Assembly: GCA_013215945.1 (NCBI GenBank)
Contig: JABSOM010000002.1
Span: 124,001-188,000, forward strand
Direction: 5' to 3'
DNA: 64,000 nt
Origin: Campylobacteraceae bacterium
GTDB lineage: Bacteria; Campylobacterota; Campylobacteria; Campylobacterales; Arcobacteraceae
Position numbers and translations under genes: made by a program. Numbering within the stretch: the stretch's first letter is position 1; the number at the start of each line of letters is the position of its first letter. The notes under the pieces are model-generated. The model was not told where the DNA came from. It made no database searches and saw nothing but the letters and a program-made list of their open reading frames with translations. Below, in pieces: positions 1 through 64,000 of the stretch.

Positions 1-150
1 ACATGATTTTTATAAATTAGAAAAACTAAATGTTCTTTAATACTAAAATACACAGCATGAATTTAGACTTTTTAAAAAACTATGAGAGGTGATTACTACA
101 AATAAAACTCAAGTATTGTATACTCCTTTTCTAAAAGAATAAGGAAATAA

Positions 151-441
151 ATGGAAAACATAATTAAAATAGCAATTGAAAATAAACAAGTCTTGCGATT
201 TACTTATAAAAATAAAAACAGACTGGTTGAACCTTATACCTTTGGAGAATCAGCCACAGGCAAAGATACTCTAAGTGCTTTTCAACTTGAAGGTGGAAGT
301 GATGCTTCAGGTGATATGACGTGGAGACAATTTGCTTTGCGTGAAATCAGAGATTTAGAATTATTAGATACAAACTTTGAGTTAAGAGAGGATTATCATC
401 CTTCTAATGCAAGAATGAATTTTATTTACTGGACGGTATAA
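151..441 (+). CDS. Small stand-alone WYL-like domain protein
   Basis: This 96-residue protein resembles the beta-barrel WYL domain. The N-terminal half reads as a WYL-type core (LRFTYKNKNRLVEPYTFG, about residues 15-32), followed by a region with alternating hydrophobic residues. WYL domains are ligand-sensing modules usually fused to a helix-turn-helix in transcriptional regulators. No DNA-binding domain is present here, and the 150 bases upstream in the window hold no obvious one. An AAGGAA ribosome site precedes the ATG. The gene stands alone and converges with the nuclease-domain gene downstream. The family assignment is by motif only, and the function is unknown. Confidence 0.6.
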   Translation: MENIIKIAIENKQVLRFTYKNKNRLVEPYTFGESATGKDTLSAFQLEGGSDASGDMTWRQFALREIRDLELLDTNFELREDYHPSNARMNFIYWTV

Positions 442-477
442 GTATTTTTCATTAAATCAAGTACTTGCAAGAAGGAT

Positions 478-519
478 TCTTCACTGTGTTCTTTTTTCTA
501 TTAAAAAAACAAGTGAAGA
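478..519. terminator. Hairpin between convergent genes, likely bidirectional terminator
   Basis: TCTTCACT and AGTGAAGA form an outer 8-bp stem. Inside it a T-run and an A-run can extend the pairing. The hairpin sits between the stop of the WYL-like gene and the stop of the convergent nuclease-domain gene. Confidence 0.55.
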
Positions 520-538
520 TAAGAATAAAAGCTTTTAT

Positions 539-1021
539 TTATAAAACAACATACTTACAATTGTAAAAATCATCTCTTAGTATTTTAATAGCTGACTTAT
601 GTAAAACATCACTGTAGGCAACTACATACCTAAATTGGGCATCTTTTTTTTCTATATCATTTGTTTTCAGATATTGAAGTGCATTTTTATAAAATGTTTT
701 TATGTCATCTTCTGTAATTGATTTTGTTTTTGAATCATTTTTACATTGAATTAGGAGTATTTTATTATCTCTTTTACAAACAAGATCTATTTCTTCTGTA
801 TTCTCTTGTTTTTTTTGGTACTTTACTTCATAACCTAAATTTTCATAGTTCTTTTGAGTACGTACTTCTAGCGTAAGACCATTTTTTTCATTTTCATCAT
901 TTTTATTTATTCTACTTTTTTTGTCTTTATTATTAACAAATTTTTTTAACAATATAATAAAAATAATCAGTGGTATTAAGTGCCATATCTTTAAAAATGA
1001 AGCAATAATCATTTCAAGCAT
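539..1021 (-). CDS. Membrane-anchored Mrr-type restriction endonuclease-domain protein
   Basis: This 160-residue protein has one N-terminal hydrophobic segment (about residues 8-25), a basic charged linker, and then a small PD-(D/E)XK-type domain. The nuclease-like core shows GYEVKYQKK, then EEIDLVCKR, then ILLIQCKN, which matches the spaced E/D-(Q)xK layout of the Mrr_cat/restriction-endonuclease-like family. Such proteins cleave or bind DNA, and the membrane anchor would place this one at the inner face of the membrane. The gene is a single cistron with no methyltransferase nearby, so it is not part of a recognisable restriction-modification system. Activity is inferred from the motif only. 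Confidence 0.6.
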   Translation of the reverse strand: MLEMIIASFLKIWHLIPLIIFIILLKKFVNNKDKKSRINKNDENEKNGLTLEVRTQKNYENLGYEVKYQKKQENTEEIDLVCKRDNKILLIQCKNDSKTKSITEDDIKTFYKNALQYLKTNDIEKKDAQFRYVVAYSDVLHKSAIKILRDDFYNCKYVVL

Positions 1022-1161
1022 TGTAATTTCTCATTCTATTCCTTGTTTTTATGGTTTCGTATTTTTTTATGGAATCATTATACTTAAAAGTACAAAATCT
1101 AAAGCTTTTGCATAAAATTTTATTTATTATTAAATCGTATTAAGCTTAGAAATACACTATT

Positions 1162-1641
1162 TTATGTTTTGTCTTTTTGTTTTAATATAAAAGTATCTAA
1201 GCCACTTTTATTAATGAAAATCTCTTTTTTAAACTTTACAATATCTTCTTTTATAGCCATGCCTCCTGTTTTATTTTGCATTAATTCTATAATGAAAAGA
1301 TCTTCTGTTATTGAGAATTTTACATAATTATAATAGCTGGAAGACTCTTTATTTATTTTGCTTAAATTTATTGTGTCTTCTCTTAAACTTGTATAATCCA
1401 GTTTTCCATTTTTTCCTAGAAGTGTAAAAAAAGAGTAGGGCAGAATATTTTGATTTATTAAAAGAGTTGAATTTTTTGCAAAGATATCTTTTATTGTTTT
1501 TATAAAATACGCTTTGTTTATTATGGCTGTATTTTTTAATACTTCTTTATTGATATATTCGTATATTAAGTATGTATTTTTTTCTATAAATTCTTTTAAT
1601 TCATTGGGTTTTAAAGGACTTAATTTTTCTTGTTTTTGCAT
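1162..1641 (-). CDS. Hypothetical protein, charged, no signal peptide
   Basis: I do not recognise this 159-residue protein. It is lysine-rich, lacks a signal peptide or membrane segment, and has a mixed alpha/beta pattern (YYNYVKFSITEDLFIIELMQ looks like paired strands). It reads on the same strand as the nuclease-domain protein downstream, with a 140-base gap, so co-transcription is possible but not shown. Intact length and ordinary codon use for this AT-rich genome support a real gene. Confidence 0.5.
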   Translation of the reverse strand: MQKQEKLSPLKPNELKEFIEKNTYLIYEYINKEVLKNTAIINKAYFIKTIKDIFAKNSTLLINQNILPYSFFTLLGKNGKLDYTSLREDTINLSKINKESSSYYNYVKFSITEDLFIIELMQNKTGGMAIKEDIVKFKKEIFINKSGLDTFILKQKDKT

Positions 1642-1896
1642 CTTTATCTTCTTCTTTTTTATTTTGATTCATCATAACCAAGTGTTTATTAAATAAGTAG
1701 AAATAAGAATGTATGTTTGTTTTTTTGGATTAATATAGTACTTGTTTTTTCTCTTATTTGAGAATAAGTATTAGACTATTAATTATTTTATTTCAATTAT
1801 TGGTCTATAAGTGCCATATAACAGTCTAGTATTTAAATTATTTATCATATATTTGTCATATCTTTCATGTAAAGTATTTTTTTTAAAGGAGATTTG

Positions 1897-4173
1897 GTGT
1901 TTAAAAACCTAAGTATAAAGATAAAAATTTTAGCAATCACACTTTTAGGATTGTTTTTAATAGCAGGTGCAGTTGGTTTTATTTCTGTAAATAAAGCAAG
2001 CCAAGCGCTTACTCAAATGAGTTATGGTTCTTTAACATCTGCACGTGATGGTAAAACAGAACAAATTAAGAACTTTTTTATGCAAAAAATTGCAGATATT
2101 AATATGCTGGCTAAAACAAAAGATGTTAATGAATTGGCTTACGATATGGACAGTATTGAAGGTCAAATGAATATTAATGCAGAAGGAAAATTTCCTATTG
2201 ATGAAGAGTTGGTTCAAGCAATGACCAAACCTCATGAGAACTTTTTTTCAAGTTATATGAAAGCCAATAAATATGCGAATATTTATTTAATTAATGTTGA
2301 AACTGGGCAGGTTGTTTATGCTGTTGATAAAAAGTCTGATTATGGTGAAAATTTAAAAACAGGTGGCTTAAAAAACAGTGGTTTAGGTGAAGTCTTTGCT
2401 AAAACGATGGAAAATAAAAGAGCTACTTTTGTGGATATAAAACCTTATGGCCCAAGCAATAATACTCCTACGATGTTTTTAGGTGCTCCTGTTTTTGAAG
2501 ATGAAGAAATTACAGCCATATTGGTATTTCAAATAAGTGATATTGCTATTAATAATGTAATGAAGTTTAGAAAAGGTTATGCAAAAACCCAAGAAGATTA
2601 TCTTGTGGGAACTGATTATTTAATGAGAAGTGACAGTTATTTAAAACCTAAAACACACAGTACAAAAGCATCTTTTTTAAATCCATCTAAGGGAGCTGTA
2701 AAAACACTGGCTTCAACAAATGCTTTAAAAGGTAAATCAGATACTAAAATTATAGAAAACTATGAAGGAAAAGCTGTTTTATCTGCTTATGCACTTATTA
2801 AAATTGGTGAAGATCTAAAATGGGCGATTATTTCTGAAATTACAGAAGAAGAAGTATTAATGGCTTCAAATAATATAAAAATTCAAAGTACTATTATCTC
2901 TCTTGTGTTTTTAATTATAATTTCTCTTATTACGTATTTTGTGATTAATAAAGAAGTAATCAAACCTTTAAATAATTTTCAATACGGATTAAGGGATTTT
3001 TTCAAGTATTTAAACAAAGAAAATAAAACAGTAAGTTTACTTGAGGTGAAGAGCAAAGATGAAATTGGTTTGATGGCTCAAGAAGTAAATGAAAATATCA
3101 CAAAAACAAGAGATCTAATGGAAGAAGATATTGTTTTAATTAATGATGTTAAAAGAGTTGTTTCTCTTGTAAAAGAGGGAAAAATCAAACAAGAAATCAC
3201 TAAAAGTACTCACAATAAAAACCTAGAAGATTTAAAAATTATGATTAATGAAATGCTTGAAATAATGGCAAGAGATGTTGCTGTTGATTTAAATAAAATT
3301 CATAATGCTTTAATAAGTTATCAAAATCTTGATTTTACTCATAGAATACAAAATGCCACGGGAAAAACATCTTTGGGATTAAATGCTTTGGCCGACATAA
3401 TTAATGAAATGTTGCTTGAGAATAAATCAAATGGAGAAGCCTTAGGAAAAAGCAGTAAGGTTTTACTTAATAATGTAAGTGAATTAAATACAAATTCAAA
3501 TGAATCTGCTGCTGCACTAGAAGAAACGGCTGCTGCTTTAGAAGAGATTACTGCTAATATCACGAACAATAATCAAACCATAATTAAAATGTCTTCGTAT
3601 GCAAAAGAATTAGATACTTCGGCAAATGGAGGAAAAAATCTTGCAGAAGAAACAACACAAGCAATGAATGATATAAATGAACAAGTATCCTCTATTAAAG
3701 AAGCAATAGGAGTAATAGATCAAATATCCTTTCAAACCAATATTTTATCTCTTAATGCAGCTGTTGAAGCAGCAACAGCAGGAGAAGCTGGAAAAGGTTT
3801 TGCTGTTGTTGCCCAAGAAGTACGAAACTTAGCTTCAAGATCAGCAGAAGCTGCAAATGAAATCAAAGCACTTGTAGAAGCTGCTTCAATAAAAGCAAAT
3901 GATGGAAAACACATTGCTTCTAAAATGATTGATGGTTATTTGGGACTGAATGAAAATATTTCTAAAACCATAGAACTTATTACAGATGTGCAAAGTGCAA
4001 GTAAAGAACAAGAAGTAGGAATTGCGCAAATAAATTCTGCTATTAATGAACTGGATCATAAAACACAGAAGAATGCAAGTATTTCTAATACAACCAAAGA
4101 TATAGCCAATGAAACGGATGATATTGCAAGAGTCATTTTACAAAGTGCTGATGGTAAAAAATTTATTCAATAA
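1897..4173 (+). CDS. Methyl-accepting chemotaxis protein (transmembrane receptor)
   Basis: This 759-residue chemoreceptor has a first membrane segment at about residues 9-30, a periplasmic Cache-type sensor of roughly 300 residues, a second membrane segment at about 332-354, a HAMP-like linker and a long coiled coil. The cytoplasmic signalling tip is clear near residue 620 (NAAVEAATAGEAGKGFAVVA, then EVRNLASRSAEAANEIK), the region that contacts CheA/CheW. An open TTG codon lies at 1894, but the ribosome site AAAGGAG at 1885-1891 sits five bases before GTG 1897, so I take GTG as the start. The ligand cannot be deduced. The gene is monocistronic, with a hairpin after the stop. Confidence 0.93.
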   Translation: MFKNLSIKIKILAITLLGLFLIAGAVGFISVNKASQALTQMSYGSLTSARDGKTEQIKNFFMQKIADINMLAKTKDVNELAYDMDSIEGQMNINAEGKFPIDEELVQAMTKPHENFFSSYMKANKYANIYLINVETGQVVYAVDKKSDYGENLKTGGLKNSGLGEVFAKTMENKRATFVDIKPYGPSNNTPTMFLGAPVFEDEEITAILVFQISDIAINNVMKFRKGYAKTQEDYLVGTDYLMRSDSYLKPKTHSTKASFLNPSKGAVKTLASTNALKGKSDTKIIENYEGKAVLSAYALIKIGEDLKWAIISEITEEEVLMASNNIKIQSTIISLVFLIIISLITYFVINKEVIKPLNNFQYGLRDFFKYLNKENKTVSLLEVKSKDEIGLMAQEVNENITKTRDLMEEDIVLINDVKRVVSLVKEGKIKQEITKSTHNKNLEDLKIMINEMLEIMARDVAVDLNKIHNALISYQNLDFTHRIQNATGKTSLGLNALADIINEMLLENKSNGEALGKSSKVLLNNVSELNTNSNESAAALEETAAALEEITANITNNNQTIIKMSSYAKELDTSANGGKNLAEETTQAMNDINEQVSSIKEAIGVIDQISFQTNILSLNAAVEAATAGEAGKGFAVVAQEVRNLASRSAEAANEIKALVEAASIKANDGKHIASKMIDGYLGLNENISKTIELITDVQSASKEQEVGIAQINSAINELDHKTQKNASISNTTKDIANETDDIARVILQSADGKKFIQ

Positions 4174-4189
4174 TAAAGAGAAATAAGAA

Positions 4190-4219
4190 AAGAAAGGTAT
4201 TTATGTAAATACTTTTCTT
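4190..4219. terminator. Hairpin between convergent genes
   Basis: A 14-bp stem with one G-T pair (AAGAAAGGTATTTA at 4190-4203 with TAAATACTTTTCTT at 4206-4219) lies between the convergent stops of the chemoreceptor and the oxidoreductase. T-rich sequence follows on the minus strand. Confidence 0.5.
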
Positions 4220-4239
4220 ACTTATAATGAGAGAAGTTT

Positions 4240-5421
4240 TTATTTGTTCTTCTCTACTTTCTTCTGCTCTACTTTTGTCCATTTTTCACCACTTTTTGAA
4301 TTGTAAACACAGGCTTGCATAAAAAGCATGCCTCTAATACCTTCTTTTATTCCAGGAAAATCAAGATTCTCTTTTTTGTTGTTCTGATTATTTTGTTTGT
4401 TTTGTATACAAAATGCAAAGTTTCTATATAGATTGGCAAAGGCTTCTAATAAACCTTCTGGATGACCCGAAGGAAGTCTGGTATTGTATTTAGCTATATC
4501 TTCTAGATAAGGAGCTCCTGCGCTGTATACTTGGGCTATTTTATCTTGTTGTTTAAAAGCTAGGGTATTGGGAGTCATTTGGGACCAAGAGATACTGGCT
4601 TTTTCACCATAAATACGAATATTCAAATCGTTTTCTTCTCCCACTGAGATTTGTGAAGCATGAAGTATTCCTTTTACTTCTTTGTTTAAACGTAAAAGAA
4701 CATTTCCATCATCATCTAAACTACGATTTTTTCCATAAGTACTTAAATCTGCACATACATACTGCACTTCTAATTGTGTAACATATTCCAAAAGATTTAA
4801 ACAATGGGTTCCAATATCTGCCATACAACAAGAAATTCCAGCTTGTTCTTTATTCATACGCCAAAGAGCTTGTTTGTGATTTGTATCTTCCAAAGGAGTA
4901 CTTAACCAACCTTGGGGATATTCAACAATAACTTTTCGTATTTTCCCCAGTTTGTTATCTTCTATCATTTTTCGCATTTGTTTAACCATAGGGTAAGAAG
5001 TATAAGCATGAGTAAGACCAAAGATTAAATGCTTCTTTTTACATAAAGCTTGCAGTTCTTCTGCTTCTTTGATTTCAAAACACAAGGGTTTATCACACAT
5101 AACATGAAAACCATGTTCAAGTGCTAGTTTTGCCATAGGATAGTGTAAATGATTGGGTGTTACAATAGAGACAAAATCCATACGAATATGTGTAGGAAGT
5201 AACGCTTCTTCTTTTATCATTTCTGTATAAGAAGCATAACAACGATTTTTTTCTAAATAAAGAGTCTCACCTGTAGTTATACAGGTTTTTGCATTAGAAC
5301 TAAAAGCACCACAGACTAAATCAATATGGCCATCTAAAAAAGCAGCTTTTCTATGCGTAGCTCCTATAAAACCTTCTAGTCCACCACCTATCATACCCAT
5401 ACGAATTTTTCTTTTTTGCAT
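4240..5421 (-). CDS. Gfo/Idh/MocA family NAD(P)-dependent oxidoreductase
   Basis: This protein of about 393 residues has an N-terminal Rossmann fold (GMIGGGLEGFIG) and the family's catalytic region (MCDKPL with the conserved Lys, and DIGTHCLNLLEY with the conserved His). Members oxidise or reduce hydroxyl groups of sugars and cyclitols with NAD(P). The first ATG (5433) has no ribosome site, while GGGAG lies six bases before the second ATG at 5421, so I use the latter. It is monocistronic and lies 21 kb from the inositol island, which carries four more members of the same family. The substrate is unknown. Confidence 0.85.
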   Translation of the reverse strand: MQKRKIRMGMIGGGLEGFIGATHRKAAFLDGHIDLVCGAFSSNAKTCITTGETLYLEKNRCYASYTEMIKEEALLPTHIRMDFVSIVTPNHLHYPMAKLALEHGFHVMCDKPLCFEIKEAEELQALCKKKHLIFGLTHAYTSYPMVKQMRKMIEDNKLGKIRKVIVEYPQGWLSTPLEDTNHKQALWRMNKEQAGISCCMADIGTHCLNLLEYVTQLEVQYVCADLSTYGKNRSLDDDGNVLLRLNKEVKGILHASQISVGEENDLNIRIYGEKASISWSQMTPNTLAFKQQDKIAQVYSAGAPYLEDIAKYNTRLPSGHPEGLLEAFANLYRNFAFCIQNKQNNQNNKKENLDFPGIKEGIRGMLFMQACVYNSKSGEKWTKVEQKKVEKNK

Positions 5422-5549
5422 TAGAACTCCCATAAAACTTATTTTTTATAGTATACACCTAAAAAGCAGAAGTTTATATATTATTTTTTTCAATTTAAAA
5501 AAGACATAAAACCTTGTTTGCCTTTAGTATAAAGCAGTATAATAAACAA

Positions 5550-8069
5550 ATGAAAAACCTAGCTATTAATACAGTACTAGAAGAGATTAAAACTTCTTTG
5601 CAAAACAATCAAACCCTTATTTTAGAAGCCCCCCCAGGTGCTGGTAAATCCACCTTGGTTCCTTTGTCTTTAATGCAAGAAAGCTATGTACAAAACAAAA
5701 GAATACTTCTTTTAGAACCCAGACGTGTGGCTGCAAGAACACTAGCAAAACAGATGTCAAAAATGTTAAATGAGAGTATAGGTCAAAGTGTTGGGTATCA
5801 AATCAAAAATGACAGTAAGTACAGTAAAGAAACAAAGATACTTATAATAACAGAAGGTGTGTTAATCAAAAAACTTCAAAATGATCAAAGTTTAGAAGGC
5901 ATAGGCTTGGTTATTTTTGATGAGTTTCATGAAAGAAGTATACACAGTGATTTGTCTTTGGCTTTATGTTTAGAAGTACAAGAGTTATTAAGAGAAGATT
6001 TAAAGATTTTACTTATGTCTGCTACGTTAAAAGAAGAAGATATTAGAAAGGTTTTACCAAGATCCTTAATAGTGCGCTGTAAAAGTAGCCAGTATGAACT
6101 GCAACACATATATCTAAAGCAAAGTATTAAAATAAACGATGAAGAGAGTTTTTTAAGGGTTTTACAAAATACGTGTTTAGAAGTAATACATAAAGAAAAA
6201 GGCGATATCTTGGTTTTTTTACCAGGAGCAAGAGAAATTAATACCTTAAAAAACTTTTTAGAAGAGGAAGTGATAAAAGATATTGATATTTTGCCTTTGT
6301 ATTCTGCTTTAAATCAAGAAGAACAAGATAAAGCTATATACTCTACAGCTAAAAGAAAAATAGTCTTAGCAACTAATATTGCTCAAACCTCTTTAACAAT
6401 TAGCGGAATAAGAACAGTAATAGATACAGGAACGCAGAAGGTAGCTTTGTTTAATCATGATACAGCTATGAATCAATTAAAACTTTCTTTTATTTCAGAG
6501 CAAAGTGCTATTCAAAGAGCAGGGCGAGCTGCAAGGCTTGGAAATGGAAAGTGTTATAGACTGTGGCATAAAACTAAGATATTAGAAGAGGTAAGTAAAG
6601 CAGAAGTATTAAGAGCAGACCTAAGTTCTTTTCTTTTGGATTTATGTTTATGGGGAGTAAAAGACTTAAATGAAATATCTTTAATAGATAGACCCACACA
6701 AAAGAGTCTAAACTCTACGTATGAACTTTTACAAAACCTAGAAATGATAGATGAGAACTTAAACATCTCAGCTTTAGGAAAAGAGGCTTTAGCGTTAGGA
6801 CTTCATCCCAGACTTTCCTATATGATTTTAAAAGCGAGTGTTTTGGGATATGAAGAAGAAGCTTGTATTTTAGCAGCGCTTTTAGAGAACAAAGACATAT
6901 TTAACAAAGAGATTAGAGATTGTGATTTAAAAAGCAGATTTTTAGCTGTAATAAACAATGAGAGAAGTTTTATTATTAAAGCTTATGCATTAAAAGAAGT
7001 GAAAAAAGAAGCCAAAAATTTGCATGTAAAAATAAAAAAGATTAAAAAAATCACCTCTTCTAATAAAAAACTAAATGCTTCAATTATAGGAGTACTTTTA
7101 TTATTTGCTTATCCGGATAGATTGGCTAAAAGAAGAGAACAACAAGGTAATAAGTATCTTTTAAGTAATAAAAAAGGTGCAACACTATCTAAGAATGACC
7201 ATTTATACAAAACGCAATATTTAGTGGTTTCGCAAATTATTAGTAAAGACAAAGATTCTTTAATTCAAATGGCTTTAAAAATTGAAGAAAAAGATATCTA
7301 TAAATATTTTGCGCATCAAATAAAGAAAAAAGAATCTTTTCTTTATAACAAAAATAAAGAAAATTTTGAATGCAAGGAACACCTTTCTTTTTTAAATCTT
7401 GAGTTAAGTGTTCAAGCAAAAGAAATAAATACAAAGGAAGGTTTTTCAAAAGTATTGCTTTCTTTAATACGTGAAGAAGGTTTGGATCTTTTATCTTGGA
7501 GTAAAAAAGCCTTACAGTTAAGAGAGAGATTTAATTTTTTAAGTGCTTGCACAAATGCTGCTTTATTTGAAAATGAAAAGTATGCAAAAATAAACGATGA
7601 ATATTTATTAGATAATTTAGAAGAATGGTTGGAATCTTATTTAAGTAATGTTAAGAGTATTAAAGCACTTAAAAATGTGGACTTATTTCCTATTCTTAGC
7701 TCACTATTATCTTATGAAGAAAAGAAAACTTTTGAATCCCTCTTGCCTTCAAGTATAAAGGTTCCAAGTGGCACATATATCAGTATAGATTATAGTACCC
7801 ATGTGGCTGTTTTAAAAGTAAAAATCCAAGAAGTTTTTGGTTTGCAAAAAAGCCCTAAGATTTTAAACAATACTGTATCTTTACAAATACATCTTTTATC
7901 TCCTGCTATGCAAGCAATACAAATTTCGAATGATTTAGAGAGTTTTTGGAAAAATTCTTATGCTGAGGTAAGAAAAGAATTAAGAGGAAAATACAAAAGA
8001 CACTACTGGCCAGAAGATCCTTATACGGCAGAAGCTACTAATAAAACCAAAAAAAATATGCATAAATAG
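5550..8069 (+). CDS. hrpB: ATP-dependent helicase HrpB
   Basis: This is a DExH-type RNA helicase of about 839 residues. The N-terminal half has Walker A (PPGAGKST), the Walker B variant DEFHER typical of HrpB, motif III (SATL), and motif VI (QRAGRAARLGNGKCYRLW). The C-terminal part carries the HrpB-specific domain, ending in KELRGKYKRHYWPEDPY. The cellular role of HrpB is poorly defined. I chose ATG 5550 because the protein then begins just before the helicase domain. An in-frame TTG at 5514 would add 12 residues. Neither start has a strong ribosome site. It is monocistronic. Confidence 0.93.
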   Translation: MKNLAINTVLEEIKTSLQNNQTLILEAPPGAGKSTLVPLSLMQESYVQNKRILLLEPRRVAARTLAKQMSKMLNESIGQSVGYQIKNDSKYSKETKILIITEGVLIKKLQNDQSLEGIGLVIFDEFHERSIHSDLSLALCLEVQELLREDLKILLMSATLKEEDIRKVLPRSLIVRCKSSQYELQHIYLKQSIKINDEESFLRVLQNTCLEVIHKEKGDILVFLPGAREINTLKNFLEEEVIKDIDILPLYSALNQEEQDKAIYSTAKRKIVLATNIAQTSLTISGIRTVIDTGTQKVALFNHDTAMNQLKLSFISEQSAIQRAGRAARLGNGKCYRLWHKTKILEEVSKAEVLRADLSSFLLDLCLWGVKDLNEISLIDRPTQKSLNSTYELLQNLEMIDENLNISALGKEALALGLHPRLSYMILKASVLGYEEEACILAALLENKDIFNKEIRDCDLKSRFLAVINNERSFIIKAYALKEVKKEAKNLHVKIKKIKKITSSNKKLNASIIGVLLLFAYPDRLAKRREQQGNKYLLSNKKGATLSKNDHLYKTQYLVVSQIISKDKDSLIQMALKIEEKDIYKYFAHQIKKKESFLYNKNKENFECKEHLSFLNLELSVQAKEINTKEGFSKVLLSLIREEGLDLLSWSKKALQLRERFNFLSACTNAALFENEKYAKINDEYLLDNLEEWLESYLSNVKSIKALKNVDLFPILSSLLSYEEKKTFESLLPSSIKVPSGTYISIDYSTHVAVLKVKIQEVFGLQKSPKILNNTVSLQIHLLSPAMQAIQISNDLESFWKNSYAEVRKELRGKYKRHYWPEDPYTAEATNKTKKNMHK

Positions 8070-8119
8070 TTTCTTTTGAAGCTCTTAAAAAACCACACTT
8101 CGAACACACTGCTGCTTGT

Positions 8120-8125
8120 TATACT
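8120..8125 (+). promoter_or_regulatory. Candidate -10 box (TATACT) of the TRAP operon
   Basis: TATACT lies about 25 bases upstream of the dctP-like start, which itself has a good AAGGAG ribosome site. No clear -35 is visible, as is usual for Campylobacterota promoters. Confidence 0.4.
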
Positions 8126-8149
8126 TTGAAATAATAAAAAGGAGATAAA

Positions 8150-9181
8150 ATGAAAAAAAGTATTTTAGTGGGAATGGGTGCAGTATTATTTGCCTCAAGT
8201 ATATATGGCGCACCTGAAAAATTAAGAGTGGTTGGTTCATGGAGTAGTCTTTCATTGTACAAAGAATATGAAAAACCGTATTGGAAAAAAGAATTTTCAA
8301 AAGAATTTGTTAATACCAAAGTAAGATTAAGTTCTTTGGGTCAAATCAAATTAAAAGGTGCAGCAGTATATCGGCAATTATCAAAAGGTGTTTTTGATGT
8401 GGTTTCAACTGTAGGCGGGTATGTGGTATCTGATTCACAAACAATTGCTGGTTTGGATTTTCCTGCATTAGCAAATGATATTGTTACGGCTGAAAAAATA
8501 GTTGAAGCGTATAAACCAACACTGGATGCGGCATTAAAGAATGATTTCAACTCTAAGTTATTGGCAGTTGTTCCTTATCCTTCTCAAATACTTTTTTGTA
8601 AAGATGAAGTACGTTCATTAAAAGACTTAAAAGGTAAAAAAGTAAGAGCTTCTGGTTGGACGGTTGCTGAATTTTTAGATGGCATTGGGGCTACTGGTAT
8701 TACTATGTCTTATAGTGAAGTTCCTCAAGCCCTACAACGTGGAGTTATTGATTGTGCAGTTACGGGTGGCTTGTCTGGGTATTCTTCTGGTTGGGGAGAA
8801 GTTGCAAATCATTTATATCCTTTACCAATTGGGGGATGGGCATATGTTGTAACGGCTATGAATTTAAACACTTGGGATAAATTTTCAAAAAATGAACAAA
8901 AAACATTATTATCTTCTATTAATAAAAATATTACTGTTCCTGCCTGGAAAAAAACGGATTATGAAACGTCTGAGGGTGAAAAATGTCTTACAGGACAAGA
9001 TTGTTCTTATGGAAAAGCAAATAATATGATTTTACATACGGTAAAAACAGAAGATACTGTAATGGCTAAGAATATATTGGTGAACAATGTTATTCCAAAA
9101 TGGGTTAAAAAAGTATCCCCTGAAGTTGTTAAACAATGGAATGAGAGTATTGGTAAAATCGTTTCTATTGAAGCTAAGTAG
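8150..9181 (+). CDS. TRAP transporter periplasmic solute-binding protein (DctP family)
   Basis: This 343-residue protein has a signal peptide (about residues 1-20, cleavage after IYGA) and the DctP fold. The hallmark stretches include RSLKDLKGKKVRASG and EVPQALQRGVIDCAVTGG, where the conserved Arg usually grips a carboxylate group. The protein delivers an organic acid to the DctQ/DctM membrane pair encoded directly downstream (gaps of 9 and -4 bases). The ligand is not evident from sequence. The adjacent DUF1445 hydro-lyase suggests a hydroxy- or amino-acid-type substrate. Confidence 0.92.
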   Translation: MKKSILVGMGAVLFASSIYGAPEKLRVVGSWSSLSLYKEYEKPYWKKEFSKEFVNTKVRLSSLGQIKLKGAAVYRQLSKGVFDVVSTVGGYVVSDSQTIAGLDFPALANDIVTAEKIVEAYKPTLDAALKNDFNSKLLAVVPYPSQILFCKDEVRSLKDLKGKKVRASGWTVAEFLDGIGATGITMSYSEVPQALQRGVIDCAVTGGLSGYSSGWGEVANHLYPLPIGGWAYVVTAMNLNTWDKFSKNEQKTLLSSINKNITVPAWKKTDYETSEGEKCLTGQDCSYGKANNMILHTVKTEDTVMAKNILVNNVIPKWVKKVSPEVVKQWNESIGKIVSIEAK

Positions 9182-9190
9182 GGTTTTATT

Positions 9191-9712
9191 ATGATTGAAC
9201 GGTTAAAGAAAAATTCTGAATATTTTATTTATTTTTGTGGAATTTTACTTTTCGCATCTGTGCTTTTAATAAGCGCAGATGTTGTATTAAGGAAATTCTT
9301 TTCGTTTTCTTTTGGTGGGGCAGATGAGCTCTCTTCTTATGTTTTGGGAATATTAATTTCATGGTCATTATCCTATGTATTGTTTGAAAAAATGCACATA
9401 CGTATTGATATTATTCATAATAAAGTCTCTTTAAGATTTAAACATTTATTTGATGTTATTGCTATGAGTTTTACTTTTTGTTTTTCTACATTACTTACGT
9501 ATTATTCTTTTGATGTTTTGTATACATCTATACTTAAAAACTCCACAGCAAACACACCTTTAGGCACACCTTTATGGATTCCACAAGGAATTTGGTGGTT
9601 GGGTTTTTTATTTTTTTCTTTGGTTGTATTTGTTTTATTATTGAAAGCAATTAAAAGTTTATATGACAATAAAAAAAATAAATATACTGGTATTTCAAAG
9701 GAGAAGGTATGA
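9191..9712 (+). CDS. TRAP transporter small permease subunit (DctQ family)
   Basis: This 173-residue membrane protein has four hydrophobic segments, the DctQ topology. The second segment carries a charged/aromatic signature (FGGADELSSYVLGILISW) typical of the family. It forms the membrane complex with the DctM subunit, whose gene overlaps by four bases (ATGA), indicating translational coupling. Confidence 0.9.
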   Translation: MIERLKKNSEYFIYFCGILLFASVLLISADVVLRKFFSFSFGGADELSSYVLGILISWSLSYVLFEKMHIRIDIIHNKVSLRFKHLFDVIAMSFTFCFSTLLTYYSFDVLYTSILKNSTANTPLGTPLWIPQGIWWLGFLFFSLVVFVLLLKAIKSLYDNKKNKYTGISKEKV

Positions 9713-10995
9713 TTTTAGTTCTTATAAGCGTTTTAGTATTATTGTCTTTGCTTTTTCTCTCTGTTCCTGTTGCTTCGACTATTGCAGGCGTAGGAACGCT
9801 GGTGGGATATTTTTTCTCAGATTATGCTATTTTTGAATCTATTGGGGAAGTGACGTGGAGTGCTAGTACAGATTTTCTACTGCTATCTATTCCCTTTTTT
9901 GTTTTATTGGGTGAAATTTTACTGCATTCAGGAATTGCTAAAAACATTTATTTTGCTTTGCAAAAATGGTTGTCTTGGTTACCAGGAGGTTTGTTACATG
10001 CTAATATTGCTTCTTCTGCCATCTTTTCTTCTATTTCAGGATCTTCAGTAGCAACGGCTGCAACAATTACAACAGTTGCTATGCCACAGGCTGAAAAATA
10101 TGGTTATAAAGCAGGACTTTTTGCTGGAACTATTGCAGCAGGAGGAACCTTAGGCATTTTAATTCCACCTTCAATTAATTTGATTGTATACGGATTTTTA
10201 ACCAATACTTCTATTCCCAAACTTTTTATTGCAGGACTGGTACCTGGTATTTTGTTATCGCTTTTATTTATGAGTTTTATTTTAATTTATTCTTTACTTA
10301 ATAAAGAAGAGACAGTAATACTTCAAAAAGTGACTTGGAAAGAACGATTTTTGGCATTAAAAGACTTATTGCCTATTTTAATTCTTTTTGTTTTAATTAT
10401 GGGTTCTATTTATACAGGTTTTGCAACGCCTACTGAAAGTGCTGCTTTAGGGGTATTGGTTTCTTTAGTAATTGTATATTTTAATGCTTCTTTGAGTGTT
10501 GATGTTATTATCAAATCTATTAAAGGTACGGTACGAACAACTGGTATGATTATGTTTATAATTATTGCTGCAAATTTTTTAAATTTTGTTTTGGTATCTA
10601 TTGGATTGACTGAAGATTTAGCTGATTTTATTGAAACCTTAGAGATTTCAAAATATACCATGTTATTTATAGTCACTGTTTTGTTTATTATTTTAGGTTT
10701 GTTTATAGAAACTTTATCTTTAATGGTAATTACCATTCCTATAATTGCACCAGTAATGATAGCTATCGGTTTTGATAGTATTTGGTTTGGAATTTATTTG
10801 ATTATTTTAATTGAGATGGCATTAATTACTCCTCCTGTTGGACTTAATTTGTATGTAGTTCAAGGCATAAGAAACAAAGGAAGTATTACAGAAGTTATGA
10901 AAGGCTGTTTTCCTTTTGTTTTAATTATGTTGTTGATGGCATTTTTATTGGTACTGTTTCCACAAATAACACTGTTTTTAGTGCAATATGTATAA
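9709..10995 (+). CDS. TRAP transporter large permease subunit (DctM family)
   Basis: This 428-residue protein has about 12 membrane segments. Conserved DctM stretches are visible: SISGSSVATAATI, GTLGILIPPSINLIVYG and FATPTESAALGVL. It is the Na+- or H+-coupled channel subunit that completes the tripartite importer with the upstream DctP and DctQ proteins. Length and order are standard. The DUF1445 gene follows after nine bases in the same operon. Confidence 0.93.
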   Translation: MILVLISVLVLLSLLFLSVPVASTIAGVGTLVGYFFSDYAIFESIGEVTWSASTDFLLLSIPFFVLLGEILLHSGIAKNIYFALQKWLSWLPGGLLHANIASSAIFSSISGSSVATAATITTVAMPQAEKYGYKAGLFAGTIAAGGTLGILIPPSINLIVYGFLTNTSIPKLFIAGLVPGILLSLLFMSFILIYSLLNKEETVILQKVTWKERFLALKDLLPILILFVLIMGSIYTGFATPTESAALGVLVSLVIVYFNASLSVDVIIKSIKGTVRTTGMIMFIIIAANFLNFVLVSIGLTEDLADFIETLEISKYTMLFIVTVLFIILGLFIETLSLMVITIPIIAPVMIAIGFDSIWFGIYLIILIEMALITPPVGLNLYVVQGIRNKGSITEVMKGCFPFVLIMLLMAFLLVLFPQITLFLVQYV

Positions 10996-11004
10996 GGATA
11001 AAAA

Positions 11005-11772
11005 ATGACGCCAAAAGATTTACGAAAACGTATAGCTAAGAATGAGTTTACTCAAACTACAGCTGGAATGTGTAAGGGTTATTTACAAGCTAATATGTTA
11101 ATGCTTCCAAAAGAGTATGCCGATTCTTTTGAAAAATTTGCTAAAGCAAATGCCAAAGCCATTCCTATTTTGGAAATATTAAAAGACAGTCCTTACTCAA
11201 AAGTATTAGCAAAAGGTGCTAATATTTTAAAAGAAATTCCCTCTTATAATATATTTAAAGAAGGAACACTAGTAGAGACAAGTAATAATATAGAAAAATA
11301 TTATACAAAAGACATGGTTATTTATTTAATTGGTTGCAGTTTTACGTTTGAGGCACCTTTAATGAAGGAAGGTATTTTTTTACGACATATTGAAGAAGGT
11401 TTAAATGTGTCTATGTATAAAAGCAATATTAAACTAAAGCCTGTGGATAATTTTCATGGATCAATGGTAGTTTCCATGCGCCCTGTTATGAAAGACAGGG
11501 TGGCAGACGCCTGTGTAATTACTAGTCATTATCCAAGTGTACATGGAAGTCCTATACATATAGGATATCCTTCTATGATTGGAATTAACGATATTTCAAA
11601 ACCTGATTATGGAGATGCAGTGTTAATTAAAAAAGATGAAATTCCTGTTTTTTGGCCTTGTGGGGTTAGCTGTGAAAATGTAATAAAAGGACTTAAACTT
11701 CCTTTCGCTATTACTCATTCTCCTGGATATATGTTTGTTAGTGATAAAAAAGACTCAGAGTATTATGTTTAA
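11005..11772 (+). CDS. DUF1445 / YcsI-type putative hydro-lyase (D-glutamate cyclase-like)
   Basis: This 255-residue protein matches the DUF1445 family (also called UPF0317 or putative hydro-lyase). Evidence is the N-terminal TTAGMCKGYLQANMLMLP, then IGCSFTFEAPL, DNFHGSMVVSMRPV and the C-terminal ITHSPGYMFVSD. A vertebrate relative is D-glutamate cyclase, which makes 5-oxo-D-proline. Bacterial members often sit beside TRAP or amino-acid catabolic genes. As the last gene of this TRAP operon it probably acts on the imported compound. Its TAA stop overlaps the convergent response-regulator stop within a shared TTAA. Confidence 0.85.
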   Translation: MTPKDLRKRIAKNEFTQTTAGMCKGYLQANMLMLPKEYADSFEKFAKANAKAIPILEILKDSPYSKVLAKGANILKEIPSYNIFKEGTLVETSNNIEKYYTKDMVIYLIGCSFTFEAPLMKEGIFLRHIEEGLNVSMYKSNIKLKPVDNFHGSMVVSMRPVMKDRVADACVITSHYPSVHGSPIHIGYPSMIGINDISKPDYGDAVLIKKDEIPVFWPCGVSCENVIKGLKLPFAITHSPGYMFVSDKKDSEYYV

Positions 11773-12449
11773 TACTCTGCTAATTTATACCCTTCTTGTA
11801 TAATATTTTCAATAATATTTACAGGAAGTTTTTTTCTTAATTCTTTAATAAATGTTTTTAGGGCATCTTGTGTCATTATTTTATCTACCCAAATGTAATC
11901 TTCTATTAAATCATAAGATGTAATTCTATTATTATTTTGATATAAAAGTTCTAAAAAGTTTTTCTCTTTTTTTCTTAAAATAATTTCTTCATTTTTATAA
12001 AAAATACACGAGCGTTGTACATCTAAAAAAAGATCTTTTCCTACTTGTAAAGTGCTAATATTATTTTTAAATAAAGCAATATTTATTGCAGACAATAAAT
12101 CTTCTCTTGTTGTAGGTTTTAATATATAATAATCTATTTTTAAATTAATTAACTTAAGTAAGTATTCTTCTTTTGAATACGCGCTAATGATAATAATAGG
12201 CGTTGATAAATTAAGTTTTCTTATGTTTTTTACTAAGTCTATCCCATTGCCATCATGCATTTCTATATCCGTAATAACAAGGTCTGGTTTTTGTTCTAAA
12301 TAGATATCATAAGCATCAAAACCATTATTTGCTTCATAAATTTCTTTGAAATAAAAACTCAAGGTATTCTTTAAACGTTTACGTATTTCTTCATCATCTT
12401 CTACTAATAAGAGTTTATAGTCTTTTAGTTTTAAAGCGAGTTCTATCAT
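11769..12449 (-). CDS. Two-component response regulator, OmpR/PhoB-type
   Basis: This 226-residue protein has an N-terminal receiver domain with the acidic pair at about residues 17-19 (VEDDE), the phospho-acceptor Asp61 (LVITDIEMHDG) and the conserved Lys near 111 (ILKPT). A winged-helix DNA-binding domain of the OmpR type follows (EKNFLELL, then ALKTFIKELRKKL). It is the second gene of an operon with the histidine kinase (gap 15 bases) and converges directly on the TRAP operon. This suggests it controls uptake of the same substrate, as DctB/DctR-type pairs do. That regulatory link is an inference. Confidence 0.9.
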   Translation of the reverse strand: MIELALKLKDYKLLLVEDDEEIRKRLKNTLSFYFKEIYEANNGFDAYDIYLEQKPDLVITDIEMHDGNGIDLVKNIRKLNLSTPIIIISAYSKEEYLLKLINLKIDYYILKPTTREDLLSAINIALFKNNISTLQVGKDLFLDVQRSCIFYKNEEIILRKKEKNFLELLYQNNNRITSYDLIEDYIWVDKIMTQDALKTFIKELRKKLPVNIIENIIQEGYKLAEY

Positions 12450-12464
12450 CTTCTTGTCCTTTTT

Positions 12465-14285
12465 TTAAATTACTATTTTAAAAACTGCACCGTTTTCATC
12501 ATTATGAACAGAAAGTTTTCCTTGCATATTTGTTTCAATAATCATTTTTGCCATATACAGACCAAGGCCAGTTCCTTGGGCTTTTTTAGTTGAGAAATAA
12601 GGTTCAAAAATTAAATCCATGTTTTCTTCTATAATACCTTGGGCATTGTCTTTTACAGAAACAATGGAGCGATTGTCTTTTGTATCAATGCTAAGTGTAA
12701 TATGAGCATCTTTAATTTTTTTACTTAAGAGTGCATCTTTTGCATTGACTAAAAAATTTAAAATTACTTGGGCATATTCTCTTTTATAGCCTTTAATTTT
12801 TTTGTCATTTTTAATATCTAAATGCAAGCGTATGTTTTCATTAATTAAAGAGTCTTTTATTAAAGAGATGGCTTCATTACAAGCACTTGATACATAAAAA
12901 TATTCTTTGTTTTTTTCTGGTTTAAAAAAGTTTTTAAAATCATCAATAGTCAAAGACATAAATTGAATAATTTTAGTGGCATCACTGGCACACGTTAATA
13001 CAAACTGGTTATTTGCTTTTTTAAAAGCAACAGTTGTTTCAAGTTCCATCATTATTCCTGCTAATTGGCTCAAAGGTTGTCTCCATTGATGTGAAATCAT
13101 ATTAAGCATTTTTCCCATACGTGCAAGTCTTGACTGGTGTAACATTGCGCGGTCTTTTTCCTGTGCTTCTTTTAAAGCGAGTGCTATTTTACTGTGCAGG
13201 TTTTGGTTTAAATCTTTTAGTTTTAGTTCTTTTTTATGCACTTTATCTTGATACCCTTTAAAGGTTTTATTGATTTTTTGCGAGACCATTACGGATAAAA
13301 AAGACATAAACAGTAATAATAAAATAGTAATACCTATGGTTACTTCTATATATTTGTCTATTTTCTCTTCCAGTCTCTTTTTCTTTGTAATGATAACTTT
13401 TTGTATTTCATCCATATAAATACCAGTACCAATAACCCAATTCCATTCTTTATAAAGTTTTACAAAACTCAGTTTTTTAATTTTTTCTTTTTCTTTGGGT
13501 TTGTTCCAATAATATTCAGAGAAGTTTCCTTGATGATTTTTCATTGCAAGTTTTATATTTTGTTGAATATAAAAGGTTCCTTTCCCATCTTTAAGGTGAG
13601 TATCATCTTTGTTTATATCTTCTTGTCTGTAAGGATGAGCGATTAATTTGTTAGTATTAGAATGAATCCAAAAATAATTATTACGCCCAAAACGTATAAA
13701 CTCAACCCATCTTGCAATAGAGTATTTTAAATCATCCATATTATAAAAAATATCTTTTTTTAAAATAATAATAATATCTTTGTTTTTTAGGTATTTAAAT
13801 AAATATAAATCTGTTTCATCTACAAAAATAAAACTCTGTTTTTTTGTCTGCATATTTTTTTGAAAGTTAATAAGATTATTCATATTGAAAAATACACTGG
13901 TATTTTTTAAGAGTTTCTTTTTATCATAAATAAGAAAATCGGTACGGGCATTAACATTTTGATTAATATACTGCATATATTTTTCATCATTTGTTTGCTC
14001 TTCTAACAAGTAAATAAAAGCTTGCATTTGTAGCTTCATATCTTTTTTTATGTTTTTAATCATTAGTTTTTTATGATAGTTAATATAGTCGAAAATCCCA
14101 GAGACTTCGTTTTGTAATACAACTTTTTGTTTATTAATATACTCTTGCTCCAGAAGATGACTTTCTTTTACAAAATAGTCATTTTGGCTTTTAATAAAAT
14201 AATACAAAATTACCATGAATAAAATAATGATAGTAATAATAGGTGTTAATATAATCAGTTTTGGTAGATTTTTTTCAGTAAACAC
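12465..14285 (-). CDS. Cache-domain sensor histidine kinase
   Basis: This protein of about 606 residues has a membrane segment at residues 11-32, a periplasmic Cache-type sensor (ending WNWVIGTGIYMDEI), a second membrane segment, a coiled linker, a HisKA-type dimerisation segment with the phospho-accepting His near residue 398 (MISHQWRQPLSQLAG) and an HATPase domain (GTGLGLYMAKMIIE). The longer frame begins at ATG 14306, but AGAGGAG sits five bases before an in-frame GTG at 14285, which I take as the start. It forms an operon with the response regulator downstream and probably senses a small carboxylate in the periplasm. Confidence 0.9.
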   Translation of the reverse strand: MFTEKNLPKLIILTPIITIIILFMVILYYFIKSQNDYFVKESHLLEQEYINKQKVVLQNEVSGIFDYINYHKKLMIKNIKKDMKLQMQAFIYLLEEQTNDEKYMQYINQNVNARTDFLIYDKKKLLKNTSVFFNMNNLINFQKNMQTKKQSFIFVDETDLYLFKYLKNKDIIIILKKDIFYNMDDLKYSIARWVEFIRFGRNNYFWIHSNTNKLIAHPYRQEDINKDDTHLKDGKGTFYIQQNIKLAMKNHQGNFSEYYWNKPKEKEKIKKLSFVKLYKEWNWVIGTGIYMDEIQKVIITKKKRLEEKIDKYIEVTIGITILLLLFMSFLSVMVSQKINKTFKGYQDKVHKKELKLKDLNQNLHSKIALALKEAQEKDRAMLHQSRLARMGKMLNMISHQWRQPLSQLAGIMMELETTVAFKKANNQFVLTCASDATKIIQFMSLTIDDFKNFFKPEKNKEYFYVSSACNEAISLIKDSLINENIRLHLDIKNDKKIKGYKREYAQVILNFLVNAKDALLSKKIKDAHITLSIDTKDNRSIVSVKDNAQGIIEENMDLIFEPYFSTKKAQGTGLGLYMAKMIIETNMQGKLSVHNDENGAVFKIVI

Positions 14286-14482
14286 ATTTTCTCCTCTAAT
14301 GTACAAACTATTCTATCCTAGTATAGTGAAGTGTTAAAGAAGTGTGCTTTTAAATTTTCTTTATCTTATGATACTTTTTTTATAAAATGTACTGTTTAGC
14401 TACTTTTTACTCTAAGAATAAATAATTTGTTAGGATATTTAACTAGCTTATTTTTTTTACTTTTGTGTATGGATAGATAGTT

Positions 14483-14488
14483 TATACT
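14483..14488 (+). promoter_or_regulatory. Candidate -10 box (TATACT) of the TIR gene
   Basis: TATACT lies about 41 bases upstream of the ATG of the TIR-like gene, inside an AT-rich tract. The region 14286-14529 between divergent genes holds no further gene that I can see. A strong AAGGAG ribosome site follows just before the ATG. Confidence 0.35.
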
Positions 14489-14529
14489 ATGTATACGTCT
14501 TAGTTAACAATATTTTTAAGGAGTATATT

Positions 14530-15051
14530 ATGACAAAGAAACAAAAAGTATTTCTTTCTTATGTTCATACAGGGAAACTCTCTACTGTTACGGATAAAAA
14601 TGATGCGGAATATAAAAATGATTTTGTAAAAATGTATTTAAATGATGAAAATATCACTATTTCTAGTTTTTTAGAAGATGAATTAGATGTTTCTTCAACG
14701 GTTACCATTGTATTAATTGGAGATGATACTTTAGTGCAAAAATATGTGCTTGATGAAATATCTTTTTCTTTAGATTCTTCACGTGATAAAACAAAAAATG
14801 GTCTGCTTGGGATAATTTTACCTTCGTATACAGGAAAACTATCAAAAGGTTTATTTCCTTATTATGGACAAGTAAAATTAGAAAATTCAACGTACTGTAT
14901 TGATGAAAATATCTTGCCAGAAGAAATGTCTTTGGAGATTAAGAATGGTTCTATTAAACTGTATGATTGGTCTAATAACCCAAGTGAAGTTGAGAAATGG
15001 ATTCATGAAGCTTTTGAAAAAAGTTTGAATTTGGAAAAAAGTGTTTCTTAA
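14530..15051 (+). CDS. TIR-like (DUF1863 / ThsB-type) domain protein
   Basis: This 173-residue soluble protein resembles the TIR-like MTH538/DUF1863 family that includes Thoeris ThsB. It has a first strand KVFLSY near the N terminus, then STVTIVLIGDDTLVQKYVL, an acidic residue in LDEI, and NGLLGIILP, matching the order of strand, IG.xT, W/V-E-I and GI in ThsB. TIR proteins of this type turn NAD+ into cyclic-ADP-ribose-like signals during phage infection. No ThsA-type effector (SIR2 or macro/SLOG) gene lies beside it, so it would be an orphan sensor or a different device. It is monocistronic. The family call is fairly sure, the defence role is not. Confidence 0.7.
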   Translation: MTKKQKVFLSYVHTGKLSTVTDKNDAEYKNDFVKMYLNDENITISSFLEDELDVSSTVTIVLIGDDTLVQKYVLDEISFSLDSSRDKTKNGLLGIILPSYTGKLSKGLFPYYGQVKLENSTYCIDENILPEEMSLEIKNGSIKLYDWSNNPSEVEKWIHEAFEKSLNLEKSVS

Positions 15052-15067
15052 ATAAAGATATTTTAAT

Positions 15068-15100
15068 ATTTATGTACTTGTTATTTACAAATACATAAAT
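15068..15100. terminator. Hairpin between convergent genes
   Basis: ATTTATGTACTTG (15068-15080) pairs with CAAATACATAAAT (15088-15100) with one mismatch. It overlaps the stop of the minus-strand membrane protein and probably ends both transcripts. Confidence 0.4.
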
Positions 15101-15501
15101 TTTGAAAGAATTATCATTAACACTACAAAAGTAAATGGTAAAGCATGACCTTTAAATACAAAGGGATTTATTTTAAAAAACTTTTGATTAAAACCTCTTA
15201 TTCCCAACCACAGTCCTAAAAATGCTTTTAAGGCTAATAAACTTTGATAATAAGTCAAGCTTTGATCTTCAATAGGACCAAATACTTGTGAAATTAAATA
15301 AATTCCCGTAGCAACAGCTAATAAAAGAGCCCAGGGAACTACTTTTCTTACATGTTGCATGAGAGCTTCTCTTGCAATTTTATGCTCTTCTTTATTTAAA
15401 CTTTCTTTCATTCGTGAAAGAAAAAAAATATCTACGAATAAAAAACCACCATAAATAAATACACATAAAAGATGTAGGGTTAGAATACTTGTATAAATCA
15501 C
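15085..15501 (-). CDS. CopD-like four-helix integral membrane protein
   Basis: This 138-residue protein has four hydrophobic segments. His10 lies in the first helix (LTLHLLCVFIYGGFLFVDIF). The pattern of a small four-helix protein with helix His residues and a charged cytoplasmic loop resembles the CopD/DUF2269-like families seen in Campylobacterota as a conserved integral membrane protein. The function is unknown. It may bind haem or a metal. It is monocistronic and converges on the TIR-like gene. Confidence 0.55.
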   Translation of the reverse strand: MIYTSILTLHLLCVFIYGGFLFVDIFFLSRMKESLNKEEHKIAREALMQHVRKVVPWALLLAVATGIYLISQVFGPIEDQSLTYYQSLLALKAFLGLWLGIRGFNQKFFKINPFVFKGHALPFTFVVLMIILSKFMYL

Positions 15502-15594
15502 TGTTTGCCTTTGTATAATATTTTTTAATATAACATAAAAAAGAGATCAAAAAATTGATTATGGTCAATATTTTGTTACTAAAGAAAATAGTGA

Positions 15595-15600
15595 TATACT
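15595..15600 (+). promoter_or_regulatory. Candidate -10 box (TATACT) of the ridA-like gene
   Basis: GTGATATACT lies 27 bases before the ATG of the RidA-family gene, followed by an AAAGGAA ribosome site. Confidence 0.4.
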
Positions 15601-15627
15601 TTTAAAACGCAATTCAAAGGAAATATC

Positions 15628-16002
15628 ATGATTACTAGAGATATGACAGGACCAAGAATGAGTAAGATTGTTGAATATCAAAATGTGATTTATTTTGCAG
15701 GTATTGTTCCAGAAGATAAAAGCTTAGATGTAAAAGGTCAGACGGCTGATGTTTTAAAGATTGCACACGGGCTTTTTATAAAAGCAGGTACAAGCAAAGA
15801 ATATCTTTTAAAAGCAGAAATATTTTTAAAAGATATTGACGCAGATTTTGCTGCTTTTAATGAAGTATGGGATGAATGGGTTGATAGAGACAATCCTCCC
15901 TCCAGAGCTTGTGTAGAAGCAAAAATGTCCACGCCACAAACCCTAGTTGAAATAGTATTCACAGCTGTAAAAACACAAGCAAATTTAACCAATTTTCCTT
16001 AA
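15628..16002 (+). CDS. RidA/YjgF/UK114 family enamine-imine deaminase
   Basis: This 124-residue protein spans the full RidA fold. It shows VIYFAGIVPED, the region KAGTSKEYLLKAEIFLKDI and the C-terminal signature NPPSRACVEAKM, with the catalytic Arg preceding the short turn. RidA enzymes hydrolyse reactive enamines and imines released by PLP enzymes such as threonine dehydratase. The gene appears monocistronic, with its own promoter. A DUF6172-like gene with its own -10 box follows. Confidence 0.88.
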   Translation: MITRDMTGPRMSKIVEYQNVIYFAGIVPEDKSLDVKGQTADVLKIAHGLFIKAGTSKEYLLKAEIFLKDIDADFAAFNEVWDEWVDRDNPPSRACVEAKMSTPQTLVEIVFTAVKTQANLTNFP

Positions 16003-16022
16003 GCATAATGGAAAAATACTGC

Positions 16023-16028
16023 TATAAT
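16023..16028 (+). promoter_or_regulatory. TATAAT -10 box upstream of the DUF6172-like gene
   Basis: GCTATAATTCGCGC is a textbook Campylobacterota -10 region. It lies 17 bases upstream of the ATG at 16046, giving a very short leader that still contains AAAGGA. Confidence 0.55.
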
Positions 16029-16045
16029 TCGCGCAAAGGATTTTA

Positions 16046-16402
16046 ATGAAAAAAACATATCAATTAGATGATGTAAAAAAGAAAAAAGAAAGAGTTTTAG
16101 AAGCGATTAAACACGATGTTAGAAAATACATCAAAAGAGAAAAAAACAAAAAATTGCCAGAAGGTTTTGATTTTTGGAATATTGATTGTAAATTTTCGCT
16201 TAATAACGAAGAAGCTAAAACTATTGATTTTACTGAAATTACAAAAAATATTGATGAAGCAAGTACTTCTGATGCAAAAAGTATATATATAGAACTGCTT
16301 TCATCTGCTAAAAAAAGAGAAGTAAAAAAAGTAGAAGAAACTGAAGAAACTGAAGAAAATAACAATAATGAAGAAAAAATAGAAGATACAAAAGAAGACT
16401 AA
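16046..16402 (+). CDS. Small conserved protein, DUF6172-like, with acidic tail
   Basis: This 118-residue cytosolic protein has a basic N-terminal half (VKKKKERVLEAIKHDVRKYI, then LPEGFDFWNIDCKFS) that resembles the DUF6172 family, whose function is unknown. The last 25 residues form an acidic, low-complexity tail rich in Glu, Asn and Thr. It probably shares a transcript with the YccF gene, which starts 32 bases downstream. The family name is from memory of the LPEG.DFW motif and not confirmed by search. Confidence 0.6.
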   Translation: MKKTYQLDDVKKKKERVLEAIKHDVRKYIKREKNKKLPEGFDFWNIDCKFSLNNEEAKTIDFTEITKNIDEASTSDAKSIYIELLSSAKKREVKKVEETEETEENNNNEEKIEDTKED

Positions 16403-16434
16403 TTCATTTATAGTTAATAAACTAAAGGAAAAAC

Positions 16435-16893
16435 ATGCGCTTTATTTTAAACTTTTTGTGGTTTATATTTGGAGGCTTTTTTATGGGACTTACCTGGTGG
16501 TTTTTTTCACTGCTTGCATTTGTAAGTATTATAGGAATCCCTTGGGGTAGAGCATGTTTTGTAATAGGAAAGTTTACATTTTTTCCTTTTGGTTATGAAG
16601 CTATTAACAGAGATGTGTTAGAGAAAAATGATATAGGCACTTCGTCTTTTGGTTTAGTAGGAAATGTAATTTGGTTTGTTTTTGCTGGATTTTTTCTATC
16701 CCTTGGACATGTGATTTGTATGATAGTTTCTGCTGTTAGTATTATTGGTATTCCTTTTGCTTTTGCACATTATAAATTGGCTGTGATTTCTATCGCACCC
16801 ATTGGAAAAATGATTGTTGAAAAAGAAGTGGCAAAAGCGTTAAAGTTTAAAACTATAATGTCTAATTTAAAAAAAGAAAAGCCTTTTTTATAA
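16435..16893 (+). CDS. yccF: YccF-domain inner membrane protein
   Basis: This 152-residue protein carries two copies of the YccF repeat. Each has a hydrophobic hairpin with the signature SIIGIPWGRA or SIIGIPFAFA and a following FxPFGYE/APIGK segment. Four membrane segments are visible. The function of YccF is not established. It follows the DUF6172-like gene with a 32-base gap and an AAAGGAA site. Its 3' end overlaps the stop of the convergent phosphagen kinase by six bases. Confidence 0.85.
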   Translation: MRFILNFLWFIFGGFFMGLTWWFFSLLAFVSIIGIPWGRACFVIGKFTFFPFGYEAINRDVLEKNDIGTSSFGLVGNVIWFVFAGFFLSLGHVICMIVSAVSIIGIPFAFAHYKLAVISIAPIGKMIVEKEVAKALKFKTIMSNLKKEKPFL

Positions 16894-17916
16894 AGACTCT
16901 TCTTTTTTAATTAAAGCACTTACTCCATCGTACATATCTTGCACACATTGTACTTCACTAACTCCCAGTCTTCTTTTATTAGAAATATCATAAATACCCC
17001 CTTCGCTTTTTGAGTGTTCCCCGTGAATTCCTCTTATTTGTAAAAAATACTTATCCGTAATTTTTTTATATTCTTTCATATCCATGCTTAATTTTGGAAG
17101 TTTAATATGAACAGAAGCTCTCATTGCTGTTCCTAAATTAGTAGGGCAAGATGTGATATATCCCAAGTGTTCATTGTATGAGAATTGCATATGCTCTTCT
17201 AATAAGTGTATGGCTTTTAGAAGTCTTGAAAATACAGTGTTAATATCTCCACCTTCTTGCATAGAAATAATTCTTAATTGATCTTCTTCATTAATCCAAA
17301 CCAAAAATGTTTTTTCAATATTGTGAAAAATACCTCTGCTATTTGGCCAGTCATTATTCAAAGAAGCAGCTTGTAAAAATCGATCCCCTTCTTTAAATAA
17401 AAAATGATCTTTTATTAGACTCTCTTGCTCTTTTTTATTTAAAGCATTTAAAGCATAATACTTTCCTTTTAAATCACACTCTAAATGTTCTAATGCATTT
17501 GAAACTATTTTCTCTACTTCTTTTCTTTGAATATCACTAATAGCTGGTCCTAAAGGAAAGTTTTTTAAGTTTCTTCCTACACGTATTCGTGTTGAGAGAA
17601 TGTATTTATTATGCTCTTTTAATAAGGGTGCTTTTAAATACGATGCATTTAGGTTGGATATATGTTTATCCTCTTTTTTAAAACCATGATAATCTTCTAT
17701 GATTTTATCAAACAAAGCAGCAAATAATGTATAAGATTCTTCATCTCCTGCATATATACCAATACCACTGTCTGGGTTTTTAAGGCCTGAATTAATGGCT
17801 TTTTCAAGGGTAAAATCATTCTTACTTTTTAAGTTTTTTAGATGATTAAAAATACCAATATTTAAGTACTTTGCCATTAAAGATTGATGTTCTTTTGTAA
17901 AAATAGGATAGTTCAT
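16888..17916 (-). CDS. Phosphagen kinase, arginine-kinase type
   Basis: This 342-residue ATP:guanido phosphotransferase has both the small helical N domain and the catalytic C domain. The N domain shows SGIGIYAGDEESYTLFA, close to the substrate-specificity loop of arginine kinases. STRIRVGRNL binds nucleotide phosphates. WINEEDQLRIISMQ holds the guanidino-binding Glu near residue 210, and CPTNLGTAMRA holds the reactive Cys257. The reaction stores high-energy phosphate as phosphoarginine. The enzyme is typical of invertebrates and protists and only scattered in bacteria. A good AAGGAAG site precedes the ATG. It is monocistronic. It is the full two-domain form, unlike McsB, which lacks this N domain. 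Confidence 0.9.
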   Translation of the reverse strand: MNYPIFTKEHQSLMAKYLNIGIFNHLKNLKSKNDFTLEKAINSGLKNPDSGIGIYAGDEESYTLFAALFDKIIEDYHGFKKEDKHISNLNASYLKAPLLKEHNKYILSTRIRVGRNLKNFPLGPAISDIQRKEVEKIVSNALEHLECDLKGKYYALNALNKKEQESLIKDHFLFKEGDRFLQAASLNNDWPNSRGIFHNIEKTFLVWINEEDQLRIISMQEGGDINTVFSRLLKAIHLLEEHMQFSYNEHLGYITSCPTNLGTAMRASVHIKLPKLSMDMKEYKKITDKYFLQIRGIHGEHSKSEGGIYDISNKRRLGVSEVQCVQDMYDGVSALIKKEESL

Positions 17917-18022
17917 ATAGCTTCCTTTTTGATTTCTTATTATATCTTTTTGATATTAAAAAATGAGAAATATTATATTATTTTGTTAAGATATCTAATA
18001 AAAATAGTTATAAAGGTTTATT

Positions 18023-18709
18023 ATGCAAAAAAATATCTTTATTACGGGCTGTAGCTCTGGTTTAGGTTTAGCACTTACACAGCTGTATTTAAAAAAATCA
18101 TATAAAGTTTATGGAACCGCAAGAAGAATGCCAAAAATTACTGATAAAAACTTTATTTTCGAGCGTTGTGATTTAAAAGATACAAAATCCATTAGTCAAA
18201 CACTTTCTTCTTTTATACAAAAAGAAAATAAGTGGGAGTGTGTTTATCTAAATGCTGGAATATTAGGGAAAGTAGACTTCTTAGATAAACTTAGTTTGAA
18301 TGATTTTGAAGAAGTCATGAATGTAAATGTTTATTCAAATAAAGTTTTATTGGATATCTTTTCCAACTTAGAAGTTAAAACTATTATTGCTACATCTTCA
18401 GGTGCTTCTATTAATGCTCTTTTGGGTTGGAGTAGTTATTGTATGTCAAAAACATCTTTAAATATGTTAATGGCTTTGTATGCACTTGAAAATAAAGAGA
18501 GTAAAGTATTAGCTCTTGCTCCTGGTATTGTGGATACAGATATAAGAGCGAGTATTTTAAAACTAGACGATGAAAAATTTCCATCCGTAAAAATAATTAA
18601 AAACAGTCTTGCTTTTTCTAAAGAAGAGGCTGCTTTCAAATTTGATCAGGTTTTACAAAATGCAAATAAATATGAGAGTGGAAGTTTTTTAGATGTTAGA
18701 GAAATATAA
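18023..18709 (+). CDS. Short-chain dehydrogenase/reductase (SDR)
   Basis: This 228-residue classical SDR has the dinucleotide-binding motif TGCSSGLGLAL near the N terminus, NAG at about residue 78, the catalytic Ser in ATSSGA and the YxxxK pair in SSYCMSKTS. It reduces or oxidises a carbonyl/alcohol with NAD(P). The PGIVDTDIR segment is typical of the subfamily near sepiapterin-reductase-like SDRs. The substrate is unknown. It is monocistronic and shares a strong bidirectional hairpin with the convergent desaturase gene. Confidence 0.85.
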   Translation: MQKNIFITGCSSGLGLALTQLYLKKSYKVYGTARRMPKITDKNFIFERCDLKDTKSISQTLSSFIQKENKWECVYLNAGILGKVDFLDKLSLNDFEEVMNVNVYSNKVLLDIFSNLEVKTIIATSSGASINALLGWSSYCMSKTSLNMLMALYALENKESKVLALAPGIVDTDIRASILKLDDEKFPSVKIIKNSLAFSKEEAAFKFDQVLQNANKYESGSFLDVREI

Positions 18710-18730
18710 AAGAGCGAAGTCTTTTATATT
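18703..18730. terminator. Bidirectional rho-independent terminator
   Basis: A perfect 11-bp stem (AATATAAAAGA at 18703-18713 with TCTTTTATATT at 18720-18730) closes a GCGAAG loop. T-runs lie on both sides, between the convergent stops of the SDR and desaturase genes. Confidence 0.75.
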
Positions 18731-18731
18731 T

Positions 18732-19898
18732 TTATATATTTCCTACTTTTAGTAAAGTAGCATTACCAACCATTAATTCAATTGTTAAATACATTCGTTT
18801 AAAAACACTTTCTTGACGGTATTCAAGATTATGTTTTGCACACAATGCTTTAATTAGGGGTTGTATTTTTTGCAATTGTGATAAAGGAAGGGTTGGAAAA
18901 ATGTGATGCTCAATTTGGTAGTTTAACCAGCCTTGAGAGAAATCAACAATATTCGTTCCTGTTTTATAATTAACACTTCCCATAATTTGACGTAAATAAA
19001 ACTCACCTTGAGATTTGTGCGGCGTATCAAATCTGTAAATATCTCCAGCAGAATGATTAGGTACAATTACTAAAAATGAATGTAAATTTGCTAAGTATTC
19101 AGCTATTAACGTAATAATAAAAGCATTAAATACAGCTTCTAAACCAAGTGGTAAAAATAATAAAGGAATAAGTATAAAACGAATAGAAAAATAAGGAAGA
19201 ATATATTCTCTCCATAATGTTTTTCCTGTTCCTTTAAAAGGGTTCCATTGATAAGTAGTTATTTCTTTTAATTTTAGTTTTCTTCTTTTTTTATTTTCCA
19301 AAATTTTTAAGGTATTGGGTGCATAATAAGAATATTTCCAGGTACCTGCAAAAACGTAAACAAAAACATATTTTAAGAACATTGGAATTTTAGCTTTAAT
19401 TAACCATTGAAGATTATTTTCCACATTATCTGGATCATCATCTTCTCCCAAGTGATAGTGATGCATAATATTATGCTCATAAGACCAAGCTTCTGGTTTA
19501 ATCCAATCTATCCAATCTAAATATCTTCTTCCATGTTTTGCGAAACCAGATTTGGTATAACGCTTGGGAATATTAGGAATTTTATCATAAGCCCCATGTA
19601 AAATAGGATGTGCTATATTTGCCCACCTTGAGACATTTCCAATACTTAAACAAACAGCAGCACCAAGGGCTATAGGCCAAAATATTAGTGAAGTAATAGT
19701 ATATGAAATTTCTAAATAACCAACAAATAATATTAAAAAATAACCACTCATGGTAAAAAATCTACCCCATCTCTCTAGCTTCAATAAATGCAAAAAGTCA
19801 TCTTGATTGGGTTTTCCCAGGGATTTTCTTATTTCTTCAATATCTTCTTGAAGTTTATTTTTATCGATATCTTCGTATCTCGCATATTCGTGTGCCAA
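18732..19898 (-). CDS. Membrane fatty acid desaturase
   Basis: This protein of about 388 residues has hydrophobic segments and the three histidine boxes of type-1 membrane desaturases: HPILH, HNIMHHYH, and the front-end-type QIEHHIFP near the C terminus. These bind a di-iron centre that inserts a double bond into an acyl chain using O2. The open frame begins at TTG 19925 without a ribosome site. A second in-frame TTG at 19898 has AAGGA five bases upstream, so I prefer it. The gene is monocistronic. It implies aerobic membrane-lipid remodelling. Confidence 0.85.
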   Translation of the reverse strand: MAHEYARYEDIDKNKLQEDIEEIRKSLGKPNQDDFLHLLKLERWGRFFTMSGYFLILFVGYLEISYTITSLIFWPIALGAAVCLSIGNVSRWANIAHPILHGAYDKIPNIPKRYTKSGFAKHGRRYLDWIDWIKPEAWSYEHNIMHHYHLGEDDDPDNVENNLQWLIKAKIPMFLKYVFVYVFAGTWKYSYYAPNTLKILENKKRRKLKLKEITTYQWNPFKGTGKTLWREYILPYFSIRFILIPLLFLPLGLEAVFNAFIITLIAEYLANLHSFLVIVPNHSAGDIYRFDTPHKSQGEFYLRQIMGSVNYKTGTNIVDFSQGWLNYQIEHHIFPTLPLSQLQKIQPLIKALCAKHNLEYRQESVFKRMYLTIELMVGNATLLKVGNI

Positions 19899-20068
19899 AA
19901 CATTCCTTAAAATTATAGTGGGCAATTGTATATTAATTTTGTTTAAGATTCGTTCAAAAGTAGGGTTTATTTTGTTTTTTAAGTAAAATAAGAGTATTTA
20001 GTTAACAAAAAATGCATTTTTAGGAAAAGTCAGGGCTAGGACAAAATAATTTATATTCTGGTTTTATT

Positions 20069-20092
20069 ATGTTTTCCCAAAAGGGAAAACAT
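20069..20092. terminator. Hairpin downstream of the rraA-like gene
   Basis: A perfect 10-bp stem (ATGTTTTCCC with GGGAAAACAT) with an AAAA loop lies six bases past the stop of the minus-strand RraA-like gene. There is no long T-run after it. Confidence 0.5.
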
Positions 20093-20097
20093 AGCAA

Positions 20098-20580
20098 TTA
20101 AATAAGTTTTTCTTTTGAAATAATTACGCCATCACAATCCGCATATAAATAATCGCCTTCATGAAAAGTAACACCCCCAAAACTTAATTGGTCTCCTCTA
20201 GAAGATTCTGTTTTATCAAAATTTCTTAATGGGCATGCACCAATTGCATATAATGCTACATCAATATTTCTAGTATGTGCAGTATCTCTTACATAACCGT
20301 TTAAAATTATCGCTTGCCAGTTATTGTTTTTTGCAAAAGCCATTAATTTATCACCAACAACTCCATAAAAATATTCTGCATTATCAACAACAACGATTTT
20401 TCCTTCACCGTCTTCATCTCTTAGCATTTCTAATAATCGCCAGTTACTTTTATCTAGTTTAATAGTGATTATTTGACCAAAACACTTTTTAAGTCCTCCA
20501 TAGTTTTTGAATTTAGGGCTAAGTATTTGTATTTTTTTATCTTGATTGTCATCACATAAATCTGCTGTTTCGAAGTGCAT
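20098..20580 (-). CDS. rraA: RraA family protein (RNase E regulator / HMG aldolase-like)
   Basis: This 160-residue protein covers the complete RraA fold. It has an N-terminal TADLCDDNQDK, GGLKKCFGQIITIK, GVVGDKLMAFAKNNNW, and NGYVRDTAHTRNIDVALYAIG, where the Arg-Asp pair is the metal and keto-acid site of the related aldolases. RraA inhibits RNase E in E. coli. Homologues without that role are 4-hydroxy-4-methyl-2-oxoglutarate aldolase or oxaloacetate decarboxylase. RNase E is usually missing from Campylobacterota, so the enzymatic role may be more likely here. It is monocistronic. Confidence 0.85.
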   Translation of the reverse strand: MHFETADLCDDNQDKKIQILSPKFKNYGGLKKCFGQIITIKLDKSNWRLLEMLRDEDGEGKIVVVDNAEYFYGVVGDKLMAFAKNNNWQAIILNGYVRDTAHTRNIDVALYAIGACPLRNFDKTESSRGDQLSFGGVTFHEGDYLYADCDGVIISKEKLI

Positions 20581-20871
20581 TTTATTCCTTACTTGTCTTT
20601 TAGATTATCATACAAAAATATACATAAGTTGATTTAAGATATTAAAAAATAGGTTTATAACAAATTATAAATATTTCGTATATGAAATTCTATTATAATA
20701 TACTTTTATGTAAATAAAATGTGCTTATGAATTATAAAAGATATTTTTGATAAAAATGTTCTAGTATTACCATTTTTTTAAAAAAAGAAAAAAATATCTG
20801 CAAAGATAAGTATATATATATTTTATTACAAGTATACTGTAAATTAAAAGCTCTTTTATTTTAGGTTCTAG

Positions 20872-23166
20872 ATGAAAAAAAACTTTACTGCCAGATTAAT
20901 TATATTATCAATATTTTTTATTATTATTTCTGTGTTTTTTCTTACTGTTTATAATATTTATGTGTTTAATGAGTATAAAGAGATGTTGATTAAAAAAGAA
21001 ACAAAACGTTATATCAATAAACAAAAAAACATTATAGAAGGTAAAGTCAAGTTTATTACTAGTATTTTTGAGGCAAAATCCTTAGATTTAGAAGATGGGT
21101 TAAAAGAAAAAATAAAAACTAGAATTAATAATGCTGTTAACCTAAGCAACAAGATTATTGATGAATACAAAAATAAAACTACATCTGCTGAATTAAAATT
21201 AATGTTAATAAATATCTTTCAAAATGTAAAATATAAAAATAAAAATGAATATATCTTTATAACGGATATTAATACTGAAAGAATACTTGTTCATGGCAAT
21301 GAACGAATCATTGGTAAAAAAGTCACTGGTTTATCCCAAGTAGAATTAAATGAATTAAGAAGTCTAAAAGATTCAGATGGAATATTTCATAAAATACGTT
21401 TTCCAAAACCTTCTGGTATTAATGAAAAGTTTGAGAAGTTAATTTATCTTAAAAAAATCAAACACTTTAATTGGTTGATTGGTACAGGTATATATCTTGA
21501 TGATATGCAAAAAGAATTAAAACTTCAAAATTTAAAAATATTACAACGTTTGAAAAAGGATAAAAAACACTATCTCTTTCTTTTTGAACTGTATAATCAA
21601 AAAATAAATGATAATTATGGAAAAATTATTTTACATCAAGGCAATAGAAGTTTAAAAGGCAAAGTACTTTCTTTGAATACCCCTAGTAAAAGAAAGAATA
21701 CCTACAGAAAAGAGTATTTATCTTTATTAGATACTTATGGAGAGGGTTTTGTAACCTATTATTACCCCAAAGGAACGTCATCAACCTTGCATAAAAAAAT
21801 GTCTTTTTTCTTTTTGATAAAAGAATTATCTTGGGTGGTAGGTACAGGTTTTTATTTTGATGATTTGCAAAAAGAGATTGATAGTATTACTAAGAATATT
21901 AACGTTCAAATAGAAAATTATATCGTTACGGCTGTTTATATTGCCATTTTTTTATCTTTTTTAACGTCTTTGGTTTTTTATTTTACTTCTCGAAAAATAG
22001 CAGCTACTATTAATAGTTATGCAAGAGATATAAAACAGAGCAATAAAGATTTAATAAAACAAAAAAATGTTTTTAAAACACTTTATGAAAAATCTGCGGA
22101 TGGTATTATAATGTTAAATGAGGGAGCTAATATTATTGGCTGTAATCAAGCTGTTTTAAAAATATTAAAGTATAAAAATAAAGATGATTTTTTGATTTTG
22201 AATGTATATGATGTTTCTCCTTTGAAACAAAAAAAGGGTGAAAAATCATTTCAAAAATGGAATAAATATATTGAAATATGTATTCAAAAAAAATCAACTA
22301 ATTTTGAATGGTTATTTCTTCAAAAAAACGGAAAAAAAGTTTGGTGTGATATCACTCTTACCCAGATAAAACTTGATGATGAAACTGTTATCCATATTGT
22401 ACTAAGAGATATTTCAAGTAAAAAAGATTTAGAATCAGAAATGCAAAAACAGCAAATTGTTCTTGCCCAACAATCTAAAAAATCTGCAATGGGTGATATG
22501 ATTGGTAATATTGCACATCAATGGAGACAACCTTTAAATAATGTTTCTTTGCTTATACATTATTTAAGAGATAATTGTCTTAATATGAATGAAAAAGAAA
22601 TTCATAAAGATGTAGAAAACTGTATGATACAACTCAATTATATGTCTAAAACAATTGATGATTTTACAAATTTCATTAACCCAAATAAATCAAAAGAACA
22701 TTTTAATTTACAAGATACTTTTGTTAAAGTATTTACTATTATTTCTGCTCAATTTAATGATAAAAACATTAATCTTAATGAAAATATTGAAAAAATTAAC
22801 ATGTACGGAATTGAAAATGAACTGATGCAAGTTGTTATTAATATCTTAAATAATTCAAGAGATGCATTACTTTCTAATGAAATCGAAAATAAAATGATAT
22901 TTATTGATGCATATACAAAAAATGAAGAAATTATTATAAAAATAAAAGACAATGCAGGTGGCATTGACAATGCAATTATTACTAGAATATTTGAACCTTA
23001 TTTCACAACAAAAAAAGAACATGAAGGCGTAGGAATTGGTTTATATATGGTTGAAGAAATTATAGAGAAAGAATTAAATGGAAAAATTCTGGTAAAAAAT
23101 GTAGAATATGAATATCAAAATAATATTTTAAAAGGTGCTGAGTTTAGCATTCGTTTAACACTTTAA
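20872..23166 (+). CDS. Double-Cache/PAS sensor histidine kinase (first of a tandem pair)
   Basis: This 764-residue kinase has a membrane segment at about residues 9-30 and two Cache-like units, each ending in a similar WLIGTGIYLDDMQKE / WVVGTGFYFDDLQKE motif. A second membrane segment follows near 360, then a PAS domain (ADGIIMLNEGANIIGCN), a HisKA segment with the His near 547 (IAHQWRQPLNN) and an HATPase (GVGIGLYMVEEIIE). A near-identical paralogue follows after 316 bases. There is no response regulator beside either. The 291 bases upstream contain a TATAAT at 20694-20699 and nothing else recognisable. Confidence 0.92.
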   Translation: MKKNFTARLIILSIFFIIISVFFLTVYNIYVFNEYKEMLIKKETKRYINKQKNIIEGKVKFITSIFEAKSLDLEDGLKEKIKTRINNAVNLSNKIIDEYKNKTTSAELKLMLINIFQNVKYKNKNEYIFITDINTERILVHGNERIIGKKVTGLSQVELNELRSLKDSDGIFHKIRFPKPSGINEKFEKLIYLKKIKHFNWLIGTGIYLDDMQKELKLQNLKILQRLKKDKKHYLFLFELYNQKINDNYGKIILHQGNRSLKGKVLSLNTPSKRKNTYRKEYLSLLDTYGEGFVTYYYPKGTSSTLHKKMSFFFLIKELSWVVGTGFYFDDLQKEIDSITKNINVQIENYIVTAVYIAIFLSFLTSLVFYFTSRKIAATINSYARDIKQSNKDLIKQKNVFKTLYEKSADGIIMLNEGANIIGCNQAVLKILKYKNKDDFLILNVYDVSPLKQKKGEKSFQKWNKYIEICIQKKSTNFEWLFLQKNGKKVWCDITLTQIKLDDETVIHIVLRDISSKKDLESEMQKQQIVLAQQSKKSAMGDMIGNIAHQWRQPLNNVSLLIHYLRDNCLNMNEKEIHKDVENCMIQLNYMSKTIDDFTNFINPNKSKEHFNLQDTFVKVFTIISAQFNDKNINLNENIEKINMYGIENELMQVVINILNNSRDALLSNEIENKMIFIDAYTKNEEIIIKIKDNAGGIDNAIITRIFEPYFTTKKEHEGVGIGLYMVEEIIEKELNGKILVKNVEYEYQNNILKGAEFSIRLTL

Positions 23167-23423
23167 GCAACAACTTAAACCCCTTTTTAGAAAAAAAGCT
23201 AAAATCACGATACTTCCCTTTTTATTCCCTGCGCTTCTTTATTAAAAAACGAGGTTAATAACATACTTCTAGAAGATAAAATACCCTACAAACAGTTTTA
23301 ATATACATAATATTTTTTTAACTTTTAGTAAAAAAAATGAACTTTAGAGAGCTTATTCTTTCATAATTTAAGACTTAGGAAAATATTTCTTCAATATCAA
23401 ATTACTTTCATATTATTTATGTA

Positions 23424-23468
23424 TAATTAAAATCTTAATAATTAAATAAATTATTAAGATTTTAATTA
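23424..23468. repeat. Perfect 20-bp inverted repeat in the leader of the second kinase gene
   Basis: Positions 23424-23443 and 23449-23468 are exact inverted copies with a 5-base spacer. The whole element is A/T except for one C/G pair per arm. It ends 14 bases before the ATG at 23483, just ahead of the AGGA ribosome site. It could be an RNA hairpin that masks translation, an operator, or a terminator-like structure. The rest of the 316-base gap (23167-23423) shows no gene. Confidence 0.8.
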
Positions 23469-23482
23469 GTTGTTAGGAAAAA

Positions 23483-25765
23483 ATGAAACAAAATTTCACT
23501 GCAAGACTCATCGTTTTATCCATTTTTTTTATTGTAGTATCTGTTTTTTTATTAACTGTTTATAATATATATTTTTTAAATGAATATAAAAATATACTTA
23601 TCAAAGAAGAGTCAGAAGTCTTTATTAGTAAACAGAAAAAGATTATTGAAACAAAAGTACGTTATGTTGCAAATACTTTTAAGTTGAAAGCCTTAGAAGT
23701 TGAAGACGTATTAAAAAAACGCATTAAACTAAAAATTGATAATGCTGTTATTTTAAGTAATGCAATGATAAAAAAATATAAAAATACATTAAATAAAAAA
23801 GAGTTGAATCATTTGATTCATACTATGCTTACCAATATGAGATATGAAAATAAAAATGAATATATATTTATAACAGATTTGAAAACAGGACGAGTTCTTG
23901 GGCATCCCAATAAAAATATTTTGGGTAAACATGTGACAGAATTGTTTGTTATGAAAGGTCATAGTATTTTTAACAGAGATGGTGTTTATGAAAAAATTTA
24001 TTTTACGAAATTAAATGCTGGAAAGAAAAAATATGAAAAACTATTGTATACAAGAGAGATAAAAGAACTTAATTGGATTATTGGCACAGGAATTTATTTA
24101 GATGAGTTAAAAAAAGAAATTCAAGAACAAACTATCAAATCTTTTGAAGCGTTAAAGTATGATAACAATCATTATTTATTTTTATTTAAATTGTATGCAA
24201 AGCAGCAAGGTGAATATTATGGAGAAGTTATTATCAATCAAGGGAATGCTTCATATAATGGCAAAAAGTTAAAACTTAATACTACAAATGTGAGCACGAA
24301 TAACTATCGAAAAAGTTATTTAAAACTGTTAGAAGAAAAGAATGAGGGTTTTATTTCTTATTCATTTTCAAAAAATAATAGCGAAAAAGAGAACAAAAAA
24401 ATGTCTTTCTTTTATCTGGTAAAAGATTGGAATTGGGTTATTGGTTCTGGTTTTTATTTTGATGATTTACAAAAAGAAATTGATGAAATCAGGAATAATA
24501 TAAATACTCAAATAGAAAATTATATTTATGTTGGTATTTACATTTCAATTTTATTGTCTTTATTAACTTCTTTCGCTTTTTATTTAACATCAAGAAAAAC
24601 AAAATTAACAATTGACCAATATGCAAAAGACATTAAAATGAGTAATGCCAAATTAAAAAAACAAAAAAATGTATTTAAAACATTATACGAAAAATCCTCG
24701 GATGGTATTGTATTATTAGACAAAGAGGGCATAATTATTGATTGCAATTATGCTATTTTAAAAATGATGAAGTATCAAAATAAAACAGAGTTTATTGGAT
24801 TAAGTACCTATGATATTTCCCCCTCCCATCAATTAGAAAATGACAGTCCTTTGGTTAATTGGAATAAAATAATTACACAATGCAGTATTCATAAATCAAG
24901 TAATTTTGAATGTTTATTTGTAAAAAAAGATCATGAAACAGTATGGTGTGATATTACCATTACGGAGATAGAATTAGATGATAAAACGGTATTTCATTCC
25001 GTAATACGAAATATCTCAAGGAAAAAATCTTTAGAGCTTGAAACGCAAAAACAACAAATTGTATTGGCTCAGCAGACAAAAAAGTCTGCTTTGGGTGATA
25101 TGATTGGCAATATTGCACATCAATGGAGACAACCTTTAAATAATGTTTCTTTAATTATTCAGTACTTACGAGACAATTGCATAAATTTAAATGAAAAAGA
25201 AATACGTAAAGATGTAGATGCCTGTATGATTCAATTAAAATATATGTCTAAAACAATAGATGATTTTACAAATTTTATCAACCCAAGAAAACAAAAAGAA
25301 ACGTTTAATTTACAAGATACTTTTCTCAAGGTTTTTACTATTATAAGTGCCCAATTTGATGATAAAAAAATAAAAATAAAAGAAAAAATCGATTTTATTA
25401 ACATTCTTGCTGTTGAAAATGAGCTCATGCAGGTTATTATAAATATTTTAAATAATGCAAAAGATGCACTAAAGGACTCGTCTTTTGAACGCTTTATTTT
25501 TATTAATGTTTATAGTGAAGACAACTTCGTTGTAATTGAAATAAAAGACAATGCAGGTGGCATTGATGATAAGATTATATCTAGAATATTTGAGCCTTAT
25601 TTTACAACAAAAAAAGAAAATGAAGGCGTAGGCATTGGTTTATATATGGTGGAGGAAATTATAGAAAAAGAGTTTAGTGGAAATATTCTGGTAAAAAACG
25701 TAGAATACGAATATGAAAATAAGATTTTTAGAGGTGCTTTGTTTACTATTCGTTTTGAGATATAA
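23483..25765 (+). CDS. Double-Cache/PAS sensor histidine kinase (second of a tandem pair)
   Basis: This 760-residue protein is a paralogue of the preceding gene with the same domain order: membrane segment, two Cache-like units (WIIGTGIYLDELKKE and WVIGSGFYFDDLQKE), membrane segment, PAS (SDGIVLLDKEGIIIDCN), His-box near residue 545 (IAHQWRQPLNN) and HATPase (GVGIGLYMVEEIIE). The N-terminal 30 residues and the kinase core are nearly identical to its neighbour, while the periplasmic part has drifted. A recent tandem duplication with diverging ligand range fits this pattern. An inverted repeat lies directly in front of its ribosome site. Confidence 0.92.
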   Translation: MKQNFTARLIVLSIFFIVVSVFLLTVYNIYFLNEYKNILIKEESEVFISKQKKIIETKVRYVANTFKLKALEVEDVLKKRIKLKIDNAVILSNAMIKKYKNTLNKKELNHLIHTMLTNMRYENKNEYIFITDLKTGRVLGHPNKNILGKHVTELFVMKGHSIFNRDGVYEKIYFTKLNAGKKKYEKLLYTREIKELNWIIGTGIYLDELKKEIQEQTIKSFEALKYDNNHYLFLFKLYAKQQGEYYGEVIINQGNASYNGKKLKLNTTNVSTNNYRKSYLKLLEEKNEGFISYSFSKNNSEKENKKMSFFYLVKDWNWVIGSGFYFDDLQKEIDEIRNNINTQIENYIYVGIYISILLSLLTSFAFYLTSRKTKLTIDQYAKDIKMSNAKLKKQKNVFKTLYEKSSDGIVLLDKEGIIIDCNYAILKMMKYQNKTEFIGLSTYDISPSHQLENDSPLVNWNKIITQCSIHKSSNFECLFVKKDHETVWCDITITEIELDDKTVFHSVIRNISRKKSLELETQKQQIVLAQQTKKSALGDMIGNIAHQWRQPLNNVSLIIQYLRDNCINLNEKEIRKDVDACMIQLKYMSKTIDDFTNFINPRKQKETFNLQDTFLKVFTIISAQFDDKKIKIKEKIDFINILAVENELMQVIINILNNAKDALKDSSFERFIFINVYSEDNFVVIEIKDNAGGIDDKIISRIFEPYFTTKKENEGVGIGLYMVEEIIEKEFSGNILVKNVEYEYENKIFRGALFTIRFEI

Positions 25766-25793
25766 AAAATCAAACATACAATCTTATCGCTCA

Positions 25794-26309
25794 ATGAAAA
25801 TACAATATTTACTGATTGTTTTTCTAAACTCTAATGCTTATCAAATGGCATTTAAGCTATTATCTTTTATGCAAAAAATAACGAATACTCAAGAGTTAAA
25901 AAGAAATTTTTTAGAAGTTTGGAAAGAGTGTACAAATGAAGATCGAGAAGCTCTTGTAAACTTTGAAAAAATTGAATACTTTAAAGTAAAACTAGAAGCT
26001 TACTTGAGTGAAGAGTTCACCTATGAAAAAGTTTTATTGGCCTATCATTCTTATGCATCTATTGCTTATGTTACTGCTGAATTAAAAGTAAATTCTAAGG
26101 TATATCTGGATTTCAAGAAAGAAAAATTTATGATTTTATCGTATAAAAAGAACTCAAATCCCGATACATGTTCTCTTGTATATTCAAACATTCCTTCTTT
26201 ATGCCAATACCCATTTTTCCCAGTTCCAGTTATGAATATAATAGATTGTATAGAAAGTAATGATGTCATTAACAAACTTGTTGACTACTATAATACTCAC
26301 GCCAAATAA
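25794..26309 (+). CDS. Hypothetical protein, about 171 residues
   Basis: I do not recognise this protein. The open frame reaches back into the kinase gene, so I place the start at ATG 25794, 28 bases past the kinase stop (no strong ribosome site is seen). A further in-frame ATG at 25845 is possible. The N terminus is hydrophobic over a short stretch but not a clear signal peptide. The body has YEKVLLAYHSYASIAYVTAE, then YLDFKKEKFMIL and a Pro-rich segment (FFPVPVMNI). The stop abuts the stop of the convergent dioxygenase gene. Confidence 0.5.
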   Translation: MKIQYLLIVFLNSNAYQMAFKLLSFMQKITNTQELKRNFLEVWKECTNEDREALVNFEKIEYFKVKLEAYLSEEFTYEKVLLAYHSYASIAYVTAELKVNSKVYLDFKKEKFMILSYKKNSNPDTCSLVYSNIPSLCQYPFFPVPVMNIIDCIESNDVINKLVDYYNTHAK

Positions 26310-27452
26310 CTAAGAGTTTCTTCTTTTTTTATGTTTTTTTATTTCTTCTTTAAACATTGAATACTTCCAGTCTTCTTTTAAAGCCTGTTGATACAATTCT
26401 TTTAATGTTTGTGGTGACATAGTTCCTAAAGGAAGGTCTTTATCAAGATTAGTTGGAAAAGAGTATGCATCACAAGCAGCTGTTAAAATGGCATCTAAAG
26501 AATGTTCATCAAAAAAGCCTTTTTTATAAACTTTGCGTAAGTCTTTATAAATATTAAGGCTAATTTTATATAAATCAACACTTTCCATTGCTTTTGAAAA
26601 AGCAGAAGATAACTGTAAAAGGTTCACCGATCTAATAATATTCTTACTTCTATTTTCTCCACCTGCATGAAATACTGCTGGATTAAAAAAGACGGCATCC
26701 CCTTTTTTTAGAGAAAGTTGAACATAAGACTTTTCAAAATAGCTTTTAAATTTTTCTTCTCTCCAAGCCAAATAACCATGTTTATATTGCTGTGAAAAAG
26801 GCAAAAATTTAGTAGGCCCGCTTTTTATAGGTATATCTACATGAGCTACTCCCCCTTGTAAGGTTAAGAGCCTTGACATGATTTGTGTATGCAAAGGATA
26901 AGAAAGTACTTCTGCATTTTCTTGGAAGCCTAAATGATAATCTCTATGAGGAGCTTGAGCTTTACCCTTTGGGTAAATGATATTTACTTGTGAGGTGACT
27001 TGATAATTTGATCCCAACCATGCTTTTGCCACAAGGGACAATAAGGGGTTTTTATAATATTCTAGAAAAACCTTTGCATCTTTAAGGGCACTTTTTTCAA
27101 AAGCATTCCAAATACGAGCATTTTGCCCACCTTTTGCAAAATGATCTGCTGCTTCTTTGTTTTTTTCTTCTTTTAAAATAGTATTAAAAACGGTATTCAT
27201 TTTATCAATAATATTTTTATTGTCAAAAAAGTTTTGAATCACAACAATGCCTGAACCTTCTTCAAATACTTTTGAAAATTCGATTTCATAAAACACTCGT
27301 TTTTTCTTTGAAAGGCTTTTTCTAAGTTTATTTCCATCATAAATAACAATATTCTTTTTTATAAGACAGGACAAAGGATAGTCTTCTTTTTTAAGTGTTT
27401 GTTTGCAAATTCTTTTAAAGTCTTGAAGTGAACATTTTTGTTGTTGCAACAT
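26310..27452 (-). CDS. Phytanoyl-CoA dioxygenase (PhyH) family Fe(II)/2-oxoglutarate oxygenase
   Basis: This 380-residue protein has the double-stranded beta-helix signature of PhyH enzymes. The HxD metal pair is in APHRDYHLGF and the distal His in VFHAGGENRS, the latter followed by an Arg that would hold 2-oxoglutarate. Family members hydroxylate or demethylate small molecules. It is the last gene of the minus-strand inositol operon (41 bases after a Gfo/Idh gene, good AAAGGA site). This suggests it modifies an inositol derivative, perhaps an O-methyl inositol. That substrate is a guess from context. Confidence 0.82.
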   Translation of the reverse strand: MLQQQKCSLQDFKRICKQTLKKEDYPLSCLIKKNIVIYDGNKLRKSLSKKKRVFYEIEFSKVFEEGSGIVVIQNFFDNKNIIDKMNTVFNTILKEEKNKEAADHFAKGGQNARIWNAFEKSALKDAKVFLEYYKNPLLSLVAKAWLGSNYQVTSQVNIIYPKGKAQAPHRDYHLGFQENAEVLSYPLHTQIMSRLLTLQGGVAHVDIPIKSGPTKFLPFSQQYKHGYLAWREEKFKSYFEKSYVQLSLKKGDAVFFNPAVFHAGGENRSKNIIRSVNLLQLSSAFSKAMESVDLYKISLNIYKDLRKVYKKGFFDEHSLDAILTAACDAYSFPTNLDKDLPLGTMSPQTLKELYQQALKEDWKYSMFKEEIKKHKKRRNS

Positions 27453-27493
27453 TTTTTTTCCTTTATATTAACAAATAAATTTTACCTTGCTTT

Positions 27494-28600
27494 TTATTTA
27501 CTTATTTGTACCCATGTTTTATTTTCATGAGAGAGCCATACGGCATCTATAACTTGGCTTACTTTTAAACCATCTTGAAACGTTGGCCAAGATGTACTTC
27601 CTGTTTCTATGGCTTCTAAAAAATCTCTGGCTTGAATAATTAATAAATCTTGATAACCCGTACCATGACCTGCTCCTTCACAAAACATTCCAAAATCTGG
27701 ATGAGTGGGACTTGCTAGAATTTTTTTAAAACCTTCATCTTTTTCATGCATTTTGTATAAATATAAAGCATTTTGATCTTCTTGGTCAAAACGCAGCGTT
27801 CCTTTTGTTCCTGTAATTTCATAAGAGAGTCCCATTTTTCTTCCAGCTGCTACTCTTGAGAAAGATAAGTGCCCCTTTACGCCATTTTCAAAGGTGCACA
27901 TAAATTGTGCTTGATCATCATTTAGATTATTTTGTATTTCCACTTTAGATTTGTCTTTTTCTCTTTTTACATCAATTTGGGCACATAATTCTTCAATGGG
28001 TCCAAGCAGATAATGCATGAGATTTACTAAATGCGGTGCTAAATCTCCCATCGTGCCATTTTCTTTGCCTTTGATTCTCCAGGTAGTTTTATGTTTAGGA
28101 TCGGCAAAAAAATCTTCTGAATGTTCTGCCCTTACATATAAAATATCTCCTAATTCTCCTTCATGTATGAGTTTTTTGGCATATTGAGTAAGAGGAGTTC
28201 TTATATAATTAAAACCAATTAAATTAACAACATTTAGTGTTTTTGCTGTTTGACTCATAATTCTAGCATCAGCAAGCGAAGCTCCTAAAGGTTTTTCGCA
28301 TAAAATGGGTTTTCCCAATTCAAAAGCAGCTAAAGCAATCTCTTTATGTGTATTTTGAGGACTTGCAATTATAATAGCATCTACTTTTGGATTATTAATA
28401 AGTTCTTGTATATTATTTGTATACGAAGAAAAGCCAAGTTCTTCTGCACTTTTTTTAGCACCTTCTAGGCTTGTAGTACATATCATTTCACAAATAGGGC
28501 GAAGTTGGGTATTAAAAACAGCACCTACTGCATGTAATGCAACTGCATGTCTTTTCCCCATATATCCACTGCCAATTAAACCAATGCCAATTGTTTTCAT
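27494..28600 (-). CDS. Gfo/Idh/MocA family oxidoreductase (inositol island)
   Basis: This protein of about 368 residues has a Rossmann motif GLIGSGYMGKRHA, the catalytic Lys in LCEKPLGAS and the catalytic His in GDLAPHLVNLMHYL. It resembles cyclitol and sugar dehydrogenases. ATG 28612 lacks a ribosome site, while GGAG lies six bases before ATG 28600, so I use the latter. It lies downstream of iolA with a hairpin in the gap, in an operon with iolA and an iolG paralogue. It probably oxidises an inositol isomer or derivative. Confidence 0.85.
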   Translation of the reverse strand: MKTIGIGLIGSGYMGKRHAVALHAVGAVFNTQLRPICEMICTTSLEGAKKSAEELGFSSYTNNIQELINNPKVDAIIIASPQNTHKEIALAAFELGKPILCEKPLGASLADARIMSQTAKTLNVVNLIGFNYIRTPLTQYAKKLIHEGELGDILYVRAEHSEDFFADPKHKTTWRIKGKENGTMGDLAPHLVNLMHYLLGPIEELCAQIDVKREKDKSKVEIQNNLNDDQAQFMCTFENGVKGHLSFSRVAAGRKMGLSYEITGTKGTLRFDQEDQNALYLYKMHEKDEGFKKILASPTHPDFGMFCEGAGHGTGYQDLLIIQARDFLEAIETGSTSWPTFQDGLKVSQVIDAVWLSHENKTWVQISK

Positions 28601-28661
28601 ACCATGCTCCATGTCTTAAATTATTGTTTATATAAAATGTTGTGTAGATTTGTTCTTGAGG

Positions 28662-28691
28662 AATACCTTAAAGCTTTCGCTTTAGGGTATT
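28662..28691 (-). terminator. Intergenic hairpin after iolA (attenuator or partial terminator)
   Basis: A 13-bp stem with one wobble pair (AATACCTTAAAGC with GCTTTAGGGTATT, loop TTTC) begins at the iolA stop codon. There is no T-run, so it more likely limits read-through or protects the upstream message than ends all transcripts. Confidence 0.45.
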
Positions 28692-30192
28692 ATTTTGAGT
28701 GATTTTCTTTAAAGTTAAAAGCAACTGCTTCATATTCTTCATCTTCAAACCATTTTTCAGTCACTGTTTTAGTTTCTGTATAAAAAGTCATGGCTTGTTT
28801 TCCATACGCATGAAGGTCTCCATAAAACGAACCTCTCCATCCTGTAAATGAGAAGAATGGTAAAGGTACAGGAATAGGAATATTAATACCAACTTGTCCT
28901 ACTAATACTTCTCTTCTAAATTTAGTAGCAGCTGCTCCACTTGAAGTGAAAATAGACGTACCATTTCCAAACATATTGTTATTGATAATATCTAAGGCTT
29001 CATTTAAGCTTTGTGGCTCTAAAATAGAAATAACAGGACCAAATATCTCTGCTTTGTATATATCCATATCTACTTTTACATCTCTAAAAACAGTAGGTCC
29101 AATCCAATTTCCATTTGGGTATCCTTCAACTGTTGCGCCTCTTCCATCTAAAACCAGATTAGCACCTTCTTTTACACCTTGTGCAATTAAATCTTCTACT
29201 CTGTTTTGAGCTTTTCGCGTAATAATAGGACCGTAATCAGCACTTTTATCATTCCAAGCACCGGGTTTTACTTTTGATAAGCGCTCTACTAATTCAGGAA
29301 TCCACTCTTTAGCAGATCCTACAAATAATGCAACTGAAATAGCCATACATCGTTGACCTGCTGCTCCCATTGATGCTCCTACCAGTGCATTTAATACATT
29401 TTCTTTATTTGCATCTGGCATAATAACCATATGATTTTTAGCTCCAACTAAAGCCTGAGCTCTTTTTAAATTAGCCGTAGCACGTGAATAAATATATCCT
29501 CCAACAGCAGGACTTCCTACAAAAGAATAAGAACGTACTAAATCATGATCTAATAACATATCAACCTGTTCTTTTTGTCCATGAACAACTTGTAAAATAT
29601 CTTTAGGTGCTCCTGCTTCATATAAAAGTTCTGCTAATCTTAATGCTGTATTAGGAACCATTTCTGAAGGTTTTAAAATAAATGCATTTCCTGCTACTAT
29701 TGATAAGGGAAACATCCATAAAGGAATCATTCCTGGAAAATTAAAAGGTGTAATTCCAGCACACACTCCAATAGCTTGTTTATAAGAATAGGTATTTACT
29801 TTATTTGCAACATTTTCAATGGTTTCTCCCATTAATAATGTAGGAGCAGAACACGCAAACTCAATCACTTCATATCCTCTTACTAAATCCCCTTTTGCAT
29901 CATCAAAGGTTTTTCCTGATTCTTCGCAAAGAATTGTTGCTAATTCTTCCATATTGTCTTTCACTAAAGCTTGATATTTAAGCATTACTCTTGTTCGTGT
30001 CATAACAGGAGTAAATCTCCATAATAAATATGCTTTATGCGCTTTTTGGACAGCATCATCTATTTCGCTTTCTAACATACAAGGTACTTTTCCTATAACT
30101 TCATTGGTTAAAGGTGATACCATATCTACATAATTATTGGTTTTACTTTCTACTAACTCTCCGCTTATTAAAGCTTTTATTATTTTACTCAT
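28690..30192 (-). CDS. iolA: Malonate-semialdehyde / methylmalonate-semialdehyde dehydrogenase (acylating)
   Basis: This 500-residue CoA-acylating aldehyde dehydrogenase of the MmsA/IolA family has the Rossmann region with [27 protein letters not shown], and the catalytic Cys in [11 protein letters not shown]. The C-terminal [20 protein letters not shown] is diagnostic for the family, which lacks the general-base Glu of ordinary aldehyde dehydrogenases. It converts malonate semialdehyde to acetyl-CoA and CO2, the final step of inositol degradation. AGGAGAG precedes the ATG. The neighbours are an isomerase gene (8-base gap) and an iolG paralogue. Confidence 0.93.
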
Positions 30193-30200
30193 TTTCTCTC

Positions 30201-30980
30201 CTATAAATTTATAATTTCATTTATTGCTATTTTCGAATTTATTTTTGGGAATAATTCAAAACCAATGGGTATATCTGCATACAATTCTCTTAATGTTTTT
30301 GAGACATTAGAAAAGTTAATTTCTCCTGTACCTGGTTCTGCCCTTCCTGGGGCATCTGCTATATGAATGTAAGCAATTTCTTTTTGATACTGTTTTAAAG
30401 TAGAAATAATATTGCCTTCATTTATTTGCATATGATACATATCGTATAAAACTTTTATAAAATCACAAGATACTTCTTTTATAATATGCGCTGCATCTTT
30501 GGTATGTTTTAAAGCATTTCCATAATGATCTTCATGAATATTTAAAGCTTCTAAAACCAAACAAATACCAGAGTTTTGTACCTCATTTTTTAACATTTTT
30601 AATGTTTCTATCATTGTTAAGGTTCGCTCTTCTTCGTTTAGTTCAAGATAATGATTGATAACTACTCCTCCATCTCCTAAAGCATTTGAGTGAATCACAA
30701 TGTTTTTACAGGATAAAAATTTTGCTACTTTAATTGCTTCTTTGATATCATTTATATAAACATCTTGTTCTTTTTTGTCAATAAGTGAGTATCTATAATC
30801 TCCTGTAAAACTAGCCAGTTTTAAAGAATACTTTTTTAACAAGTCTTTAATCTTTGTAATATCTTTGTCATGATGTGTCCAAAACTCAACATAAGCAAAA
30901 CCATATTTTTTTGCAAGAAAAAAACGATCATAAAAATCAACTTCTGTAAATATAGTTTCTAAGCATATGGATTTTTTCAT
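30201..30980 (-). CDS. TIM-barrel sugar isomerase/epimerase (hydroxypyruvate-isomerase-like)
   Basis: This 259-residue AP-endonuclease-2 type TIM barrel has metal ligands in [20 protein letters not shown] and [10 protein letters not shown], then EPGTGEINF. The YDMYHMQ and [12 protein letters not shown] motifs match hydroxypyruvate isomerase (Hyi) and related ketose isomerases, rather than IolE, which is encoded elsewhere in the island. It may interconvert inosose isomers (IolI-like) or isomerise an open-chain intermediate. It is in an operon between iolA and the iolG paralogue with 8-9 base gaps. Confidence 0.8.
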
Positions 30981-30989
30981 CTTCTTCCT

Positions 30990-32006
30990 TTATTTTACTT
31001 CTGAAAGTTTAACGGGTCTGTTCTCTAAATAAGACTTCATAGCAGCTTTTGCAGCATACAAAGCCTGTAAAGAATCATTACAACCTGTTAGTGGTTCTTT
31101 GTTTTCATTAATACAATCAATAAAATGTTCTGTTTCTTTAATATAGGCGTGTTTATAACGTTCTAAGATTAAGTATTGAGGTTTTTCTTCAATAACTCCA
31201 TATCCTGTATATATTTTTGCTTTACTTTGTAATTCGTTTGAGGTTGTTACCATTCCTAAAGAACCATGAACTTCGATTCTTTGATCATAACCGTAGGTAG
31301 CTCTTCTTGAATTATCAATCATACATAAGGTACCATTTGCTAAGCGTAAGGTAAGCGTTGCAGTATCAATGTCATCGTATTCTTTGATAGCATCATCAAT
31401 TAACACCGCACCCATGGCATAAACTTCAACAATTTCAGATTTGCTTAAATAACGAATCATATCAAAGTCATCGACTGTCATATCAAAGAACAGACCTCCT
31501 GAGTTTTTTAAATATTCCATAGATGGAAAATCAGGATCTCTTGACGTTATTTTAATAACTTGTGGTTCTCCAATTTTTCCTTTTATAACAGCATCTCTTA
31601 CAGAATTAAAATTATTATCAAAACGTTTGTTTAATCCCACAATAAATTTAGAGTCACTGTTCTCTAAAACACTCATTAATTCTTTTATATTTTCCACACT
31701 CTTTGATAAATTTTCTTCACAAAAAGTATGTTTATTCGCTTTAATACAATCAATAGATATTCTGGTTAAATCATCAATATGTGTACATACATATATGATA
31801 TCAAGTAAGGGATCTTTTAGCATTTCTTTATAATCGCTATATTTATCTCTTATTCCATATTTTTTTATAAGTGTTTTTGCATCTTGATTAAATTCTAAAT
31901 CACATACTGCTTTGACTTTTGCAGATGATACATGTTCTGATATAAGCTGTAAATGTTCTTGTCCCATTCGTCCAAGCCCAACTATACCTATTTTATATAT
32001 TTTCAT
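30990..32006 (-). CDS. IolG-like Gfo/Idh protein lacking catalytic Lys and His
   Basis: This 338-residue protein is close to inositol 2-dehydrogenase in length and sequence: GLGRMGQEH in the Rossmann fold, the YGYDQRIEVHGSLGM strand and the C-terminal SLQALYAAKAAMKS. However, the EKP catalytic motif is changed to EEN (CEENLSKS, so Lys is replaced by Glu). The normal DMTIHDFDM reads DMTVDDFDM, so the catalytic His is replaced by Asp. The intact homologue on the other strand keeps both residues. It may be a regulatory or altered-function paralogue. It is the first gene of the minus-strand operon, with AAGGA before the ATG. Confidence 0.88.
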   Translation of the reverse strand: MKIYKIGIVGLGRMGQEHLQLISEHVSSAKVKAVCDLEFNQDAKTLIKKYGIRDKYSDYKEMLKDPLLDIIYVCTHIDDLTRISIDCIKANKHTFCEENLSKSVENIKELMSVLENSDSKFIVGLNKRFDNNFNSVRDAVIKGKIGEPQVIKITSRDPDFPSMEYLKNSGGLFFDMTVDDFDMIRYLSKSEIVEVYAMGAVLIDDAIKEYDDIDTATLTLRLANGTLCMIDNSRRATYGYDQRIEVHGSLGMVTTSNELQSKAKIYTGYGVIEEKPQYLILERYKHAYIKETEHFIDCINENKEPLTGCNDSLQALYAAKAAMKSYLENRPVKLSEVK

Positions 32007-32124
32007 GAAAATCCTTTTAATCTTATTATATATAGGAGAGGCAAAATGCTTACTTATACTTTCGGTTATTTATCTTAAAAGAGTAAATACTTCTACCGAT
32101 ATAAAACTAAGAAAACTATAAGCT

Positions 32125-32138
32125 ATTTTGAACAAAAT
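32125..32138. promoter_or_regulatory. Operator-like palindrome, copy near the minus-strand operon
   Basis: ATTTTGAACAAAAT is a perfect palindrome (ATTTTG-2-CAAAAT). The extended 17-base sequence (read on the minus strand as TACATTTTGTTCAAAAT) recurs on the plus strand near the other operon. It lies about 120 bases from the iolG-paralogue start. It is likely the binding site of the pathway's unseen regulator. Confidence 0.6.
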
Positions 32139-32204
32139 GTATAGAGTTTTTTTAAATATACTTAATAAATGGCATTATGTGTTACTTAAGTACTCATAAT
32201 TGAT

Positions 32205-32241
32205 GATATAAATATTTTTAATACAAAAAAATATTTATATC
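32205..32241. repeat. Perfect 15-bp inverted repeat in the divergent control region
   Basis: GATATAAATATTTTT (32205-32219) and AAAAATATTTATATC (32227-32241) are exact inverted copies around a 7-base spacer. It sits mid-way in the 360-base gap between the two inositol operons. It could insulate the two promoters as a bidirectional terminator or bind a dimeric protein. Confidence 0.6.
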
Positions 32242-32265
32242 TTAATTAATGTTACGTTATTACCC

Positions 32266-32292
32266 ATAATTACAACTTTTTATTGTAATTAT
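32266..32292. repeat. Perfect 10-bp inverted repeat in the divergent control region
   Basis: ATAATTACAA (32266-32275) and TTGTAATTAT (32283-32292) are exact inverted copies around CTTTTTA. It lies 14 bases from the second operator palindrome, upstream of the plus-strand operon. Confidence 0.5.
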
Positions 32293-32306
32293 AAAAAACT
32301 ATGTAC

Positions 32307-32320
32307 ATTTTGTTCAAAAT
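32307..32320. promoter_or_regulatory. Operator-like palindrome, copy near the plus-strand operon
   Basis: ATTTTGTTCAAAAT matches the 32125 palindrome in the opposite orientation, and the shared core extends to TACATTTTGTTCAAAAT. Flanks ATGTA and TACAT extend the dyad with a one-base offset. It lies about 46 bases before the start of the binding-protein gene, where it would overlap the promoter. Confidence 0.6.
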
Positions 32321-32366
32321 TACATAAACTTGAATATGTTGAAAAACAAAATTAAAGGAGTCGACT

Positions 32367-33272
32367 ATGTTAAAGAAAGTTATATGTGGATTGTTATGTG
32401 CATCTAGTTTAATTCTTGCAAAAGATATTAATATTGCTGTTGTTACTCATGGATCTGATACCGATGGTTTTTGGTCTGTTGTTAAAAATGGTGTTAACAA
32501 TGCAACTAAAGATATGGGTGTTAATGTAAATTATAGAAACCCTGCATCAGGAGATTTAACTGAAATGGCCAGATTAATTACTGCCGCTATTGCTAAAAGA
32601 CCTGATGGTTTAGTAGTTACTATTCCTGATTCAAATGCTTTAGGTGGAGCGATTAAAAAAGCAATTAAATTAGGAATCCCAGTTATTACCATTAATTCAG
32701 GTGGTGCTTATGGAAAAGAGATTGGTGCTTTAATGCATATTGGACAATCTGAGTACGATGCTGGACTACAAGCAGGTAAAAAAGCTAAAAAAGCGGGAGT
32801 TAAAACATTTATTTGTATTAACCAAGAAATTACAAATATTTCTTTAGAGCAAAGATGTCAAGGTTTTGCAGATGCTTTAGGTGTTAAGAATAATATGTTA
32901 GATGTTGGAGTTGATCCTGCTGAAATTGAAAGGAAAGTTAAACCAAGATTGAAAGATTATGATGCAGTTTTAGCTTTAGGACCAGTTGCGGCTTCTCCTA
33001 CAATGAGAGCAGTTAAAAAAGCAAGACTTGGTAGACATATATATTTTGTTAGTTTTGATTTAAGTAAAGATATTATCAAAGGAATTAAAGATGGTGTGAT
33101 TGATTTTGCAATTGACCAACAACAATACCTTCAAGGATATATGCCAATCGTTGTATTAACTCAAATGGCTAAATATGGGGTATTACAAAGTGGAGATATT
33201 AATTCAGGTCCTGGATATGTTACGAAAGCAAATGTTTCTAATGTTGAAAAATACGCAGGTAAATACAGATAA
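32367..33272 (+). CDS. Sugar/inositol ABC transporter periplasmic binding protein
   Basis: This 301-residue type-1 periplasmic binding protein of the ribose/inositol group has a signal peptide at residues 1-18 (cleavage after LILA) and then DINIAVVTHGSDTDGFWSVV, ITAAIAKRPDGLVVTIPDS and YFVSFDLSKDIIKGI. It captures the sugar or cyclitol in the periplasm for the permease and ATPase encoded next. By context the ligand is probably myo-inositol or a relative, as for IbpA-type proteins. AAAGGAG precedes the ATG. A stable hairpin follows its stop, as is common after binding-protein genes. Confidence 0.9.
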   Translation: MLKKVICGLLCASSLILAKDINIAVVTHGSDTDGFWSVVKNGVNNATKDMGVNVNYRNPASGDLTEMARLITAAIAKRPDGLVVTIPDSNALGGAIKKAIKLGIPVITINSGGAYGKEIGALMHIGQSEYDAGLQAGKKAKKAGVKTFICINQEITNISLEQRCQGFADALGVKNNMLDVGVDPAEIERKVKPRLKDYDAVLALGPVAASPTMRAVKKARLGRHIYFVSFDLSKDIIKGIKDGVIDFAIDQQQYLQGYMPIVVLTQMAKYGVLQSGDINSGPGYVTKANVSNVEKYAGKYR

Positions 33273-33283
33273 ATATAATATAA

Positions 33284-33307
33284 AAAACTAGGAGTAATCC
33301 TAGTTTT
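33284..33307 (+). terminator. Hairpin with GUAA tetraloop after the binding-protein gene
   Basis: A perfect 10-bp stem (AAAACTAGGA with TCCTAGTTTT) closes a GTAA loop of the GNRA class, 12 bases past the stop. It probably acts as a 3' stabiliser or partial terminator, yielding excess binding protein over permease. Confidence 0.6.
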
Positions 33308-33322
33308 ATGAAGGGATAAAGA

Positions 33323-34402
33323 ATGGCTGATGAACGATTAGGAACAGAGAGTTTATATTCAAGAATATTAAAAAAACCAGAATTTACTTCAGTAGTTGGG
33401 GTATTAGGGGTGTTTTTAGTATTTTTTATGATTGCAGAAGATGCAATGTTTACATTAGAAGGTGTTTTGTCATGGACAGAGCAAGCAGCACTAATTGGAA
33501 TAATTGCAGTTGGAGCTTGTTTATTAATGATAGGTGGAGAGTTTGACTTATCAGTAGGTTCAATGATTGGATTTTCTGGAATTATAATGGCAATTATGAC
33601 AGTAGAATATGGGATTCCTGCTTGGATTTCTATTATTACTGCGTTTATTATTGCGAGTGGAATAGGGTTTTTAAATGGATATATAGTTGTTAAAACAAAA
33701 TTACCCTCATTTATTGTTACCTTAGCTTCTTTATTTATTTTAAGAGGACTTACGGTTGCAATTTCAAGATTATTAACGGATCAAACTTTAGTTGGTGGAG
33801 TTAAAGAAGCCTCAGAGGGAGATTGGTTAGCTTCATTATTTGGAGGAGAAGCTTTTACAGGTTTATTTACTTATTTTGCTGAAATGGGAATGATTGCTAC
33901 TTATGATGATGGTACACCTGTTGTTACTGGTATTAAAATGTTATTGGTATGGTGGATTGCACTTACTGTTATTGGTGTAGTTATTTTACGATTAACAAAA
34001 TATGGAAATTGGATTTATGCTACTGGTGGAGATGAACAAGCTTCTAAGAATATGGGAGTTCCAACAGATAAAGTAAAGATTCTATTATTTATGGGAACAG
34101 CTGTTTGTGCTACTATTTTTGCAGCGTGTCAAGTATTTGATTATGGATCAGCAGATGCACAAAGAGGTTTGTTAAAAGAATTTGAAGCCATTATTGCAGT
34201 TGTTATGGGTGGAGCATTATTAACAGGTGGATATGGAACCGTAATTGGTGCATCATTGGGTGCTTTAATCTTTGGAATTGTAAATATTGGTATTTCATAT
34301 ACTTCTATTGATAGTGATTGGTTTAGAGTATTTTTAGGACTGATGTTATTGGGTGCTGTTATGTTAAGTAATAGTGTCAGAAAAAAGATTATGAGAAGTT
34401 AA
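33323..34402 (+). CDS. Sugar/inositol ABC transporter permease (RbsC family)
   Basis: This 359-residue membrane protein has about 8-10 helices. It shows the RbsC-family stretches [38 protein letters not shown] and [20 protein letters not shown], then [20 protein letters not shown]. It is slightly longer than RbsC because of an extra periplasmic insert around residues 155-200. It forms the membrane channel of the importer with the upstream binding protein and the downstream ATPase. Its TAA overlaps the ATG of the ATPase gene (TAATG). Confidence 0.9.
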
Positions 34403-35199
34403 TGATGAGAACGCCAATTATACAAATTAAAGACGTAAAAAAACGTTTTGGGAATGTTATTGCATTAAATGGAATTTCAATGGATCTTTATCCTGGGGAA
34501 GTAATGTGTTTATTAGGTGACAATGGTGCGGGTAAATCTACTTTAATTAAAACACTTGCAGGCGTTCATCCTAAAACATCTGGAGAATACAAAATAGATG
34601 GAAAAGATGTTGTAGATCCAAGTCCTGAAAAACTGTTAAATGCAGGAATTGCTACGGTATACCAAGATTTATCTACTATTCCTTTGATGTCAATTTCAAG
34701 AAATTTTTTTCTTGGACGTGAAGATGTTATTGAAAAAAGATGGGGACCTATAAAAGTATTGGATTTTAAAAAAGCAGACAAAATAGCTTTTGATGCCATG
34801 AAAGAAATTGGTATTAATATTAGAGAAGCCTCTCAAGCTGTTGGAACACTTTCAGGTGGAGAAAGGCAGTGTTTAGCTATTGCAAAAGCTGTTTATTTTG
34901 GTGCCAAGGTACTTATCTTAGATGAACCTACATCAGCACTTGGGGTGGCACAATCTTCAATGGTTTTAAAATATATTTTACAAGCAAAAGCCAAGGGCCT
35001 AGCAGTTATTTTTATTACTCATAATGTGTATCATGCATTTGCAGTAGGAGATAGGTTTACTATTTTAAACAGAGGTCAAACCTTTGGAACGTATGATAAA
35101 GCTGGTGTAACAGTTGCAGAACTGCAAGAAAAAATGGCTGGTGGAAAAGTAATACAAGATTTAAGTGAAGAGTTAGGTGAAGACTCTAAAAACTTATAA
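34402..35199 (+). CDS. Sugar/inositol ABC transporter ATPase, single nucleotide-binding domain
   Basis: This 265-residue ATPase has Walker A (GDNGAGKST), the signature [14 protein letters not shown], Walker B ([11 protein letters not shown]) and the switch His in [10 protein letters not shown]. Most ribose-type importers use a fused two-domain ATPase of about 500 residues, while this one has a single domain and so must work as a homodimer. ATG at 34402 overlaps the permease stop. A second ATG follows at 34405. The iolD gene starts 21 bases downstream. Confidence 0.92.
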
Positions 35200-35220
35200 G
35201 AAATAAGGAGAAGTAGAAGT

Positions 35221-37068
35221 ATGGGAACTATTAGATTAACGGTTGGACAAGCAATTATAAAATTCTTAAACAATCAATACATACAAACAGATACTGGGGT
35301 TCAAAAGTACATAAATGGTACTTTTGGAATCTTTGGACATGGAAATGTAACATGTATAGCAGAAGCTTTATATGACATAAAAGAGGAATTCCCTACATAC
35401 AGAGGACAAAATGAGCAATCAATGGCTTTAGCCGCCATTGCGTATGCAAGAGCAAAAAACAGAGAACAAATTATGCTTGTTACTACTTCAGTAGGACCAG
35501 GAGCAACCAATATGATTACTGCTGCTGGTGTTGCGTATACGAATTCTTTGCCTTTATTGATGTTAAGTGGAGATGTATTTGATAGTAGATTAAGCCACCC
35601 CGTACTTCAACAAATTGAAAATGAAAGAGATTCTACTTCAAGTGCTAGTGATTGTTTCAAAGCCATTACTAAGTACTGGGATAGAATAACTAATCCTGCT
35701 CAATTAATGCAGTCTTTGCCTCAAGCGATAGCTATGATGTTAGATCCACGTACATGTGGACCTGCATATATAGGCGTTTGTCAAGATACCCAAAGTATGG
35801 CATATGATTACCCTGAGTCTTTTTTTACTAAGAAAATACATAAACTAGTACGTAGCAGAGCAGATAAAGAAGAAATAAATGAAGCAGTTCGAATAATTAA
35901 AGCAGCAAAAAAACCAGTAATTATTGCAGGGGGTGGTGTTTTATTATCAAATGCAAGTGAAGTTTTAAATGATTTAGCCCTTCAATGCCAAATTCCTTAT
36001 GGTACAACGGTATCAGGAAAAACTGCTTTTTTAGCAAATGAAGAATTAAATATAGGTCCTGTTGGTGTTCCTGGAACTAAAGCAATCAATGTTTTACTTA
36101 ATGAAGCAGATGTTGTTATAAATATAGGTACACGTTTACAAGATTTTACAACTGGTTCATGGTCAATATTTAAAAATGAAGATGTAAAATTTGTATCAAT
36201 TAATGCTTCACGCTTTGATGCTATTAAACATAATAGTCATTGTGTTGTAGGCGATGCAAAAGAAATAATTAAAGAATTATGTGAAGAATTAAAAGATTAT
36301 AAAGCAGACATAAAATTAATTAACCAAGCAAAAGAAAATAAAAAAATTTATTTAAAATATGTAGAAGACAAAATTAATGAAAAAAATGAGATTCCTTCTT
36401 ATGCTAATGTAGTTGGAATTATTAATAAATTAGCCACGGGAAAAGACAGGGTAATTACAGCAGCTGGAGGATTACCTGGGGAAGTTAATACTATTTGGCA
36501 AAGCAAAGGTTTTAATACAATTGACAATGAGTATGGTTTTTCTTGTATGGGTTATGAAGTATCTGGTGGATATGGAAGCGCTATTGCGAATAAAGATGGA
36601 CAAAACATTGTATTTACAGGTGATGGCTCGTATATGATGCTTAATACTGAGATTTATTCTTCTGTATTATCTGGAGATAAAATGATTGTTATTGTTTGTG
36701 ATAATCAAGGGTATGCCGTTATCAATCGTCTACAAATAAATCAAGGAGCAGAGCCTTTTAATAATTTAATACAAGATTGTAAATTAGCAGGAGATCCTTT
36801 TGGAGTTGATTATGTACAACATGCCAAAGCTATGGGCGCAAATGGTGAATTTGTATCAAAAATTGAAGATTTAGAAGAAGCATATTTACGAGCAAAAGCC
36901 TCTTCAAAAACCTATATACTTCATATAGAAGTTTCAAAATATAATTGGAGCGAACATGGAGATGCTTGGTGGGAAGTAGGTGTGCCAGAAGTTTCAAAAA
37001 AAGAAAAAATTGTAGCAGCCAGAAAAAACTATGAAGAAAATGTAAAAGCACAAAGAAAAGGAGTATAG
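35221..37068 (+). CDS. iolD: 3D-(3,5/4)-trihydroxycyclohexane-1,2-dione acylhydrolase
   Basis: This 615-residue ThDP enzyme of the IolD family has the family N terminus GTFGIFGHGNVTCIAEAL and the cofactor-activating Glu in YRGQNEQSMALAAIA. The C-terminal ThDP site is GDGSYMMLNTEIYSSV, ending in CDNQGYAVINRLQ. It opens the cyclohexanedione ring to 5-deoxy-D-glucuronate, the last step of the ring part of inositol degradation. AAGGAG precedes the ATG. The iolE gene begins at the base after the stop, a strongly coupled pair. Confidence 0.95.
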   Translation: MGTIRLTVGQAIIKFLNNQYIQTDTGVQKYINGTFGIFGHGNVTCIAEALYDIKEEFPTYRGQNEQSMALAAIAYARAKNREQIMLVTTSVGPGATNMITAAGVAYTNSLPLLMLSGDVFDSRLSHPVLQQIENERDSTSSASDCFKAITKYWDRITNPAQLMQSLPQAIAMMLDPRTCGPAYIGVCQDTQSMAYDYPESFFTKKIHKLVRSRADKEEINEAVRIIKAAKKPVIIAGGGVLLSNASEVLNDLALQCQIPYGTTVSGKTAFLANEELNIGPVGVPGTKAINVLLNEADVVINIGTRLQDFTTGSWSIFKNEDVKFVSINASRFDAIKHNSHCVVGDAKEIIKELCEELKDYKADIKLINQAKENKKIYLKYVEDKINEKNEIPSYANVVGIINKLATGKDRVITAAGGLPGEVNTIWQSKGFNTIDNEYGFSCMGYEVSGGYGSAIANKDGQNIVFTGDGSYMMLNTEIYSSVLSGDKMIVIVCDNQGYAVINRLQINQGAEPFNNLIQDCKLAGDPFGVDYVQHAKAMGANGEFVSKIEDLEEAYLRAKASSKTYILHIEVSKYNWSEHGDAWWEVGVPEVSKKEKIVAARKNYEENVKAQRKGV

Positions 37069-37941
37069 ATGGAAGTAAAATTAGCGATAGCACCTATTGC
37101 ATGGTCAAATGATGATTTACCACAATTAGGGGGAAATACTCCTTTGGAAACATGTTTAAGCCAAACCAGAGAAGCTGGTTATGTAGGTACTGAAATGGGT
37201 GGAAAATTTCCTCAAGATAAAAAAGAGTTAAAAAAAGTATTAGAAGATTTTGATTTAGAACTTGCAGGTTCATGGTTTTCTGGCAATTTATTATCTCAAA
37301 GCGTAGAACAAGAGTTAAAAGACTTAGACGTTTTTATTGATAATAAATTATATGTAGGGTGTAAAGTAGTTGTTTATTGTGAATGCTCAAATACAATTCA
37401 AGGAAAACAAGAAATAGCGTTAAGTAAAAAACCTGTTTTAAGTGAAGATGAAATGAAAAATTATGCCAAGAAATATAATACCTTATATGATTTTGCAAAA
37501 TCTAAGGGTGCTATTTTAACTTACCATCATCATATGGGAACGATTATTCAAAATGAAAATGAAATTGATATGTTTTTAAAATATACAAAAGATGAAGTTG
37601 GTTTATCTTTTGATACAGGACATATATATTTTGCAGGTGGAAATCCACTTGATATGATAAAAAAACATAAAAATAGAATTTCTCATGTGCATTTTAAAGA
37701 TGTTAGAGAAGAAGTGAAAAAAGAAGTATTAAAAAAAGATACTTCTTTTATTGATGCTGTTTTAGCAGGGGTTTATACTGTACCAGGAGATGGAATCATT
37801 GATTTTTCTCCTATTGTTGACGTATTAAAAGAGATTAATTACGAGGGTTGGATAGTTGTTGAAGCGGAGCAAGATCCAGAACTAGCTAATCCATTTGTTT
37901 ATGCTAAAAAAGCATTTGCGTATATAAATAAAATATTATAA
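37069..37941 (+). CDS. iolE: Inosose dehydratase
   Basis: This 290-residue TIM-barrel protein of the IolE family has the N terminus IAPIAWSNDDLPQLGGNTP, TEMGGKFPQ, metal ligands in LTYHHHMGT, LSFDTGHIYFAGG and HVHFKDVREEV, and the C-terminal YEGWIVVEAEQDP. It removes water from scyllo-inosose to form the trihydroxycyclohexanedione that IolD hydrolyses. Its ATG abuts the iolD stop, and the next gene starts after nine bases. Confidence 0.95.
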   Translation: MEVKLAIAPIAWSNDDLPQLGGNTPLETCLSQTREAGYVGTEMGGKFPQDKKELKKVLEDFDLELAGSWFSGNLLSQSVEQELKDLDVFIDNKLYVGCKVVVYCECSNTIQGKQEIALSKKPVLSEDEMKNYAKKYNTLYDFAKSKGAILTYHHHMGTIIQNENEIDMFLKYTKDEVGLSFDTGHIYFAGGNPLDMIKKHKNRISHVHFKDVREEVKKEVLKKDTSFIDAVLAGVYTVPGDGIIDFSPIVDVLKEINYEGWIVVEAEQDPELANPFVYAKKAFAYINKIL

Positions 37942-37950
37942 GGGTAAAAG

Positions 37951-39102
37951 ATGAAAGAAATAGGTGTTGGAATTATTGGAATGGGTTGGATGGGTGAAGC
38001 TCATTCAAATGCGTATAATAATATTAAAGCGAAATTTGCTTCTTTAAATGTGAGTCCTAAATTAATTATTTGTAGTGAGATTATAGAAGAGAGAGCGCAA
38101 GCGGCTAAAAGAAGATTTGGCTTTGAGAAGTGTACTACGGATTGGAAAAAAGTAGTAGAAGATCCGGCTGTTGATATTGTAGATATTACAGCACCAAATT
38201 CTCTGCATTTAGAAATGATTGAATATTGTATTAAACACAAAAAACATATTAACTGTGAAAAACCAGTGGGTGCTTTTCCTGATGATACGATTAAAGCTTA
38301 TGAACTGGTAAAAGATTATGAAAAAGAAACTTTTGTGGGTTATAACTACAGATGGTCTCCTTTGGTTCAAGAAGCAAAAAAACTTATAGAAGATGGAGCT
38401 ATTGGGGAGTTAAGACATTTTAGAGGAAGATTCTTTTCTTGTTATGCTGCAGATGAATTGGGATTTTATTCATGGAGATTTGAAAAAGAGAATGGGCATG
38501 GTGCTTTGACCGATATTATGTCACATGCTGTAGATATGGCCATTAATTTAATGGGTGAAATAAGTGAAGTTCAAGGGGTAATGGATACTTTTATAAAACA
38601 ACGTCCAATAGCCCCTGCAGGCGCTTCTCATTATGCGAAGGGTTCAAAAAACGATGAAATGAAAGACGTTACGAATGATGATTACGTCAATGCCATTGTT
38701 AAATTTAAAAATGGAGCAAGAGGTTATATTGATTCTTCAAGAGCTTTTTATGGACCAACGTCTGAAATGACTTTTGAAGTTCATGGTTCAAAAGGAAGTA
38801 TTAAATGGAACTTTGAAGAAATGAATACCTTAAATCTTTATATTCATGAAGAAGGTAAACAAAATGGGTATCGAAAGATTTATTCCTCTCCTCTTCATTC
38901 TAATCACGGTAATTTTAATCCATCAGATGGTTCTGGTTTGGGTTATGAAGATTTAAAAGCCATTGAAGCTGCTAATTTTCTTAATGTAATTGTACACAAT
39001 GATAAGAGTAAAAAAGTAAATTTTGAAGATGCAAAAAATGTTGCTCTTGTTTTAAATGCAATTATAGAATCCAATGAAAATAAAACAGTAGTTAGTTTAT
39101 AA
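37951..39102 (+). CDS. Gfo/Idh/MocA family dehydrogenase in the inositol operon
   Basis: This 383-residue oxidoreductase has the Rossmann motif GIIGMGWMGEAHSNA, the catalytic Lys in NCEKPVGAF and the catalytic His in DIMSHAVDMAINLMG. The C-terminal half has the substrate beta-sheet and is longer than in IolG. It sits between iolE and the sugar-acid dehydratase gene (9-base gaps on both sides). It may act on a different inositol isomer (scyllo or chiro) or on an intermediate of the lower pathway. It belongs to a group of four Gfo/Idh genes in this island. Confidence 0.87.
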   Translation: MKEIGVGIIGMGWMGEAHSNAYNNIKAKFASLNVSPKLIICSEIIEERAQAAKRRFGFEKCTTDWKKVVEDPAVDIVDITAPNSLHLEMIEYCIKHKKHINCEKPVGAFPDDTIKAYELVKDYEKETFVGYNYRWSPLVQEAKKLIEDGAIGELRHFRGRFFSCYAADELGFYSWRFEKENGHGALTDIMSHAVDMAINLMGEISEVQGVMDTFIKQRPIAPAGASHYAKGSKNDEMKDVTNDDYVNAIVKFKNGARGYIDSSRAFYGPTSEMTFEVHGSKGSIKWNFEEMNTLNLYIHEEGKQNGYRKIYSSPLHSNHGNFNPSDGSGLGYEDLKAIEAANFLNVIVHNDKSKKVNFEDAKNVALVLNAIIESNENKTVVSL

Positions 39103-39111
39103 GGAAAAAAG

Positions 39112-40830
39112 ATGGCAGAGCAAAAAAAATTACGAAGTTTACGATGGTTTGAAAAAGATGATTTAAGAAGTTTTGGACATCGTTCACGGGTAAATCAAAT
39201 GGGATATGAACCAGAAGAATATATTGGAAAACCTATTATTGCTATTATTAATCCGTGGAATGAATTTAATACTTGCCATACTCATTTTCCCCAACGTGTA
39301 GCAGATATTAAAAGAGGAATTTTACAAGCAGGAGGTTTCCCTATTGAAATACCCGTTCTAAGTTTGGGGGAACAATTAATTAAACCTACTTCTATGATGT
39401 ACAGAAATTTATTAGCAATGGAAGTGGAAGAAGTATTAAAAGCTCATCCTGTTGATGGTTGTGTTGTTATGGGAGGCTGTGATAAAACTACGCCTGCTGT
39501 GTTAATGGGAGCTATTTCTTTTAACATTCCAACAGTATATATGCCAGCAGGGGCAATGCTTGGAGGAAACTATCAAGGTAAAGTCGTAGCTTCTGGAACT
39601 GATGTGTGGAAAGCTTGGGAGAAAAAACAAGCAGGTATGTTAGATGAGTGTCAATGGCGTGCACTGGAATTTGGAATTGCACGTTCAGCTGGTACGTGTA
39701 TGAGTATGGGAACGGCTGCTACCATGATGATTTTAGCAGAGACCTTAGGTTTTGGACTTCCTGGAAGTTCAAGCATTCCTGCTGTTGATTCTTCTCATAT
39801 ACGAATGGCAAGAAATTGTGGAATACAAGCCGTCGAACTTGTTAAACAAGATTTTAAACCTCAAGATATGTTGAGCAAAGAGTCTTTTGAAAATGCCATT
39901 GTTGTTTTAAATGCTATTGGGGGTTCTACCAATGGAATTATTCATTTAATTGCTATGGCCAAACGGGCAAATATTGATATTACTTTAGCCGATTTTGAAC
40001 GAATATCGAATGATATTCCTTTGATTTTAAATTTACAACCTTCGGGAAAATATGTAATGGAAGATTTTTATTATGCAGGAGGAACAAAAGCCTTGTATAC
40101 GGAACTTAAATCAAAATTACATGATATTAAAACAGTTAATTTAAAATCTTTTTATGAAAATATAAAAGATAGTGTCAATTACAATGAAGATGTAATCCAA
40201 AGTCTTTCTAAACCTTTAAATAAATTGGGCTCTATTGCTGTCTTACGCGGTAATTTAGCGCTAAATGGTGCAATTATTAAACAAACGGCTTGTGAACCAA
40301 GATTGTTAAAACATACAGGAAAAGCACTGGTTTACAAAGACATCAAAACCTTAAAAGAAGAGATTGATAATGAAGATTTAGATGTAGATGAAAACACTGT
40401 TTTAATCTTACAAAATGCAGGACCCCAAGGGGCTCCTGGAATGCCAGAGTGGGGACAATTACCTGTTCCTAAAAAACTTTTAAAACAAGGTATTACGGAT
40501 ATTGTAAGAATTTCAGATGCCAGAATGAGCGGAACTTCTTATGGTACGTGTATTTTACATGTTTCTCCTGAGTCTTATATTGGTGGAAATTTAGGTTTGG
40601 TACAAACAGGAGATATGATTCATTTAGATGTTAAAAATAGAATTATTGAAGTTCTATTAAGTGATGAAGTATTAGAGGGCAGGCGAAAAGAGTATGTCCA
40701 AGAAAAAAGAGATTATGACAGCGGATATACTCATTTATACACCTCTCACGTATTACAAGCGCATGAAGGTTGTGATTTTGATTTTTTAGCACGTGGTAAT
40801 AGAGCTGGAATAGAGCCGAAAATATTTTAA
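39112..40830 (+). CDS. IlvD/Edd family sugar-acid dehydratase (aldonate/arabinonate-type)
   Basis: This 572-residue Fe-S dehydratase has three candidate cluster cysteines: Cys55 (NTCHTHF), Cys123 (GGCDKTTPA) and Cys196 (AGTCMSMG). The GCDKTTPA form and the LRSLRWFEKDD start resemble L-arabinonate/D-xylonate dehydratases more than IlvD. Family members remove water from C2-C3 of a sugar acid to give a 2-keto-3-deoxy acid. In this operon it could act on 5-deoxyglucarate. It is encoded between a Gfo/Idh gene and iolG with short gaps. Confidence 0.9.
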   Translation: MAEQKKLRSLRWFEKDDLRSFGHRSRVNQMGYEPEEYIGKPIIAIINPWNEFNTCHTHFPQRVADIKRGILQAGGFPIEIPVLSLGEQLIKPTSMMYRNLLAMEVEEVLKAHPVDGCVVMGGCDKTTPAVLMGAISFNIPTVYMPAGAMLGGNYQGKVVASGTDVWKAWEKKQAGMLDECQWRALEFGIARSAGTCMSMGTAATMMILAETLGFGLPGSSSIPAVDSSHIRMARNCGIQAVELVKQDFKPQDMLSKESFENAIVVLNAIGGSTNGIIHLIAMAKRANIDITLADFERISNDIPLILNLQPSGKYVMEDFYYAGGTKALYTELKSKLHDIKTVNLKSFYENIKDSVNYNEDVIQSLSKPLNKLGSIAVLRGNLALNGAIIKQTACEPRLLKHTGKALVYKDIKTLKEEIDNEDLDVDENTVLILQNAGPQGAPGMPEWGQLPVPKKLLKQGITDIVRISDARMSGTSYGTCILHVSPESYIGGNLGLVQTGDMIHLDVKNRIIEVLLSDEVLEGRRKEYVQEKRDYDSGYTHLYTSHVLQAHEGCDFDFLARGNRAGIEPKIF

Positions 40831-40846
40831 AACAAGGAAACAAATA

Positions 40847-41863
40847 ATGATTAATGTAGGGATTTTAGGAGCAGGGAGAATTGGAAAAGTACATGCTTTA
40901 AGTTTAAAGAAAATAGTAGGGGTGAATGTAAAAAGTGTTGCGGATCCTTATTTAGATGAAGAATGGGCTATTTCTCAAGGAATTGAAAACAGATATAAAG
41001 ATGTTGATGCTATTTTAAATGATGATAGTATTGATGCTGTTTATATTTGTACTCCAACAGATAGTCACGCAGATTTGATTATAAAAGCCTCACAAAAAGG
41101 AAAAGCAATCTTTTGTGAAAAACCAGTAGATTTAGATATATCAAGAATTCTAAAAGTTCAAGAAATACTAAAAGAAAATAATACACTTTTTCAAATTGGT
41201 TTTAATAGAAGATTTGATAAGAATTTCAAAAAAATATCAGAACTGGTAAAAAATGATACTTTAGGAAATTTAATATCTTTAAAAGTAGTTTCTAGAGATC
41301 CAAGTGCACCTCCACGTTCTTACGTTGAATCATCAGGTGGTTTATTTTTGGATATGACTATTCATGATTTTGATATGGTTAGATTTTTATCCCATCAAAA
41401 TATTACAGAAATTACTGCAAAAGGTGCTTCTTTAATTACTGATTATGGAGATATAGATATTGATACAGCAATGCTTACCATGACACTTGAAGATGGTAGT
41501 TTTGCTATGATCGAAAATTGTAGAGCTACGACTTATGGTTATGATCAAAGAGTAGAAGTTTTTGGTACAAAAAGTAATGTTAATTGTAAGAACGTTTTTG
41601 ATAATTCAGTTGAAATAACTAATAATGAAGGTACTTCAAGTGACAAACCTATGTATTTCTTTTTAGAGAGATATGAAGATGCTTATTATCAAGAAAGTGT
41701 GGAATTTGTAAACAGTATAAATAATAGTGAAAAAGTGAGTGTAGGTATTGAAGATGCGCTAGAATCTGCACTAATGGCAGTTGCTGCTAAAAAATCTTTA
41801 GAAGAAAATAGAAGTGTTACAATTAATGAAATAAGAGAAGAATTTAATATAAAGGTTAAATAA
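40847..41863 (+). CDS. iolG: Inositol 2-dehydrogenase
   Basis: This 338-residue Gfo/Idh enzyme matches IolG in full: Rossmann motif GAGRIGKVHA, catalytic Lys in FCEKPVDLD, catalytic Asp and His in LDMTIHDFDMVRFL, and YGYDQRVEVFG. It oxidises myo-inositol to scyllo-inosose with NAD+. Unlike its paralogue on the other strand, all catalytic residues are present, so this is the likely working enzyme. Its TAA stop overlaps the ATG of the aldehyde dehydrogenase gene. Confidence 0.92.
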   Translation: MINVGILGAGRIGKVHALSLKKIVGVNVKSVADPYLDEEWAISQGIENRYKDVDAILNDDSIDAVYICTPTDSHADLIIKASQKGKAIFCEKPVDLDISRILKVQEILKENNTLFQIGFNRRFDKNFKKISELVKNDTLGNLISLKVVSRDPSAPPRSYVESSGGLFLDMTIHDFDMVRFLSHQNITEITAKGASLITDYGDIDIDTAMLTMTLEDGSFAMIENCRATTYGYDQRVEVFGTKSNVNCKNVFDNSVEITNNEGTSSDKPMYFFLERYEDAYYQESVEFVNSINNSEKVSVGIEDALESALMAVAAKKSLEENRSVTINEIREEFNIKVK

Positions 41864-43305
41864 TGAAAATGTATGAAGAATATGGTTTATATATTAATAA
41901 TGAATGGGTAAAAGGAGATAAGGGCGTTTTTGATGTTATAAATCCTTATGATGAATCCGTAATTGGGCAAGCTCCTATTGCTTCACCAGAACAAGTTACA
42001 CTTGCAATTGATGCTTCTATGAATGCTTTAAAAGAGTGGAATGCTATGCATTCATGGGATAGAGCAGATAAGATTATGAATATTGCTGATAATTTAAAAG
42101 TAAATGAAGAAGAGATAGCTTATACCATTTCTTTAGAAACGGGAAAACCTTTGGTTCAAGCCAAAAGAGAAGTAGCTTTAAGTATTGATCAATTTATTTG
42201 GTTTTCAGAGCAAACAAAAAGAATTTATGGAAAAACCATTGAAAGTAGGGTTCCTAATACTACTGTAAAAGTAGAGCACTCTGCTATTGGTACAGTTGCC
42301 GCATTTTCTTCTTGGAATTTCCCCATTTTGTTAATGGCTAGAAAATTAGCACCTGCTTTAGCTGCTGGCTGCCCTATGATTTTACGCTCTACTGATGTGG
42401 CACCTTTAACAGGAATGAAACTTATAGAAGCGTGTCATGATGCAGGATTACCAAAAGGTTTGGTTTCTTTTCTTTGCGGAAGTGCAAGGGCTTTAAGTCC
42501 TAGAATTATGAATGACCCCCGCGTTCGAAAACTTTCACTTACGGGTTCTACTATGGTAGGGCAAAAACTTATTGAATCTTCTGCAATTACTTTGAAAAAA
42601 GTAACAATGGAATTAGGAGGACATGCTCCTGTAATTGTTCATGCAGATGCTGATATTAAAAAAGCAGCTACTTTATGTGCAGCTGTAAAATTTGCCAATG
42701 CAGGACAAGTGTGTGTTTCACCTACGCGATTTTATATTCATGAAAGTAAAATGGATGAATTTTGTGAGGTAATGGTAGCAGAAGTTAAAAAACATGTTTT
42801 AGGTTCTGGTTTAGATGAAAAAACAACAATGGGTCCTTTGGTTCATGCAAGAAGAAGAGAAGAGATTGAATCTTTCTTAGAAAAAGTAGCTGTTCAAGGT
42901 GGTACTATTTTAACGGGTGGAAAAAGACCAGATGGTTTTAGCAAAGGTTTCTTTTTTGAGCCAACAGTAATACGAGATCTTCCTAATAATTCTTTTTTAT
43001 TGTGCAATGAAATTTTTGGACCTATTGCATTGATTCAAAGTTTCAAGACTTATGACGAAGTTATTAAAAAAGCCAATTCAACTGAATATGCTTTGGCTTC
43101 TTATACTTTTACTAAATCTTTAGAGTTAGCCAATAGAACGTCAAGTGATTTAGTAGCTGGAATGGTGGGAGTAAATTCTTTTGCGCTGGCTGCTGCTGAA
43201 GTTCCTTTTGGTGGAATCCAAGCCAGTGGTTTTGGACGTGAAAGTGGAGAAGAAGGAATGTATGAATATATGAATACAAAAATAATTACCACACAATTTG
43301 CCTAA
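41863..43305 (+). CDS. NAD(P)-dependent aldehyde dehydrogenase (SSADH/KGSADH-like)
   Basis: This 480-residue aldehyde dehydrogenase has FSSWNFPILLMARKLAPALA, the general base Glu250 in MELGGHAP, the catalytic Cys284 in GQVCVSPTRF, and EIFGPI near the C terminus. It resembles succinate- and ketoglutarate-semialdehyde dehydrogenases. It is a non-acylating enzyme, distinct from the IolA in this island. Because it is coupled to iolG and followed by the aldolase gene, it may oxidise the aldehyde of 5-deoxyglucuronate to the dicarboxylate. That role is inferred. Confidence 0.9.
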   Translation: MKMYEEYGLYINNEWVKGDKGVFDVINPYDESVIGQAPIASPEQVTLAIDASMNALKEWNAMHSWDRADKIMNIADNLKVNEEEIAYTISLETGKPLVQAKREVALSIDQFIWFSEQTKRIYGKTIESRVPNTTVKVEHSAIGTVAAFSSWNFPILLMARKLAPALAAGCPMILRSTDVAPLTGMKLIEACHDAGLPKGLVSFLCGSARALSPRIMNDPRVRKLSLTGSTMVGQKLIESSAITLKKVTMELGGHAPVIVHADADIKKAATLCAAVKFANAGQVCVSPTRFYIHESKMDEFCEVMVAEVKKHVLGSGLDEKTTMGPLVHARRREEIESFLEKVAVQGGTILTGGKRPDGFSKGFFFEPTVIRDLPNNSFLLCNEIFGPIALIQSFKTYDEVIKKANSTEYALASYTFTKSLELANRTSSDLVAGMVGVNSFALAAAEVPFGGIQASGFGRESGEEGMYEYMNTKIITTQFA

Positions 43306-43314
43306 GGAATAATA

Positions 43315-44100
43315 ATGAAAAACCATCAACTTATAAAAGCCTGGGAAAATAAACAAACAACCTTAAATGGTTGGTTGTCTATGCCAGAAGCTTTTAGTGC
43401 AGAAATAATGGCCCATCAAGGTTTTGATTCTTTAACAATAGATATGCAACATGGAATTAATGATTATTTAAAAGCGGTTGATATGTTAAGGGCTATTAAT
43501 ACTACCAGTACTACTACCATGGTAAGAGTACCTTGGTTAGATCCTGCTCATGTTATGAAAATTTTGGATGCGGGGGTTGATGGTATTATTTGTCCTATGA
43601 TTAATAATAAAGAAGAAGCGCAAAAACTTGTTGAATATTCTTATTATCCGCCAATGGGAAAAAGAAGTTTTGGTCCTATTCGTGCGAAATATGTTTTTGA
43701 AGGAAATTATGCGCAAATTGCTAATAATTCTATCTTAATAGTAGCTATGATTGAAACCAAAGAAGCCTTAGATAATTTAGAAGATATTTTAAGTGTAGAA
43801 GGTATTGATGCTGTTTATATTGGACCTGCTGATTTGTCTTTTAATTTAGGTTATGAACCAAAATTTGATCAAGAAGAAGCTTTTGTTCTTGAAACAATTA
43901 AACATATTTTAAAAACAGCTAAAAAATATAATAAATATGCAGGTATTCATAATGCTACGGTGGAATACGCTTTGAAAATGAAAGTACTTGGTTTTGATTT
44001 TGTAACTGTTGGTTCTGATGCTAACTTTATGATAAAAGCAGCCAATGAAGTCTCTTCTGCTTTTCATAACAAAAACAAAGAAAAAAACTCCTCGTATTAA
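43315..44100 (+). CDS. HpcH/HpaI family class II aldolase
   Basis: This 261-residue TIM-barrel aldolase has TIDMQHGIND (active-site His), MVRVPWLDPAHVMKILDAG (substrate Arg), the metal-binding Glu in MIETKEAL and the Asp in YIGPADLSFNLG. Relatives cleave 4-hydroxy-2-oxo acids such as 4-hydroxy-2-oxoheptanedioate or 2-keto-3-deoxyglucarate, giving pyruvate plus an aldehyde. As the last gene of the operon after the dehydratase and the aldehyde dehydrogenase, it fits cleavage of 4-hydroxy-2-oxoadipate to pyruvate and malonate semialdehyde. Confidence 0.9.
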   Translation: MKNHQLIKAWENKQTTLNGWLSMPEAFSAEIMAHQGFDSLTIDMQHGINDYLKAVDMLRAINTTSTTTMVRVPWLDPAHVMKILDAGVDGIICPMINNKEEAQKLVEYSYYPPMGKRSFGPIRAKYVFEGNYAQIANNSILIVAMIETKEALDNLEDILSVEGIDAVYIGPADLSFNLGYEPKFDQEEAFVLETIKHILKTAKKYNKYAGIHNATVEYALKMKVLGFDFVTVGSDANFMIKAANEVSSAFHNKNKEKNSSY

Positions 44101-44103
44101 ACA

Positions 44104-44129
44104 GTGCTTTAGTCCCTAAGCTAAAGCAC
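44104..44129 (+). repeat. Hairpin just past the inositol operon
   Basis: GTGCTTTAG (44104-44112) pairs with CTAAAGCAC (44121-44129), a perfect 9-bp stem three bases after the aldolase stop, directly ahead of the main terminator. Confidence 0.5.
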
Positions 44130-44164
44130 AAAAGAAGAGATCTATATAAATCTCTTCTTTTTTT
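44130..44164 (+). terminator. Rho-independent terminator of the plus-strand inositol operon
   Basis: A 12-bp stem (AAAAGAAGAGAT at 44130-44141 with ATCTCTTCTTTT at 44150-44161) with a T-tail ends the operon. Confidence 0.8.
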
Positions 44165-44663
44165 AATATTCTAAGTCAAAACGCATTTTGACGTGTCTTA
44201 TCTTAAATTATTTCCATATTTCTAAAAATATAATCTAAAATAAATATATGAATCAAAATAAAGGCAGGAGCTTATTTTTTTGCTACAGAACTAGGTGTTA
44301 TGACGCCCTTTTATTCTTCTTCCACAATGCCCTTAATATTAGGACTTTTAAATGCCAGAGCTTTCTTTTGAGCTATTATGACGTTTTATCTGACTGTTTG
44401 ATAAATATCATTTTATAAAAGAGTGCTTAGGTATTGTTTTGTATTATTAACTATGAGATTTTAAACCTTATTTCTCTAGAGCTAAAACCGTGCAGTAAAG
44501 AATTGATACTTAGTTTTTTAATCTTGTATATTTATTCCTCTCTTCCATGAGAAAAACAATCGCATACTTGAATCACTTTGTTAATAAATTATTAATGTAA
44601 TTTGCAAATAAGTAAATAGTATATGAGTAGAAAAAAGATATGCAGTTTTAAAATGTTATCAAG
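44165..44663. other. Non-coding gap of 500 bases, possible gene remnant
   Basis: No convincing gene is present. Positions 44258-44401 read in one frame as a short hydrophobic peptide with a stop inside it, which may be a decayed membrane-protein gene. A small hairpin (GTCAAAA with TTTTGAC) lies near 44175-44192. The 3' part runs up to the tRNA cluster and may hold its transcription end. Confidence 0.4.
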
Positions 44664-44739
44664 TGGTGGCGCGAGACAGAATCGAACTGTCGACACAAGG
44701 ATTTTCAGTCCTTTGCTCTACCGACTGAGCTATCGAGCC
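44664..44739 (-). tRNA. tRNA-Phe (GAA), copy 1
   Basis: This is a 76-nt cloverleaf with encoded CCA and anticodon loop CTGAAAA. D and T arms (AGCTCAGTCGGTAGAGC, GTTCGATTC) are normal. The acceptor stem has one mismatch, U4 opposite C69. The sequence is identical to the second tRNA-Phe in this cluster. Confidence 0.95.
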
Positions 44740-44780
44740 ACTGTATGAGTATTAGGTTTTGATTGTTTGTAAGTTTATAA

Positions 44781-44869
44781 TGGAGGAGAACAAGGGATTC
44801 GAACCCTCGGAGGTGTGACCCTCGCCGGTTTTCAAAACCGGTACATTCGACCAACTCTGTCAATTCTCC
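44781..44869 (-). tRNA. tRNA-Ser (TGA)
   Basis: This is an 89-nt class II tRNA with anticodon loop TTTGAAA (anticodon TGA), a long variable arm, encoded CCA and a paired acceptor stem. Confidence 0.95.
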
Positions 44870-45056
44870 AACCGTATAACTATAGGAAGTAGTTAAAATT
44901 TAAATCATATCGTCTATGATTTTTGTTTTCTAAAATGAAATATGCATTTCATTTCTCAATAATGTTCCTGTCAATATTGGACTAAATTTTTTATATCATA
45001 AAATGATATTAAAATTCACAAAAAAAACAATGTCTTAACATTATTTTTAGTGTTCA

Positions 45057-45143
45057 TGGTGCGAACGGTCGGAATTGAACCGACACTCTGAAACCAGAAT
45101 TGGATTTTAAGTCCAACGCGTCTACCAATTCCGCCACGCTCGC
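45057..45143 (-). tRNA. tRNA-Leu (TAA)
   Basis: This is an 87-nt class II tRNA with anticodon loop CTTAAAA (anticodon TAA), a long variable arm and encoded CCA. Confidence 0.95.
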
Positions 45144-45189
45144 ATTTTTAATGGTAGTAATATAAAATATAATGTTAAATAAATTCAAA

Positions 45190-45265
45190 TGGTGGCGCGA
45201 GACAGAATCGAACTGTCGACACAAGGATTTTCAGTCCTTTGCTCTACCGACTGAGCTATCGAGCC
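45190..45265 (-). tRNA. tRNA-Phe (GAA), copy 2
   Basis: This is a 76-nt copy identical to the tRNA-Phe at 44664, including the U4 to C69 acceptor mismatch. Flanking sequences differ. Confidence 0.95.
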
Positions 45266-45275
45266 ACTATTAAAG

Positions 45276-45360
45276 TGGTGGGGAGAGAAGGACTCGAACC
45301 TTCGAAGCCGTAGGCGAGGGATTTACAATCCCTTGGATTTGACCACTCTCCAACCTCCCC
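45276..45360 (-). tRNA. tRNA-Tyr (GTA)
   Basis: This is an 85-nt class II tRNA with anticodon loop TTGTAAA (anticodon GTA), a long variable arm, a fully paired acceptor stem and encoded CCA. Confidence 0.95.
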
Positions 45361-45387
45361 GGATTGAATTATTATTTAACATTAAAA

Positions 45388-45462
45388 TGGATGGGGTATC
45401 AGGATTCGAACCTGAGAATGTCAGCACCAAAAGCTGATGCCTTACCACTTGGCGATACCCCA
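45388..45462 (-). tRNA. tRNA-Gln (TTG)
   Basis: This is a 75-nt tRNA with anticodon loop TTTTGGT (anticodon TTG), a paired acceptor stem and encoded CCA. It is first in the transcribed order Gln-Tyr-Phe-Leu-Ser-Phe. Confidence 0.95.
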
Positions 45463-45507
45463 ATCACGTAACTTACTCTTAAATAAGTTGCTTGGAATAA
45501 TAACGTT

Positions 45508-45541
45508 TTATCCTTAAAATAACATTAGATATTAAGGATAA
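45508..45541 (-). terminator. Hairpin between the unknown gene pair and the tRNA cluster
   Basis: TTATCCTTAA (45508-45517) and TTAAGGATAA (45532-45541) are exact inverted copies with a 14-base loop. The hairpin may end the transcript of the gene upstream on the minus strand. Confidence 0.4.
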
Positions 45542-45560
45542 AGGCTATAAAACTGTAATT

Positions 45561-46022
45561 TTACGATAATTCTTTTTCAACTAAGGGAAAAAGCTTTTTA
45601 TCAATGCTTTTATAAGCAGAAACCAAAGAATAAGTTAAAGCTTTTAATACATCATTTTGATTCTTTTCATCACTTGGTTTTTGAATATTTTCAATTTTAC
45701 AGTTGTTATTAAAATTATGGTAAGTATTTAAATCAGGTAAAAAATCCAATCTATGTGTTAAATCATTTTTTAGTTTTCTTGTTTCATCCATGATTTTAAA
45801 TTCATCAAAAGTAATCACTTTTGTAGCTTCTAGTTCTTGAAGTAATTTAAATTGTGTTTTACTTCTAGATGTTCCATGAATTAAAGATTCACTTACAAAT
45901 TCATAGTAAGATTCTATAGCTGTGATAATAAGGTAAATATTATTACCTTCTTCTTCTTTTAATGAGCTTGATGCGTCAATAAAGTTTTTAAAGTTTCGTA
46001 TTTTTGTTAATGGAATGTTCAT
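45561..46022 (-). CDS. Hypothetical protein with a HEPN-like KNDLTH motif
   Basis: I do not recognise this 153-residue, mostly helical protein. The segment DETRKLKNDLTHRLDFLP recalls the RNxxxH catalytic motif of HEPN ribonucleases, but the first Arg is Lys, so the match is weak. It follows its neighbour at an 8-base gap, so the two form one unit. It lies directly before the tRNA cluster on the same strand. The function is unknown. Confidence 0.5.
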   Translation of the reverse strand: MNIPLTKIRNFKNFIDASSSLKEEEGNNIYLIITAIESYYEFVSESLIHGTSRSKTQFKLLQELEATKVITFDEFKIMDETRKLKNDLTHRLDFLPDLNTYHNFNNNCKIENIQKPSDEKNQNDVLKALTYSLVSAYKSIDKKLFPLVEKELS

Positions 46023-46030
46023 TTTGTACC

Positions 46031-46780
46031 TTATAAATAAAATGCTGTTGTTGGTGGAAATTCTTTAAATGCTAGTTTTAAAGCAAAAGCGATGTCTGTT
46101 CTGTATTTTACATTGTGCATAGGTGTTGGAAATTGTAATAAATTAATAGAACCCTCTATTGTTTTTTCTTTTTTATAAACAAAAACAATATTTTTACCCA
46201 ATTTAACCGTGTGGTCATAAACTATTTGTGCATAATCATAAATACTTGGAAATTCTTTTTTATTAAGTTTCTCACCCCAAGAAAAAAGAACAAATTTACC
46301 ACTTGGAATAAAGTTTGCTGCATCTAAATACATTAAATCTCTGTCAAACTCAGTATTTTGTGCCGACATGTATTTTTCTAAATCAGAATTAAATTTATCT
46401 AATAAAGAAGGAGTGTCTATGTGTTTTTCATTTAAATTAAAAAGATTTTTAATTTCAACTATTTTTCCCACACAGGTGTCTTTCATTGCTTGTTTATAAG
46501 CCGTAATATAGTTTTCAACTTTTAGTTCTATAAGTTCATCAAAAGCATCAAATTCTTGATCCAATAAAAACTTTGTTGTATCAAATCCCATTGGTGTAAT
46601 AATAGGATTGTACATATATACAGTACCTATGATATTCTTTTTTCGATCTTTTGCTGTTTTAATTTTCTGTTTTAAGTCTTTTGCTGTGATTTCTTCTTCA
46701 TCTTCACGATTAAAGTACATATACGAACGTGTAAGAAATACTTCTTCGTATTTTGTTTGTAGTTCACCAAAGTATTGCAT
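46031..46780 (-). CDS. Hypothetical protein, 249 residues
   Basis: I do not recognise this soluble protein. It has charged helices in the N-terminal part (EEITAKDLKQKIKTAKDRKK), a region with FVLFSWGEKLNKKEFPSIYDYA, and strands such as NIVFVYKKEKT near the C terminus. It is the first gene of a pair with the helical protein downstream. Both are tight and intact, suggesting a joint role. There is no signal peptide. Confidence 0.5.
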   Translation of the reverse strand: MQYFGELQTKYEEVFLTRSYMYFNREDEEEITAKDLKQKIKTAKDRKKNIIGTVYMYNPIITPMGFDTTKFLLDQEFDAFDELIELKVENYITAYKQAMKDTCVGKIVEIKNLFNLNEKHIDTPSLLDKFNSDLEKYMSAQNTEFDRDLMYLDAANFIPSGKFVLFSWGEKLNKKEFPSIYDYAQIVYDHTVKLGKNIVFVYKKEKTIEGSINLLQFPTPMHNVKYRTDIAFALKLAFKEFPPTTAFYL

Positions 46781-46934
46781 GTTTTGCCTTTGTCTTTTTG
46801 CTGTTATTTTTTGAATTTTAGCTAAGTTATTTGGTCAAAGAGCTTATAGAAAAGTTTAAGCAGATATAATTAAAAAATACTTATATTAAAACCAGTTAAG
46901 AAGAAGTTTCTTAAATCTTAGGGAGAGAAAAATA

Positions 46935-48056
46935 ATGCGTTATGAAAATATGACATCATTTATTGTAATGGACATAGTAAAAGAAGCCCAAAAATATCCC
47001 AATGCCATTCATTTTGAAATTGGACAACCGGACCTAGCTCCTTCTCCCAAAGTAAAAGAAGCTTTGCATGAAGCTATTAATGACAATTGTTTCTCATATA
47101 CAGAGTCTATGGGTTTATTAGCATTACGAGTTAAAATTAAAGAACATTATAAAAAAACATACAATGTCACAATCAATGAAAATCAAATTCTACTTACTCC
47201 TGGGACTTCTGGGGCTTTTTTGGTGGCTTATACCTTGAGTTTAAAGTACAAACATCGTTTGGGTTTAAGTGACCCCTCTTATCCGTGTTATAAAAACTTT
47301 GCACATATGCTTGATATTGAACCTGTATTTATGAATATAGATAAAAGTACTAATTACCAACTCATCCCTAAACACTTAGAAAGTCAAGACCTAGATGCAC
47401 TGCAAATATCCTCACCTGCTAATCCTACTGGAAATATTTACACAAAAGAAAATCTAAAAGCACTTATCTTGTATTGCAAAAAAAACAAGATAGCTTTTAT
47501 TTCTGATGAGTTGTATCATGGTTTAACGTATGAAGAAAACGCTCATACTGCATTAGAGTTTGATGAAAATGTTTTTGTCATAAATGGTTTTTCAAAATAT
47601 TTTGCTATGCCAGGTGCTAGATTAGGGTGGATTATTGTTCCTCCCAAATATGTCAGACAAGCAGAAATTATTGCTCAAAATATATTTATATCGGCTCCAA
47701 CTCTATCTCAATATGGAGCACTGCAAGCCTTTGATTATGAATATTTGAAAAACTCAAAAGATATATTTCGAGAAAGACGTGATTATTTGTATAAAGAATT
47801 AAATGAAATCTTTGATATAGATTCAAAACCCGATGGGGCTTTTTATTTATGGGCTAATGTATCCCAATATACTAATGATTCTTTCTCTTTTGCAAAAGAA
47901 TTATTAAAAAATATTCAAGTTGCTTGTACGCCTGGTTTGGATTTTGGGAAAAACAAAAGTAATGTTTATTTACGTTTTGCTTATACCAGAGATATAGAAC
48001 ATTTAAAAATAGGGGTAGAGCGTTTAAAAAAATATTTAAAAAATAGAAAAAATTGA
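46935..48056 (+). CDS. Class I/II pyridoxal-phosphate aminotransferase
   Basis: This 373-residue fold-type-I enzyme has the Asn/Pro segment ISSPANPTGNIYTKE, the Asp-Tyr pair in FISDELYHGLTY and the PLP Lys in NGFSKYFAMPGARLGW. It moves an amino group between an amino acid and a keto acid. The sequence resembles aspartate/aromatic-type aminotransferases of the AspC/PatA-like group, but the substrate cannot be fixed. A GGGAGAG site precedes the ATG. It is monocistronic. Confidence 0.88.
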   Translation: MRYENMTSFIVMDIVKEAQKYPNAIHFEIGQPDLAPSPKVKEALHEAINDNCFSYTESMGLLALRVKIKEHYKKTYNVTINENQILLTPGTSGAFLVAYTLSLKYKHRLGLSDPSYPCYKNFAHMLDIEPVFMNIDKSTNYQLIPKHLESQDLDALQISSPANPTGNIYTKENLKALILYCKKNKIAFISDELYHGLTYEENAHTALEFDENVFVINGFSKYFAMPGARLGWIIVPPKYVRQAEIIAQNIFISAPTLSQYGALQAFDYEYLKNSKDIFRERRDYLYKELNEIFDIDSKPDGAFYLWANVSQYTNDSFSFAKELLKNIQVACTPGLDFGKNKSNVYLRFAYTRDIEHLKIGVERLKKYLKNRKN

Positions 48057-48075
48057 CTTAAGTCTTTTTTGAGGC

Positions 48076-48081
48076 TATAAT
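48076..48081 (+). promoter_or_regulatory. TATAAT -10 box upstream of a 39-residue gene
   Basis: GGCTATAATAATT lies 37 bases before the small gene at 48119 and 20 bases past the aminotransferase stop. It supports independent expression of the small gene. Confidence 0.5.
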
Positions 48082-48118
48082 AATTAAGTTTTAATAATCT
48101 TTGAACAAGGAGTCTTAT

Positions 48119-48238
48119 ATGACCACTGTACTAGATAAAAATAGCCTCAGTTTTAAGTATTTTCGCTTAGAACAATCTTTTCTAAAAGAGATAAAAAGAA
48201 TCATCTATAAACATCACAGCATTTTAGGCTATTTCTAA
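48119..48238 (+). CDS. Small protein, 39 residues
   Basis: This open frame encodes MTTVLDKNSLSFKYFRL and then a basic stretch ending in a short hydrophobic C terminus. It has an AAGGAG ribosome site at 48107-48112, six bases before the ATG, and a TATAAT box further upstream. No family is recognised. The full set of expression signals in a short gap is the main reason to call it. It may instead be the leader of an untranslated RNA. Confidence 0.5.
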   Translation: MTTVLDKNSLSFKYFRLEQSFLKEIKRIIYKHHSILGYF

Positions 48239-48264
48239 GCCTTGAATCATTTAAGCACTTGTAC

Positions 48265-49029
48265 TTATTGTGCTAAAAATAAGCGCATTTCTTTAAAATA
48301 ATCTTCTTTTTTTATAATACTGTTATGCCCTGAGTCTTTAATTGTTTTAACCGTAAGTATTTTAGGATTAAAAGCTTTTATTAAATTATTTGAATATTTT
48401 GCTTCTATTGTTTCATCTTTACTTGCTAATAATACTAAGGTTTTAGACCTAATATTTTTAACTCTTTTAAGAGAATTATAATGATCTTTTAAAATGAAAG
48501 ATATTGGATAAAAAGGATATTTATCTTTGGCCATGCCCATGATACTATCATAAGGGGTAACCAATATTATTTTAGAAAAAGAAAACTTTTCTCCCAAATA
48601 AGCAGCAATTCCTGTTCCTAAACTTCTTCCTATAAGTATTATGTTTTTATGCTCTTTTTGTATTTTTTTATAAATAAACTTGGCATCATTAAATAAGTTT
48701 TTTTCGCTTGGACTTCCTGAACTTCCTCCATAACCACGATAATTAACTAAATACACAGTATGTTCTGGAAAATTATTTTTAAAGGCATCAATTCTGTTAG
48801 AAACGGTTTCACTTCTGCCTGGTAAATATAAAATGGCTTTGTTTTTATTTGGGTTTATAACAATTATTTTAATATTCTCATTGTTTATTTTGATATTTTG
48901 TACCAAAGCATCATGTTTTATTTCTGTTTGTATAAAATAAATAAAATCTCTTTGAAAAATATATAAATATATTCCTCCTGCTAAATACATGAGTATAAAA
49001 AAAAACAGTATATTTCTAACTTTTAACAT
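48265..49029 (-). CDS. Membrane-anchored alpha/beta hydrolase
   Basis: This 254-residue protein has an N-terminal membrane anchor (residues 7-25) and an alpha/beta hydrolase fold. It shows VYLVNYRGYGGSSGSP, the nucleophile Ser in GRSLGTGIAA, the acid in LLASKDETIEA and the His in DSGHNSII. It resembles the YfhR/BEM46-like group anchored to the membrane. The substrate is unknown. It probably shares a transcript with the HAD gene upstream on the minus strand (16-base gap). Confidence 0.85.
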   Translation of the reverse strand: MLKVRNILFFFILMYLAGGIYLYIFQRDFIYFIQTEIKHDALVQNIKINNENIKIIVINPNKNKAILYLPGRSETVSNRIDAFKNNFPEHTVYLVNYRGYGGSSGSPSEKNLFNDAKFIYKKIQKEHKNIILIGRSLGTGIAAYLGEKFSFSKIILVTPYDSIMGMAKDKYPFYPISFILKDHYNSLKRVKNIRSKTLVLLASKDETIEAKYSNNLIKAFNPKILTVKTIKDSGHNSIIKKEDYFKEMRLFLAQ

Positions 49030-49045
49030 TTTTTTTCTTCTTTTA

Positions 49046-49690
49046 CTAGTGTAATTTATTTTCTAATAACTCTTCTAAATCATTTAATTGATTAATAAAA
49101 TATTGGGCATTTGAAAAATCATGGCTAGAGGTAAAATCATTTTTTACCATTATGCAATCAATTCCAGCAGCATAAGCTGAGCTTAATCCTCTTTGCGAAT
49201 CTTCTACTACAATACTTTCTTCTTTGCTGGCTTGAAATTTTTTAAGACCTGCTAAATAAGGAGCAGGGTGGGGTTTTGCTTTTTCATACTCTTCTACACA
49301 TAAGGTAAAATCCATATACTGAAGGATGTCTCTGTTTTTATGAATAAGATCAAAATCTACTCTTCTTGAGGTAGTAATGACAGCCATTTTGTATTTTTTA
49401 CTTAAAGCTTCAAGTATTTTTGTTACCCCAGAAATTTCTATATTCTTATTTTGTAAAAAGTCTTGGTAAATGAGATCTCTTTTTTTTCTATAAGGAACAA
49501 TGGTTTCTTCAGAGATTCCTGCTTCATAAGCCAATTGCCAAGCATTTCCACCCTTAGCCATAATTTTCAAATAATAAGGCAGTTCTAAATCCAAACCCAG
49601 TGTTTTTAGTATTATTTTATTGGCTTCATAATACCAAATTTCAGTTTCTACAAGGACACCATCATTATCAAAGAGAATATATTTTTTCAT
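49046..49690 (-). CDS. HAD-superfamily hydrolase (beta-phosphoglucomutase-like)
   Basis: This 214-residue protein has the catalytic Asp pair in FDNDGVLVETE, motif II Thr/Ser in VITTSRR, motif III Lys in KPHPAPYL and motif IV VEDSQRGL. A helical cap domain sits after motif I. It dephosphorylates or isomerises a sugar phosphate or similar small molecule. It is in an operon with the hydrolase gene downstream. Confidence 0.87.
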   Translation of the reverse strand: MKKYILFDNDGVLVETEIWYYEANKIILKTLGLDLELPYYLKIMAKGGNAWQLAYEAGISEETIVPYRKKRDLIYQDFLQNKNIEISGVTKILEALSKKYKMAVITTSRRVDFDLIHKNRDILQYMDFTLCVEEYEKAKPHPAPYLAGLKKFQASKEESIVVEDSQRGLSSAYAAGIDCIMVKNDFTSSHDFSNAQYFINQLNDLEELLENKLH

Positions 49691-49762
49691 TAAAAGTCTT
49701 TTTCTTGAATTGTACTAGAATAAAAGCTTAAAAAACTTTATTTAATAAAATATTATAAAAAA

Positions 49763-49776
49763 CAAGTGTACACTTG
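49763..49776. promoter_or_regulatory. 14-bp perfect palindrome
   Basis: CAAGTGTACACTTG is a perfect palindrome in the divergent gap, 32 bases before the small lipoprotein gene and 73 bases from the HAD gene start. It may be the binding site of a dimeric regulator. Confidence 0.4.
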
Positions 49777-49807
49777 AAGATATTAAGTATATTTAAAAGG
49801 ATAAAAA

Positions 49808-49948
49808 ATGATAAAAAATATCTTCTGTATTTCTTTTATAGTATTTATTTTTATTGCTTGTACTTCTAAAGATAGAAGTTCTTACAATAATAAAGCGGCG
49901 CAATATCAAGAAGCAAAAGCTAACAAAGCCTACAAAGAATTAGAATAA
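49808..49948 (+). CDS. Small lipoprotein, 46 residues
   Basis: The open frame encodes a hydrophobic signal (IFCISFIVFIFIA) followed directly by a lipobox Cys at residue 18 (FIAC), then a short polar tail with KDRSSYNNKAAQYQEAKAN. Residues after the Cys (TSKD) are typical for outer-membrane lipoproteins. An AAGG ribosome site lies eight bases before the ATG. The function is unknown. Its stop abuts the convergent M23 peptidase gene. Confidence 0.65.
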   Translation: MIKNIFCISFIVFIFIACTSKDRSSYNNKAAQYQEAKANKAYKELE

Positions 49949-49949
49949 A

Positions 49950-50819
49950 CTAATTATTTAAAATATTGAGTACTTTTAGTAATTGTAAGGGGTCAACTGT
50001 AATCCCATGTACTTTGGCTGAAAAATGTAAATGAGGGCCTGTTACTCTTCCTGTACTTCCAGATAATCCAAGAAGTTCACCTCTTTTTACGCTCTCTCCT
50101 ACTTTTTTCTCTAAAGTAGATAAATGGTAATAACCTGTATAAATTCCATGTCCATGGTCAAGAACTATAGAATTCCCAGCATAAAACCTTTTCTGCGAAA
50201 TAACAACTCTACCTGCATTTGATGCTAGAATTTTTGTATTTTTGGGGGCTTTAAAATCAGTTCCTGAATGATAAGACTTTAATGAACCATTATAAATTCT
50301 TTTTGTTCCAAAAGGACTTGTTATTTTACTCTCAAGTGGAAGAATAAAATCTTTTTGCCACAGAATCTTTTTATTTACTGTTTTATAGATCTTAGTAGCT
50401 TGTTTATATTCTTTATTTGCTCTTTTACTGTCTTTTTTATTTAGGCTGACTCTTTTTTTATTTACTTTTATTATTTCTTTTTTGTATAAGCCTTTTGTAA
50501 TAATTATTTTTTCAGAAGTAAATATTCTTTTCCCCTCTTTTACATAAGAGAAAATAATTCGATGTTCTTTTATTTTTTTATAATAAGAAAGAGGTAATAA
50601 AGAATAATACTCATTTTTTTTAAAAGGATTTTTAAAAAAATTTAAATGTAATTTATTTAAAGAGAGTTTTACATCCTTTATATTATTACTTGTATTTATG
50701 GTAATTAATACTGTTTGCGCGTTGTTAGCGCTTGTATTATAGACTTTAAAGGTGGGTACATTGGCGTATAAACTTGAAGTTAGGATCAAAAGACATATTA
50801 TTTGTTTAAAATTTTTCAT
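49950..50819 (-). CDS. M23 family metallopeptidase (LytM-type)
   Basis: This protein of about 289 residues has a signal peptide (MKNFKQIICLLILTSSLYA), a beta-rich N-terminal domain, and a C-terminal LytM peptidase with HSGTDFKAP (HxxxD) and GPHLHFSAKV (HxH), both needed for zinc. It cuts peptide cross-links of the cell wall. The open frame reaches 50846, but the signal peptide begins at ATG 50819, so I use that start. It is close to the cell-shape endopeptidases of the same group (Csd-like). A 37-residue membrane protein gene lies directly upstream on the same strand. Confidence 0.88.
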   Translation of the reverse strand: MKNFKQIICLLILTSSLYANVPTFKVYNTSANNAQTVLITINTSNNIKDVKLSLNKLHLNFFKNPFKKNEYYSLLPLSYYKKIKEHRIIFSYVKEGKRIFTSEKIIITKGLYKKEIIKVNKKRVSLNKKDSKRANKEYKQATKIYKTVNKKILWQKDFILPLESKITSPFGTKRIYNGSLKSYHSGTDFKAPKNTKILASNAGRVVISQKRFYAGNSIVLDHGHGIYTGYYHLSTLEKKVGESVKRGELLGLSGSTGRVTGPHLHFSAKVHGITVDPLQLLKVLNILNN

Positions 50820-50849
50820 AAAACATTTTAACAAAATAATTAACAATTT

Positions 50850-50963
50850 TTATTTAAATTGCATTTTTTTCTTTTCTTTTCTTTTATCAGTAGACCAAGA
50901 ATATATTCCATAAGCAACAAAAACTACAAGAAGAAAAATAGAAATTTCAGCTATTACATTCAT
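50850..50963 (-). CDS. Small single-span membrane protein, 37 residues
   Basis: MNVIAEISIFLLVVFVAYGI is one membrane segment, followed by YSWSTDKRKEKKKMQFK, a strongly basic tail. This layout resembles CcoQ-type or other single-span assembly proteins, but no oxidase genes are nearby. AAGGG precedes the ATG. It ends 30 bases before the M23 peptidase start, so the two may be co-transcribed. Confidence 0.55.
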   Translation of the reverse strand: MNVIAEISIFLLVVFVAYGIYSWSTDKRKEKKKMQFK

Positions 50964-51208
50964 TATTGACCCTTATTATTTGATATACAAATTGTATTAA
51001 AATAATAGTTATAATTTACTTTTGCCAAATAAAGCCTTTTTATTCTTAAGCTAAAAACGCATATTTTATTTATTAAATAAGAAATAGTATTAAGAACTGT
51101 GCTTTTACAATAAACAAAAAGTTATTTTTATTTAAGAAATCTTTTCATTAAAACGTAAATATTGTTTAGATAAAAACATGGTTTATACAACTATTATTAC
51201 AAACCTGA

Positions 51209-51214
51209 TATAAT
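51209..51214 (+). promoter_or_regulatory. TATAAT -10 box of yebC
   Basis: CTGATATAATCGC is a textbook extended -10 region, 36 bases before the yebC start. The rest of 50964-51250 is AT-rich, without a gene. Confidence 0.55.
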
Positions 51215-51250
51215 CGCATAAATTTATATTATTGACAAAATGGAGTTAAG

Positions 51251-51961
51251 ATGGGTAGAGCCTTTGAATACAGAAAAGCATCAAAATTAAAAAGATGGGG
51301 AGCAATGTCAAGAATTTTTCCTAAACTAGGAAAAGCAATTACTATGGCTGCAAAAGCAGGCGTTCCTGATCCTGAAATGAATTCAGCACTTAGAACTGCA
51401 ATTTTAAATGCTAAAGCTGAAAATATGCCAAAAACAAATATTGAGTCTGCAATTAAAAGAGCAAGTGCAAAAGATTCAACAAATTTTGCAGAAGTTAACT
51501 TTGAAGGAAAAGGTCCTCATGGGGCTTTGATTTTTGTTGAAACTGCAACAGATAACAATACAAGAACTGTTGCAAATGTTAAAGTTATTTTTAATAAAAA
51601 TGGAGGTTCTTTAGCACCAACTGGTTCTTTAGAATTTATGTTTGATAGAAAAGCTATTTTTGAATTTAATAAACCAGAAAATATGGATATTGAAGAATTA
51701 GAATTAGAACTCATAGATGCAGGTTTAGAAGAAATAGAAGAAGAAGATGGTGTGGTAATTGTTACTTCTTCTTACACAGACTTTGGTTCATTAAATACTG
51801 CTTTTGAAGCATTAAACATTGAATTAACAAAAGCTGTTTTACAAAGAATTTCAAATAACCCTCAAGAATTTAGTGAAGAACAATTAGAAGAGATTGGTAA
51901 ATTAATCGGCAAATTAGAAGACGATGAAGATGTACAATCTGTTTTTACTAATATCGCTTAG
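51251..51961 (+). CDS. yebC: YebC/PmpR family transcriptional and translational regulator
   Basis: This 236-residue protein matches YebC over its length: N-terminal MGRAFEYRKASKLKRWGAMS and RIFPKLGKAITMAAKAGVPD, GPHGALIFVETATDNNTRT in the middle, and a long acidic segment near residues 140-170. YebC proteins bind DNA and the ribosome and help translation of difficult motifs such as polyproline. A GGAG site precedes the ATG. It is monocistronic, and a hairpin follows its stop. Confidence 0.95.
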   Translation: MGRAFEYRKASKLKRWGAMSRIFPKLGKAITMAAKAGVPDPEMNSALRTAILNAKAENMPKTNIESAIKRASAKDSTNFAEVNFEGKGPHGALIFVETATDNNTRTVANVKVIFNKNGGSLAPTGSLEFMFDRKAIFEFNKPENMDIEELELELIDAGLEEIEEEDGVVIVTSSYTDFGSLNTAFEALNIELTKAVLQRISNNPQEFSEEQLEEIGKLIGKLEDDEDVQSVFTNIA

Positions 51962-51980
51962 ATAAAATCCTTTATAAAAC

Positions 51981-52013
51981 TACAGTAAACAAAGAGTTTT
52001 CTTTTTTACTGTA
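51981..52013 (+). terminator. Hairpin after yebC
   Basis: TACAGTAAA (51981-51989) pairs with TTTACTGTA (52005-52013) around an A/T-rich loop, 20 bases past the stop. There is no T-run after it. Confidence 0.4.
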
Positions 52014-52036
52014 AAATAAAATGTTAAAGAGTAATT

Positions 52037-52915
52037 ATGAGAAAAAATGGTAATTTTACTGGATTACTTGCAATTATATTATGGTCTACTTTAGCTGCAT
52101 TTACTGTCCTAACAGGTAATATCCCTCCCTTCGAATTGGTAAGTATTTCTTTTTTTGTTTCTTCTTTAATTGGTTATGTAATGCTTAAAAAAGCCAAAAA
52201 AAACATTAAAGATTTATTTTTAATTCCTCTTAAAGTTTGGCTAGTAGGCGTTTTTGGTTTATTTGGTTATCACTTTTTTTATTTTTTTGCATTAAAAAAT
52301 GCACCAGCACTTGAAGCAAACTTAATTAATTATTTGTGGCCTTTATTTATTGTTTTATTTTCCGCTTTTTTACCCAATGAAAAACTTAAATGGCATCATA
52401 TTTTGGGTTCCTTATTGGGTTTACTTGCCGCTGTTATATTATTAAGTAAAAATGGCCGTTTTGATTTTGAATGGCAGTATTTGTATGGTTATGCTTTTGC
52501 TTTTGCAGCTGCCCTTACTTGGTCTTCTTATTCTGTTATTTCAAAAACGTTTCATGATATACCTACTTATAGTGTAAGTGGTTTTTGTATGTTAACGTCT
52601 TTATTGGCATTGGCCTGTCATTTATTATTTGAAGAAAGTGTATTTCCCAGTTTGGTAGAATTTTTAGCTGCGATTGTTTTGGGACTAGGCCCTGTTGGAG
52701 GTGCTTTTTACCTTTGGGATCATGCATTAAAAAAAGGGAATATAAAATTACTTGGTTCTTTGGCTTATCTTATTCCTTTATTATCTACTTTAATATTGGT
52801 TGTTTTTTCTTTTGCGAGTGTTAATGATAGTATACTTTGGGCTTGTTTTTTAATTGTTTCTGGTTCTTTATTATCTTCAAAAGATTTGATAAAAGAGCTG
52901 ATAAAAAATAATTGA
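52037..52915 (+). CDS. DMT superfamily (EamA) transporter, YddG-like
   Basis: This 292-residue protein has ten hydrophobic segments in two EamA repeats. The stretch FFALKNAPALEANLINYLWPLFIVLF is strongly like the aromatic amino-acid exporter YddG. Such carriers export amino acids or metabolites. The gene stands between yebC and a sensor kinase gene, with 75- and 30-base gaps. The substrate is not determined. Confidence 0.85.
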   Translation: MRKNGNFTGLLAIILWSTLAAFTVLTGNIPPFELVSISFFVSSLIGYVMLKKAKKNIKDLFLIPLKVWLVGVFGLFGYHFFYFFALKNAPALEANLINYLWPLFIVLFSAFLPNEKLKWHHILGSLLGLLAAVILLSKNGRFDFEWQYLYGYAFAFAAALTWSSYSVISKTFHDIPTYSVSGFCMLTSLLALACHLLFEESVFPSLVEFLAAIVLGLGPVGGAFYLWDHALKKGNIKLLGSLAYLIPLLSTLILVVFSFASVNDSILWACFLIVSGSLLSSKDLIKELIKNN

Positions 52916-52945
52916 ATAATTTATTAAATTGTTATATAATATTAT

Positions 52946-55354
52946 ATGATGCAAAAAATTAAAAGGCGTAACATAAAAATTAAATTATTTGTTTTATATA
53001 TCATATTTATGGGAACACTTTTTGCTAATACTACACCTGAACTTAAGGTTTTTGGAATTTTAAATCTTTATTCTTATGATAATCTAAATAAAAATTCGCT
53101 TGAAATCAAACAAAGTCTTAAAAAAGAATTAGCGGGTGTTAACATGCCTTATGTTTTATACAATGAGTATTTAAACTATAAGAATTTTGAACAAAAAGAG
53201 TATTTTGAATTATTAAGCAAATTTTATTTAGATAAGTATAAAAATACAGATATTAATTTAATCCTTGCTACGAATCAAATCTCCTATGAATTTTTACGAG
53301 AATACAAACACAAACTCTTTCCTAATGCAAAAGTGATTGTTTCAAAAGTTAATAATATTGTTTTTGATGATAAAAATAGTAAGTTCTCTTTTATAAAAGA
53401 AGAAAACAGTATACATAAAATGATTGCATATATTGAAGATCATCATGAAAATATTAATCACATATACATTTTAAGTGATCAAAAAAAACAAACACAAGAT
53501 AAACTAAAAAAGATAAAAGAAGATATCTTTTTAAATGATTATGATTATAGTTTTGAATTTAGCAAGAGTACTAGTCTTCAAAATATAAGAAAAGAAATAC
53601 ATGCTTTAAAAGAAGATACAATTATTATTATATATGATTTTAATTTTATAAATAACAAGAAAATAACAAATTATCAAAATATTTTTAAATCTTTGTTTGA
53701 TGATAATTTAGTTTATGCTATGTCATCTTATGAACTAAAAAAGAATAATTTTTTGGGATCTTTGGATTATTCCAATGAACTGTTGGGACGAAGTTATGCT
53801 TTATTGATAAAAGTATTGTTAAAAGGAAATATTTTAGATAAATCAATTGTAAAATATGACTTAAGAATATTTACCTTTAATGAACAAAAACTTTCTGATT
53901 TTAATATCTATAGAGATATTTTTCCAGAAGACTCTATCATATTAAATAAAATAGAAATAGGACATAATCTTTTTCATGAAGATGAATATGTATTTACTTT
54001 TTTACTCTTTTTTATAAGTTGTTCTTTATTTTTTATGATTTTTTTGATTAATAAAATGCTTAAAATGAAAAAAAGCACATTAGAAATTGAGGATGTTAAC
54101 ATTGTTGTTAAAGAAAGTGAAGCTCAAGTTGTTTCTTTACTGGATAATCTTCCCGGTATTGTATACAGAAGTAAGAATATTTATTTTGATGAAATCGAGT
54201 ATTTAAGTAAAGGAGTTTTTGAATTAATTGCCTATACCAAAGAACAAATTTTAGAATCAAAACCCTCTTATTTGGATATTATTTTGCCTTCTTATAAAAA
54301 AGAGTATAAAGAAAAAATTAAAACAGCAATAGAAAATAAAAGCCCCTATCATATCCGATATGAAATAAAAACTTTTAACGATGAAATTAAAACAGTATAT
54401 GAAATAGGTATTGGTGTTTACGACTCTTCTTATAAACTAATAGCTATAGAAGGCTCAATTTCTGATATTACAGAACTAAGCCAAGCTCAAAATAAGATTT
54501 TGAAATTAAATGCCAATTTGGAGCACACTGTGTATGAACGTACAGTAGAGTTAGAAGAATCCAATAAAGAGTTACAGCGCTTAATTTCTAGTTCCAAACA
54601 AAGCCATCAACATTTACTTCAAAGCGAAAAAATGGCATCGTTGGGCTCTTTAGTAGCAGGTGTTTCTCATGAAATAAATACGCCTATAGGTTTGGCTTTG
54701 ATGGGAATTACACATTTTAGTGATATTACTTGCGATATTGAAAAGTCCTATAAAGAAAATAAACTGGATGAAAAAGATTTTGAGCTTTATTTAGAGACAT
54801 CCAATGAATTAGCCAATACCATAACTACTTCTTTAATAAGAGCCGCTGATTTAATTAAAAGTTTTAAACAAATTGCAGTGGATCAAAGCAGTGAGGAGAT
54901 ACGAACTTTTGATTTAGAAGCGTATGTAAAAGAAGTTTTATTAAGTATTCGGAATAAAACCAAAAAAACAAAACATAAAATAAATATAATATGTAAGAAG
55001 AAGATAATAATATCTTCTTACCCAGGTGCCATTTCTCAAATCATTACGAATCTTGTAATGAATTCTATCTCACATGCTTTTAAAAACAAAGAAGAAGGCA
55101 TTATTAATATACACCTAGAACAAGATATGAAACGTATTCATATTAGCTACAGTGATAACGGTATAGGTATTAAAAAAGAATATTTAGCACAAATATATGA
55201 TCCTTTTTTTACAACAGCAAGAGAAGAAGGTGGTAGTGGTTTGGGTTTAAATATTTTGTATAATATTGTTACGTCTAAATTAAAAGGAAGCATAAAATGT
55301 AACTCCATGGTAGATGTGGGAACAGAGTTTAAAATTACATTTATTTTAGAATGA
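52946..55354 (+). CDS. Hybrid-sensing histidine kinase with ABC-substrate-binding-type periplasmic domain
   Basis: This 802-residue kinase has a signal anchor (residues 10-28), a periplasmic region of about 300 residues that resembles the ABC_sub_bind family (KVFGILNLYSYDN, IYILSDQKKQTQD, IIIIYDFNFI), a membrane segment near 350, a PAS domain, a coiled coil (VYERTVELEESNKELQRLI), a HisKA segment with His near 573 (GVSHEINTPIGLA) and an HATPase (GGSGLGLNILYNIV). There is no partner regulator nearby. TATAAT at 52935-52940 lies five bases before the double ATG, so the transcript may be leaderless. Its 3' end overlaps the convergent fusion gene by 14 bases. Confidence 0.87.
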   Translation: MMQKIKRRNIKIKLFVLYIIFMGTLFANTTPELKVFGILNLYSYDNLNKNSLEIKQSLKKELAGVNMPYVLYNEYLNYKNFEQKEYFELLSKFYLDKYKNTDINLILATNQISYEFLREYKHKLFPNAKVIVSKVNNIVFDDKNSKFSFIKEENSIHKMIAYIEDHHENINHIYILSDQKKQTQDKLKKIKEDIFLNDYDYSFEFSKSTSLQNIRKEIHALKEDTIIIIYDFNFINNKKITNYQNIFKSLFDDNLVYAMSSYELKKNNFLGSLDYSNELLGRSYALLIKVLLKGNILDKSIVKYDLRIFTFNEQKLSDFNIYRDIFPEDSIILNKIEIGHNLFHEDEYVFTFLLFFISCSLFFMIFLINKMLKMKKSTLEIEDVNIVVKESEAQVVSLLDNLPGIVYRSKNIYFDEIEYLSKGVFELIAYTKEQILESKPSYLDIILPSYKKEYKEKIKTAIENKSPYHIRYEIKTFNDEIKTVYEIGIGVYDSSYKLIAIEGSISDITELSQAQNKILKLNANLEHTVYERTVELEESNKELQRLISSSKQSHQHLLQSEKMASLGSLVAGVSHEINTPIGLALMGITHFSDITCDIEKSYKENKLDEKDFELYLETSNELANTITTSLIRAADLIKSFKQIAVDQSSEEIRTFDLEAYVKEVLLSIRNKTKKTKHKINIICKKKIIISSYPGAISQIITNLVMNSISHAFKNKEEGIINIHLEQDMKRIHISYSDNGIGIKKEYLAQIYDPFFTTAREEGGSGLGLNILYNIVTSKLKGSIKCNSMVDVGTEFKITFILE

Positions 55355-57446
55355 AATCTTTGATTTCTTCAAAAAGAGTTTCATTGTCATGGGTAATTAT
55401 TACATGCAAATAAGAATCAATAATTAGCAGTTTTTTATCATTACTTTCAACCGCATTATAAATTTCATAAGCAGAGCTTGGATTAACAACTGGATCATTT
55501 TTTGATTGAATAACAAAAATAGGTGTTTTACAGTTTTTTAAAAATATTTTTGTTTCTTTCATTAAATAACTTAATTGAGTAATAGAACTAATATAATACT
55601 TATCGTAGTTTATATGTGGATTTTGTGCTTTATTGTTTAGATACTCCAGCGTATACGTATGTGCATTAAAAGAATTTAGTAAATCATTCCAAAAAGAAAC
55701 AGCTGGGATTAATGCTTTGATTCTAATATCATTTAAATTTAAAGCAGCATTAATGCAAATCAAACCTGCAAATTCTTTATAGTTTTTTTTGGTTGATAAA
55801 ATGGATAACAAACCTCCTGTGGAAAAGCCCAAAACAAATACTTTTTTATATTTTAAGGTTGCTATTATTATTGCTTTACTTACAGAATCATACCATTGCG
55901 TCCAAGCAATATTTTTTAAATCCTGAGGCATTGTTCCATGTCCTTTTAGTCTTGGAGCATAAACACTTAAACCTTTTTTATACAAATAAATGGAGAGTTT
56001 CTCTACTTCTTTAGGGGCAGAAGAAAAACCATGCACAGTTATAACACAGGTTTGGGTACTTGCTTCTAATAAAAAAGGCTGTCCAATTTTTTTATCTTTT
56101 ATTCCTTCATGTTGTGAGTAAAAATTATAATCTTCTTCGTATTCATTTTTTTCTTCTGTAAGTAAGAGTGTGTATAAAATTTTGTTTATTTCATCAAAAT
56201 CTTTACTGGCATATTTTTTTACAATATCATTGGCTTTTTTAATAATTAGAATCTCATTAAGCACAACATGCATAATATTTTTTAAACGAATGCTATCGTG
56301 AGTAAAAGTATTTAAAAGATTTGCTTTATTAATTGAAATGATATCTTGATCAATAGTAATTATTTCATCTTTTAAACACTGCTTTAGAGCATCTTCATAA
56401 TGTTCATGTTCTTCATAAGCGATTAAATCTAAAGATCTATTTGTAAGTATTTTGTGAAAAGAAAGTTTGGAGTTTTTTATATCCATGATAATTAAATACA
56501 ATAAACGTTTAAAATGGTTAATATGGATTTCTTTTTTTGCATATAAAAAGAGGCTTAGAATAAAAATATGATCAAAAGAAATACATAAGTTTTCATACAC
56601 TTGAGTCATAAATTGTTGTGTTAAATCATAACGGTAGGTGTTTATAATTTTGTTATGGTTTTTTTCTTTGTCATAGGCATTAAATAAAATTTCTTTAGAA
56701 GAAATAGGTTTTAAAATTTGTATAGTCATACATGAGTTTAAAATAATATTGCTTTCTATTTCTATTTCTTCTTTGAGTTCTTCTGTTATTTCTGGAAAAA
56801 TATTGTCCATCATTCGCATCAAGAAGTTCTCGCCTGCTCTGATTTTTGAATAAGAAATATTAATCGGAACAATCATTGTTTCTTTTTGGCTAATGGAAGA
56901 GAGATCTTTTAGAAAATACTTTCTTTGGAACTTTTTTTGGTTTTTAATATCGTGTTTTAAATATTTTTCTCTTAATAATTGAGAATATAAAGCAAAAAAG
57001 GAAGCGCCTGTATACACTCTTTTGCACGCCCCATCCACATTAACACAATAATGACTGCCTTCTTTTCTGATATCTTTTGCTTTTACCATCAAACCTTCTG
57101 GAAAAATCATACAATCTTGTTTACCACTTAAAAGATTCCCAAGCATAATATTGTTTCTAGAAGGATCTGTTTTTTTAAGTGCTCCTATATTTTTAAGTAA
57201 ATTACCAAAAACAGAATGAAATAACGAATCATCTGCAATAACGCTTACTTTTTTATTGTTTAAATTGTACATAGCAAAAGGAACTAAAATAGCTTCTGTA
57301 CGTGTAAAATGATTAGCAACAAAGATTCTGGGATGATCTTTAGGAATATTGTTTATTCCTTTTATTTCAATATTAGCATCCAATATTTTTTCTAATAAAT
57401 TTAAAACATATCCCGTAGAATCTAATAACAAATCATTTTTTTTCAT
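55341..57446 (-). CDS. PlsC-type acyltransferase fused to an alpha/beta hydrolase
   Basis: This 701-residue protein has two enzyme domains. The N-terminal acyltransferase has motif I in NHFTRTE (His46 with Glu51 in place of the usual Asp), motif III FPEGLMVK near residue 115 and a DGACKRV segment. The C-terminal hydrolase has VITVHGFSSAPKEVE, nucleophile Ser542 in GFSTGG, Asp651 in SKNDPVV and His681 in SYLHVII. Together they could transfer and release acyl groups. Its ATG overlaps the acyl-CoA dehydrogenase stop (ATGA), so it is the last gene of the beta-oxidation operon. Confidence 0.87.
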   Translation of the reverse strand: MKKNDLLLDSTGYVLNLLEKILDANIEIKGINNIPKDHPRIFVANHFTRTEAILVPFAMYNLNNKKVSVIADDSLFHSVFGNLLKNIGALKKTDPSRNNIMLGNLLSGKQDCMIFPEGLMVKAKDIRKEGSHYCVNVDGACKRVYTGASFFALYSQLLREKYLKHDIKNQKKFQRKYFLKDLSSISQKETMIVPINISYSKIRAGENFLMRMMDNIFPEITEELKEEIEIESNIILNSCMTIQILKPISSKEILFNAYDKEKNHNKIINTYRYDLTQQFMTQVYENLCISFDHIFILSLFLYAKKEIHINHFKRLLYLIIMDIKNSKLSFHKILTNRSLDLIAYEEHEHYEDALKQCLKDEIITIDQDIISINKANLLNTFTHDSIRLKNIMHVVLNEILIIKKANDIVKKYASKDFDEINKILYTLLLTEEKNEYEEDYNFYSQHEGIKDKKIGQPFLLEASTQTCVITVHGFSSAPKEVEKLSIYLYKKGLSVYAPRLKGHGTMPQDLKNIAWTQWYDSVSKAIIIATLKYKKVFVLGFSTGGLLSILSTKKNYKEFAGLICINAALNLNDIRIKALIPAVSFWNDLLNSFNAHTYTLEYLNNKAQNPHINYDKYYISSITQLSYLMKETKIFLKNCKTPIFVIQSKNDPVVNPSSAYEIYNAVESNDKKLLIIDSYLHVIITHDNETLFEEIKDFILK

Positions 57447-59800
57447 TTATTAGCCTTATATTCTTTTACTTTAAAAGAATCCACAGAAATAACTTCTTGT
57501 TTCATTTTATAAGCTCTTTTCATTGCTCGTAAACTTGAAGCATTAATCATTTCTTTTTGATGCGCTTCTTCTAAGATATTGTTCATTGTATCCTTTTTTA
57601 ATTTCCCTTCTTTTACAGATTTTTTAATTTCTTTAAAGTGTTTGTCGTATTTTTTATTTAAAATAAAAGCCTCTTGCATAAGATGTAGACGGTCTTTTTT
57701 ATCTTTACTTATAAAAATATTTTTACATAAAGCATTTAAATGCTCTTCTTTTTTAAGGTTTGTTACTATGGTATTGTTTAAAGAATCTTTTGCTTTTAAT
57801 GCAATAGGATTTAATCGTAAAATTGGCAAGAATATTTTTAAAACACCTATATTACTGATTATATCTTCAAAAGCTTTTTGAATTTCATTAAAAGCATACA
57901 AACAAAAATAATCAACCAAAGCTTTATTTTCTTCTTTAGGATTGTTATCAAATTCTCGTAAGGTTGCTGTTATTAAATAACAATAAGAAAGTATATCCCC
58001 AAAACGTCCGGATAAGTTTTCTCTTTTTTTCAAAGCAGGCCCTACTATTATTAAAACAATATTTGTTAATAAAGTGAATTGCGCAGAAGCCCAAAGAAGT
58101 TTTCTTTTGTAGTTTTTAAATTCACCTTTTGTTCTTACAAAAGAAGCTCTGCTTAAAAAACAAAAAACAGTTTTAGCAAAAGCATGAGAAACCAAAGAAA
58201 TATGAGAGAAAAAAGCCTTATCAAAAGCTTCAATGTTTTCTTCTTCAATGGCTTGTATTTCTTTGGTAATAAAGGGATGTGATTTTATTAAACCTTGTCC
58301 AAATTGCATAAGATTTCGTGTTAAAATATTAGCACCCTCAACAGTAATAGAAATTGGAAGAGCAAAATAAGCATGGGCTAAAAGATTATTAGGTCCCCTC
58401 ATAATCGCACTTCCTCCCAAAATATCCATAGAATCATTTATTATTTCTCTGAATTTTTCTGTTGCATGGTATTTCATAATAGAGTTAACCACTCCTGGTT
58501 TCTCACCCGCATCAATAGCATCCAGCGTATAGTTTCTAGCAGCATTTAACATATAAGTATAAGAAGCAATTTTGGCAATTTTTTCTTCTATTGCTTCAAA
58601 ATGACTAAGACTTAAACCAAACTGTTCTCTTAGAGAAGTATAATAAGTACTTACACTTAATGCAAGTTTAGAACCACCAAGAGAGACGGAAGGCAAAGAA
58701 ATACCGCGTCCTATTGATAAAGACTCAACAAGCATTTTCCAGCCTTGTCCTATTCCTTCTTGTCCTCCAATAATGTCTCCTAGATCAATAATGACATCTT
58801 TTCCATCTAAAGGAGAATTGACAAAAGGAATATTTAAAGGATCATGACGTTTTGAATTATCAACTCCTTTTGTATTAGCATTAATTAATCCAAAAGTAAT
58901 ACCTAAATCTTCTTTTTCTCCTAATAAATGATCAGGATCTTTTAAAACAAAAGCCAAACCAATCAATGTAGCTATATTTGCTAAAGTAATATAACGTTTA
59001 GTAAAATTTAGTTTGATTTTTATAGTATTATTTTCATCTTTAAACAAAATACCACTTGAAGTAATCGAAGTAGCATCACTCCCTGCATTGGGTTCTGTTA
59101 AAGCAAAACAAGGAACTTCTCTTCCCAACGCTAAGTTATTTAAGTACTTGTCTTTTTGTTTTTGAGTACCGTGTTTTAATATTAGTTCAGCAGGTCCTAG
59201 TGAATTGGGAACCATAATAGTAATTGCTAGTACTTGTGAGCGCGAAACGAGTTTTTCAATTATGTGAGAATGGGCAGTTGCCGAAAAACCAAGGCCTCCG
59301 TACTCTTTGGGAATAATCATACCAAAGAATTTATTCTCTTTTATATATGTCCAAATTTCTGGGCTTAAATCTCTGTTTTGGAAAATCTCCCAATCAGAAC
59401 TCATTTCACATAAGGTATTAACTTCATTGTTTAAAAAATCTTCTTCTTCTTTACTTAAGTGCGTAATTTTTTGATTTTTGATGGCTTCGAAATCAACTTG
59501 TGCTTTAAAAAAATTGCTTTCCACCCAATTTGTACCAGCTTCTAGGGCTGCTTTTTCAGTAGAAGATATTTTAGGCAGTAAAGCTTTTCTTTTTATTAAT
59601 AGAACCAAGTTTTTAGAAATAAAAGAAAGACGTAAATCTTTAATAATAAAAAACAAAGAAAAGAAAATAAAAACCATTATTAAACTCAAACTTACATCTG
59701 AGACATAAGCATATATCACAATTACAGTACACCATAAATATAAGGGGTAAGAAAAATATGCCAATAATAATAAAATAAATATAAAAATTAAACTTTCCAT
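57443..59800 (-). CDS. fadE: Acyl-CoA dehydrogenase, FadE-like
   Basis: This 785-residue protein has N-terminal membrane segments (residues 3-65) and an acyl-CoA dehydrogenase core: FFGMIIPKEYGGLGFSA, ALTEPNAGSDA (FAD and substrate loop), and GRGISLPSVSLGGSKLAL. The C-terminal tail carries the DUF1974-like FadE extension. The length fits FadE of Gammaproteobacteria. It forms the first double bond of beta-oxidation on long-chain acyl-CoA at the membrane. AGGAG precedes the ATG. The gene overlaps the fadB-like gene by 13 bases and the fusion gene by four. Confidence 0.92.
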   Translation of the reverse strand: MESLIFIFILLLLAYFSYPLYLWCTVIVIYAYVSDVSLSLIMVFIFFSLFFIIKDLRLSFISKNLVLLIKRKALLPKISSTEKAALEAGTNWVESNFFKAQVDFEAIKNQKITHLSKEEEDFLNNEVNTLCEMSSDWEIFQNRDLSPEIWTYIKENKFFGMIIPKEYGGLGFSATAHSHIIEKLVSRSQVLAITIMVPNSLGPAELILKHGTQKQKDKYLNNLALGREVPCFALTEPNAGSDATSITSSGILFKDENNTIKIKLNFTKRYITLANIATLIGLAFVLKDPDHLLGEKEDLGITFGLINANTKGVDNSKRHDPLNIPFVNSPLDGKDVIIDLGDIIGGQEGIGQGWKMLVESLSIGRGISLPSVSLGGSKLALSVSTYYTSLREQFGLSLSHFEAIEEKIAKIASYTYMLNAARNYTLDAIDAGEKPGVVNSIMKYHATEKFREIINDSMDILGGSAIMRGPNNLLAHAYFALPISITVEGANILTRNLMQFGQGLIKSHPFITKEIQAIEEENIEAFDKAFFSHISLVSHAFAKTVFCFLSRASFVRTKGEFKNYKRKLLWASAQFTLLTNIVLIIVGPALKKRENLSGRFGDILSYCYLITATLREFDNNPKEENKALVDYFCLYAFNEIQKAFEDIISNIGVLKIFLPILRLNPIALKAKDSLNNTIVTNLKKEEHLNALCKNIFISKDKKDRLHLMQEAFILNKKYDKHFKEIKKSVKEGKLKKDTMNNILEEAHQKEMINASSLRAMKRAYKMKQEVISVDSFKVKEYKANK

Positions 59801-61887
59801 AATGTATCTCCTGTATTAAAGTTTTGATTGTTTTTTTCTAAAGCCAATAATAACTTACAGGGTTTAAAACGTAAACCTTGTTCTTCTTGAAGTTTTTTTA
59901 AGGTTTTAACTATGTATTCTAAACCCAAATCATTGGCATAAGATAAAAGTCCTCCTTTATAAGGTGGAAAACCTGTTCCTGTAATCATTGCAAAATTAAT
60001 AGTATTCGCATCTTGCACGATATTTTCTTCTAAACATCGTGCTGCTTCATTAATCATAATTAATAAACACCGATCTAATATTTCATTCTTTGAAATGTCT
60101 TTTCTGTTTTCATTAATCATGCTTTCTATACTTTGGTTTTCTTGTATGTTTTTGCCTTCATAGGTATAAAAACCTTCTTGTGTTTTTCTCCCAAAGAGTT
60201 TTAATTCATGCAGTTTTATTAAAATATCACTTATAGGCATTCTTTTCCCGTAGGCTTTATTTAAAATCTTACTTACTTCATAACCCACATCAATACCAAC
60301 AGTATCTGCTAAAACAAAAGGTCCCATTGGCATTCCAAAATCTTTTAAAACTTTATCGATTTGAGTAATACTGGAACTGTCTTTTAAAATAAAAGCAGCT
60401 TCATTAAGATAAGGAAGTAAAATTCTATTGACTACAAAACCGGCACAATCTCCTACAACAATAGGTGTTTTTCCACAAGAAACCAATAACTCCAAAACTC
60501 TATTTATTGTTTTTTTAGAAGTATGTGAGCTTGGTATTACTTCAACCAAAGGCATTAAGTTTGCAGGATTAAAAAAATGAACACCTAAAAAGTTCTTTTT
60601 ATTTTTTATATTTTGACTTAAGGTCTCAATTGAGATAGAAGAGGTATTGCTTGCAATTATTGCATCAGGGTTTAATACTTCTTCTAATTCTTTATAGGCC
60701 TGTTTTTTAACTTTTTCATTTTCAAAAATCACTTCAATCGCAAACTCTATATCCTTCATTCCAGAAAAATCTTTTGTATAAGAAATTTTATTCATATTAA
60801 AATCAACTTGTGTTTTACTAAGAGATCTGTTTTGTAATGCGAAATCATAAAGTTTGGCTATTTTTTTTAAAGCGCCTTGTATATAATCCAAAGAAATATC
60901 TTTAATTCTTACTTCTTTAAGATATTTTGAGAAAAGCCAGATAATTCCTTGTCCCATTACTCCACAGCCTAAAATACTAACTTTTGAAAGGGGATCTTTT
61001 GTTTTTGTAAAGTTTTTATTGTATTTTTCAAACATAAAAAACAGCTCTATCATGTATTTTGCTTCTTTGGAAACAGCAAGTTTTGAAAATTCTTTGGCTT
61101 CTAATTCTAAACCGTGTTTAAAATCTTTTTGATAGGTTTTTTTTATAATATTAAGCGCAATATAAGGACCTTTAAAATCTTTATTTACTTTTCTTTTAAG
61201 GGTTTTAAGCGCTTTGCTAAAAATTAATTCTCTAAGAGGCCAAGACTCAAGAAGAGAAAAAGTTTTTCTTTTTTTAATTTTATGATTAAGCACATTTTTA
61301 ATAAACGCTTTTAATTTAAACTCTTTTTGTCCTTCATCAAAAATTGCATCCGCTAATTGAATGCGATAGGCTTTTTTTGCATCAATGGTTTTCCCACTTA
61401 AGATTAAATCCAAAGCATTAATTAATCCCATAACTTTAGGTGCTCTTTGTGTTCCTCCAAGCCCTGGGAAAAAACCAAGTTTCACTTCTGGAAAAGCAAG
61501 TTTACTTTGTGCACTTATTACTCTATAGGTACAAGCCAAAGCAAGCTCTAATCCTCCCCCCATACAAGCACCATTAATATAAACAACAGAAGGAATGTTT
61601 AGGTTTTCCAATTTGTTAAATATGCTGTGCCCTTTTTCTAAAAGGCCTAATACTTCTTCTTCATCTTTAAAAGTTTGAATTTCTTTTATATCAGCGCCTG
61701 CTATAAAAGTGTTTTTTTTGCCACTTTGTATAAGTAAAAGTTTAATACTTTTGTTTTGAATAATTTCATTAAGTTTTTCATCTAATTCATTAAGTACTTG
61801 CAAACTTAAAATATTAACTTTTTCATTTTTACAATCAATTTCTAGCGTGGCAATATTATTTTGTATTTTTAAAAGTATATTAGTCAT
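59788..61887 (-). CDS. fadB: Fatty acid oxidation multifunctional enzyme (enoyl-CoA hydratase / 3-hydroxyacyl-CoA dehydrogenase)
   Basis: This protein of about 699 residues has an N-terminal crotonase domain (FIAGADIKEIQ, ACMGGGLELALACTYRV, FPGLGGTQRAPKVMG, with the catalytic Glu residues) and a C-terminal NAD-binding dehydrogenase (ILGCGVMGQGI, IASNTSSISIETL, GVHFFNPANLMPLVEVI). The open frame extends upstream to 61926, but GGAGG seven bases before ATG 61887 marks the true start (MTNILLKIQ). It hydrates enoyl-CoA and oxidises 3-hydroxyacyl-CoA. The start overlaps the thiolase stop by eight bases. Confidence 0.93.
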   Translation of the reverse strand: MTNILLKIQNNIATLEIDCKNEKVNILSLQVLNELDEKLNEIIQNKSIKLLLIQSGKKNTFIAGADIKEIQTFKDEEEVLGLLEKGHSIFNKLENLNIPSVVYINGACMGGGLELALACTYRVISAQSKLAFPEVKLGFFPGLGGTQRAPKVMGLINALDLILSGKTIDAKKAYRIQLADAIFDEGQKEFKLKAFIKNVLNHKIKKRKTFSLLESWPLRELIFSKALKTLKRKVNKDFKGPYIALNIIKKTYQKDFKHGLELEAKEFSKLAVSKEAKYMIELFFMFEKYNKNFTKTKDPLSKVSILGCGVMGQGIIWLFSKYLKEVRIKDISLDYIQGALKKIAKLYDFALQNRSLSKTQVDFNMNKISYTKDFSGMKDIEFAIEVIFENEKVKKQAYKELEEVLNPDAIIASNTSSISIETLSQNIKNKKNFLGVHFFNPANLMPLVEVIPSSHTSKKTINRVLELLVSCGKTPIVVGDCAGFVVNRILLPYLNEAAFILKDSSSITQIDKVLKDFGMPMGPFVLADTVGIDVGYEVSKILNKAYGKRMPISDILIKLHELKLFGRKTQEGFYTYEGKNIQENQSIESMINENRKDISKNEILDRCLLIMINEAARCLEENIVQDANTINFAMITGTGFPPYKGGLLSYANDLGLEYIVKTLKKLQEEQGLRFKPCKLLLALEKNNQNFNTGDTLWKV

Positions 61888-63163
61888 TATAAGCCTCCAA
61901 TAAAAATGCTGCACCTTGTCCACCACCTACACATAAAGTAGCAAGGGCTGTTTTTTTATTTGTTCTTTTTAATTGTTTAAGTGCACTTAATACAATACGT
62001 GCTCCACTCATTCCAACAGGATGACCTAACGCAATAGCTCCTCCATTGACATTTAAAATGTCCGGATTTATTTCTCCAAGAGCAGGAGAGTTAAAGGTCT
62101 TTTTACAAAAACTATTGGAGTTGAAAGCTTTAATATTGGCCAAACTTTGGGCTGAAAAAGCTTCATTTAATTCAATAAGATCTATGTCTTTTAAAGAAGT
62201 TCCTGTTTTATCAAAAAGTTTTTTTGTAGCATAAATAGGACCTAATCCCATTCTTTTAGCTTCAAGTCCAACATAAGCATAATCTTTAATACAGCCAAGT
62301 ACTTTAAGGCCTAATTCTTTTGCTTTACTTTGGGTACTTAGTATTAACATACAAGCACCATCTGATATTTGAGATGAATTTCCAGCAGTTACTGTTCCTG
62401 CATTTTTATCAAAGATGGGTTTTAGTTTTTCTAAGGCTTGCATGTTTTGATTGAAACGTATTCCATTGTCTTTAAAAAAAGATGTTTCTTTGGTAATTAT
62501 TGCATGTATTTCATCATCAAGAATGTTTTTCTCTTGTGCCGCTTGTGCTTTTAAGTGTGAGAGTAGCGCATATTCATCTTGTTCTTCTCTTGAAATTCCA
62601 AATTCATTTGCAAGATTTTCAGCGGTTAAACCCATGATTTGACCAGAAATAGGGTCAGATAATCCTAAAAGTAAAGCAATAACAGGTTTTAAGTGACTTA
62701 GTTTAAAAGTGCTTAAGATTTTTAACCTTTGAGCAAGACTTTTACTATAGCTTATTTGCGTAATAAAATCTTTATAAGCATCTTGATAAAGTAGGGGAAT
62801 ATTACTCATAGATTCAACTCCCCCCACAAGATACAAAGAACCTTGATCGCTGTTTATTTTCTCAATTGCTGAAGATATGGCTTGCATTCCAGAAGCACAA
62901 TTACGGTGAACCGTATACGCAGGTGTTTTTTGTGAAAAACCCGCTTTTATTGCAATGATTCTTGCAATATTGGCTGCATGTGCCGGTTGAGCAACATTTC
63001 CAAGTATTATTTCATCAAATGCATCATAAGAAATACCTGTTCTTAGAACCAGTTCTTTTGTTATAATAGCACCCAGAGTATCTGCTTGAATGTTTTTTAA
63101 TTCAAAACCAGCTTTTGATATTGGGCTTCTTAAACCATCAATTATTACAATTTTTTCTTTCAT
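61880..63163 (-). CDS. fadA: Acetyl-CoA acyltransferase (thiolase), FadA/FadI-like
   Basis: This 427-residue thiolase has the reactive Cys in RNCASGMQAISSAIE near residue 90, the C-terminal active-site His in NVNGGAIALGHPVGMSGARI and the second Cys in LCVGGGQGAA. It cleaves 3-ketoacyl-CoA to acetyl-CoA plus a shortened acyl-CoA, ending each turn of beta-oxidation. An AGGAG site precedes the ATG. The gene sits nine bases after the acyl-CoA synthetase and overlaps the fadB-like gene. Confidence 0.94.
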   Translation of the reverse strand: MKEKIVIIDGLRSPISKAGFELKNIQADTLGAIITKELVLRTGISYDAFDEIILGNVAQPAHAANIARIIAIKAGFSQKTPAYTVHRNCASGMQAISSAIEKINSDQGSLYLVGGVESMSNIPLLYQDAYKDFITQISYSKSLAQRLKILSTFKLSHLKPVIALLLGLSDPISGQIMGLTAENLANEFGISREEQDEYALLSHLKAQAAQEKNILDDEIHAIITKETSFFKDNGIRFNQNMQALEKLKPIFDKNAGTVTAGNSSQISDGACMLILSTQSKAKELGLKVLGCIKDYAYVGLEAKRMGLGPIYATKKLFDKTGTSLKDIDLIELNEAFSAQSLANIKAFNSNSFCKKTFNSPALGEINPDILNVNGGAIALGHPVGMSGARIVLSALKQLKRTNKKTALATLCVGGGQGAAFLLEAYND

Positions 63164-63172
63164 AAAAATCTC

Positions 63173-64000
63173 CTAATACATTGTGCTTATTTGGTCTTCA
63201 TATAATTCCTCTATTTTATTTCTACATATTTTCATTGAAGGTGTTAATTCTCCCGTTTCAATTGAAATATCATTTAGAATGAGTGTATATTTAACAATAC
63301 GTTCCCATGAGTTTAAATTTTTATTGATTTTTTTAATATGTTTATCTATCTCATTTATGATACTCCTATTTGCATAATAAGCTTCAATGCTTAAGTCCGT
63401 ATTCTTTTGTTTTTCTAAAAGATATTTGTCTTTGTCAACAAAAAGTAAAGCGCTTACATATTTTTTATTATTAGCAATAATAATACTAAATTCAATGTAT
63501 TTGTTTTTTGAAAGTTCTTGCTCTAAAAAAACAGCATTGACATATTCTCCTGTGGAGCTTTTAAATATTTCTTTTTTTCTACTGCTTACATATAAATAAC
63601 CTTCTTCATCCATATGTCCAATATCTCCCGTATGTAACCAGCCCTCATCATCAATAGTATTTTTAGTTAGTTCTTTTTGATTAAGATACTCTCTCATTAA
63701 AGAAGGGCCTTTTACTAATATCTCCTTGTCAAGAAATTTAATTTCAGCACTTTTAAGTAATTTTCCACAAGAACCCACTTTTTGTGCATCAGGAGCATTT
63801 GTGGAAATAACAGGAGAAAATTCACTCAAACCATAACCTTGGTAAATATTAATTCCAATATTTACAAAAAAATTACAGATATCTTTGTTTAAAGGAGCGC
63901 CTCCTGAAACAAGTTTTTGTAAGCGTGAGCCAAATATCTCTCTGAATTTTATATAAACTATTTTGTCAAAAAGTTTATAAATGAAACCTTGTTTATTGAT
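63173..64000 (-). CDS. Long-chain fatty acid-CoA ligase (AMP-binding), C-terminal part, cut by window end
   Basis: The last 275 or so residues of an adenylate-forming enzyme are visible, and the frame stays open to base 64000, so the N-terminal half lies outside. Visible motifs are LVSGGAPLNKDI, IYQGYGLSEFSPVIS (AMP-binding), WLHTGDIGHMDEEGYLYV (Asp contacting the ribose) and SRKKEIFKSSTGEYV (FAA1-type catalytic Lys region). The TTG codon at 63829 is internal (GYG-L-SE) and not a start. It activates fatty acids to acyl-CoA, feeding the beta-oxidation genes directly downstream. Confidence 0.92.
   Translation of the reverse strand: MNKQGFIYKLFDKIVYIKFREIFGSRLQKLVSGGAPLNKDICNFFVNIGINIYQGYGLSEFSPVISTNAPDAQKVGSCGKLLKSAEIKFLDKEILVKGPSLMREYLNQKELTKNTIDDEGWLHTGDIGHMDEEGYLYVSSRKKEIFKSSTGEYVNAVFLEQELSKNKYIEFSIIIANNKKYVSALLFVDKDKYLLEKQKNTDLSIEAYYANRSIINEIDKHIKKINKNLNSWERIVKYTLILNDISIETGELTPSMKICRNKIEELYEDQISTMY

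What the first reader, a model, noticed from the sequence alone, without database searches (positions are those of the whole stretch)
23424..23468. Perfect 20-bp inverted repeat just ahead of a ribosome site
An exact 20-bp dyad with only a 5-base spacer ends 14 bases before the second kinase ATG. No equally long repeat precedes the first kinase copy. As RNA it would form a stable hairpin close to the ribosome site, so the two paralogues may be controlled differently.
Basis: seen in the sequence. Interest (0 to 1): 0.5.

Follow-up and report, generated by a model that had tools for sequence, protein, structure and literature searches.

The report
Conserved hairpin-forming repeat before kinase gene
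A perfect inverted repeat in front of a sensor-kinase gene in an Arcobacter-like bacterium is real and is present, in slightly changed but still self-matching form, in the one close relative found to have the gene; most likely it makes a small hairpin at the start of the messenger RNA, a known kind of element.

Summary
In detail: 23424-23468 is a perfect 20-bp dyad with a 5-nt spacer, 14 nt before the ATG of the second of two tandem dCache/PAS histidine kinases. It is the longest perfect close-spaced dyad of the window, longer than any in 80 simulated windows. No such repeat precedes kinase 1. The only other genome found with this gene (G001, apparently the MAG Arcobacter sp. NORP36) keeps it in place: 17 inner bp, same loop, one A-T to C-G change on both sides, three outer pairs lost. 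So it looks retained, but on n = 2. A TATAAT conserved in both overlaps the outer left arm; if it is the -10 box, RNA starts inside that arm and 9-13 bp are transcribed. I favour a 5'-terminal mRNA-stabilising stem, as described for Helicobacter pylori vacA; the genome has an RNase J-like protein and no RNase E/G match. Folding is a caution: for such starts the hairpin is favoured in G001, but in G000 a rival fold covering the ribosome site is. An operator and a neutral palindrome kept by template-switch mutation are live rivals. No second copy was found in the genome (up to 3 mismatches). Real, probably retained, of a known kind; mechanism unproven.

The parts
23424..23443 (+). left arm of the dyad (20 bp)
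   Evidence: in G001 one change (position 9, A to C)
23444..23448 (+). 5-nt spacer / loop AAATA, identical in G001
23449..23468 (+). right arm of the dyad (20 bp); in G001 T to G opposite the left-arm change, and the outer three bases changed
23422..23427 (+). TATAAT, putative -10 box overlapping the outer left arm; predicted start about 23431-23435 (inference)
   Evidence: conserved in G001; spacing rule from PMC3847290
23390..23421 (+). putative promoter upstream region; about 90% identical to G001, against 71-75% further upstream in the spacer (the whole region averages about 94%)
23475..23478 (+). AGGA, putative Shine-Dalgarno, 6 nt after the dyad and 4 nt before the ATG
   Evidence: conserved in G001
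23483..25765 (+). kinase 2: dCache_2, PAS, HisKA (just under the curated cut-off), HATPase_c; 760 aa
20872..23166 (+). kinase 1, tandem paralogue (60% identical over the full length), no comparable dyad upstream

Best explanation
The dyad is part of the leader of kinase 2. RNA polymerase uses the TATAAT at 23422-23427 and starts at about 23431-23435, so the transcript begins with an AU-rich stem of about 9-13 bp closed by a 5-nt loop, followed by a short leader with the ribosome site. A stem at the very 5' end hinders the 5'-end-dependent decay machinery (RppH, then RNase J) and so stabilises the kinase-2 mRNA relative to that of kinase 1. Shown: the dyad, its presence with one paired change in one relative, the conserved TATAAT, an RNase J-like protein, and no RNase E/G match. 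Inferred: the start site, folding in the cell, and stabilisation.
For: Perfect dyad beyond chance. The orthologous leader in G001 keeps a 17-bp perfect inner stem and the same loop despite 5 differences in 45 bases; 5 random substitutions leave an inner stem of 17 or more in 0.13% of trials. The change at pair 9 (23432/23460) is A-T to C-G. TATAAT is conserved in both, in a stretch better conserved than the rest of the spacer. In G001 the hairpin forms with probability 0.90 or more at 37 C for the eight starts tried from 23390 to 23435. RNase J-like protein present (TIGR00649, 616 bits; RMMBL domain); no RNase E/G match. Precedent in H. pylori: the vacA 5' stem-loop at +4 to +30 stabilises its mRNA (PMC4843948; abstract, section 5 and passages read).
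Against: Only two sequences; the paired change could be one template-switch event, and it alone is not rare by chance (at least one such change in 6.6% of trials). If the start is 23433 or later, pair 9 lies outside the RNA, so its conservation would not speak for an RNA stem. In G000, for starts 23432-23435 the model prefers another fold (0.83-0.92 at 37 C against 0.08-0.17 for the hairpin); that fold also begins with a stem at or near the 5' end but pairs with the ribosome site, and G001 does not form it. The stem has one G-C pair in G000, two in G001. The leader is no better conserved than the region's 94% average. The base two before TATAAT is T, not the g of the C. jejuni motif. No transcript data.
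Confidence: 0.37

Rival explanations
1. DNA operator: a dimeric transcription factor binds the symmetric site that overlaps the -10 box and the start, and represses kinase 2.
For: A position from about -10 to +35 relative to the predicted start is typical of repressor sites (established knowledge). Spacer length and inner half-sites are identical in both species, and the paired change at pair 9 lies at or just before the predicted start, where an RNA stem may not need it.
Against: No second copy of the 26-base core (31-base site) in the genome with up to 3 mismatches; the 18-base core is no commoner than its reversed control (133 against 138), so no regulon is visible. Arms of 17-20 perfect bp are longer than most dimer sites (general knowledge). 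Among the immediate neighbours looked at there is no regulator gene (RraA-like protein, two kinases, an ORF without Pfam match). H. pylori-type Fur half-sites (recalled) would be 1 apart, here 7, and that motif is not enriched either (400 against 641 in the control).
Confidence: 0.28
2. Neutral palindrome: an AT-rich imperfect inverted repeat was perfected, and is kept near-perfect, by template-switch (quasipalindrome) mutation, with no function.
For: Template switching can create perfect stems and compensatory double changes in one event (PMC8794818, abstract and opening read; related papers seen in the listing). The two sequences are about 94% identical over the region. The outer three pairs were lost. 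Another hairpin in the same pair of genomes, 20068-20093, shows paired changes together with a reverse-complemented loop, a pattern that the abstract of PMC8604942 (listing) gives as a mark of template switching.
Against: No other perfect close-spaced dyad of this length in the window. The stretch holding it is better conserved than the neighbouring spacer. Of the 12 other dyads with arms of 10 bp or more, 11 are aligned to G001 and 10 of these show no paired change; the eleventh is 20068-20093.
Confidence: 0.27
3. The promoter lies further upstream and the entire 17-20 bp hairpin is transcribed, acting on ribosome access or decay from within the leader.
For: The whole hairpin folds at -18.1 (G000) and -16.9 kcal/mol (G001) for RNA from 23424; for the three starts tried at or before 23428 it forms with probability 0.99 or more at 37 C in both.
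Against: By reading, the one perfect TATAAT conserved in both just upstream of the gene overlaps the left arm. The sigma-70 scan of 23100-23600 found only two weak sites, fewer than its shuffles (mean 3.9), one of them (23255-23282) on this strand.
Confidence: 0.07

Closest known systems
Helicobacter pylori vacA 5' UTR stem-loop (mRNA-stabilising; PMC4843948)
   Same: Same phylum (established taxonomy); stem-loop near the 5' end of the transcript; base changes that keep pairing; organism without RNase E and with RNase J.
   Different: The vacA stem-loop lies at +4 to +30 and ends 89 nt before the start codon in strain 60190; here the repeat overlaps the putative -10 box and ends 14 nt before the ATG, the gene is a sensor kinase, and no effect has been measured. 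No homology is claimed.
E. coli ompA-type 5' stabilising stem-loops (recalled, no call)
   Same: Terminal stem-loop that hinders 5'-end-dependent decay.
   Different: There decay is by RNase E, for which no match was found here.
Operator palindromes at promoters (general; Fur box of H. pylori recalled)
   Same: Symmetric AT-rich site over the putative -10/+1; contains TAATAAT and ATTATTA half-sites.
   Different: Half-sites 7 bases apart, arms 17-20 bp, no second copy found in the genome.

Membership tests
5'-terminal mRNA-stabilising stem-loop | sequence able to form a stem-loop at the 5' end of the leader | tested here: inconclusive
   Dyad present. In G001 the hairpin is favoured for the starts tried up to 23435; in G000 only for those tried up to 23430, and for 23432-23435 another fold near the 5' end is favoured. 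The start site is predicted only.
5'-terminal mRNA-stabilising stem-loop | pairing kept by paired changes across relatives | tested here: inconclusive
   one paired change in one relative; could be one template-switch event
5'-terminal mRNA-stabilising stem-loop | transcription starts at or before the stem | not testable with these tools
   no transcript data; TATAAT suggests a start inside the left arm
5'-terminal mRNA-stabilising stem-loop | disruption shortens mRNA half-life, restored pairing rescues | not testable with these tools
   needs an experiment
Transcription-factor operator shared by a regulon | further copies of the site before other genes | tested here: not met
   one copy of the 26-base core at up to 3 mismatches; no enrichment of the 18-base core over the control. 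A regulator with a single target is not excluded.
Fur box (H. pylori type, TAATAATnATTATTA, recalled) | half-sites one base apart | tested here: not met
   here 7 bases apart by direct reading
Intrinsic terminator | G+C-rich stem followed by a T run | tested here: not met
   none found in 23100-23600; the stem has one G-C pair
Dispersed repeat (REP/MITE-like) | many copies in the genome | tested here: not met
   one copy in G000 at up to 3 mismatches; no exact copy of the two arms in 40 relatives
Known Rfam leader element | match to a covariance model above the gathering score | tested here: not met
   two matches below the gathering score in 20000-26500, neither on the dyad

The most novel reading that the evidence does not exclude
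A start-site-dependent translational switch: in G000 the left-arm segment from 23433 can pair either with the right arm (ribosome site outside the hairpin) or with 23466-23478, the stretch ending in the AGGA, and which fold wins in the model flips between starts 23430 and 23432. The kinase would then be tuned by choice of transcription start. Against it: G001 does not form the second fold.
Probability: 0.05. Interest if true: 0.5.

Novelty: new member of a known kind. Interest (0 to 1): 0.26.

Why it matters
If it stabilises the mRNA, it is a further example, in a relative of Arcobacter, of 5' stem-loops setting expression in bacteria that rely on RNase J, and a way for duplicated sensor kinases to diverge in expression rather than in protein. 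Otherwise it is an ordinary operator or a neutral palindrome. The case is limited by having only two orthologues.

Tried and rejected
Intrinsic terminator of kinase 1: rejected, no G+C-rich stem with a T run found in 23100-23600. Dispersed repeat: rejected, one copy. Global operator or regulon: no enrichment; Fur box: spacing wrong and motif not enriched. Known RNA family: none on the dyad.

A shared element of dCache kinases: 30 loci, the ones one search returned out of many more matches, were surveyed (28 homologues plus the two kinase-2 genes). Only the two kinase-2 genes have perfect arms above 12 bp in the 160 bases before the start. Three homologues (L057, L062, L067) have arms of 11-12 bp, above all of their 50 shuffles, but 79-116 nt from the start; L057 and L062 could be terminators of the gene before (inference). 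For L051 no start codon was found and the projected start was used; the other starts are the nearest ATG, or GTG/TTG where no ATG was near.

More orthologues: searched 104 genomes of the family, the GTDB r220 contigs (the NORP36 record, plus one 30% partial match in a Bacteroidetes MAG), viral contigs (none) and plasmids (none). A fold covering the ribosome site is predicted in G000 for starts 23432-23435 but not in G001, so it is kept only as the novel reading. One literature search with the terms histidine kinase, stem-loop, 5 untranslated region, Campylobacterota and Arcobacter (at least 4 of 5) listed no paper.

I therefore lowered the best explanation from 0.42 to 0.37, raised the neutral reading from 0.24 to 0.27 and the operator from 0.27 to 0.28, and moved the novel case from 0.04 to 0.05.

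Full report
Observation. The dyad is exactly as described: arms 23424-23443 and 23449-23468, 20/20 complementary, spacer AAATA, ATG of the second kinase at 23483. Among perfect inverted repeats with 3-10 nt spacers it is the longest in the window; the next has 15 bp, and 0 of 80 Markov-simulated windows exceeded 15 bp. No close-spaced repeat of similar quality precedes kinase 1.

Surroundings. Kinase 1 (20872-23166) and kinase 2 (23483-25765) are tandem paralogues, 60% identical over the full length, with dCache_2, PAS, HisKA (slightly below the curated cut-off) and HATPase_c domains. They are separated by 316 bp. The immediate neighbours looked at are an RraA-like protein and an ORF without a Pfam match, not regulators.

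Relatives. Of 104 genomes of the family examined with the first 400 residues, only G000 and G001 show matches of 55% identity or more among the listed rows; the other listed rows are 33% or less, apart from one 41% partial match in G017 (further weaker rows were not listed). The window and G001 are about 94% identical in DNA over the region.

Conservation. In G001 the spacer between the kinases is shorter and 71-75% identical in its upstream part, rising to 87-97% in the 30-base steps from 23390 to the gene, which is on the whole not above the 94% average of the region. The dyad is kept, its centre at the same distance from the gene: the inner 17 pairs are perfect and the loop identical. Pair 9 (23432/23460) has changed from A-T to C-G on both sides. 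The three outermost right-arm bases have changed while their left-arm partners, which belong to TATAAT, have not. With 5 random substitutions in the 45 bases an inner stem of 17 or more remains in 0.13% of trials, and at least one paired compensating change arises in 6.6%. This was computed after seeing the data and rests on one comparison. It favours retention but does not prove it: a single template-switch event can make a paired change (PMC8794818, abstract and opening read).

A control in the same pair of genomes. Of the 12 other dyads with perfect arms of 10 bp or more in the window, 11 are aligned to G001. Ten show no paired change. The eleventh, 20068-20093, just past the end of the RraA-like gene, has at least two paired changes and a loop that reads as the reverse complement, and remains a hairpin in both. 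So paired change is not unique to the kinase-2 dyad; the reversed loop there suggests that template switching does act in this lineage, while its place suggests a hairpin with a function of its own. It bears both ways.

Promoter and start. A perfect TATAAT lies at 23422-23427, overlapping the left arm, and is conserved in G001. In Campylobacter jejuni 948 of 992 mapped starts had a gnTAnaAT motif 4-8 nt upstream and no -35 box (PMC3847290, passages read). By that rule the start is about 23431-23435, inside the left arm; the base expected to be g is T here. The generic sigma-70 scan does not list this site, presumably because it also demands a -35 hexamer. In so AT-rich a stretch a TATAAT can also occur by chance.

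Folding. For RNA starting at or before 23428 (three starts tried), the hairpin forms with probability 0.99 or more at 37 C in both species. For later starts the two differ. G001 keeps it (0.90 or more up to 23435). G000 gives 0.78 at 23430 but only 0.08-0.17 at 23432-23435, where a fold that pairs the left arm with 23466-23478, ribosome site included, takes 0.83-0.92. That fold is also a stem at or near the 5' end, but it is not shared by G001. This is a result against the simple reading, and against a conserved role in ribosome access.

Mechanism. I favour a terminal stem that slows 5'-end-dependent decay. The genome has an RNase J-like protein (TIGR00649 at 616 bits; RMMBL domain) and no RNase E/G match, and in H. 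pylori a 5' stem-loop stabilises vacA mRNA: disruption cut half-life 1.6-fold, and a mutant with the structure restored was like wild type (PMC4843948; abstract, section 5 and passages read). The operator reading is the main rival: the site overlaps -10/+1, and the changed pair may lie outside the RNA. Against it, no second copy was found in the genome and its core is not enriched. The neutral reading remains open because there are only two sequences and because of the hairpin at 20068-20093. A survey of 28 homologous kinases found no comparable dyad near the start, so it is not a common feature of such kinases.

Verdict. Real, beyond chance, probably retained, found with this gene in two close relatives, and best explained as an ordinary kind of leader element.

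Noticed in passing
window 20068-20093: Hairpin (11 perfect bp, 4-nt loop) just past the end of the minus-strand RraA-like gene; G001 has a hairpin there with at least two paired changes and a reverse-complemented loop, a template-switch-like pattern.
   Followed up: partly
window 32195-32251, with 32126-32141 and 32304-32319: A second dyad (25-nt arms, 84%; inner 15 bp perfect) upstream of an ORF that reads like a periplasmic sugar-binding protein (ATG 32367, by reading), flanked by exact inverted copies of TTTTGAACAAAATGTA that look like operator sites. The 15-bp core is partly broken in G001.
   Followed up: partly
L037 1489-1526 (G000:C11:60291-60328): A dyad (15-base arms) whose spacer is TGTATAAT, upstream of a serine-recombinase-like ORF (by reading); imperfect in G001.
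   Followed up: partly
window 20620-20739: This non-coding stretch between the RraA-like gene and kinase 1 is 100% identical to G001 over 120 bases, while the region averages about 94%; possibly a conserved leader or small RNA. No Rfam match there.
   Followed up: partly
window 23200-23380: The spacer between the two kinases is unusually diverged from G001 (71-75% identity, with about 45 extra bases in the window) compared with about 94% around it.
   Followed up: no
window 25713-26309: An ORF overlapping the end of kinase 2, with no Pfam match; its true start may lie further in.
   Followed up: no
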